From contig NC_135175.1 of assembly GCF_041146795.1 (NCBI RefSeq), positions 27,125,075 through 27,189,074 on the forward strand: DNA of 64,000 bases, written 5' to 3'. The DNA comes from Maylandia zebra (lineage: Eukaryota; Chordata; Actinopteri; Cichliformes; Cichlidae). Positions 1 through 64,000 of the stretch are shown here, piece by piece (position 1 is the stretch's first letter; each line of letters opens with the position of its first letter). The position numbers were made by a program, and so were the translations under genes. A model generated the notes under the pieces. It saw only the letters and a program-made list of their open reading frames with translations, was not told the DNA's origin and ran no database searches.

Positions 1-3000
1 GGAAACCAGATTCACCGTTTTCTCCTCATCTGTAGCTTATGCATCAGGCACTGTGGTTTCAAAGAAAGAGAGGCTGATTGAGGAGCAGCGCATTTCACTA
101 AGCTCCATCAACAAACGATGCACATCTGTAGTGAGCTTTCAGGAGTTTTATGGGTATCTCTCTCAAGGAGGCTTTCAGTATGGAGACATCTTTCAGAATA
201 AGAAGGATGTGCACTATGGAGATGATCTGAAAGAGGCTTTTGCAAAAGTCTCAGTTCTAGAAGAACTTCAGCCTCATTTGCATGACTACTGCATTCATCC
301 TGTCTTGCTGGATTATCTAATGCAGCTTCTCCCAGTTGCAGTAGAGCACATCTTTGCTGGCAGGCCAGGATTTCCTGCCAAAATAGGAAGTCTTACAGTC
401 TTTGAACCTTTGCAAAATGAGATGACTATTTATCTGAGAGCAACTGATGTGGGCACTGATCACTTTGGGGTTTGTGGGTGTTTTGCAGACAAGGAAGGCA
501 GAGTGTTGGTTGAGGTCAAAAATGTCATAATCAAGTACCTAGGCAGTCGTTCTCATGTGGTAGATGAGTACTTCTACCACAATGCCTTCGATGTTGTCCC
601 AAATGATCACATTGCTACTCCTCCTCCAAAGGCGTTGGTGTTCTGTGATACTTTAGGGATTGCTGATGGTCTAAAGAAACATTTGGACTCAGCATCTACT
701 TACATTCCCATCACATATGCAAAGGACATCTTGGGCAATGGTTTCCCTTCTCTTTTGGCAAGTCTTAAAATCAGAGATATTAGAGAAAACTTTGATGAGG
801 TCTTATTTTTGTGGGGCAATGAAGACTTCACATCACGGCCAGCTGAAATCATCCTGCAGAGTCTAGCTGACTGCTGTGAGATTTTCCGCCAAATAGTTGT
901 TGAGCTAAAGCGAATTCACTTCCCAAAATCAATTAGAGCCATAACCTACCGTTCATCTGACATCACAGTAGATCACGTAAGTCCAGGTTTTGCTCTTGTT
1001 GGTATGACACGATCGTTCGCTGCTGAGATACCAGATCTTTCTTTTCAGCTGATTGATATGAGCAGGATCTCTCCTGAGGACATTGCAGCTCTGTCTGATG
1101 CCCTAAGGTCATACCCATGCAGCAAGCACCCAGAACTGGTGGTAAAAGATGGACAGGTCTTGAAACCTTCCATTGTGCGCACCCCACTAGAAATCAATGA
1201 CAATAAGATTGGCACTTATACATCTACAGTGTCTGAACCATGTATTTTTCTGACAGCTGATCCACATGAAATTATGAAACTGAGTGCCATTTGCTCTGAC
1301 GAGGAGGCTGAGCCGATCAGTGATACATTCATTGAAATCCAGCCCAGTAAGATATGTGTTCACTCATCAGACTATTTCCCAGTCAGCACTTCAAATCTAA
1401 AATTCGGCAAAACACTGTATTGGAACAAGCACTCATCTCAGAAACACAAGCTGCTCGCTCTTGACTTCAGCGGTACTGTCATTGCAGTTGGAAAAGATGT
1501 AAGAAAATTCAAAGTGGGAGAACATGTTGCTTCCTGTTATCCTGTGGTGGCAGCAAGTAAGATCAAAGTACCACAGGAAGTGTGCTACAGCACCAAAAAG
1601 TTCCCAGTCCTCAGAAAAACACCTTGTGTTTCCTACTTTGTGCTAGCATGGGAAATCCTTCATCGAGCCTTGCTCGGAGCCAAGCATAATATAACAATCA
1701 TATGCTCTGTGCCTGATTCTGCACTATTGAAAGTCTTGGCACTTAGCGCTTGCAAATCAGGCTGGAATGTGAATGTTGAAACGCAGTGCAATGGGACTTT
1801 TGTAGGTGCCAGTCAGTTGGGTGCAGTTGTCATTCTGCCTCCATTTGATGAATCCCTAACTGCTCAAATTTGCAACTTTCTAGGGTTACAACATGTTGTA
1901 ATCGTATGTGAATCTCCGAAGCAGGATCTAGTCGTTGAGGAAGTGTTCCAAAGTGCAAAGGAAGGTGTTCATGTACAGATAATTCAGATGTCAGTCATTT
2001 TCCAAAAGGGATTCCTGAGAACACACAGGCCATACCTTTATCACTGGCTTAAGTCCTTAAACCTTAATGGGAAATTGGCTCTTGAAAGTTTTACCTTTCA
2101 GAGTGCAAAATCTGAACGAAAAAGCATTGATTCAGCAAAACCAGACTCATATTTCAGCTCCAAGAAATTGGCTGTCGTAGCTCTAGAAAATGATGTTGGC
2201 AGCACACTGTCTGAGATTCCACTTCTCCCAACAAAAAAACGGCTTTTTCGAAAGAGGTCTGTGTATGTAGTGGCAGGTGGTCTTTCTGGTCTGGGCTTTG
2301 AGACTGTTAAGTTCATCTCACAAAGAGGTGGTGAGTACATTGTCATTCTCTCCAGAAGCAAGCCCACACCAGAAGTCCAGCAGGAAATCAACAATGTGGA
2401 GAAACAGTGTGGAAACAGCATCACCAGCATGCAGTGTGACGTATCTGTTTATGAGAATATGCACAAAGTCATCAATGTCATTGGCAAGAAGTTCCCTGGT
2501 TTTCCGATCAGAGGTGTGTTTCACAGTGCAGTAGTCTTGCATGATGGACTGATTGAGACCCTTAACAGATCTCTGTACGAGAAGATTTTCAGGCCAAAAA
2601 TAAACGGTGTCCTGAATTTGCACTATGCAACAAAGCACTGTCCGTTGGATTACTTTGTATGTTACTCCTCCATCTCCGCTTTCCTGGGAAACGCATCACA
2701 AACAAACTACGCAGCAGCCAATACATTTCTCGATCTGTTCTGTCAATACAGGCGCAAACTCAGCTTGCCTGCACAGTCTATCAACTGGGGAGCTCTGAAC
2801 CTTGGTCTGCTCTTGAACAAAGAACATTTCCAGCGTTTTCTGGAAGCAAAGGGAATAATGATTTTAGATGTGGCTGAGATTTATCAAAGCTTGGAGCAAT
2901 GCCTTGTGCTCAACCGACCCCAGCAAGCTGTTTGCAGGTTTCACTTCAGAAACATCAGATACAATATCCTCTCCCAAAATAAAGCCTTGACTATGCGCCT

Positions 3001-3367
3001 TTCTGCATTAGTTGAGGCAGCCTTCCAGAAATCTAGAGAGACTTACTCTGAAACTAAACAAGATGTCTGCGTCTCTCCAAAGGACTATGTTGTTTCTCTA
3101 CTTAGTGAGACTATTGGGATGGAGCAGAGTGAGCTGAAAGATGATTTACTACTCTCATCCTTAGGCATTGACTCTATGCAGGCTATGACTCTGCAGAATT
3201 TGATCTTTCAGGGGAGAGGTGTGAATGTGCCTTTGGTGAAACTGTTGGATCCCAATGCAACTATTGCAACAATGGCAGCTCTACTGAGTGAAGGAGCTGA
3301 AGGCGAAAGTGTCAGTGAGAACCCAGAGTCTCTACCAGATGAAGCTGAAGTTTCTACCAGATTGTGA
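1..3367 (+). CDS. Animal type I polyketide synthase, 3' part (DH C-half, psiKR/ER, KR, ACP)
   Basis: The frame is open from base 2 to the TGA at 3365-3367 (about 1121 residues, one uninterrupted exon); KS, AT and the first half of DH lie off the left edge. Domains in order: the DH C-half with HPVLLDY (catalytic Asp); a structural pseudo-KR containing GFALVGMTRSFAAE; an ER-like medium-chain reductase fold with DFSGTVIAVGK; a ketoreductase with AGGLSGLG, YSSIS and NYAAAN (Lys-Ser-Tyr-Asn set present); and an ACP with GIDSM, whose Ser is the phosphopantetheine site. No thioesterase follows; the protein ends about 60 residues after the ACP Ser with an acidic tail. The ER nucleotide-binding loop has lost its glycine pattern, so enoyl reduction is probably absent. 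It is clearly paralogous to the convergent PKS at 5526-13251. Animal PKS genes of this type are known from fish, where a medaka and zebrafish homologue is needed for otolith formation; the product of this copy is unknown. Candidate poly(A) signals lie at 3473-3482 and near 3793. Confidence 0.92.
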   Translation, partial: ETRFTVFSSSVAYASGTVVSKKERLIEEQRISLSSINKRCTSVVSFQEFYGYLSQGGFQYGDIFQNKKDVHYGDDLKEAFAKVSVLEELQPHLHDYCIHPVLLDYLMQLLPVAVEHIFAGRPGFPAKIGSLTVFEPLQNEMTIYLRATDVGTDHFGVCGCFADKEGRVLVEVKNVIIKYLGSRSHVVDEYFYHNAFDVVPNDHIATPPPKALVFCDTLGIADGLKKHLDSASTYIPITYAKDILGNGFPSLLASLKIRDIRENFDEVLFLWGNEDFTSRPAEIILQSLADCCEIFRQIVVELKRIHFPKSIRAITYRSSDITVDHVSPGFALVGMTRSFAAEIPDLSFQLIDMSRISPEDIAALSDALRSYPCSKHPELVVKDGQVLKPSIVRTPLEINDNKIGTYTSTVSEPCIFLTADPHEIMKLSAICSDEEAEPISDTFIEIQPSKICVHSSDYFPVSTSNLKFGKTLYWNKHSSQKHKLLALDFSGTVIAVGKDVRKFKVGEHVASCYPVVAASKIKVPQEVCYSTKKFPVLRKTPCVSYFVLAWEILHRALLGAKHNITIICSVPDSALLKVLALSACKSGWNVNVETQCNGTFVGASQLGAVVILPPFDESLTAQICNFLGLQHVVIVCESPKQDLVVEEVFQSAKEGVHVQIIQMSVIFQKGFLRTHRPYLYHWLKSLNLNGKLALESFTFQSAKSERKSIDSAKPDSYFSSKKLAVVALENDVGSTLSEIPLLPTKKRLFRKRSVYVVAGGLSGLGFETVKFISQRGGEYIVILSRSKPTPEVQQEINNVEKQCGNSITSMQCDVSVYENMHKVINVIGKKFPGFPIRGVFHSAVVLHDGLIETLNRSLYEKIFRPKINGVLNLHYATKHCPLDYFVCYSSISAFLGNASQTNYAAANTFLDLFCQYRRKLSLPAQSINWGALNLGLLLNKEHFQRFLEAKGIMILDVAEIYQSLEQCLVLNRPQQAVCRFHFRNIRYNILSQNKALTMRLSALVEAAFQKSRETYSETKQDVCVSPKDYVVSLLSETIGMEQSELKDDLLLSSLGIDSMQAMTLQNLIFQGRGVNVPLVKLLDPNATIATMAALLSEGAEGESVSENPESLPDEAEVSTRL

Positions 3368-5525
3368 AAAACTCAAATGGAGATATTACTTTATGAATAC
3401 AATCAGCCATCAACCGTCAGAACACTACAATAATGGATTCAATATATTTTTTCCACTGAGATTCAGTTAAAAAATAAATAAATAAAATGGCCATTGCAAT
3501 AAAAGAAAGTTCTGATATTAATGCTACTTGTTTACAGAACTTTTCATCCTTTTTGGCACTCATTTTTAGATTTTGGTTGATTTTGTTTTTTGTAATGCGT
3601 TTTTTTTAAACAAATGGCATGTATTGTACTAACTGGAAGTTTTTAAAAGATATTTTATGTCATTCTTTTACTCACCAATATGGTACAGAAAAAAAGCGGA
3701 TTGCAACTAAACATGTAAGTCTGTATAAATGCGTTTACTGCTAAATTATGTAAAGTAAGTGCCTTATCTTGTATTATTTTTTTTAAAATTGAAATAAATG
3801 TTTTATCTTTATAATTGGTCTTGCTGCATCTGTCACTGGGTTCTCTCCTTCTACTATCTACTATCAGTGCTTATCACTGTTAACTGATTAATTCTGAGTG
3901 TTTATCAACTTTATGACACTAATGGAAAAAAGCTTTATGAATGATCATTTGGCAGCACACATGATTTCTGAACCTTCTGCTGAGCACAAAATTATCATAT
4001 CGTATGGAAAGGTCAATTTGGTCCCAGAGAGATGAATATGTGATAAAATAAAATAAAAAATATCATAGAGCAATTTAATATCCACTGCACTTTAGTTTTA
4101 AAATTTGAAAAGGTTTCACCTAAGCTATCATGATGTATCATGTCTTTATTATAATTCTTTCTTTTTTGACACAGAAAAATCAAACTTGATAACATTGTTT
4201 TCTTCTTCTTTTTTTATTTATTTTTAAAAAAGGTACATAATACGTGAACCATTTCTAACTGGCATAGTCATTTCAATATGCAAAGCTTTCAATGGCAAAA
4301 GTCATCTATTTTGTACACTTAGACACAAATACCCTACGTTTCAAAGCTGAATTAAAAGAGATTTAAGCTTATTTTGTTTTTTAATTTATTTATGTACATA
4401 CATCATAGATCATAGGCATAACTTGTGTAACTCACTGCTTTATAATCAATGCTATGCAGACTTAAAATAATATTACAATGGAGCTATGACAAAGGGCATA
4501 ACAGTTTTAGAGTACTAGACACAAACTTCGTCAAGCTTTTAATACACAACACCAAATAATGAAGCAATGTTTTCAAAGGAGGATTATTAATTTCTTGAAA
4601 ATACAAATTAAAGTAAAATAAAATAAGTAATTAAAAAGTAATTAAATTATGATCTGAAACAAATTAAAGAAATTTGTAATCACAACAAATAGTCAAGGTT
4701 CTCATAACAAGTCTTGTACAGAGCGCTTATAAGGTGACTGTAATACTCATGGGATAAAGAATTATTATGTTTTGTTTTGTCATTATTTTTTTATTATATT
4801 TTGGTTTCAAGCAAACAAGCAGCAGAAGAGTTTTTAGCAGAAGCTATCTAAGAGTGCTCACTTATGATAAACACAACTAGCTGCTTCTTAACTACGTCTA
4901 CATGTTCAAAAGTATTTTTAAAATGGGGATTTTTCCACTTTTATGTTTAAACATGTCCGTCCACATAAAACAAAAAAACGTGTCATATACTGCCAGTACT
5001 ATGCCAAAGTTAATCAGCAAACCGGAAGCTTGCAAAAATGGGGCATAAAAACGCAAGAAGACAAAATCTTAATTTTTCCTTGTCCACACTTAAGCAGAGT
5101 TTCTGAAAGGAGGGTTTTGAAAGCTCAGTTTTCAGTGACCTAAAATTCCATTTACATGTGGACAAAAGGTCAAAACATAAAGAAAAGCCTGTGCCATGGA
5201 GACAGGATGTACTGTACTAAACCATTAGATAACAAAATAGCGTGCATTAGCAGGATGTTAGCAATGTATGTACGACATTTACTCCCCTGGAACCCAAATT
5301 AATGGACTTTAGCATCATTTAAAATCTATACATACAATCAGTACAATAAATGTAGAAAAGTAAAATGAAATGGAATTTAGGGTTTGTTTAGAAGCTGGGT
5401 AAATATTTATTTTAGCTAATTAGCTCCAACTATCTTTGAAAACACTGCCTGGGGTTTATTTAACAAGTTAGACAAATGTAACTGTTTAGTTAAAATGTCA
5501 TCAGTAGTAATAGAATAGCAATTAA
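3368..5525. other. Intergenic region between two convergent PKS genes
   Basis: AT-rich DNA holding the two 3' UTRs. AATAAA signals for the plus-strand gene lie at 3473-3482 and about 3793. Reverse-strand signals for the minus-strand gene lie at 5406-5411 and 5455-5460. About 4895-5170 resembles a decayed teleost MITE (GTCTACATG-like and CCACATGTAAA-like segments at its two ends), but boundaries and target duplications are not clear. No coding exon is evident. Confidence 0.6.
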
Positions 5526-8500
5526 TTATTCACTCTTTAACACATTAGTTACTAAACTGGTAAGTGTACTGTTTGGGTCCAGTATTACAACCAAAGGTAT
5601 ATTTACGCCTGTCTCCTGGAAAATCTTGTTCTGCAGAGTCATTGCTAACATCGAGTCAATCCCCAAAGCACACAGATTGGAGTCATGATCCAGTTCCTCT
5701 GCACTTACATTGATTATTTCACTCACAATATTCCTCACATGTTCATATGTGGAAGAACTTGGGATTTTGGGTTTGTTATGTACTTCATCTTTGAGCTCCA
5801 TTTCTACCAAAGGTAACAATCGCTTTCTGAGAGACCCATTTTGCGAAAGGACATGGATACTGAGATTTTTAAAGCTGAATTTGCATATTACCTGTTGGGG
5901 TCTGTTCATCAAAAGACTCTTTTTAAGTGTCTCGTGAACCTCACAAACATCCATTATCATCATCCCCTTTGCCTCTAGAAACTTTTGTAAATGATCTTTG
6001 TTCAGCAGGAGACCAAGGTTCAAAGGACCCCAGTTGATGGACTGTGCAGATAGGCCGAGATTTCGTCGATAATGGCAGAACAGGTCGAGGAAAGAATTGG
6101 CTGCACCATAGTTACATTGTGAGGCATTGCCAATGACTGATGAGATGGAAGAATAGCACACAAAAAAGTCCAGTTTGTTGTGCAGTGTTGCATAATGAAG
6201 ATTTAGAGCACCACAAACTTTGGGCTGCAGCACCTTTCTGAAGAGAGACTCATCAAGAGATTCAATCAATGCATCGTGCAACACTGCAGCACTGTGAAAC
6301 ACTCCTTTGATAGGGCAACAAGGGAATGTTTCACCAATTTTTGAAATTGCATCAACTACCTGCATCATCACAGAAACATCACACTGGATGTTTATGATAG
6401 CAACCCTGTATCTTTTCTGGAGGAGATCCATTTCAAACTGTGTTTTATCAGAAGGTCTTCTTCTTGACAGAGTTGCAATACAAGCTCCACCATTGTGGGC
6501 CAAAAACTTAACTGTCTCAAGACCCAAACCAGACAGCCCACCGGTTACGATATAAGTACAACTTTGTTTAAAGAGTTGTCTAGGCATTGCAAACATAGGG
6601 ATTTCAGATGCCAGGCTACACGATTCTTCATGGCCTAAAACTATTTGCTGCACTGTCTCTGTTGTGAAATAGGACTCAGGTTTTGTACGGGACCAGGACA
6701 CTTTTGAGTCTGAATACAGATACAACTCCCTTCTTAGAGGTAGAGATCCTGTATCAAAGCCTAATGATTTTAACCAGTTGCAGATATTCCTGCTTCGTGC
6801 TTGTAGATAAGCTTTCTGGAGAACATAATCCACATTGAGTTTATGCACATGAATGTGTTCGCTCTTTGGAGTAAACAATCTGTCTGAGACTGAGGGTGGC
6901 ATATGACTGCTAAACACGAAAATCATGTGTTTTTCAAGAGCCCCATTGTCATACATCTCCTGCCAAGCGGCATCAAATGGTGGCAAAAGAACGAATGCGT
7001 GACTCTCATCAAAACATGGAGGTTCTCCAGTGAAATGTGACTGAGAGGAAACACTCCAGCCTGACCTGGTTGCTGTGAGAGCCAGAACCTTCGTCAGAGC
7101 AGAGCCTGAGTTCGGGGAAACAATAGTCAACTTTCTGTGCTGCTTTTTATCTTCAAACAGTATGCTCTGCAAGATCTCCCATGCCAGTATGAAATAAGAC
7201 ACACATGGAGTCTCTTTTAGAAATGGAAATGTCTTAATGTTGTAGCACACTGCTTCAGGAATTACAATTTTTGAGGTGGCATGAACTGGGTAACATGACG
7301 CAATATGGTCTCCAACTCTCAGATTATTGACATTTTTCCCCACAGCTGTGACAATGCCACTGAAATCTAGAGCCAGAAGTCTGTGATTCAGTGATGTATG
7401 CTTGTTCCAGTACATTGCCTTACCAAAGATCAGTTGAGAAGTGGTCACAGGGAAGTAATCTGATGAATGCAGGCAAACACTGATTAGCTGAATTTCAGCT
7501 GTCTTCTCTTGGAGAGCTTTTCCATTAGTGTCACAGTGGGTGGCAGACAAATGGGCTATACTGTATGGATCAGTACTGTGTAGAACAAAGTCTCTTGGAT
7601 TCACTGAATGTGTTTCACCATCAAACAAAGCTTTATCTGTCAATCTGGTCCGTGCCATTTTTGTTACTGCTGCCTTCCCTTTACTGATCCAAACCTCTTG
7701 GTGTCTGCAGGTGTTTATTACCTGAGCAAGTGTTTGTATGTTTTCACTGGTCACAGAAGCAAGGTCAATCAGCTGAAAAGAAAGATCTGCCAACTCTGCT
7801 GCACAAGCCCTTATCATACCAGAAAGTGCAAAACCAGGGCTGATATGATCCACACACATTTCTGATGATCTGTAAGTAATGACATGGACAGAGCATGAGC
7901 GTTTGCTCTCTTTCACAGCCAGAACAATATGGTGAAAAATCTCACAACAAGTCATCAAGCAGTCCAGCATCTTTTCAGATGAAAGATGAGTGAGGTTATC
8001 AACACCCCAAAGGAAGAGAATATTTTCCACATCCACTCTGCTGGTGAGACACTGGAGCACTAAATTTCGAACTTGGTATGCCTTCAAGTGCTCTTTGCTC
8101 TCCACAGTGATTGATTCTGGGTGCAAATATGGCTCAAGTCCTTTAGCAATACAGAGGTTATCTTCAAAAACAATTGCTCTTATTTTGCCATTTTGCAATT
8201 CTTCTTCAACAGCAACTGCTTCATTTTGGAAGAACAGTGACTGGGAAACATTTGAGCTGCAGCCCACGAATGAAATCCTGACCCCCTTAAGTTCCACTAA
8301 TACGTTGCCCTCTCTTGTGGAAAAGCAACCGCACACATCAGTATAGTCAGGAGTTTCTTGAGTTGCTCGCAAGTACATAATCATTTCTTCCTGCAGTGGT
8401 GCTGATATGACTATATCTGTAATACCTGAAGGGAATCCCTGCTTGACTGTTAGCTGTCCCATTGCTAACATAGCAGTCATTTGCAGAAAATAGTCAAGCA

Positions 8501-11500
8501 GCACAGGATGAATAAAATAGTCATGAAGATGTTTCAGAAGATCACCAGGGACTTGAATTTCCATCACAGCTTCCTTGAATTCATCCCCAAAATGCACATC
8601 ATCAAGCTGTTTGAAAAGAGGGCCATACTCAAATCCTGCTTGAGAAAGAATTGAATAGATCTCATTTCTCGTCCAAACCAACTTGCACCGTTGGAAGATC
8701 ATTCGAGGACAAATGTTTGATTCCTCTAACAATGGCTTGATATCTTGATATGTGTACCTTCCAGAGGCATGCGTTGCATTAGAGGACTGTATTGCAAATG
8801 AGCCCTCCTTCTCTCCATGTTCTACTCTCACTTTCAGTTGTTGAGAGTGTGAGTTGAGTGTTAACACACTTTCAAATCTAACACTGAGATGGAGCTGGGT
8901 AATAGTTTTACGTGGCTTAAAACTTGCCATCACAGAGGCAAAAGCTAGTTCGACATAAAATGAACCCGGCACAATGGAAATGCTGTTGTTTTTATGCTCC
9001 CAAAGGTATGGCACGGTCTCTGAAGAGAGGTTGCTCATGAACTCTTTGTTATCCCTCTTTATCTGGGACATGAGTGTATGGGGAGTAAAGGAAGAATGCT
9101 CATCACCTTTCCGCACGGATTCAAAATTCAGGTCTTTCTTTGTGTTGTCAAACTGATAGACTGGAAGAGCTGTGGGCAATGTCTCCAAACCCCTGTATAG
9201 CTTATGCCAGTCCACGTTCATGCCAAGTTCAAATAGCTTTGCCACTGTTGAGAGGATTGTGCCATAATCCTTATCAGGGTTTGCGGTGGGAAGAACTACG
9301 GTATCATTGCCCAGGGTCTCACATATGTTCCTGTGGAGAGCCCTACGAGGTCCAATCTCCACAAAGACCACATTTCCCCTCGTCGACTTGTCTTTGATGG
9401 CAGCACGGAGCGTTTGTTCAAATAAAACAGGCTCTCGGATGTTCTTGGCCCAGTATGTGCCTGAGCTGAAATCACCATCTGAACATTTGTCTCCAGTCAC
9501 TGTTGAAAACAGTTTGCACTCTATGTTGTTGGTATCTAAAACATCTATTCTTCTCTTAATGTCCTCTAATACTGGATCCATCATGTGGCTATGGTAGGCT
9601 GCTGGAACATCTAAGACATGAAGGAAGAGAGTTTCATCTTTAAAGATGCTCTTCAGCCTCTCATGGAGGGTGTCTATGGCATCAGCATCTCCTGACAGAG
9701 TGCAGGACTGAGGGCTGTTAAAAGCAGCTACACTAATTTTCCCAGTAAAGTTCGGAAGAATTTTTAATACCTTATCTACAGCCACATTGCCAACCACGAG
9801 CATTTTCCCTCCTTTGACTTTGCCCTGGAGAGTACTACGGTGGTACAACACCTTGACAGCATTGTCCAGAGACAAGAGACCTGAGCAGTGAGCAGCAGCA
9901 ACCTCTCCAACTGAGTGGCCAAGCACGGCATCAGGTTTAATACCCCAGTGTTTCAAAAGAGTAGCAATGCTGACCTGAATCGCAAATAGAAGAGGTTGCA
10001 CAACATTTGGCTCATTGAAATCATTGTTATCATGCTCACTAGAAAGCCATCTACTCATGCTGAAAGATCCATGACTCTGGAAGAGAGTCTCAATTTCTCT
10101 CACCTTATCACTGAAAACAGGAAGCTTACTCATTAGCTGCCTGCACATCCCCTTGTAGGCAATCCCATTTCCACAGAACACAAAGACTACCTGGATGTTA
10201 GACCTTACTGCCTGAACCTTAGCCTTCAGTGCAGACATTAACTGGTGTTCTAAATCTGAGAGAGAAGATATTAGGAAGGCCTTTCTATATTTGTGTTTGT
10301 AATGACTTCTTCTGCACGCTGAGGTGTATGAGAGTGCCTGCAAATCAACTGACTGGTTCCTGCAAAGTCTTTCATGGGTGTCACTGATGGACAGGCTTAA
10401 TGATTTCTCAGACGCTGCAGATATGACAAAGACTTTTGTACAGTCTTTCGGTGTTGGAGAGGGAACTGTAGCATTTGTATACTGTCTTACAATTACATGT
10501 GCATTTGTACCCCCAAACCCAAAGCTGTTGATCCCAGCCACCCTTCCCATTGGCCCATTTGTCTCCCACCTAACAGATTTAGTTGGAATACTCAGATTCA
10601 AGGCTTTTACATCTATACTTGAACTATCTTCAGAGTAGAAAACTGAGGGAACAATAGTGCTGTACTTCATCATTAGCAGTACCTTAATGAGTCCAGCAAC
10701 TCCAGCTGCAGATTCTGTGTGTCCAATGTTGCCCTTTAGAGACCCAATCAGAAGTGTCTCAGAACGAGTGGGTTTAGCAATGACATTCGAGATGCTTCCC
10801 GCTTCTATTGGGTCTCCAACAAGGGTTCCTGTCCCATGTGCCTCTATATATTGAACGTTCATGATGTCGGAGTTAGAGTAGATTCTTCTCAGCAGCTCCT
10901 CTTGCTGAACCATGGAGGGTTTGGTGATTGGAGTGACGGAGTGCCCATCTTGATTGACTGCTGTCTTGCTGATAACACCCCATATTTTGTTGCAGTCTCT
11001 TAAAGCCTTGACAAAGAAAGTCACATCATTAGAAGACTGGATAGTATCTCAATTATATAAAACTACTTGACACTAAAGATCAAATCATCAACCTACATGT
11101 TTCAAATGCTTGAGAAGTACTACACCACAGCCCTCTCCCCTGCCATAGCCATCTGCATGGGCGGAAAAAGGTTTGCTTGTTCCTTCAGGTGAGATCATGC
11201 TTGCCTGTTTGAGGGCAACAAATACCTTCGGCTCAATTATACAGCTAACTCCTCCACATAGTGCCATTTCACAGTCTCCTGGTTGAAAGAAAGGTCGTTA
11301 AATAATTAATTTGTATACATCATCCAATAGTTTATTTTTTTGGCAGCCAAGCATAAGTATATTACCATGCTTTATAGCCTGGCTGGCTACATGAAGAGCC
11401 ACCAAAGATGATGAGCAGGCGCTGTCGATGGCAAAAGAAGGGCCAGTCAGATTGAAGGTGAAGGAAATCCTGTTGGCTGCAAGACTCATGGCCGTCCCAG

Positions 11501-13251
11501 TGCCATTGTAGTGGGTTATTGTGCCAGGGCTATTATTTCTGAGCATCTCATAATCCCTGTTCATAAGACCTGCAGCAGCACAGTCACAATCAAAACAGAC
11601 TTAAAATTGCTGGATTTTTAAAATTGCTAAGGATTTTTAATGTATCATAGATGGTAGCAAGAGTACCTATGTAGACACCAGTTCTGGTTCCACTGATGCT
11701 TTCCATAGCTATTCCTGCATCTTCTAATGCCCTGTAGGTACACTGCAGCAGAAGTTTCTGCTGAGGGTCCATGAAGTCAGCCTCCGATTCAGTAATACCA
11801 AAAAACTTGTAATCAAACTCATTAAACCTAGAATATAAAATAAGTAGATCCATCATAATTCAAAAATTTCAAAGAAAAAAATAACTTAATTAAACTTTTA
11901 TATCTTGTAGGTAACAAAGAAATAATACAGTTTACTAATCACTGGTCATTTGTAATTTATGTCACTTTGTTAGTAGTTTGTGTTATACACAATACTTTAC
12001 AAATCCTGTATTGTGTCATAGCTAACAACAGACACTTCCATTTACATTCTGATGCAAAGCTGTTGTTGCATACAAATTTTATTAATGTTACTGTATTATG
12101 TTTTTGTTGACCTTTACCAAACATTTTTGTCATTGTGTTAAACCAAAAACAAAACAAGTCAAAAACAGGCCATTACTAACTTCAACTGTATCCACTTTTT
12201 TTTGTCCTGAAAGGCTTAGATTAAGCCTATTTCTGTCCTTTACTCTGAGGGCTGTGCACCACACAGCAGCTTTTAAGTGTGTTAATTGTTAACTAGCAGG
12301 CAAGGAGGCACTCAGGTCATACAAACTCAAAGGACAACCATGAGTTGTTTCCCATCCAGAAAATACAAAGTTTTACACCCACCAGGTTAAACTTCATAAT
12401 TGTCCTTTAAGGTTTACAAATTGTAATCAATAAATTTGGTACATTTAACAATTTAACGATGTATCATAACTATAAGCTGCAGCTTTATGATCTCATCTAA
12501 ACATAATATAACAATATAAGATAAAAGCACAATAAAAAATATATAAAATATATGAATAAAATAATATAATCTTTATAATGCTTGTTATGAATTATTATAT
12601 TATGAACATTGTAAATATGAATATAAACATAACACATAACATTTTAAATTACAAGCCAACTAGCCATTAGTTTACAACGTAAACTCATAAATGTTACATC
12701 AAAGCTTACAAATGATTAGTAATTAACCAATTAATTGTGAATAAACAGTCTAATAATTTTATTACATTGTAATTACTGACTGCCAACAAACTAAAAGCAA
12801 CAACATCAATAAGAATACTAACATTTCAGTTTCAATTATTTTTTTTTCGTTAACAACTTAATAACAAATTAACAATGAGTTTGCCATTTATTAAGAGTGG
12901 TTAAAACATTTTAAAACTCACCCTTCTATTAGGGCTGCTTTGGTTGTCTGTATCTTCCCAGGTTTGTTACCTTCTGCATCATACCAAAGAGTGGTGTCAA
13001 ACCTTTCAGCTGGAATATCCACCACACAGCTCTTTCCCTCCAACAGAACCCTCCAGAATCTGTCCACCCCCTCACCTAAAATATAAAGTATCACAACAAC
13101 CTGAGTATACATTATCTTAGAATTTCGACCTTTGGAGAAAAAAAAATGCAGATATTCAGTATTGCTTTAAATGGTGTCAAAATGAGGTTGTACCTCCGGG
13201 AAAATTGCATCCAATCCCAATAACAGCTATGTCATCATCAGCGTCCTCCAT
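5526..13251 (-). CDS. Complete animal type I polyketide synthase (KS-AT-DH-psiKR/ER-KR-ACP)
   Basis: Six coding exons: 13251-13194, 13075-12922, 11827-11667, 11569-11366, 11278-11097 and 11006-5526. All junctions are GT-AG and in frame, giving 2079 residues. The start is the ATG that directly precedes the KS motif AVIGIGCNFPGG. KS: Cys176 in DSACSSS, His310 in EAHGTGT, His349 in GNIGHTESAAG. AT: Ser618 in GHSVGE, His725 in AAYHS; an aromatic residue before this His resembles malonyl- rather than methylmalonyl-selective enzymes (inference). DH: His924 and Asp1091 (HPVLLDY), but the usual HxxxG glycine is Ser. Pseudo-KR about 1290-1370. ER-like about 1433-1727 with a GroES-type DFSGIVTAVGK but no dinucleotide glycine motif. 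KR from about 1736 with VTGGLSGLG, YSSIS and NYGAAN. ACP Ser2038 in GIDSM. There is no thioesterase, so release must be in trans or by another route. One 5.5-kb exon encodes everything from the KS histidines onward. It is convergent with its paralogue at 1-3367. The substrate and product cannot be read from the sequence. Confidence 0.95.
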
Positions 13252-14110
13252 TGTTCCTTTGGGGCAATCATAAGATTGCTCTGAGAGCTTTTTTGAAAAC
13301 ACAAAATGAAATTTCAAGTTTCTTCATAGTAAATGTTTCGCACTGGTTGCTGCTTTTGGTCAGAACTAGTAGTGTTGCACCAGCCTTTTTAAATAGATGA
13401 AACAATAGGACAGTGTCTTAGTCTCTTAGCCTCTCCCCCAGAGTCACTTGGAACTTAAGACACTAATGGCAGGTTGAAGGTAATTTAACCGCAGCCATAA
13501 TTAAGCCTTTGCTCCTGTTAACTGGCCAACAGAAGATGCAATGTTAGAAATGTGCCACTCAGTAGATTAAATAATCTGATTTGTCATTTTGTCTGCATTT
13601 CCAAAAGCATGATGTTCTTTGACACTGTGTAACATTAGAAAATACACTCATCAGCCACTTTAGTCTAGATTCAACAAGGTGCTGTAAACATTTGTCAATT
13701 TCACTGTGATATCACACATACTTAATGGTTTAAAGCACTATTTAAAATCTATAAACCATCACTAATATTGACCTGAAATTCCCATCAGTTCTTTGGAGTA
13801 CTTTACAGTCTTTCAGCTGATTGGTTTAGTATTCTAGCTCTTACAAATATTTTGATTGAGGTTAATTTCCACTGTTTTCAGCTATGACAGATAACAGTGG
13901 AAAAGGCTTCAATAAACTCTGCTACCTGAATTATATTGAATTCTAAGCAATGTAGAGACATATATTAGATATTATTTGTTGTATATATTAATAATTAACT
14001 AAGGCCTTTTTATCAGTTTTATAAGGTGATGATGTGTTAATGCTACAACTTGTTTTAAGAACCACAAAACAAACAAACAAACAAACCCCAAAAGAAGAAT
14101 CAGGGCTGAT
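13252..14110. other. Upstream region of the complete PKS gene and end of the yme1l1 transcript
   Basis: AT-rich DNA between the PKS start codon and the yme1l1 poly(A) site. The PKS promoter and any 5' UTR exon should lie here, but I cannot place a TATA box or TSS with confidence. About 13640-13700 resembles the common fish repeat beginning CACTCATCAGCCACTTTA and is probably a short relic. An (AAAC)n run lies at about 14069-14090. Confidence 0.45.
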
Positions 14111-14813
14111 TTGTAAGAGGAATCTTTATTTGAGCTTTATGAAGGCTTTAATCTAAAGACACAAACAGAAGCACCAATGCATTTCTTTTACAAGCTTACA
14201 GTATATACACAACTTCTCATTTATCAGCTACAGCTGGTCTTACCTTTGGGCACTTCAATAAATAAGAACAAAGGAAAATAGATATGTATATGGTAAATGC
14301 AAGCATATTAAAAAAAAAAAAGAAAAAAAAAAAAAAAAGAAAACCTCTAACCTGAAGAGTTCAACAATGAACAGCAGTAGCACCTGTGCCTGGTCATAGC
14401 CAAAAGGTACTTTCCAGCTTAAGGTACTTTAAGGTCCCATTGTGATCACTGGTTAGTACAAATATGTGAGAAAAATCTGACGGCAAACAAATTCATATGA
14501 GACGAAATATGACCTTGGTGCATAAACCGCTGCTGAGGTTTTGTTTTTCTCTCCCTGTGAGAGCTGAGAAAGAAAAAAATGCCCTGAATGAAACCATCTT
14601 TGTGACTTTTTGGGGAGAACAAATAGTTATTTTCACACAGTTAAACTGAGATGATTTACAAATCACTGAAGGAAAGTAAATGATGAGACGTATCAAAGCG
14701 TTGATGATTGTTTCAGTGTCATCTTCACATTGACAATAAAAGGGATACAAACAAAACAAGGCCTCCCAAAGGCCTGTGCTTGATTGCACAGTTGTGCATA
14801 TATATGTATGAGT
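14111..14813 (-). other. yme1l1: yme1l1 3' UTR
   Basis: Follows the yme1l1 stop codon (TAG, 14816-14814). A reverse-strand AATAAA at 14125-14130 marks the likely transcript end. An A-rich run lies at about 14309-14341. The boundary is inferred from the signal, not observed. Confidence 0.6.
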
Positions 14814-17800
14814 CTACAACGCCTGCTGCTGCTGAGGTCTATAGTGGTCCAGTGATTTGCCCTCCAGCACCATCTGGATCTCTTTGGCGTCCAGAGTTTC
14901 ATATGTTAGGAGGGCATCAGCCAGCTTCTTGTGCTCCTTACTGTAAGTCTTGAGGATATCCTTAGCACGTTCATATGAGTCCTAAATAAAAGAGAGAGAA
15001 AAAACATTTTGAGAAATAGAATAGAAAAAAATTCTAATTATTATTTTTAAATGACACATATTTTGCTCACCTTTAGTAAAGCTCTGACTTCCTGCTCAAT
15101 GGCTGCTTGTGTTTCGGGGCTTTGCTTTGAAATGTCTCCATAGGTCATGACACCTAGCTGTAACAAACACATAACCAAGATGAATGAACAATGGGTCTAC
15201 TCATGCATCGACCACTTGTAGCTAGTGATTACTGTAAAGCGAGTTACAAAGGGCTTTTCACTGAGCTGTGTGTAATTACACCCAATGACACAGTAATGTT
15301 AGAGACTGCAGTTTTTAGGTCCACTCCCCTCTTCTTCTTCTATTACAGATTTGTATTAACTTCAAGATTAATTCATTCAATACAGTTGCTGTAGATGTGC
15401 TACTGTGTTTTCTTTTAATATAACAAAGTTTGGCTGACATAAATTGACTGAGGACAATTGTTGTGTATGGCTTCATAACTTGTATCTTACTGTAAATAAA
15501 GACGTACGTCTGCAGCAGTATGTACAGTTAAAGCCCAGATCAGCACTGCTAAGTCCTTAAATGCTGATTGGAACAAAAAACAGACAACAAAACAAACAAA
15601 CAAAAAAAAAAAAACCCCACAGGGATCATCTGCCACACAAGTCTAAATTCTCACCTTGTCACTCATGCCGAATCTGGTCACCATCAATTTTGCGATTTTG
15701 GTTGCACCATCAAAGTCGCTGGAGGCACCTGAAATGGTTAACAACGTTTTTTTGTCATCTTCCAAACAATCAGAGCGTAAGTCTAGAGACTAGTAATTTA
15801 TAAGAACTTCTTCAAACCACACAAATTTATTTTCTTATGTTGATAAAAGCACACAAATAAGTGTATTTATACTTGGAAAAAAGAAAAATCCCAGGGTGTT
15901 AAATGGTAAATGGCCTGTATTTGTATAGTGCTTTACTTAATCCCCATGGACCCCAAAGCGCTTTACACTACATTCAGTCATCCAACCATTCACACACACA
16001 TTCACGCACTGGCGATGGCAAGCTACATTGTAGCCACAGCTGCCCTGGGGCGCACTGACAGAGGCGAGGCTGCAGGACACTGGCGCCACCGGGCCCTCTG
16101 ACCAAAAATCAGGTGTTAACCTGATAAACCTTTAAATGTTATAATCATAAAATACTATTCATAGCTCAAGCATTTTATATTTATGAATCATGTCCTACCA
16201 ATCAGTCCCTCTGTGTTTCGTACCTGTGGTGATGTTATCGTTCCCAAAGATGAGCTCCTCTGCTACTCGGCCGCCCATGCTGACGTCCATCTGAGCCAGC
16301 AGCTGGGCTCGTGTCTCGCTCCAGCGGTCATTCTCTGGAAGCATCGACACCTAAAACACGGCACGGTTTATCAAAAAAAACCCAAAAAACCCCCAGCAGA
16401 AATACGTACAATACTGCAAAACTGTAACAAAAGCTCACATGGCCCAGAGTTGGTCCTCGAGGCATGATAGTAGCCTTATTGATGGGCATTGCATCTTTGG
16501 TGTAATAGGCAACAATGGCATGGCCGGACTCGTGGTATGCGGTAATGGTCTTATTCTTCTTGTCAATTTCAACACTCCGCCTCTCAGGGCCTGAAATGTG
16601 AAATGGAAACATAAAGAAATAATCATGATGGTGTTCCTGTCTCCTCACTTAATAATGTACAGGTGATCAGTGTAATGTGAAATGTAGTGCTGTGGGCTGC
16701 ACCGTGATCACTCATTTACCCATGAGGATCTTGTCCTTAGCGAACTCCAGGTCCTTCATTGTGACCATCTCTTTCCCGTCCACTGCTGCCTTCAGGGCTG
16801 CCTGGTTGACCAGGTTCTCGAGCTCTGCCCCCGAGAAGCCCACTGTGCCTCGGGCAATAATCTCTGCATCAATGGCTGGGAAAGAACAAACAGTGTTTGT
16901 AAAGGTGATCAAAGACAATGGCGTCATTTAGAAAAATGGCAAACACAGGTTTCCTCTCAGGCTTAGCTCCAGCAGAGAAGGACAATAGGAGAAAAAAAGG
17001 ATGAGATCTAAAGGTAGTTGGAGATATCCTTAATATTGTTGAATACTTTACACCCAGACCTACCTGGGTCTACTTTGATCTTGGAGAGGTACCAGTTGAG
17101 AATCTCTGTGCGGCCTTTCACATCAGGGCGAGGGACCGTCACCTGCATGTCAAACCTTCCTGGTCGAACCAGAGCGCTAAAGAGTGATGCAAAGCAGCAA
17201 TAATTAGTACACAGAAGTTTATTCTGTTGAAGTTTTATTTAGGAGAACAAATACTACTTAAAACAATCGCAAAATGACACTCAAAACGTCTTACTAATAT
17301 CTGTAAAACGAATGTGTTTCATCAGAAGCTGCATAACTGCACAATAACTACCTCTGATAGTAAATGCTAAAAAATGGTTTAATTTTACTGTCACTTTACA
17401 AAAAACTTAACATGTTTATGGCATACATAAAAAGCATTTCATCCTAAATGTTTACATACTTATCCAACGCTTCAGCAAAGTTTGTAGCACCAATAACAAT
17501 GACTCCTTCATTTGGTTTAAATCTGTAAAAGAGCAAAACGAAACATTAGCAACTGTAAATTTAAGGTATCTACACCACTTATCACTCTATTCAGTTTAAC
17601 TAACACTGACCCATCCATTTCAGCCAGCAGCTGGTTGATGGTTTGTCTGGAGTAAGGATGCATAGGGGACTCTATTCTCTTTCCACCTACGCTGTCCAGC
17701 TCATCAATGAAGATGACACAAGGAGCATTGGCTTTTGCCTCTTCTGCAAAACACAAAAATAGAGGTTATATTCGTTTTTAAAATACAATTTTAAGTGTAA

Positions 17801-20800
17801 CTAAAATTTCTCACATCCAGTAAGCTTACTGAAAAGGTTCCTGATTCGGCTCGCACCAACGCCCACAAACATCTCATCAAACTCCGATCCGGAGGCGTAG
17901 TAAAAAGGAACATCGGCCTCTCCGGCCACGGCTCGTGCCAACAGAGTCTTTCCTGTGCCTGGGGGACCAACAAGCAGGATCCCTGAGGAGACCCAAACAG
18001 AAACGCATAAGAAAAAAAAACAAAAACAAAAAAACCCCACCCTATTCAATTCACTGAATTTTCTTAATGATCAGTAAAAAGTGATGAAAAGAATTAGCAG
18101 CATCGATACCTTTTGGCAGCTTTCCACCCAAAACGGTAAATTTCTGTGGGTTTTTCAGAAACTCAACAACATCTTGCAGTTCGCTCTTTGCCTCCTCCAC
18201 TCCTTTGACATGCTCAAATGTCACATTCTTCATCTGGATGGGGTCGACTGCAGAGTCAAGACCGGATGTGGTGCGGAACCTCACTACGAGATCCCCAAAA
18301 TAATCAGTTCAATAAATACATATTTGCAATGTCTGACAGAAACAGCTGCTTCCTGCAGCACACATTTATTTTCTACCAGTTATTCATAAAGCACGAACAC
18401 AGTAATGAAATAAAAAATAGTTTGTATAGATATTTATATGTTAAAGCACAGTATCATGCACTAAAATAATCTGTCAAACCCTACATGCGCACTAGTACAT
18501 TATTGTAATAAATACATAAATATATATATGAATATTTAAGCTGAAAATCTGGTGAACATTAAGTGAAACACTTCTTTTCTAATGCTTTTGCACCCTTGGA
18601 AGGTGTAAATCAGCAGGCAGTGTGCATATAGGATTACGATTTAATTTGAAAGCTTAAAGAATGAAGACTGAAACAAACCAGCATCAGAAAAGGGGCCTTT
18701 ACCGGAGAGAAACGGGGTTCTTGAGAGGCCATAAATACCAATGAGGAGGAGGACCAAGAGGATCAACCTGGTTCTCCTCAGTGAGTCTGTAAAACATAAC
18801 AGACAAAAAAACAAATCAGCCAATCTTCATCTTTGTACTCAGCTCAGCACTGCCACCAACTGTTATAATGAAAAACAGGTAACAGACTGTGTCTTTGTCT
18901 GGACCACATGCCTTGTGTTCTCTGAGTCAAAGCTTGAGACCTCATGAACCCCTCAGTGAAACCCGTCTTGAAAGCCTCCTGCTGGTTTTCTGGAAGGTTT
19001 TTTTGTTGTATCACTTGGTCCAAAGACTGCGCCTCGACTCCTTTTTCTTTCAGGAGCAATCCCTGAGAGGGAAAAAAGTAGACATGTAAATCTGCTTTCC
19101 CCCCTCTTTTAAATGTGTGCTTCAAATAGCAACTCAAAATCTGCAACGACTTGGTCAAGTTGTAGAACGAGCTAAAGGGTCAAAGTGCCGTAAATCCCGG
19201 ACTACAGAGTGCACCTGATTAAAAGCCGCATGCTCTAATTTTAGAAAGAAAATCAATTTTGTACTTGTACAGGCCGCACCGGATTTTAAGCCGTATGCGT
19301 TGCACTTGTAATATGAGATATTTACACAGAAATATTACACGTGAGGATTTTTAACGTTTAATTTATTCCATAAGGTAACATAGACGTTATGATAACATAC
19401 AAAAATACATACTGCAAATGCTTTTTTTTCCCTCGAACAGCGCCTGTAACATGGCTAATTTTAAGTATACGTACGTATCGGTAACACACAAATTACGTTG
19501 CTTATGTTTTTTTTTACAGAACAGTGCAAAAACAACATTACAACATCTCTTAACAACCGGTAAAAATAAATACCGTATATATACTACTTATCAATTTTAT
19601 TGGTCTACTGTTACCAGGCAAAATATTTTTGGCCGCATGAAAGAAAATATGCATTAGCCGCACGTCAGTATAAGCCGCAGTGTTCACAGTGTGGGGAAAA
19701 AGTAGCAGCTTATGACCCGAAAACTACGGTATGTTGTTCATTCTAACTGCATAACTAACTGTGCAGTGTCCGAGAAATAATGCTTATTCAGTAAATACAG
19801 AATTTATGTTGGATTAACCAACAGTCTGTATTCATAACAGTGTAACAGATACATCAGTCGTGTGGTGGCATACCTTCATGAAGCCTGGAGTGTAGGCTTC
19901 AGATTCCACGGGACCGTCATAACCAGACTCCGCCCGTCTGGTCCTTGATCGAAGTGTCTTGAAACCGCGACTTTGGACCCATACTACACAGACAGAAAAC
20001 ATGTGACTATATGTCAAGTATCTTTAACCTTTTTCAGACATGGGGTATATAAGATTTCTGGCTTCTTCAGTCTGTTAAAATGACAGCTGTTTATCATAAG
20101 TAAGTCTAGCTGTGCTCTAATCGCATGTAACTACACTTTTGAAAATGTAATCATTGCCAGTGTCTTTAGCTGTGAAGACCAACTCATAACAAACAGAACC
20201 TGTTTGTTGTAAAGTGAAACTGAGTGTTAAGGACAGTGAAGGCCATCCAGTGGAGCCATTGATAGCCCCAAATTGCTTTTTCCGTCTTACTGCTATTGAA
20301 GGCCTAAACCAAGACTGCTTTTTGAGAGCTAAGCAACGTAACGAAGAGCATATACAGAACATATATATTGGACCTGTATAAATTGTAAGATTGTGTTTTG
20401 ACTTTTCACTCAGGCATGAGGCCAAAAAAGCTCAGGTGCCTTCAGATAAATGGAAAGGAGTGCATGCCTGAAAGGGGCTTTAATGCCACTAAGTTTGTAT
20501 AACGTCAGCTTCTTACCAGGCAAAAACTGTAGTTCTGAGCAAGCTTGTCTTAGTGGGCTGTGGTATTGTCTGTGGAATAATCGTGAGCCAAAAAGCCCCA
20601 AATTCCTGTGTGAGAACCCTGTGAGACAAATCGTACAAAAAGAGAAAAAAATCTCAAGGTCTGTTTCACATTAAAACATCTGGTTAAATAAATAAAGCTC
20701 GACTGAGCTGCTCACCGTGCTTGTTGTGAAAGAAGCTGTCTGCAGAAACGTGGCTCGTTCTCCATATCGAAGGAACAGCGGGAGGCTCTTCTGGTCCCGG

Positions 20801-23800
20801 TGTAGGCAGTAACCTGCTGACGAGCTCGTCCAGCTGACTCGCCCTGAGCTCGGACAGACCCAGATCCTTCAGACTCACACTGGGCTTTAAGTGAAGGACA
20901 GCAAAGGTAGGTCATCTACAACTCTAAGGTAGGGCTGGGCCATATCATACTGTTCACGGTAATACCAGTATAATGTTAGGCAATAATAAGAAAATGAAAT
21001 ATCGCGATAGAATATGGGTAAACGCAGGTGCGCAGTGCCTTTGTTCACATATTATGGTCGTGTCCAAATTCATGAGCTGCATCCTCCTGAGGCCGCATTT
21101 GTAGACCGATTACGTCACAGCGACGCGCCGAAGGCTGTCCAAATTCGTAGACTCCTTTGAATGCAGCCGACAAATGAGTCCTCCTTTTCCCCGAATTTGA
21201 AGGATGGGTTGGGTGTGTCCTTCATGGCCTACCATATCCCAGAATTCATAGCGTGGCCCAGCCAAACTCCAGTTTCCAACAATGGCGGCCGCTACTAAGT
21301 TTTAAAATTACTCTTACTAATCTTTCTGGGTCACAAAATAAACTTTTAACATATTTTCAGGCGAGAAAGTAGCTGTGTAAACATAAAATATCTGCTCGGT
21401 TTATCAAGATATCGCATATTTGCAAAAGTGCTTCGACGTTTTCGGAGACGTCTGCTACCCACCAGCTCGACAGCTAGCCGGGAGCTCGAGGGTTACTGAT
21501 GCGGCCGAGAACGGCACAACTCCCGGCACATCATTTTCAGATCACCGCGGAGTTTCGCTGCTCGGGTTAAACGTGATATATAAGTCACTTAGACAACCTA
21601 AAAATGTTATTGTTGGGTTTTGTTTGTTCGTGAGTAAATCGGTTTGGCTGAGATTAAAGTTATTAGATTAGATTAGATAAAATAAAACTTTATTAATCCC
21701 CCGGGTGGGTTCCTCCTTGGTTTTTACACAGCTGACTAAACGTCAAACAGAAAACTGATTAAACAGAAGTATGAGACAGTCGAGAATTTACGCCAGTGTC
21801 CTGTTATATTTTAGATAGCAAGGAGCAGATGGCCGAGTTTATTAAACTCCACCGAGACAGCGGTGACGCAGATCTGAAGGCTGGACCGTCCAATTTCACG
21901 GCCGTTTACTTCCGGCCTACCCGACCTTCTGAGGACCTGGCCCACGTAGACTGCGAAGGCCGGGTCCTCAGGAGGATGCAGCCCATGAATTTGGACACGA
22001 CATATATTATCATATCGTGATAAATACTTTTGGCCATATTGCCCTGCCCTACTCTATGGAGCAACTGATCACCTAAAAGTAAGTAAGTACATAAGTAAAG
22101 ATGACACAGAAAAATAAATAAAAATGAGAAATAGTCACAATAAAAATGCAATAGCCTCCAGTCTTCAATCTCACCTGAGGAACAACCAACAAATTCTGAG
22201 CCTAGGATCTCAGACTGTGAGCAAGAGCGTGTTTAAGAAGAAGTTTAGATAGTGCTCTTTATTCTAAAATAAACTGAGAACAAATGTAAGGAGTATAAAA
22301 CAGGAGTAACACAAGCTTGCTTACTAGGATATATCAGTCATAACATTTTCTCAAGTTCATCTGAGAAAACTATACCTTGCAATTTAGAAATACTCCTTAA
22401 ATTGAAAAAACAAAACAGGTACGTCAAAGTAGATGTTCCATGTGAGTCAAAGCCCAGAGAGGAATCAAATATAACACCAAGATTATGAAGACTGGACTTA
22501 GCAGATAAGCAACACAATGAACTATAATCACAGCCTCTGTGTTTTTGGAATACATAGCAAAGTAATTACTGGAGATCCAGTAACTTATCCGGATAAACAT
22601 TCAGTTAGGTTGGACAATCTATCCAGCTGATAAGGCTTGAAATTCAGCTGTATATGCATTTTACTGGCATGAAAATGATGAAGGTTTTCAGAAAAAAACA
22701 AATCTAATAATGCCAGCTAAAGGAAGAATGTAGAACGAAAGGCAATAATGGACCCAGGATTAAGCCTTGCACCTCACAGGTTAGAGAAACAGTGTTAAAG
22801 GAGAAGAATATATTCAACCTAACAGAGAAAGCCCAGTCAGATAAATATGAGGAAAACCTGTCTAATGCAGAGCCAGAGAAGAGTCCCAAACAGGTAAAAT
22901 CTCTAACGAGGATGATGAGGGTTTTCTTTTTCCAATTTTGGTAACCAAGACTTTTAGTGTTAAGAGTAGTTCAATAGTTTACTCATAAACATACTTCCAT
23001 AAAGTCGCCATCAACAGATCTGTGGTTTACCTCAGATAGTCCACTTTAACAAAACATGTACTATGTCACCATCAGCTACTATCCTCAGGAGATGGAGCTC
23101 ACCTCTCTCAGAAATGAACTGTGCTCTGGACTGAAGTCTTTGTGAAGAGCCTGGATTGAAGCTGTGGCTGAATTCTTCAGAGAGTGGAGGGCATTGATGA
23201 GCTGGCTGAGAGGCACTATCATCTGGGAAGACACAAGAACAGCAGTAGCTTAAAACACTCTCATAGCACCTCACATTTTCTGCATGTACATTTAACGTTT
23301 CCCATTCTACTTGTTTTTTGTTTTTAAATGAGACTTCCAGGCGGAGACAGCGTGGTCAGGACTGTTATGTCAGTTTTATTCTGCACATAGAGTGGTTTGG
23401 CCCACATACGGCAGACGAGTTACGTAACCTCTACTCTTTGAATGATTTTTTTCAAATACTTTGTTTAAATTAACCTAAATTTTCCTTCACGTATCTCTGG
23501 GTAAAGTCACGACCGAAACCTCACATATCACGCTCGTCTCCGCACCGACACAGGGTGACAGCGTGACGTAAGCATAGGCTTATTCTAGAGTAATGTTCTT
23601 GCTAACACTAGGCGAGCTAAAGGGGAAAAGGGGGTCAAATAAGCAACAGGCAGCAGAGCTACATGTCGATATAACTCCCATAACAGTCCTAAAATAAACA
23701 CTAACTTACAACTAAAGACTAAATTCACTCCGAGAAGAACACACATGAGCTAGCCAAGTCAATAAACCGCTATCTAGTCGGCTTACCTGCTGTGGTTGAA

Positions 23801-23822
23801 ATGACGAAGACAGCGAAAACAT
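14814..23822 (-). CDS. yme1l1: ATP-dependent zinc metalloprotease YME1L1 (mitochondrial i-AAA protease)
   Basis: Seventeen coding exons: 23822-23787, 23222-23103, 20884-20716, 19983-19874, 19062-18912, 18786-18703, 18283-18110, 17982-17830, 17743-17611, 17522-17460, 17176-17064, 16875-16720, 16590-16439, 16350-16224, 15728-15655, 15157-15071 and 14981-14814. They total 2070 nt, 689 residues. The start [12 protein letters not shown] matches the vertebrate YME1L1 N-terminus. Seen in order: a mitochondrial N-region with [12 protein letters not shown], one membrane helix at about 201-217, Walker A GPPGTGKT (287-294), Walker B CVIFIDE (341-347), SRH-region RPGRFD, and the zinc-protease motif HESGH (507-511). 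The family forms a hexamer in the inner mitochondrial membrane facing the intermembrane space and processes OPA1 and short-lived proteins. Intron 5 has a GC donor (18911-18910). Introns hold a nested hAT element (20930-22051) and MITE-like repeats. It is shorter than the human long isoform because a human N-terminal segment is absent. Teleosts may carry a second copy, so the paralogue letter is left open. Confidence 0.97.
15903..16105. repeat. Dispersed teleost MITE/SINE-like repeat in yme1l1 intron 14
   Basis: The segment with TAAATGGCCTGTATTTG, AAAGCGCTTTACAC and GCCACCGGGCCCTCTGACC matches, from memory, a very common short repeat of percomorph genomes. It lies in the intron between the exons at 16350-16224 and 15728-15655. 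Exact ends and class are uncertain. Confidence 0.6.
19186..19731. mobile_element. MITE-like element with degenerate terminal inverted repeats
   Basis: The left end reads TGCCGTAAATCCCGGACTAC. The reverse complement of the right end reads TACCGTAGTTTTCGGGTCAT. These are imperfect inverted repeats about 545 bp apart, with internal GCCGCA/AAGCCG repeats. It sits in yme1l1 intron 4. There is no transposase and no clear target duplication. Confidence 0.55.
20930..22051. mobile_element. Non-autonomous hAT-type element in yme1l1 intron 2
   Basis: Terminal inverted repeats begin TAGGGCTGGGC on the left and end GCCCTGCCCTA on the right. The flanking 8-mers are CTCTAAGG (20922-20929) and CTCTATGG (22052-22059), an 8-bp target duplication with one mismatch. 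Eight-bp duplications are characteristic of hAT transposons. No transposase is encoded. A second inverted-repeat element lies inside it (21058-22000). Confidence 0.75.
21058..22000. mobile_element. Second inverted-repeat element nested in the hAT element
   Basis: The left end TCGTGTCCAAATTCATGAGC and the reverse complement of the right end TCGTGTCCAAATTCATGGGC match over at least 30 bp (continuing GCATCCTCCTGAGG). Inside, around 21660-21730, is an LINE-tail-like run with repeated GATTA followed by ACTTTATTAATCCCCC. No transposase and no convincing target duplication was seen. Confidence 0.65.
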
Positions 23823-24538
23823 TTTTGCCGATGGATGCTACAAAAACGGACTTTGGAGGGCTGGTTTGTAAGGACAGACCCTCTATATAACCCAAATGAA
23901 TGCGTCCTCCCGAAAGGGGCGTCCTTTTGGTTTTCCTTGTTACACAACTTTCAACAGTTACACAACTTTTTTTTCAGCTAACAACGCCAAATGGATCCCC
24001 CGGCATCTGAGGTCAAACGGACTACAAAATGACGTAAAGAAGAACTACTACCGGGTGATGCTTGCATCATTGCGATTGTTTCATTGAACTCATTAAAATT
24101 AATTTATAATGCATAGAAATGACAAAATAAATCTTCACTTGCATCAGGTGCCTTACAGTAAAAAAAAAGCGTAGCAGTTATTATTAATTTTTCTATTTAA
24201 TTTTCACGTTCTTCTCATTTTGGTCTGTTCGTGAGTGCCTGATCAAAATTTAAAAACAGTTTCCAAAATAATGGATTTCTGGTAAATAATTGTTTTAATT
24301 GTAATTAGACGGCCAAAATTAACTAGCGTCTAATTACACTACACAGGTTGTTCAAGTACAGGTTGTTCTTTTTCACGCAGGCGCTTTCTTGGACAACTAA
24401 GTGGGGTCCCCGTGAAAGATCTGCGGAATTCAAAATTTCAAAACAAACCAGAGAATCCGTTCTTTTGCAAGTGCGTGTTGTTTACTTTGAGCTGGCTGGC
24501 TTACACAGACGTAACCCTCATTTTAAAGCAGTTAAATA
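23823..24538. promoter_or_regulatory. Shared head-to-head promoter region of yme1l1 and mastl
   Basis: Only 716 bp separate the two divergent start codons (23822 on minus, 24539 on plus), so both promoters and both 5' UTRs must lie here. A CRE/ATF-like ATGACGTAAA is at about 24028-24037. No TATA box can be assigned. TSS positions are unknown. Confidence 0.6.
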
Positions 24539-25579
24539 ATGGACGCAGAGGAAGAGCATCGCTCGTGCGCCGACGTGAAATCTGTAGGTCATCACCCTAA
24601 ACCGCCGTCTATCAACGATTTCGTCGTGCTGAAGCCCATCAGCCGCGGGGCTTTTGGCAAGGTCTACCTTGCACGTAAGAACTGCAACGCACGCTTATAT
24701 GCCATTAAGGTTAGTGGGTTTTTAACCTGTGCTTATTCTAAATCATTAAAGGGAGATCTAGCCTACTTAAATGCACATTTCTTCTGCCTCATAGGTGATG
24801 AAGAAAGCCGATATGGTGGATAAAAACATGACAAACCAGCTGAAGGCAGAGCGAGATGCCCTCGCTTTGAGCAAAAGTCCCTTCGTGGTTCACCTGTTTT
24901 ACTCCCTTCAAACAGCCACCAAGATCTATCTGGTAACGCCCAGAGATGAAAAAATAGACTCGCGTTAAACATGTTAATGACCCCGTTTATTAAGTCATTG
25001 TTTATGCTTACAGGTAATGGAATACCTCATTGGTGGAGATGTCAAATCTCTCCTTCATATCTATGGCTATTTTGACCAGGATATGGCTGTAAAATACATC
25101 TCAGAGGTCGCACTGGCTTTAGACTATCTCCATCGTCATGGTATAATTCACAGGTACTTTTACAGTGCATGCAAATCTTGCACTTTCATTCAATTTGATC
25201 GACGTCAATATGCATTTTTGAACTGTAACAATTTTTTTCCCAGAGATCTGAAGCCAGACAACATGCTCATATCCAACGAAGGCCACATTAAACTAACAGA
25301 TTTTGGCCTTTCTAAAGTCAAGCTGGACAGAGGTTTGACTTCCCAGCAGCTTTTGCACATTGTAACCATCACCTTTAGAAATATTATTAATAGTTCCTTT
25401 ACCTCTGTGCTTTCTATATTAGAGCTGAGTCTTATGGATATCCTCACTACCCCATCTTTGGCTAAACCCAAGAAGGATTATTCCCGCACGCCAGGCCAAG
25501 TCCTCTCTTTAATCAGCTCCCTTGGATTTGTAAGTGAATTCAAATCACTTCACATGCAGGAAAACAATCAGATGTGTTG

Positions 25580-25640
<61 letters not shown>

Positions 25641-28600
25641 ATAATTCCTATTTTTTCCTTTATTCTGTTAAACACAGAATACACCAGCAGCAGAAGGCAA
25701 GCGTCACTGCAGCGCTACTGTGGTGTCCAGTCCCATGTCGTGCGGCAAAATAAAACCAAGGAATAAATCTCTTGATTCTCCTGTAATGAAGAAAATAGAT
25801 CGCCTGTCTTCACCTGCTCGCTACCCTTGGAAACTGAGTATGTCATCAAGGACATTTTATTTTGGGGGGTTGATTTATTTATTTTCTTTTTGCCTACATT
25901 ATGTTAGAAATTTTACTAAAAAGGGGAAATATTAAGGGTTCCCGTTAAATACATGCTTTAAAGTTGGTAACAAAATGGTTATCAATATACCATGAAGTTA
26001 CAACATGAAAGCATATGATGCAGATTTTTAAGTGATAGGTCATTATTAGCTGATGCTGTCAGGCTATAGTAGACAGCCAAGAGCTATCCTCTTGGCATTT
26101 TGTCATTCTTTGTTCACGTGGAAAGACGAGTTATGCAGATAATGAAAATGTATGCTAATTTCGCCTTTATTCAGTTTTTTTCTTCTAAATTTTATCTGAT
26201 AGGACCAAAGAGCAGCGTGTTTAGTCCTCATAATTTGACAAAAAATCTGACTCCCACATTGATGAAGACCAGGAGCAGGTTTCAGACGATGAGTGCAGGC
26301 AGCACTACTGACACTGACGGTGGCACCAGTCCACTGTGGGAGTGTGAGGAGGTAAGTGGATTTTCTTAATTCTTATTTTTATCCATGTGTAATTAAAGAC
26401 CAATAAAGTTTTTTGGCTTGGAGTTTCCTGTTCATAAAGTGTCTCACTCACATTTCATTCCATATTGTGACTTTTTTTTTCTTCAGAAAGAGAATGAACA
26501 CATGAATGACCAGAACGGGAGAGGGCGATCTGAGTTGAAGGTGCCCAAAGAGGACAGTCCGCCCACAAAACGGGACACTTTTTGCTTTTCTGATAAGGCC
26601 TCTTGCAGTCAATCAAAAAAGTCAAATGAAGCTCATCTTGTAGAAAATAAATCCCATACGAACAACCAGGAGTCTGTCTCCACAGCTCAGGAGAATGTTT
26701 GTCAATTAGCAGTTCCCTCATCTGTGAAGAGAACATTTTCAGATTTACAAAGAAGTCCAGGGACGCCAGAGATCCGAGCCAAAAAGAGAAACACAGACTA
26801 CAAGAGGTTCTATGAGATTCCTGTGGAGACTGAGAGGTTTCACACTGGCTTGACTGGAACATTTTCCACCATCAAAATAGGCGACTTCATGGTCTCCACT
26901 GAAGGGATCGAGGCAACTGAAGAGCGGGTGCCGAAGCGCTCCAGTCCCGTTGCTGTAGCCAAAAGTCTGTTTTATGAACTGGAAGAGCCGGTGGAGGATA
27001 TATTTGAAGGTGGAGCCAAAGACCTGTCACACACGAGTTTCATGTCACCACTTCCTGGGACAAGTGACATTTGTAGGAACCTGAGCATGGACTCTGACGG
27101 GTCTATGCACGAAATGTCTTTCACTATAGACAGCCATCCATCCCTCCAGCCAACCGAGCCTGTCAAACACAGGAATTCATTATCACCAGAGGAGGACAAA
27201 GAAAGTAAAGACTCCTTCTATACTGCATCACTACCAAAAACTCCTGTGGCCACTGTTGAAACACCTAAACTTGGTCATTTTCTGGAGAGAGATGAATCTC
27301 GCGGTTTCTTTGCGAACCGACTTCCCGAGCTCGCTTGCAGTGATGCGGAGTCCCCTTTATTCCTCAAGCCGCGAAATGTCGTGGCCTTCCGTAGTTATTG
27401 TAGCTCCATTAATCGGTCCAACGTGTCCGGGGTGTCCCGACTTAGCATTGGATCTGTGGAAGCTATGGACGTGTCCACAACGGCTTCTTATAACGTCGCA
27501 TCTGGAGCTGCAACACCAGTGCAGAAGAGACCCAGCTCCAGTGGTTCTCTCTATCAGGTAGGCACGGAAGGATGAGGAATACAGCAGTCTGCATAGCCCC
27601 AGAAACGCAACCTGACGCTCTCATTGTTAAGACAGTACTTTTATTTTTGTGCTCAACTAGAGTAATTTTGCTTGTCTCACAATTTAAATCAATTGCTTTT
27701 TTATCTTATCAACTTCCTGTCCTCTGACTTTAAGTTGACTTTCTTCTAATTGGTTGCCCCTCTTTAACTGAAGTTCGAAGATCTTCTACATATCTGACAA
27801 TGACAACCACTTTAATAAAGTTTGGCAGTCACAGGTTACATTTATGATTCAATAAATTATGTACATATTAATGAAATTAATGCTTTTGTTTCCTCAGACT
27901 CCTCAGCCCATGTCGACCTCTCATACCCCTTACAGGACTCCAAAGAGTGTCCGAAGGGGAGCACTGCCTGTTGAAAGAGTACCAATTTTAGGAACCCCTG
28001 ACTATTTGGCTCCAGAGCTTCTTCTGGGAAAACCACATGGTAAGAGAGAGAAATCTTCAAAAGTTCTGTAACGATGACAAAGCCAAAGTCAGTCAGTCTC
28101 AGTCTTGTTTTAACTGAATAGTTTTCTTGACATTGTAGCTCTTGTGACAGGCACTCTCTTTTAGTTTCAGGAAGTGGTCAGTGTGGTAAGTTTTTAACAT
28201 TAATGTTTCTTTGCAAGCGAGCTTGCATGTTCCCCGTCCTGCTAATACGCTGTAGGAAGTGAGCGGATTCCTGCCCCGTTTCCCTTTCCCCGCTGTTTCT
28301 GCCCTTTGGATCGGTGAACAAACTGTGGGCCTAATTAAAGGGGAAAGGGATGGTGGTTCAAGTGTGTGATTCTAAAGGTTAAAGCATTGGGTCTTTCAAG
28401 TCTCTTTTAACACCATTGTGCCAGCAGGGGAATCAGATTAGCTGTGGCTGATGTGCTTTTAATTTGGCAAAAAAAGATTTTCTTCTTTTTGTTCTTATAA
28501 ATCTATAGAATTTGAGCAATTCTGACACACTGTCAATGCACAGTGGCACTGGCATCACACAAAATGTCATCTAATAATAACTTATTGATCTGCCATGCTG

Positions 28601-29952
28601 TTATTAATTCAAATGTTAACACATTGAGGGCAGTGTCGCCTGGCAGTTGCACAATGCCATTTTGTAGCTTGATCGCTGCTATTTGACTTCTGTGACATGG
28701 ATTTATTTATCTATTGTCTTATTCGCTCAGTAGTAGAGACTTATAACTGTAATCATGGTTTTAAGTCTGTGCAGCTATCGAGAACTAAAAAATAAGTCTT
28801 GAGAAGCACAACGTTTGCAGGCACCCTGTTTGTTTTACCCTCAATTAACTCTGCCTGTTTTAATTGACATCAAATTTTAATACAAACCAATCCTAATGAT
28901 TTGTTTTTAGGTTTTTGTATGTGAGAATGAAAGAATGTTTTCTTCCCCAGTACTCAGTATCTAACGTAGTCCCTGCTTTTGCCACTGCGGTGCAGTTAGT
29001 GTGCACTCTAACAGAAATCACAGGGAAAAGTGAGGCGTTTGAGGCCCACGGCTGTACAAAAATGTGACTATTCCTTCTTCTTTTGTTGTTGTTGTTGTCG
29101 TCGTCTACCCGGGCAGACTTCATGGTGGATTGGTGGGCGCTTGGTGTGTGTCTTTTCGAGTTCCTCACAGGTGTGCCGCCATTCAATGACGAGACGCCCC
29201 AGCTGGTCTTCCAGAATATTCTGAACAGAGGTGGGTTTGCTCTTCTCTTCCAACCCTCAAACACAAAACCATCTAAAATATGTAACTCATTAAGCTTCTT
29301 CTCGATTACCAACACGCCTACGTTACTATCAACTATTGTAGATATACCCTGGCCTGAGGGGGAGGAGGAGTTATCTGTAGACTCCAGGAATGCCATTGAA
29401 ATCCTGCTGACCATGGACATGACAAAGCGCGCTGGCTTAAAAGGTAGAGACCACCTTTCAAAATAAAAGACCAAAAGAGAAAGAAACAATTGGCTTTATA
29501 AATAACTATCCCATGAAGTGAAAATTTCAACAGTATTTGTCATCCAAACAGAAATAAAGACATCAATAAAAATACAAATTATTATATTTTTTAAACATGA
29601 ATAAATAAGGAAAAATGTAATATAAATACAGAAAATTCACCCCATTTTAGAACTGATTAACTTAACATAAAATACTTATACCGACTTTAGAAGTTGGAAG
29701 TTAATTTGGACCTATGTTCTCAAAAACAAAAGAAGAAGAAGAAATGGGCTGTTGTGTGTTTTGCTGTTTGTCATTTGCCTATATTTTCCATTAGAACTGA
29801 AGTGCCACCCCCTGTTTCACGGCCTGGACTGGGACAACCTGCAGAACCAGCCGATGCCTTTCATACCTCAACCAGACGACGAAACCGACACCTCTTACTT
29901 TGATGCGAGAAACAATGCTCAGCACATTGCCGTGTCCGGCTTCAGTCTTTAG
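24539..29952 (+). CDS. mastl: Microtubule-associated serine/threonine kinase-like, Greatwall kinase
   Basis: Twelve coding exons: 24539-24709, 24795-24932, 25014-25153, 25244-25332, 25423-25529, 25678-25837, 26203-26351, 26487-27557, 27898-28039, 29117-29230, 29342-29443 and 29795-29952. They total 2541 nt, 846 residues; all sites are GT-AG. The N-lobe has the glycine loop [10 protein letters not shown] (36-45) and catalytic Lys57 in YAIK. HRDLKPDN is at 149-156 and DFG at 169-171. About 540 residues of non-conserved insert then split the activation segment before GTPDYLAPE (707-715), the hallmark of Greatwall. Most of this insert is one 1071-nt exon rich in Ser-Pro and Thr-Pro. The C-lobe has [20 protein letters not shown], and the protein ends in [12 protein letters not shown] and SGFSL. 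The family phosphorylates ENSA/ARPP19 to inhibit PP2A-B55 at mitotic entry. It is head-to-head with yme1l1. A poly(A) signal lies at 30501-30506. Confidence 0.97.
25582..25637. repeat. (TG)n microsatellite in mastl intron 5
   Basis: About 28 uninterrupted TG units on the coding strand, ending about 40 bp before the acceptor of the exon at 25678. Likely length-polymorphic. Confidence 0.95.
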
Positions 29953-30589
29953 AAGTTGTTCTCTCGCTCGAATGTATGATGCGAGAGTGATTTTTAAACA
30001 CTTCAGACCATTACCTTGGATTTCTGCAAGTAAATGCGAGGTGAAGATGTGGATTAGGGTGGCTTTTCCGTTCGCTGTTGTAATATTGTTTTTAAAGAAA
30101 ACATTTTACATTTGCGCAATCAAAAAGGGCCACTTAGCTACAAGAAATATATTTTTAATGTTAGCACTACTGCGTTGCATTACTCTACTAGCAAGGCATC
30201 CCTTTATCTGCTGCTTGATTTTGTTGTGATGAGGATGTTAAAGTTAATATGCTCCATTTTCTGCTGTACTGGTACAAATGTCATGTTTCAGTGTTGAAGA
30301 AAAACATATTCATAAATAATGTCTTATATACTGTGTAAATTTAGTGTAGCGTTGTTTCAAGACAAGACTGTTACTTTATCCCAGCAGGACTTCTTTTATG
30401 TAATGTTTCTAATTTTGATTGTTGTATCCGCTCAGTTTTCCACACTACTGGTTAATTCTTGCTACATGCACAATTTTATCTTAATTCTGAGGAAAAAAGA
30501 AATAAAACCTGTTTGTAACAAGATGTGTGCTTGAGTATTTTTGCAGAATTTTATTTGGAGAAAAATCTCAACTATACACTTCTTAAAGA
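29953..30589 (+). other. mastl: mastl 3' UTR
   Basis: AT-rich sequence after the TAG at 29950-29952, with AATAAA at 30501-30506, so cleavage is expected near 30520-30540. The exact end is inferred. Confidence 0.65.
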
Positions 30590-31070
30590 AATTAAATGTG
30601 AAGGGAATACCAGGAGATGAGCAGTTACACAAGGTGGGCTGGACCAGGCCATAAAGTGGTATAAACCCAGCAACAGGACTGGTATCTGCTGCCTTTTGTG
30701 AGGTGGTCTGCCACCCTACTGCTCATCTACATGTACACTCAGAACTAAAAGATCCGTCACTTGCACCCTGTTCTCTTCACAGATGAGAGCAGGATCACAC
30801 TGACTATATTTGACAGATGTTGAAGAGTCAGGTGAACGTTAATCATCTAACATGACCAGTTCAGTGATGGTCTGGGGAGGCCCATCCAAAGCTCGACCTG
30901 CGAACCACTTGTACTCCGAGTGCTCTTAGGTATTTGGGATGAAATCCTCAGGCCCACAACTGCTGCTGGTGTAGTGGGCACAGTGTGTAGGCAGTTGTTG
31001 CTGGCTATAGTAGATTTATTGTGAGGTCTCAAGTAACCACTTATTTGAAATAAAGTGGACAAACCTGCTT
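30590..31070 (+). mobile_element. Degraded Tc1-like transposon relic
   Basis: Contains a shuffled and stop-broken trace of Tc1-type transposase: a stretch reading DESRITLTIFDR, then a SDGLGRP-like stretch (family: SVMVWGG), then GGGATGAAATCCTCAGG and CAGTGTGTAGGCAGTT, which I recognise from abundant fish Tc1 copies. The frame is lost and much of the element is missing. It separates the convergent 3' ends of mastl and acbd5. Confidence 0.6.
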
Positions 31071-31079
31071 TGTGAAAAC

Positions 31080-32349
31080 TTTATTTCAGGCTGAGATTAT
31101 CACATGCAAACACCACTCTATCCACAGGCAGAGAGGGTGAGAAAGCCTTAGTACATTTCAGTAGAAAGGTAAACTATTGCATTTTTTTTCTTTAATTAAA
31201 ACATAATAGCGCTGGAAAGATCAGTGCTAATGCAGATGCCATACTTTGTAAATATGGCATCATATTACACACAGATGCAATTAAAATATTGCATTTTTGT
31301 TTGGACTGTACAGCTATTGTATACAATTTATATGGAGGTCGCTGCTCTGCAAACAATTCACGATTACTATCATCCCAATTAAATTCTTCACACATTAAAA
31401 TGAAACAACACAGAAAACAAAAATGCATAAACGACACAGACGGTGACAAACATTATGCATTAGATATCGGATATCAGATTGGAAGATTTCTGCTAATTCA
31501 TGGCTCACTAAGTAGTACAATTAGTCTGAATTTGGTCCAGAAATGCAAGGGTTATGCTACAATAAGAGAATGTAAGAAATCATAATGCCTACAGTACAAA
31601 ATACCTTGTAATGCTGAGGCACTTCTTCTATTTAGAAACTGAAGTACAAAACAATCTGAAGTGATGTGCAGACTGATATGTAGCAAAACCGTTGATGAAA
31701 ACATCCTGAACCTGGTCTGACCTACACACAAACATTCACTTCAACAGAAATCTCACTTTTACAGCTGAAAGCTGGCCAGCAACGTCTTCATTGCAACTGT
31801 TGCTAAAAGCAATAAATATTAACTTAGAATTAAAAAGAATCTCACATTTCAGTACATTAATACATTTATTCCTCATTTCTACAGTAATTACAATATTTTA
31901 CTATAGCAGCATTACCTGGGCAACTAATGAAAGGGAATTGGGGACATTTCTAGTAACATCAAATGAAACCTTAAGCTGAAAACGCCGATTTGTGTGCAAT
32001 AATATCTCAGTTACGGAAATAATTGAGAAGCTACTCTACAGCTGGACTCAGACCATTTCTTACAGAGAAAAAAATCCAATACAGTAGATTCATCTTGAAA
32101 CAGTTGGATAATCACAGACAGCAAGCCCATACTTTCATCTTCCTTTGTGACTCCACATCCACGCTGCAACGCGCCTGAGAGACTGCTTCCTCGCTCTCGT
32201 TAGTTTTAGGGGCTTTCTTCATAGTGCAAGAGCTAATTACTGGGCCATGGGTCTAAGCAGGGGAAGAGTTACAGCCATTAGCAACCCATCCATAATATTT
32301 TGGGGATTTGTTATTGTCGTGCCCACGGTGATTTAAGGTGTCACTGGGT
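31080..32349 (-). other. acbd5: acbd5 3' UTR
   Basis: Sequence downstream of the acbd5 TGA (32352-32350), ending near a reverse-strand AATAAA at 31080-31085. It has no ORF worth calling. The 3' limit is inferred from the poly(A) signal. Confidence 0.55.
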
Positions 32350-33490
32350 TCAGTTGATTCGTCTTTTGGAGAAAAAGAAAAAGGAAAAAATGAAATTAGT
32401 TAATATCAGAAATACCTGAAAAGTGTGGGACACTTTACAAAAGCAAAGACTTTTTTTTTTTTTTTTTAAACCTTCTTAAAGTCAGACAATCTTTTAAGCA
32501 CTTTATAGCAAAACCACTGTAGCCAAAGAAATGGAGTGAACCTCATATGAGTCAATACGATTTTAGTAAGATTAAAAAACAAACCAAAAAACTTCCACTC
32601 ACTCATCTTTATTGTTAACGACCGAGGAAAAGTCTGTTAAGTGCAGGTTGTGAATTTTCACCTAATTTTGGACTATGTGTGTTGTCCATATATTTCTTAC
32701 CTTCTCCTCCTCTGCAAGTATAGGCGGATAAGCCACTGTACCACAAATGGCCATATAAGAGCAAAGGCCAAACTGGTTGGTGAAATGTCAAAAGGCCACC
32801 AGGACGGTTTCTAGGAGGACAAAAAATATACATTGCTATTACAAATGAAACTTGTTAACTTCTAATAATGAACACATGGTTTAAATTAATTGAATCAGCT
32901 GGAAATTCAGTAGATTGTTTTCAAAAATTTAATGAAGACTGCAACCGTTTACCTGACTCCTATTATTCACTGGGGGAGATGCATAAGTAGGAGACAGAGC
33001 CACTGATCTTGCCTGCCAAAAGAAAGAGTTCATAATCTGTCATTATGGGTACATTTAAAAAGAAAGAACTTATATTTATTTTATTAGTGATTTATTAAGC
33101 AATTCATTTAACCTTTATGAGATTTAATTTAAGAAACTATTTTATTGAGCTAGTCTGTTTTTTTTATATTTGTTTGCTGTCAAAGTGATTTCCCAGCTTT
33201 TGGGATAACTGAAGTATATCTTATCTTAAATTTCTAAAGCCACATAGAAATCTATATATTATATATTTTTAGGGCCCGAGCACTGACAGTGCGAAGGCCC
33301 TATTGTAATTGCTCTGTTTATTATTATTATTAGGGCCCGAGCACCGAGAGTGCGAAGGCCCTATTGTATCTGCTCCGTTTCTTATTAGGGCCCGAGCACC
33401 GAGAGTGCGAAGGCCCTATTGTATCTGCTCCGTTTCTTATTATTAGGGCCCGAGCACTGACAGTGCGAAGGCCCTATTGTAATTGCTCTG

Positions 33491-33538
<48 letters not shown>

Positions 33539-35447
33539 TCGGCAAATGAATTGGCCGTTTGAGGGCCTAAACATGCTCAAAAACTCATGAAATTTTGCAC
33601 ACGCGTCAGGTCTGGTGAAAATTTACGTATTTTAATGTTCTCAGACATGGCCAGGGAAAATTAGCTCAGTAGCGCCACCTAGAAAAATGAAAAACGCGAG
33701 CCCCCGGTATGGGTATGACCTACATGTTTGAAAGTTGGTACACCTATATAAAGTTCAGAGTCGAACAAAAAAGTCTATTATGGCAATGTCCTAAACCCAA
33801 CAGGAAGTCCGCCATTTTGGATTGAAGGTGACATTTTGGGTCTGATTTTATCGTTTCCATGCCTTGTACTTTAACGAACTCCTCCTTGGGATTTGGTCCT
33901 ATAAACTTCAAATTTGGACAGTGTCAACTACACCCTTGTGCCATGTTAAATTGCGGAGCTTTTGAGTTTTCACAATACTATGAGGCCGTGGCGCCATGGC
34001 GAATTTTGATGACTCGCCATGAAAATCTTATTGCCTCTCATTCTGTCATACATGTTCCGATCTGGACCAAAGAGCACACATATGATAAGGCTCCACCCCT
34101 GAACATATTTCAACTGCCATATTTGACATCAAGGACAGCGCCACCTAGTGGGAACAGGAAATGTCATGTTTTACACTTTGGGGTACAGTATAGTGATGGG
34201 TGACATCTGCAGCCTCAAATTTCTCCAGGAAAGCCTTAAGGAGTTGGTCTTGGGTTACAGTGAAAACTGTGACTTTTCGCAAAAGGGTGTGACCCCAGCA
34301 GCATGGCGAACTTTGATGTCACGCCATGAAGAAACAAATTAGTATAACTCAATGAAATCCAGTCTGATCAGTACCAGACTTTACAGGCATGATGTCAGAC
34401 CCGCCCTGAACAGATTGATGTGCCCATTGTCGGAAATACCCACAGCGCCACCTAGTGGCAACAGGAAATTTCATGGCTTTAATTTTGTTGTACTGATTTT
34501 CACAGGTTCATCTTGGCCACCTCAAAAGCGGTGAATATCACCATCAGTCCCTCGTGATGCTTCAGTGCAAAAATTGTGACTTTAAACTGAACGGCGCACC
34601 CTGGTGGCAACGCTGTTCACCATGAAAGATGAAGTGGCTTTTGAGGGTCTTGGCAAGTTTATAGAGGCTTGAAATTTGGCACACACCTCCAAATGGATGA
34701 AGGCTTTGTTGGCATGTGATCATTTTCATTGAATAGTGCGAAATTGCTCCACAGCGCCCCCTACAAAATTTCAAAACCACAGCCCCTGCTCTGTGTTCTA
34801 TGTATGATTCTGAAACCTGGTAAGCTTATAGGAGATATCAAGATGTACAAAAAAGTCTCTTGGTGCAATATCCCAAATCCAACAGGAAGTCAGCCATTTT
34901 AAAATGAATGTGCAATTTTGGCAACATTTTGCCCTCTTTCCAGGCACCGTTCTTTGACGAACTCCTCCAAGGGATTTCATTATATTGAACCAATCTCCAG
35001 TGTGTGGAATCTAAAGACCTTTGTGATGTTAAATTGCGAACGTTTTTACGTTCAGGGAAACGGGGTGGTCATGGCGGCACGTGGAGTTTCAGTCACTCGC
35101 CAAAAAGCAGTAATCTGCTGTCACTCAAAATCAAAATGTCCAATATGTCCCAAAGGTCGCAGGCGTGATGAGACTCGAGCTGGGAAATGTTTGTTATGCC
35201 ATTTGTCAGTAATGGTTAGAGCGCCACCTAGTGGGACGACTATAATCATGATTGAATGAGATGAAATGTTAGCTGGTGGTTGAATGCATGAATTTCATCA
35301 ATGTGACATCAGATCGGACGTGCTGGTTGTAGGTGTTGGGCGTAGCTCGACGCGATGGGGTGCGAGGGCCCTCATAACGCTGCTTGCAGCTTTAATTAGG
35401 GCCCGAGCACTGAGAGTGCGAAGGCCCTATTGTATCTGCTCCGTTTC

Positions 35448-35481
<34 letters not shown>

Positions 35482-38400
35482 CCCCAAACAAGGGCCTTTT
35501 TGAGGGCCTAAACATGCTCAAAAACTCATGAAATTTTGCACACATGCCAGGTCTGGTGAAAAATTTTGTATTTTAATGGTTTTACTTATGAGCACTGGGA
35601 AATGGCTCTAGAGCGCCACCTATGCCTTGTTAAATGCAGCCCTACGACCACATCGTTTGAGCTACATGTATGAAATTTGGCACACATGTGTATCATGCCA
35701 AGACGAACAAAAAAGTCTGTGGGCCCATTGACGCAAACCCAACAGGAAGTCCGCCATTTGGAAGAGAAGGTGACATTTTGGCTCTAATTTTGCCATTTCC
35801 ATGCCTCGAACTTTTGCGAACTCCTCCTTGGGATTTGGTCGTATAAGCTTCATCTTTGGACAGTGTCAACTACACCCTTGTGCCATGTTAAATTGCGGAG
35901 CTTTTGAGTTTTCACAATACCATGAGGCCGTGGCGCCATGGCGAATTTCGATGACTCGCCATGAAAATCTTATTGCCTCTCATTTTGTCATACATTTTCT
36001 GACCTTGACCAAAGTGAACACATATGATAAGGCTCCACCCCTGAACATATTTCAACTGCCATATTTGACACCAGGGACAGCGCCACCTAGTGGGAACAGG
36101 AAATGTCATGTTTTACACTTTGGGGTACAGTATTGTGATGGGTGACATCTGCAGCCTCAAATTTCTCCAGGAAAGCCTTAAGGAGTTGGTCTTGGGTTAC
36201 AGTGAAAACTGTGACTTTTCGCAAAAGGGTGTGACCCCAGTGGCATGGCGAACTTTGATGTCACGCCATGAAGAAACAAATTAGTATAACTCAATGAAAT
36301 CCAGTCTGATCAGTACCAGACTTTACAGGCATGATGTCAGACCCGCCCTGAACAGATTGATGTGCCCATTGTCGGGAATACGGACAGCGCCACCTAGTGG
36401 GAACAGGAAATGTCATGGCTTTAATTTTGTTGTACTGATTTTCACAGGTTCATCGTGGCCACCTCAAAAGCGGTGAATATCATAATCAGTCCCTTGTGAT
36501 GCTTCAGTGCAAAAATTGTGACTTTAAACTGAACGGCGCACCCTGGTGGCAACGCGGTTCACCATGAAAGATGAAGTGGCTTTTGAGGGGCTTGGAAAGT
36601 TTAAAAAGTCTTGAAATTTGGCGCACACCTCCAATGTGGTTAAGGCTTTGTTGTTATGTGATCATTTTCATTAAATATCCCAAAATGGCTCCACAGCGCC
36701 CCCTACAAAATTTCAAAATCACAGCCCCTGCTCTGTGTTTTATGTATGAGTCTGAAACCTGGTAAGCTTATAGGAGATATCAAGATGTACAAAAAAGTCT
36801 CTTGGAGCAATATCCCAAATCCAACAGGAAGTCAGCCATTTTAAAATTAATGTGCAATTTTGGCAACATTTTCCCCTCTTTCCAGGCATCGTTCTTTGAC
36901 GAACTCCTCCAAGGGATTTCATCATATTGCACTATTCTTCAGTGTGTGGAATCCAAAGACCTTTGTGTTGTTAAATTGCGAAGCTTTTTACGTTCAGGGA
37001 AACGGGATGGTTATGGCGGCACTTAGAGTTTGAATCACTCTCCAAAAAGCAATAATCTGCTGTCACTCAAAAACACAATGTCCAATCTCTCCCAAACGTC
37101 CAAGGTGTGATGAGACTCGAGCTCGGAAATGTTTGTTATGCCATTTGTACATAATGGTTAGAGCGCCACCTAGTGGAACGACTAACTAATCATGAATGAA
37201 TGAGTTGAAATGTTAGCTGGTGGTTAAATGCATGAATTCCATCAATGTGACATCAGATCGGACGTGCTGGTTTTAGGTGTTGGGCGTGGCTCGACGTGCC
37301 GGGGGTGCGAGGGCCCTCATAACGCTGCTTGCAGCTTTAATTATTATTATTATTATTCAGGCGAAACAAGGGCCTTTTTGAGGGCCTAAACATGCTCAAA
37401 AACTCATGAAATTTTGCACACATGCCAGGTCTGGTGAAAAATTTTGTATTTTAATGGTTTTACTTATGAGCACTGGGAAATGGCTCTAGAGCGCCACCTA
37501 TGCCTTGTTAAATGCAGCCCTACGACCACATGGTTTGAGCTACATGTATGAAATTTGGCACACATGTGTATCATTCCAAGACGAACAAAAAAGTCTGTGG
37601 GCCCATTGACGCAAACCCAACAGGAAGTCCGCCATTTGGAAGAGAAGGTGACATTTTGGCTCTAATTTTGCCATTTCCATGCCTCGAACTTTAACGAACT
37701 CCTCCTTGGGATTTGGGCGTATAAGCTTCAAATTTGGACAGTGTCAACTACACCCTTGTGCCATGTTAAATTGCGGAGCTTTTGAGTTTTCACAATACCA
37801 TGAGGCCGTGGCGCCATGGCGAATTTCGATGACTCGCCAAGAAAATCTTATTGCCTCTCATTTTGTCATACATTTTCTGACCTTGACCAAAGAGCACACA
37901 TATGATAAGGCTCCACCCCTGAACATATTTCAACTGCCATATTTGACATAAGGGCCAGCGCCACCTAGTGGGAACAGGAAATGTCATGTTTTACACTTTG
38001 GGGTACAGTATAGTGATGGGTGACATCTGCAGCCTCAAATTTCTCCAGAAAAGCCTTAAGGAGTTGGTCTTGGGTTACAGTGAAAACTGTGACTTTTCGC
38101 AAAAGGGTGTGACCCCAGCAGCATGGCGAACTTTGATGTCACGCCATGAAGAAACAAATTAGTATAACTCAATGAAATCCAGTCTGATCAGTACCAGACT
38201 TTACAGGCATGATGTCAGACCCGCCCTGAACAGATTGATGTGCCCATTGTCGGGAATACGGACAGCGCCACCTAGTGGGAACAGGAAATGTCATGGCTTT
38301 AATTTTGTTGTACTGATTTTCACAGGTTCATCGTGGCCACCTCAAAAGCGGTGAATATCACCATCAGTCCCTCGTGATGCTTCAGTGCAAAAATTGTGAC

Positions 38401-41400
38401 TGTAAACTGAACGGCGCACCCTGGTGGCAACGCGGTCCACCATGAAAGATGAAGTGGCTTTTGAGGGGCTTGGAAAGTATATAGAGGCTTTAAATTTAGC
38501 ACACACCTCCAAATGGATGAAGGCTTTGTTGTCATGTGATCATTTTCATTGAATAGCACGAAATGGCTCCACAGCGCCCCCTAAAAAATTTAATAATCAC
38601 AGCCCCAGCTCTGTGTTTTATGTATGAGTCTGAAACCTGGTAAGCTTATAGAAGATATCAAGATGTACAAAAAAGTCTCTTGGAGCAATATCCCAAATCC
38701 AACAGGAAGTCAGCCATTTTAAAATTAATGTGCAATTTTGGCGACATTTTCCCCTCTTTTCAGGCTTCATACTTTGACGAACTCCTCCAAGGGATTTCAT
38801 CATATTGAACCATTCTCCAGTGTGTGGAATCTAAAGACCTTTGTGATTTTAAATTGCGAAGCTTTTTACGTTCAGGGAAACGGGATGGTCATGGCGCCAC
38901 GTGGAGTTTGAATCACTCGCCAAAAAGCAGTAATCTGCTGTCACTCAAAAACACAATGTCCAATCTCTCCCAAAGCTCATAGGCGTGATGAGACTCGAGC
39001 TCGGAAATGTTTGTTATGCCATTTGTACATAATGGTTAGAGCGCCACCTAGTGGAACGACTAACTAATCACGAATGAATGAGTTGAAATGTTAGCTGGTG
39101 GTTAAATGCATGAATTCCATCAATGTGACATCAGATCGGACGTGCTGGTTTTAGGTGTTGGGCGTGGCTCGACGCGCCGGGGGTGCGAGGGCCCTCATAA
39201 CGCTGCTTGCAGCTTTAATTATTATTATTATTATTATTCAGGCGAAACAAGGGCCTTTTTGAGGGCCTAAACATGCTCAAAAACTCATGAAATTTTGCAC
39301 ACATGCCAGGTCTGGTGAAAAATTTTGTATTTTAATGGTTTTACATATGAGCACAGGGAAATGGCTCTAGAGCGCCACCTATGCCTTGTTAAATGCAGCC
39401 CTACGACCACATCGTTTGAGCTACATGTATGAAATTTGGCACACATGTGTATCATGCCAAGACGAACAAAAAAGTCTGTGGGCCCATTGACGCAAACCCA
39501 ACAGGAAGTCCGCCATTTGGAAGAGAAGGTGACATTTTGGCTCTAATTTTGCCATTTCCATGCCTCGAACTTTTGCGAACTCCTCCTTGGGGTTTCATTT
39601 CATAACCTTCAAATTTGGACAGTGTCAACTACACCCTTGTGCCATGTTAAATTGCGGAGCTTTTGAGTTTTCACAATACTATGAGGCCGTGGTGCCATGG
39701 CGAATTTCGATGACTCGCCATGAAAATCTTATTGCCTCTCATTTTGTCATAGATATTCTGACCTTGACCAAAGTGAACACATATGATAAGGCTCCACCCC
39801 TGAACATATTTCAACTGCCATATTTGACATCAAGGACAGCGCCAACTAGTGGGAACAGGAAATGTCATGTTTTACACTTTGGGGTACAGTATAGTGATGG
39901 GTGACATCTGCAGCCTCAAATTTCTCCAGGAAAGCCTTAAGGAGTTGGTCTTGGGTTACAGTGAAAACTATGAGTTTTCACAAAAGGGTGTGACCCCAGC
40001 AGCATGGCGAACTTTGATGTCACGCCATGAAGAAACAAATTAGTATAACTCAATGAAATCCAGTCTGATCAGTACCAGACTTTACAGGCATGATGTCAGA
40101 CCCGCCCTGAACAGATTGATGTGCCCATTGTCGGAAATACGGACAGCGCCACCTAGTGGCAACAGGAAATGTCATGGCTTTAACTTTGTTGTACTGATTT
40201 TCACAGGTTCATCGTGGCCACCTCAAAAGCGGTGAATATCACCATCAGTCCCTCGTGATGCTTCAGTGCAAAAATTGTGACTTTAAACTGAACGGCGCAC
40301 CCTGGTGGCAACGCGGTTCATCATGAAAGATGAAGTGGCTTTTGAGGGGCTTGGAAAGTTTATAGAGGCTTGAAATTTGGCACACACCTCCAAATGCATG
40401 AAGGCATTGTTGTTATGTAACCATTTTCATTGAATAGCGCGAAATGGCTCCACAGCGCCCCCTACAATATTTCAAAACATCAGCCCCTGCTCTGTGTTTC
40501 ATCTATGAGTCTGACACTTGGTAAGCTTGTGTAAGATATCAAGATGTACAAAAAAGTCTCTTGGAGCAATATCCCAAATCCAACAGGAAGTCAGCCATTT
40601 TAAAATTAATGTGTAATTTTGATGACATTTTCCCCCCTTTTCAGGCATCATACTTTGACGAACTCCTCCAAGGGATTTCATCATATTGAAGCATTCTTCA
40701 GTGTGTAGAATCTAAAGACCTTTGTGATGTTAAATTGCGAAGCTTTTTCCGTTCAGGGAAACGGGGTGGTCATGGCGGCACGTAGAGTTTCAATCACTCG
40801 CAAAAAGCAGTAATCTGCTGTCACTAAAAAACACAATGTCCAATCTCTCCCAAAGGTCGCAGGTGTGATGAGACTCGAGCTTGGAAATGTTTGTTATGCT
40901 ATTTGTCAATAATGGTTAGAGCGCCACCTAGTGGCATGACTATAATCCTGGTTGAATAAGATGAAATGTTAGCTGGTGATTAAAAGCATGAAATCCATCA
41001 ATGTGACATCACATCGGACGTGCCGGTTTGAGGTGTTGGCAGTGGCTCGACGTGCCGGGGGTGCGAGGGCCCTCATAACGCTGCTTGCAGCTTTAATTAT
41101 TATTATTATTATTATTCCGGCAAATGAATTGGCCGTTTGAGGGCCTAAACATGCTCGAAAACTCATGAAATTTTGCACACGCGTCAGGTCTGGTGAAAAT
41201 TTACGTGTTTTAATGTTCCCAGACATGGCCAGGGAAAATTAGCTCAGTAGCGCCACCTAGAAAAATGAAAAACGCGAGCCCCCGGTATGGGTATGACCTA
41301 CACGTTTGAAAGTCGGTACACCTATATAACGTTCAGAGTCGAACAAAAAAGTCTATTATGGCAATGTCCTAAACCCAACAGGAAGTCCGCCATTTTGGAT

Positions 41401-44400
41401 TGAAGGTGAGATTTTGGGTCTGATTTTACCATTTCCATGCCTTGTACTTTAACGAACTCCTCCTTGGGATTTGGTCCTATAAACTTCAAATTTGGACAGT
41501 GTCAACTACACCCTTGTGCCATGTTAAATTGCGGAGCTTTTGAGTTTTCACAATACTATGAGGCCGTGGCGCCATGGCGAATTTCGATGACTCGCCATGA
41601 AAATCTTATTGCCTCTCATTCTGTCATACATGTTCCGATCTGGACCAAAGAGCACACATATGATAAGGCTCCAGCCCTGAACATATTTCAACTGCCATAT
41701 TTGACGTCAGCGACAGCGCCACCTAGTGGGAACAGGAAATGTCATGTTTTACACTTTGGGGTACAGTATTGTGATGGGTGACATCTGCAGCCTCAAATTT
41801 CTCCAGGAAAGGCGTAAGGAGTTGGTCTTGGGGTACAGTGAAAACTGTGACTTTTCACGAAATGGTGTGACCTCAGCAGCATGGCGAACTTTGATATCTC
41901 GCCATGAAGAAACAAATTAGTATAACTCCATGAAATCCAGTCTGATTAGTACCAGACTTTACAGGCATGATATCAGACCCGCCCTGAACAAATTGATGTG
42001 CCCATTGTCAGGAATATGAAGAGCGCCACCTAGTGGGAACAGGAAATGTCATGTCTTACACTTTGTTGTACTGATTTTCACAGGTTCATTGTGGATACCT
42101 CAAAAGCGGTGAATGTCACCATCAGTCCTTCATGATGCTGCAGTGCAAAAATTGTGACTTTATACTGAACGGCGCACCCTGGTGGCAACGCTGTTCACCA
42201 TGAAAAATGAAGTGGTTTTTGAGGGGCTTGGAAAGTTTAAAAAGTCTTGAAATTTGGCCCACACCTCCAATGTGCTTAAGGCTTTGTTGTTATGTGATCA
42301 TTTTCATTGAATATCCCAAAATGGCTCCACAGCGCCCCCTACAAAATTTCAAAACCACAGCCCCAGCTCTGTGTTTTATGTATGAGTCTGAAACCTGGTA
42401 AGATTATAGGAGATATCAAGATGTACAAAAAAGTCTCTTGGAGCAATATCCCAAATACAACAGGAAGTCAGCCATTTTAAAATTAATGTGCAATTTTGGC
42501 AACATTTTCCCCTCTTTCCAGGCACCGTTCTTTGACGAACTCCTCCAAGGGATTTCATCATATTGAACCAATCTCCAGTGTGTGGAATCTAAAGACCTTT
42601 GTGATGTTAAATTGCGAAGCTTTTTACGTTCAGGGAAACGAGGTTGTCATGGCGGCACTTAGAGTTTGAATCACTCGCCAAAAAGCAGTAATCTGCTGTC
42701 ACTCAAAATCAAAATGTCCAAACTCTCCCAAAGGTCGCAGGCGTGATGAGACACGAGCTAGGAAATGTTTGTTATGCCATTTGTCAGTAATGGTTAGAGC
42801 GCCACCTAGTGGGACGACTATAATGATGATTGAATGAGATGAAATGTTAGCTGGTGGTTAAATGCATGAATTCCATCAATGTGACATCAGATCGGAGGTG
42901 CTGGTTGTAGGTGTTGGGCGTGGCTCGACGCGATGGGGTGCGAGGGCCCTCATAACGCTGCTTGCAGCTTTAATTGATATTGGTTTTTTTTGCAAAAATT
43001 TTACTTCCTTTTTGTAAATGTTATTAAGCGGAGCAGTTAGCGGATTCCAACAAGCTAACTTTTAAATGAATGTCTTTTGCAAACTCCTTCTGGGTAAACA
43101 GTAAGCATCAACAGAAGCTGAAGGTTCTTTGTGTCCAAGGTCTGGACCGTGGCTAAAAAAATATATATTTATTTGCTTTATACACACAGAACTCATCCTG
43201 TGCTACATCCTGAATATGATACAAACTTCTGTTTGTTTTCTTAGAGTCATCTCTCCCAGTAACTATTATTTCAGCTGCTTTTCCACTTCGTCTACAAATC
43301 TGCAACATCTCTTTCTCAGAAACCATTTCTTGTGAGTTACTGGCCTTATCCACTTGCAAGTAGCCTTTAAGTCCTTATTATTCCATGTCCTTTTCCACTG
43401 GCACCAAAAGATGGTGACAGGTTAACCTGCAGTTTTGGATGAAAAGTGTCTGTCAGGCCATGTTAACTTTTTAATATTAGAGTAAATCAAAATATGGGAC
43501 ATTATCTAAATGTGTGAGACAGGATGGAAATGAATGATATTCAGTCCCACCTGAAGTGGGATACCTGATCGTCCTAATGAATTCAATACAGCAAAATATG
43601 GCCAGATGCATTTCATCTACCTCACATCAACGGCGAATTACAAATGACTGATTAACTGAACATGTCTGTTTTTGGACTGTGGGAGGAAGCAGCAATACAA
43701 AGAGGAAACCCGCGGAGGCACACGGAGATCCTGCAAACTCCACACAACAAGTGCTAACCACTGCACTGCTGTTTTATGTCAATAGTCTTATTAAGACAAG
43801 GTTCTTGGTTCTTGAAACAAAGACCAGTTCTTATATATAATTTATATAAAAAAATCCATGTAGTTTAGCATAATTCACCACTACGTGCATCATATTTGAA
43901 TTCAGCTCTTCAAACTGTTGCCTTTCACTTGTTTTATTTATGACACTATGACCACCTGTGTTTCCCTTCTCTGTCCTAATGTCACTGTGTATAAAGTGTA
44001 ACCACTGCTGTTTGAACTGCAGCCAATTTTGGACAGGAGACTCTTGCACAATCCCAGCTTCCTGTTAAAATGAAATACACATAAAAATAAACCTGTAGCA
44101 TTATGATAAGAAAGCACCTACTGTATAGAGAGGTTACTTAGTTAGCTTCAAGTTTTGTTTACTTTGTCTTCTTCAATATTTTACAGTAAGTTATTATCCT
44201 GTCACTAGCCAGCTGTCCAGTCCTGTAGCTGATGCTACTTTATTTAATAGATCACTGAAGATAATTAAAATTGCCTAAACATTATAAAATGAGTAGTACA
44301 ATCAAATTCCATTGCCAGCTCATTTTACTCACCATAGATAGCTTAACATTGCTGTCAGCCTTGCAGTCTAAACCGCAGAAAGCCACCACGAGTAGTTTAA

Positions 44401-47400
44401 TCATTTGCAGTATAGTTCTAAGTTTACATATAGTGTAATTATGACAGGAAATTTTGATTTAGATTTAGTCATAGTTTTTTGACTAAAATGTCATAAGATT
44501 ATGTGTGTGTGTGTGATTATTGTCGCTTAAATCTAAAGCTGATTTAGTTAAATAAAACAAAAAGTTGTAAAAGTTTGCCGTGTTTTTACAGAGGAGAGCT
44601 TCACATGACTTACAAAGTTTTTTTCCTGACATCAAATGTGAAATGTGTCCGTATGCCTAGTCGAGTCAAATATGCATGTCTGTCCTTACTGCACTAGATT
44701 AATTTTCAAAGAATTATTATTTTTAAATAAATTGTAAATAAATATAAATGATGAATAAAATAAAAATAAAATAATACTGACATTTTTAAAAAAGGCAAAA
44801 AATAAAAAAAGAGAAGGTGAGCTTACTCTTTTTTTTTTTTTCTACACAACTTACTTAGCTCTGATTGGCTGTCACCTCGCCAGACTATTTTCATCTCATT
44901 GTTATACGCTGACAAAAGTGTATGTGCACTTTATCATAGTTTTCTCTTTATGCATTAATTTTTATTTAGCCATTACCTTGTTTACATCAGGAAAAAAATA
45001 AATAAATAAATAAATAAATAAAAGGTTGTTATTTTACTGATCAACGATCAATGACATTGACACAGCTATGTTTATATTTAAAAAAATAGTGTTATATTTA
45101 ACTTGCTTATAAAGACCAGAAAGTATTCACACAGAGTGGAAAGATGTAGATAACACTTGATGTTATCTATTATTTTTTCTTAGTTAAGCCTCAAAGAAGC
45201 CACATTGTATTTTTTGTTTCGAGTCACTTTCATTGAATATCATCAGACCTGGCTTGCAGTTAGAGCCTCCAGTGTGTGCAGTCTCTCCAGGACGCTCTGC
45301 ATGTCCTCCTGCAGTCTGGCCAGCGCCACGACGATCTGCTCATTCAGGTTCGCTCCAGGTGTTCCTGCACCTCCCCAGTGGCCCCCGTCTCCATCTCCAG
45401 CACTGTGCATGGGCATCTGAGAACCAGAGCGAAGGCCTGGAGACCTGGAGCCTAAAAATAGAACGGAATTTGAATAACTGACACATGCTCGGGTGTCAGC
45501 GCATACAATGGAATGACAGTCTTTGTGACACTGAAAGGCCACTAAATGGAAAAACAAAAGCCACACAGAGCTGCCGGCTCCACAGAATCATGCTGTCATC
45601 CTTGTGATTGCATTTCATAACATTTAAATGTGAGTGTAAAACCCTGTGAATGCAGCCTTACCCCTTCCTCTTCTGACTGAAGAGCCACCAGGCACAGTCA
45701 CATTCAGCCTCTGTGACATTGCTCCACCTGCCTCTCCATCTTCTCCTCCACATCTGACAACCTGCAATGGACCCTGTACATCCTCCTGAGTCTCCCGTCT
45801 CTCCTCCAGAGGCGGCTGGAGGTGGTTCTCTTCTTCATCCAAATCATCCAGAGAGCGGTTATGCTCCGAGTTCTTCAAAAAAACAACAAGATGAGTAAAA
45901 AACAGTCCAGTTGGCTAAACCCAGCTGATATTTCTGTGATGTTTAAGTTTTTACTTGCCTCTTCCTGTCCGAACTGGTCCACAGAGTCACAGTACACCTC
46001 GCTGTCTGAGTCGCTGGTCAGGTGACTGGGTGCAGACGCAGCTACACTTGGATCTAATGTCATTACAAAGAGGGCAAAAGGGCACACAAAACTCAAGACT
46101 TGTTCTCCATTATGATGACTAGTCTGCACTGTAATTACCAGAGTGACAAAGAGGAAGTTCACTGAATTAGGGGCTTTTTCCTCAGTTTCTACAGAACCAT
46201 TAATTTTCTCCATTAAGCCTGTCCCAGGAGCAGCGGATGTGTTAAGTGTTGAGATTCAATGTGTGCTGCAGCTCTGGGAATGAAGCTTAGCAGATTATCT
46301 GATCACATGGTGCTCAGACAGCTTGAGTGTTGGTGAGTCCTCAATGACTGTTTTGGACCGCTGTAGGGATGTACTGTGGGCTGAAACAGAGCCCTATGTT
46401 GGAATATCGGTTTTCCTACCTGGATTGTGTCCGTTGAGCAGAGGCTCGCCAAGTGAACCCTCCTGGGACTTGTCGCTGTTCAGAGCAGCTCTGGAATGAC
46501 TGCCATTGGTCAGATGGGTGGCCCCGTTAGCGACTTTACCGTTTGACAGCGGAGCTTTTTGTCTCCTAGCTAAAGTTTTCTTCTTTGGTTGTGATGGTCC
46601 AGATTTTTTGTCTGTGGAAAAAATATAGAAGATAGAGGAAATCTGCATCTAACATGTAATAATGTCATTTCAGATATTCATACTCAAAAGGAGCAACTTT
46701 GTTACCTTTTCTGACCTCCCTTGTCACCATTTCTTCTTCTTCTTCTTCCTCCTCCTCTTCATCCTCCTCATCGTCATCTTCCTCCTCCTCCTCCTCATCA
46801 TCATCCTGCAGCGCATCTTCCTCTGACCTCACTTCCTTCTGTTTAAGCCTTGCAGGCCGTGTCTCCAGAGTGCCGTTCATTTCCATGTTTCTAACAATGC
46901 TCTTTGCGACACTTTTTGATGCCATTGAATTCATCATTGTGCCAAACCCTACAGACACACACACACACAAACAGAAAGAATTTTATAAGCTCACGAATAC
47001 TTGCTTAAGATGTTAACATATTAAAATGAAATGTGTCCATTTCTGATTGTAAGGGGAACCTTAACTGTGGTAAGCTACAAGCAAGCTTTCTATGACTGCT
47101 AATAAGGACTCAAAGCATCTGAGCTACAACACCAGACAGGAAGTAAAGTATATCAACAGACCCGTGTGTTTACACAGTAATGTACTTGCCTTCCAGTTGC
47201 CTAGCAAACTGAGTCAAACGGGCTGAGCGTATAACAAGAGGCAAAAAAAGAGGTTAAACTCCACATCACAAAGTAAAACGTGTGGGCAATCCACCTGGCG
47301 AGGAAACACCAACCTGTGCTCAGGTCTGATATCTGCGCGATCTTTTTCTTTTCGTCCACCAGCTCGTAGAACGGGCCGAGGACCTTTAACAGCTCCTCCA

Positions 47401-49499
47401 CCTCGTCAGTCATGGGCATCCCCTCTAGGATCTGAAAACCAAATCCAGAGCGAGCACAATGAGAATATCACAGTCACAAACAACCAGGAAGTGCTTTAAA
47501 TTCAAAGTACCGGTATTGCGGCATAAATTATTTGGTGTAACAGGGTTATTCCTGATTCAGATGACTGTAAAGGCAATGTATCTGTGTTACTCTTCACATG
47601 GCTTGTGTCATTTGATTACACACAAGGACATGAAACACGGACAGATTAAAAAGGTGCTTCAAGAGGTGGGAGATGGACGGCAAACGTACCAGTTTCATTT
47701 CATCAACATAGGATGCCATTGCTTCTTCTTTGGACATTTCTCCAAGAGAATTCCAGGCATCCCTATCACAATAAATACATAAATAAAATAAACAAAAGCA
47801 AGCGAAAGAAGAAAACATGCACTGTTATATAATTTTATAAGGTGGAACACACAGAAGAGAATGTCATGTGTCAGCAAAAGTGTGTTTGAAGGCCTTTGTG
47901 CCAGTTCCAGTTTTCAGCTGAGTCAATATGGAAAGACTATTTGAGGACACAAACTAATTTACTAACTTTGGATCACAGTCTGACAGACACTTAAACATTC
48001 ATTAGAAACTGTACCTACCCATGAAACGTGTTCATTTAGCCTTTATTTAACCACGAAAATATCATGTTTAAGATTAAAAATAACTTTTTCAAGGGTGTCC
48101 TGGGCAGAACAGGCAGCGGTGCAATCAGCAGCTGCGTAGAAACCAGGCCAAAAACAGGGCAGGAGAGTTCAAGCAACTGCCTCAAAGTCCTTTAAAATTC
48201 ATTTATGAGACCAGATGCTTAACAGGTACAAACAAATTGACCTTTTTGGTATTAATCAAGTTATCTGAATCTAAACATTTAAATGACTACAGAAGGAATA
48301 AGTCTTGAGACCAAAAACAGTAACATCCCGCACTTCTTTTGACCAACCTAGTAGATCAAAAACTGCCTTGCAAATAAGAATATAGCTATATCTGAGTCTA
48401 CAGAAGGACAAAGCAGATCATGGTGAGCAAGGGCTTCAAGGTTTGTGATCAAACTCAATGCTTAATGACAGACAGTATCCAGCATGTGTAAGGACTGAGA
48501 AAACACACAGGTACAAGCCCCTCCTTGAGAGAAACTGTCCAGCTTTGTGGGTAAGAGGTAACTGATATATTTTAATGAGTCCAGAGATCACCTGACACAG
48601 CCTGAGCTTAACAGAGTGAGATTTTCATTTCTGAATATCACAAGCTGTCTTGATGTGATCGTCAGAGAATAATAAAATATGATAAAACATTACAGCAACA
48701 GGGTTTGTGTCTGGGGGACTATTCTTAAAAGTACACTGATCCACATAGATTTAAAACAAGGAGCGTGGGGAAGTGCATGCATCTTCCTGTTACACCATTA
48801 GTGCAGGAGAAATAGAGTAGAATAGACTTTATTACACACATCGAGGGAAAATTGTCTTTGGTTCACCAAGCCATAAACAAATCAAACAAATCATAGCAAC
48901 ACAGCATCTCATTATTTAGTATACTGATTGCTCTTGGCACAAATTATTCCTTTTATACCCTGAAATCAAATTTTTTTCCCCATAGAATTGAGTTCTGAAG
49001 GAATCCTAAGCGCACAACCACCACCGCCCCCTAACTTACCATTTCGCCTTTCCAACTACATCCCAGAAGCCAGGTCGGGGTATGCTGCATGGTCCCACAG
49101 TGGCCTGTTTATAGTAGCTGTAGAACTTGAGCATCATGTCATTGGAGGGCTGAAAGGGACCTGAGGAAAAGAAAACTCTCATCACATAAAAAAGCCTTAC
49201 CCTCCACGTGCAGAGTTGTGGCTGATTTCTATTTCTTTCAAATCTGTGATGGCTTGGGGACAAAGTGGATTATTTAAAGCGCACAAGCTGCTGCACCGCA
49301 CCTGCCCGGGGGTAGCTGAGCTGGTTGAACTGGCCTGTGTGTGTATATATGTGTGTCTGTGTGTGAGAGAGAAAGAGAGCTTCGAGTGAGGTGTTCACTC
49401 ACCATTCGGGGGTAAACTCTTGATCACCTTCACGGCGGCATCAAACCTCATCTGGGTCAGGCGCCCTTCATCTTCCACGCGGACGCTCTCCACCTCCAT
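32350..49499 (-). CDS. acbd5: Acyl-CoA-binding domain-containing protein 5 (peroxisomal tail-anchored)
   Basis: Thirteen coding exons: 49499-49403, 49160-49040, 47762-47690, 47431-47314, 47222-47190, 46948-46706, 46611-46420, 46053-45959, 45872-45662, 45451-45249, 33012-32953, 32810-32701 and 32362-32350. They total 1569 nt, 522 residues. The acyl-CoA-binding domain is at about 17-98, with YKQATVG and KWDAW. A Glu/Asp-rich run is encoded by 46706-46948. An FFAT-like segment, [10 protein letters not shown] (311-320), matches the VAP-binding site reported for human ACBD5. A coiled coil ([17 protein letters not shown], about 428-462) follows. A C-terminal membrane helix (about 492-511) is followed by a basic end QRRRRRIN, the tail-anchor signature. 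The family binds very-long-chain acyl-CoA and tethers peroxisomes to ER through VAPB. The donors after 47190 and 45959 are GC. Intron 10 (33013-45248) contains a 9.7-kb tandem array. Fish have a and b paralogues; I do not assign one. Confidence 0.96.
33270..33538. repeat. Four tandem leader modules with a hairpin, before the array
   Basis: Four modules begin at about 33271, 33333, 33388 and 33446. Each is a segment with AGGGCC...GGCCCT as outer arms and GCAC...GTGC as inner arms, followed by TATTGTA, a CTC(C/T)GTTT segment and ATT repeats. The first and fourth are one variant (GCACTGACAGTGC) and the second and third another (GCACCGAGAGTGC). The last runs into a longer ATT tract (about 33494-33537). 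A fifth module lies at 35398-35450, in front of copy 2. Confidence 0.9.
34138..42812 (-). promoter_or_regulatory. Cluster of CTCF-consensus-like motifs in the tandem array
   Basis: The 14-mer GCGCCACCTAGTGG (minus strand CCACTAGGTGGCGC) starts at 34138, 34445, 35221, 36080, 36387, 37163, 37958, 38265, 39041, 40146, 40921, 41716, 42023 and 42799. A one-mismatch copy is at 39839. On the minus strand it fits the CTCF core CCASYAGRKGGCRS at every position. A second type, CCACCAGGGTGCGCC on the minus strand, lies near 34593, 36535, 38413, 40294 and 42171. All point the same way. Binding is not shown by sequence alone. Confidence 0.6.
42976..45248. other. Remainder of acbd5 intron 10 with repeat relics
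   Basis: AT-rich intron sequence. About 43650-43775 (GGACTGTGGGAGGAAGC ... CTGCAAACTCCACACAAC) resembles a common fish dispersed repeat. (AAAT)n occurs at about 44997-45022. No exon matching ACBD5 was found here. Confidence 0.5.
46735..46805 (-). repeat. acbd5: Coding GAG/GAA/GAT trinucleotide-rich tract in acbd5
   Basis: On the plus strand this is TCC/TTC/ATC-rich; on the coding strand it encodes a run of Glu and Asp. It is a low-complexity segment likely to vary in length between individuals and species. Confidence 0.85.
48030..48880. repeat. Relics of dispersed repeats in acbd5 intron 2
   Basis: About 48035-48190 (TTTATTTAACCACG ... TTTTTCAAGGGTGTCCTGG) and about 48815-48875 (GAATAGACTTTATTACAC ... 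GGAAAATTGTCTTTGG) resemble fish dispersed-repeat families of L2/CR1 or SINE-tail type. The sequence between them is probably part of the first repeat. Ends are not defined. Confidence 0.5.
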
Positions 49500-50300
49500 C
49501 GTGTCACTCGCAGACAGCACAACAACAACACCTGCAAGCAGTAAACAAACTCACGACAACTGCAAAAACAAAACGTTAAAAGCGTTTGTTTATAGCATTT
49601 ATGCTAGCTCGGAGCAGCAGTTTGGTTTGTTTTCGTCTGCAAACGAGCAGACTTTTGCGACGCTAATGCGACCAGCTATACTTGAAAGTTAACTGTCTAC
49701 AATATGTTACGACCACCAGTAGGAGGAGGCTGAGCCAGTTGGATATCTAGGACACAACGTTTAACGTGTGGCACAGCTTTAGCGACACTGTCGTTCCCGC
49801 TAAACGGTATCTACGCTGACACACTTTCGAGGAAAAAAACCGCTTAAAACCGTCGTTACTTACCGTTAAAATCACGGGCCTATCTGTTTGTCAGAAGGCG
49901 ACTTGTCATTAGCCCTTGACCAGACGCCATGAACAGCACACACTGTGGGAATTGTAGTCTTATTGTTGTATATCGACGGCGCCTACAAACTCCACAATCC
50001 TCTGCGTCCACATGAAGCAAACAAACAAAACAAACTGTGAAAATATGGTTTGGATATAAAAACAACATATTAAAGTCAAACGAGTGAGAAAGCTGATGAG
50101 AAGTGAAATATATAATGTTATTTCGCTCTTATGGCTGAAAACACAAACTCATGTCGCGACAGTTCGACACGCAAAACTACATATCCCAACATGCTCTAGA
50201 CAGATCCATGTTTTTTCTTTCCCCCTCCCTCTTCGTTGGAAAACTGATAGGTCGATAGCAGAAAAAAGCTAGAGCTCTCACTTTGTCCTTAGATCCTTTA
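49500..50300 (-). promoter_or_regulatory. acbd5: acbd5 promoter and 5' UTR region with three ZNF143/Staf-like motifs
   Basis: The exon carrying the start codon extends to 49531 (acceptor CTGCTTGCAG). A donor AACG|GTAAGTAAC puts the end of an upstream 5' UTR exon at 49864. Three matches to the Staf/ZNF143 pattern ACTACAnnTCCCA follow: 49944-49958 (minus, ACTACAATTCCCACA), 49983-50006 (plus, CTACAAACTCCACAATCC, weaker) and 50176-50194 (plus, ACTACATATCCCAACATGC). The motif is typical of TATA-less housekeeping promoters. The TSS is not determined. Confidence 0.6.

Positions 50301-64000
<13,700 letters not shown>

Follow-up and report, generated by a model that had tools for sequence, protein, structure and literature searches.

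A putative nested array of a HINE-like mobile element carrying same-direction CTCF-like sites in a cichlid intron

CTCF arrays of a single orientation are familiar chiefly from individual loci, Dxz4 among them. In the mouse, the Dxz4 array separates two superdomains, and its one-way direction matters (PMC5899087). In human cells, divergent CTCF triplets alone, and not same-direction ones, are reported to be enriched at TAD boundaries (PMC7422557). The zebrafish transposable elements (TEs) SINE3-1a and HATN9_DR carry CTCF sites, of which 1016 and 647, respectively, were inferred to be bound (PMC9341505). McGurk and Barbash, as told in PMC12628747, described TE dimers, tandem DNA that forms when insertions recur at a favoured site. 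HINE and Helentron elements are described as having subterminal inverted repeats, a 3′ palindrome, micro- and minisatellites, and T-rich insertion (PMC4067079).

The window, by which we mean the whole stretch of 64,000 nucleotides of Maylandia zebra DNA that was analysed, contains a tandem array that shares features with each of these systems. The best explanation of the array, to which we assign a probability of roughly 0.6, is that it consists of nested insertions of a HINE-like element that carry CTCF-type sites and may act as a loop anchor. As in DXZ4/Dxz4, tandem units each bear same-direction CTCF motifs (PMC5899087). Unlike DXZ4/Dxz4, the present element is dispersed over many loci, appears to be the product of a mobile element, and has four predicted sites in each unit. 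It resembles SINE3-1a and HATN9_DR in being a fish transposable element with CTCF-type sites (PMC9341505), but it belongs to another family, and the main text of that article contains no occurrence of “Helitron” or “tandem”. The difference from the dimers of McGurk and Barbash lies in the proposed target, which is the internal (TTA)n tract of the element itself, and in a bracket-like order of heads and tails that extends to as many as 30 units in the listed places.

Literature searches with the sequence words of the repeat, and searches joining Helentron and CTCF, found no match. Among the matches listed for CTCF, Helitron and fish, there were no such arrays by title or by the start of the abstract, and the combination of CTCF, teleost, tandem repeat, transposon, Hi-C and satellite gave a single match, on newt. 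As far as these searches show, the Helentron-like carrier, its share of the CTCF cores of the genome, and the bracket-like one-way growth are new.

The intronic array and its CTCF-like sites

The minus-strand gene around the array is presumably acbd5, a name given from an ACBD5-like C-terminus near 32.7 kb and an acyl-CoA-binding exon near 49.1 kb. It covers the whole array, which is situated in its last coding intron between the exon edges 45249 and 32810, both placed by splice signals, as a preliminary description had stated in placing the array inside one intron. The same description had put the array between mastl and acbd5/abi1; that position is wrong, because the array falls inside acbd5 and mastl ends near 29952. 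Greatwall kinase structures are the best matches to mastl and support that name. The coordinates of the features are collected in Table 1.

Table 1. Features of the array and of its host intron, in positions of the window
Feature	Position	Strand	Remarks
acbd5, last coding exon (ends LQRRRR, stop)	32700..32810	-	splice signals; ACBD5-like C-terminus
acbd5, preceding exon, end part	45249..45323	-	GT donor follows
Whole array	33269..42975	+	5 heads, 5 bodies, 5 tails; word HHHHTHTTTT
Four stacked 5′ heads (TTAGGGCCCGAGCAC...)	33269..33500	+	at 33269, 33330, 33385, 33443
(TTA)n tract	33492..33538	+	proposed target of nested insertion
Unit 1, body type B	33539..35395	+	
Internal 5′ head	35396..35450	+	
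Unit 2, body type A	35480..37341	+	1885 bp 100% identical to unit near C2:42.57 Mb
Unit 3, type A	37357..39220	+	
Unit 4, type A	39238..41098	+	
Unit 5, type B	41116..42975	+	array end = ...CTGCTTGCAGCTTTAATT
CCACTAGGTGGCGCT-type CTCF-like sites, n=15	34136..42815	-	14 exact cores, one variant at 39839-39852
CCACCAGGGTGCGCC CTCF-like sites, n=5	34592..42188	-	at 34593, 36535, 38413, 40294, 42171

GCGCCACCTAGTGG is present in 14 exact copies and one single-mismatch copy spanning 34138-42812, 15/15 on the plus strand, against a chance expectation of 0.11 with at most two mismatches; the copies of CCACCAGGGTGCGCC are on the minus strand in 5/5 cases. The motif counts of the preliminary description (14 + 1 + 5) and the shared minus-strand CTCF orientation were thereby reproduced. 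Scoring was carried out with the 19-bp CTCF matrix MA0139.1. All 20 sites of the array match this matrix with p = 1e-9 to 2e-6, 20/20 on the minus strand, and 19 of them score 19.5-25.2 and the remaining one 15.6, the maximum possible being 29.3. The window outside the array holds one weak match at p<1e-5. A motif scan against shuffled sequence, which had been proposed earlier, gave 20 matches in the real array and a mean of 0.4 (maximum 3) in 100 dinucleotide shuffles of it. Each unit possesses four sites, namely three GCGCCACCTAGTGG cores (one of the fifteen being mismatched) and one GGCGCACCCTGGTGG, together with two shorter boxes that lack a full CTCF site, which makes six GCGC-type boxes per unit altogether. 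The 20 sites are not independent because they come four per unit of a five-unit tandem repeat.

Genome-wide counts were made in the 962-Mb assembly. The 14-mer GCGCCACCTAGTGG has 3075 + 1794 = 4869 exact copies and its reversed control has 0, which supports the earlier idea that the repeat spreads CTCF-type sites. CCASYAGRKGGCRS, which we take to be the CTCF core consensus, has 10,916 matches versus 52 for its reversed control, and this one 14-mer amounts to 44.6% of them. Among the first 100 listed places of the 14-mer, four are outside the element and the other 96 were assigned to it by their position beside tails; we estimate from these counts that about 40% of the perfect CTCF core matches of the genome would reside in this repeat. 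Exact heads of the element number 1065 + 585 = 1650, and exact tails 1060 + 610 = 1670. The 58 exact tails on contig C1 form 10 loci of 1, 9, 1, 1, 1, 1, 10, 26, 3 and 5 units, and the longest array among the places listed has 30 units (C2 10.7 Mb). For comparison, 20 stretches were picked by tail and not by motif; these and the window contain 266 strong sites in 125.6 kb of element versus 1 in 128 kb of other sequence. The alignment comprised 75 copies, including those of the window, of which 56 are at least 1800 bp long and are referred to as full units.

Architecture and affinities of the element

TRF with long periods reports a single array at 33518-42975, with a period of 1878 and 5.0 copies, which is a head-to-tail repeat of five ~1.88-kb units that are 88-96% identical to one another. 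The unit arose by an old internal duplication; its two halves share ~62% identity over 809 columns, and both retain the GCGC-type boxes. The second of the stacked heads in the window folds as a hairpin (z -5.4). We propose that five insertions of a single young, non-coding element, probably of the rolling-circle kind, are nested in the array. A copy would begin with a head that forms a 5′ hairpin, continue with a (TTA)n tract and a body of ~1.86 kb, and finish with a palindromic tail at the 3′ end.

The unit is best regarded as a young non-coding mobile element that is HINE-like in structure and a candidate member of Helentron/HINE. Like HINE/Helentron elements of the DINE-1 type, it has GGGCCC-containing subterminal inverted repeats, a 3′ palindrome, a TTA/T-rich left flank, and micro- and minisatellites, and no coding domain was found in it. 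The subterminal inverted repeats are TTAGGGCCCGAGCACC at the 5′ end and GGTGCGAGGGCCCTCATAA at the 3′ end, the inverted match being judged by eye. Heads are present in 18/19 stretches (the one in L049 is degraded) and tails in 19/19. The 3′ palindrome CTGCTTGCAG is located 8 nt from the end in 21/21 tails shown and is weak as a fold (z 0.35). Outer left flanks end in TTA, TAA or TTT in 11/12 cases shown, that of L031 being different. In contrast to mite HINE families, where the 3′ subterminal repeat is 38-60 bp from the end (PMC4067079), the distance is 24 nt here, and unlike HINE/Helentron elements, the present one forms arrays with nearly balanced heads and tails.

Coding capacity was rejected, as Pfam gave no match at E up to 1 for the two open reading frames of the unit that were tested, and so was a known RNA family, with 0 Rfam matches at the gathering score in 33000-43600. 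The Helitron_like_N domain (PF14214) is matched 124 times in the genome, and the majority of these matches have long open frames. Of the 21 that fall on C1 and C2, none has an exact head or tail within 25 kb, and no autonomous partner with these ends was found among the exact ends and PF14214 matches of these two contigs.

Growth of the arrays

A mobile element with nested self-insertion is very probable. A new copy would enter the (TTA)n tract of a resident copy, and the tract would set its orientation, a step that is inferred and strongly supported by structure. As the tract sets the orientation, heads would stack on the left and bodies and tails on the right, in a single direction, and each insertion would add four same-direction high-scoring CTCF sites, which are borne by the body as seen in the sequence. 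Entry between head and body predicts left-stacked heads, no head before the last body, and a balance of heads and tails.

Arrays can be written as words of heads (H) and tails (T). That of the window is HHHHTHTTTT, others are HHHTTHTTTHHTTHTT, HHHTHTTHTHTHTTHTHTT and HHTTT, the array at C1 43.8 Mb reads HHHTHTTHTT by exact match, and six solo copies read HT. In seven arrays the first body is preceded by 4, 3, 3, 2, 6, 4 and 5 heads, the last body by 0 heads in 7/7, and internal bodies by a mean of 0.66 (n=50); edge and internal head numbers differ with Mann-Whitney P=7e-6 and 0.011. In simulated nested insertion the first body always has two or more heads in front of it and the last body none, and internal bodies have 0.66-0.98. 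Heads and tails nearly balance over the genome as a whole (1650 and 1670). Of the seven arrays of at least three units with all ends read, exact balance is seen in that of the window and that at C1 43.8 Mb, and the other five lack 1 to 4 heads. Heads per units are 7/9 at C1 2.2 Mb, 9/10 at C1 37 Mb and 2/3 at C1 42 Mb, and, counting exact matches only, 22/26 at C1 41 Mb and 27/30 at C2 10.7 Mb; loss between repeats would explain the missing heads. Head and body are of the same type in 36/37 directly adjacent pairs, and the exception fits the old copy L031. Pairs that are not adjacent and were assigned by nesting are concordant in 14/18 cases (permutation P=0.18), so that this finer test is not decisive.

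Ordinary tandem duplication of one inserted copy by unequal crossing over, with the CTCF match as a passenger, would account for the even spacing of the units (three of the four spacings in the window are 1877-1881 bp and the fourth is 1942), and the (TTA)n tracts would supply the homology. The relationships among units argue against it. Divergence is 0.0678 within arrays and 0.0679 between arrays, and the nearest relative belongs to the same array for 4/56 units (shuffled mean 9.9%); units are thus not closer to those of their own array than to those of others, as they would be in a classical satellite. Heads are grouped at the left edge rather than placed one per unit, and 17 of the 19 shared blocks (at least 1200 bp, at least 98.5% identity) link different arrays. 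Local tandem duplication was rejected as the main cause on these three grounds, and we consider it quite improbable. Another explanation is rolling-circle read-through, by which concatemers are formed in one transposition and inserted whole. Such arrays have been described in plant Helitrons (Xiong et al., as told in PMC12628747), and one block of 3989 bp that is common to two arrays comprises two bodies with a head at its start and a tail at its end. This block means that some multi-unit moves occur too. The other 16 of the 17 between-array blocks do not exceed one unit, 13 being one unit long (1877-1912 bp) and 3 shorter, though some are clipped by the 9.9-kb length of the stretches compared. 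Many of the plant arrays, moreover, are said to have several 5′ ends and one 3′ end, in contrast to the 1650 heads and 1670 tails counted here. Read-through is held to be unlikely. Under nested self-insertion, the bracket grammar would preserve, in legible form, the steps by which a mobile element can give rise to satellite-like DNA.

Possible function and retention of the sites

For some CTCF occupancy of the copies we put the chances at even. In this reading CTCF would bind some of the copies or all of them, and the array might then stall cohesin arriving from the lower-coordinate side, like mouse Dxz4, with one-sided loop anchoring within acbd5 as the outcome. By the convergent rule, minus-strand CTCF sites anchor loops toward lower coordinates, and such loops would point to the mastl/yme1l1 side. 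That the locus holds a true boundary or loop anchor is nevertheless doubtful, and the reading of the array as a strong one-way boundary calls for caution, as same-direction clusters as a class do not appear boundary-enriched in human cells. It is a tentative extension that a self-targeting transposon may build Dxz4-like one-way arrays at very many loci, holding some 40% of the canonical cores and serving as lengthening anchors or as a CTCF sink. If CTCF binds, the arrays offer a natural dose series of 1 to 30 units among those listed, or ~4 to 120 sites, in both genome directions, and with such graded arrays one could ask how insulation and loop anchoring depend on the count of sites that share a direction.

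A scan across genomic copies found 221 strong sites on the minus strand and 0 on the plus strand in the 56 full units, 53 of which have four sites and 3 of which have three. When the substitutions of each unit were shifted along it in a way that keeps relatedness, a mean of 24.4 units retained four sites, versus 53/56 in reality (P=0.0155), and core substitutions numbered 150.7, versus 32 (P=0.020). Conservation is higher in the boxes than in the sequence flanking them (P=0.001), and among the five window units 1/56 box columns is variable versus 9.2 expected (P=0.009). For the four sites in turn, the share of copies with an intact sequence is 97, 90, 80 and 73%, which corresponds to the 59th to 93rd percentile among all 14-mers; other stretches of the unit are equally conserved. 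The old copy L031 (75-81% identity) has 4/5 of the boxes covered lost or changed. The sites were likely under constraint during the spread.

The CpG of the motif bears on the possibility that these are real CTCF matches kept methylated and unbound as silenced repeat DNA, which we rate as a serious one, somewhat below even odds. Sites 1 and 2 with element flank show 19 CpG C to T changes genome-wide, versus 2 non-CpG C to T changes in the motif and 5 non-CpG G to A changes in the flank. Some germline methylation of the motif CpG is likely on these counts, which favour silencing and speak against the unmethylated motif CpG hoped for in the preliminary description. In the other direction, the motif CpG is retained in 97-100% of 65-70 copies at five of the six boxes and in 79% at the sixth, albeit in a young family, and the sites outlast shifted controls. 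CpG protection was rejected as proof of CTCF binding, since the CpGs of the motif do not show significantly fewer transitions than those elsewhere in the unit (P=0.24). It is also conceivable, if not very likely, that the box serves the element itself, in replication or as a target of a transposition protein or another zinc-finger protein, and that the resemblance to CTCF sites is incidental. The occurrence of six GCGC-type boxes per unit and their retention between the two old halves would fit such a role. The CTCF match, however, extends past the short box, because the sites score high over the full 19 bp (19/20 at 19.5-25.2 and the other at 15.6), and the same 14-mer also occurs outside the element at 4 of the places listed.

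Coding Helitrons and a possible partner of the element

In three clusters of matches to Helitron_like_N (Pfam PF14214) on contigs C3 and C20, the matches lie 14-46 kb apart on one strand per cluster, and 10 of the 12 sit in open frames of at least 2400 aa. One-way clustering may occur in coding Helitrons as well. A further match, on C6, belongs to the rarer long-frame group; two copies of the site carried by the HINE-like element are located 11 and 26 kb from it, and this match is a possible lead to an autonomous partner of the element.

Coordinates of the features

Feature	Position	Strand
Helitron_like_N cluster	C3:34652689-34699968	+
Helitron_like_N cluster	C3:57792402-57894134	+
Helitron_like_N cluster	C20:22575471-22630458	+
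Helitron_like_N match (117 bits, 2984-aa frame)	C6:14976824	-
Element's site	C6:14965310	+
Element's site	C6:15002589	+
Motif places not in the element (L053, L054)	C1:38.96 Mb, C1:38.99 Mb	opposite orientation
Polyketide synthase gene	window 5526-11600	-
KR, acyltransferase, ketosynthase C-terminal, dehydratase and carrier domains	window 5526-11048	-

CTCF-like cores beyond the element

The CTCF core consensus has 10,916 matches in the whole assembly versus 52 for the reversed control, a ~200-fold excess, and ~6,000 of these matches differ from the element's 14-mer. The 134 bp surrounding the motif are identical between L053 and L054, which are separated by 26 kb.

Genes at the low-coordinate side

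The large polyketide synthase gene is neighboured by mastl and a Peptidase_M41 gene, which we take to be yme1l1-like.
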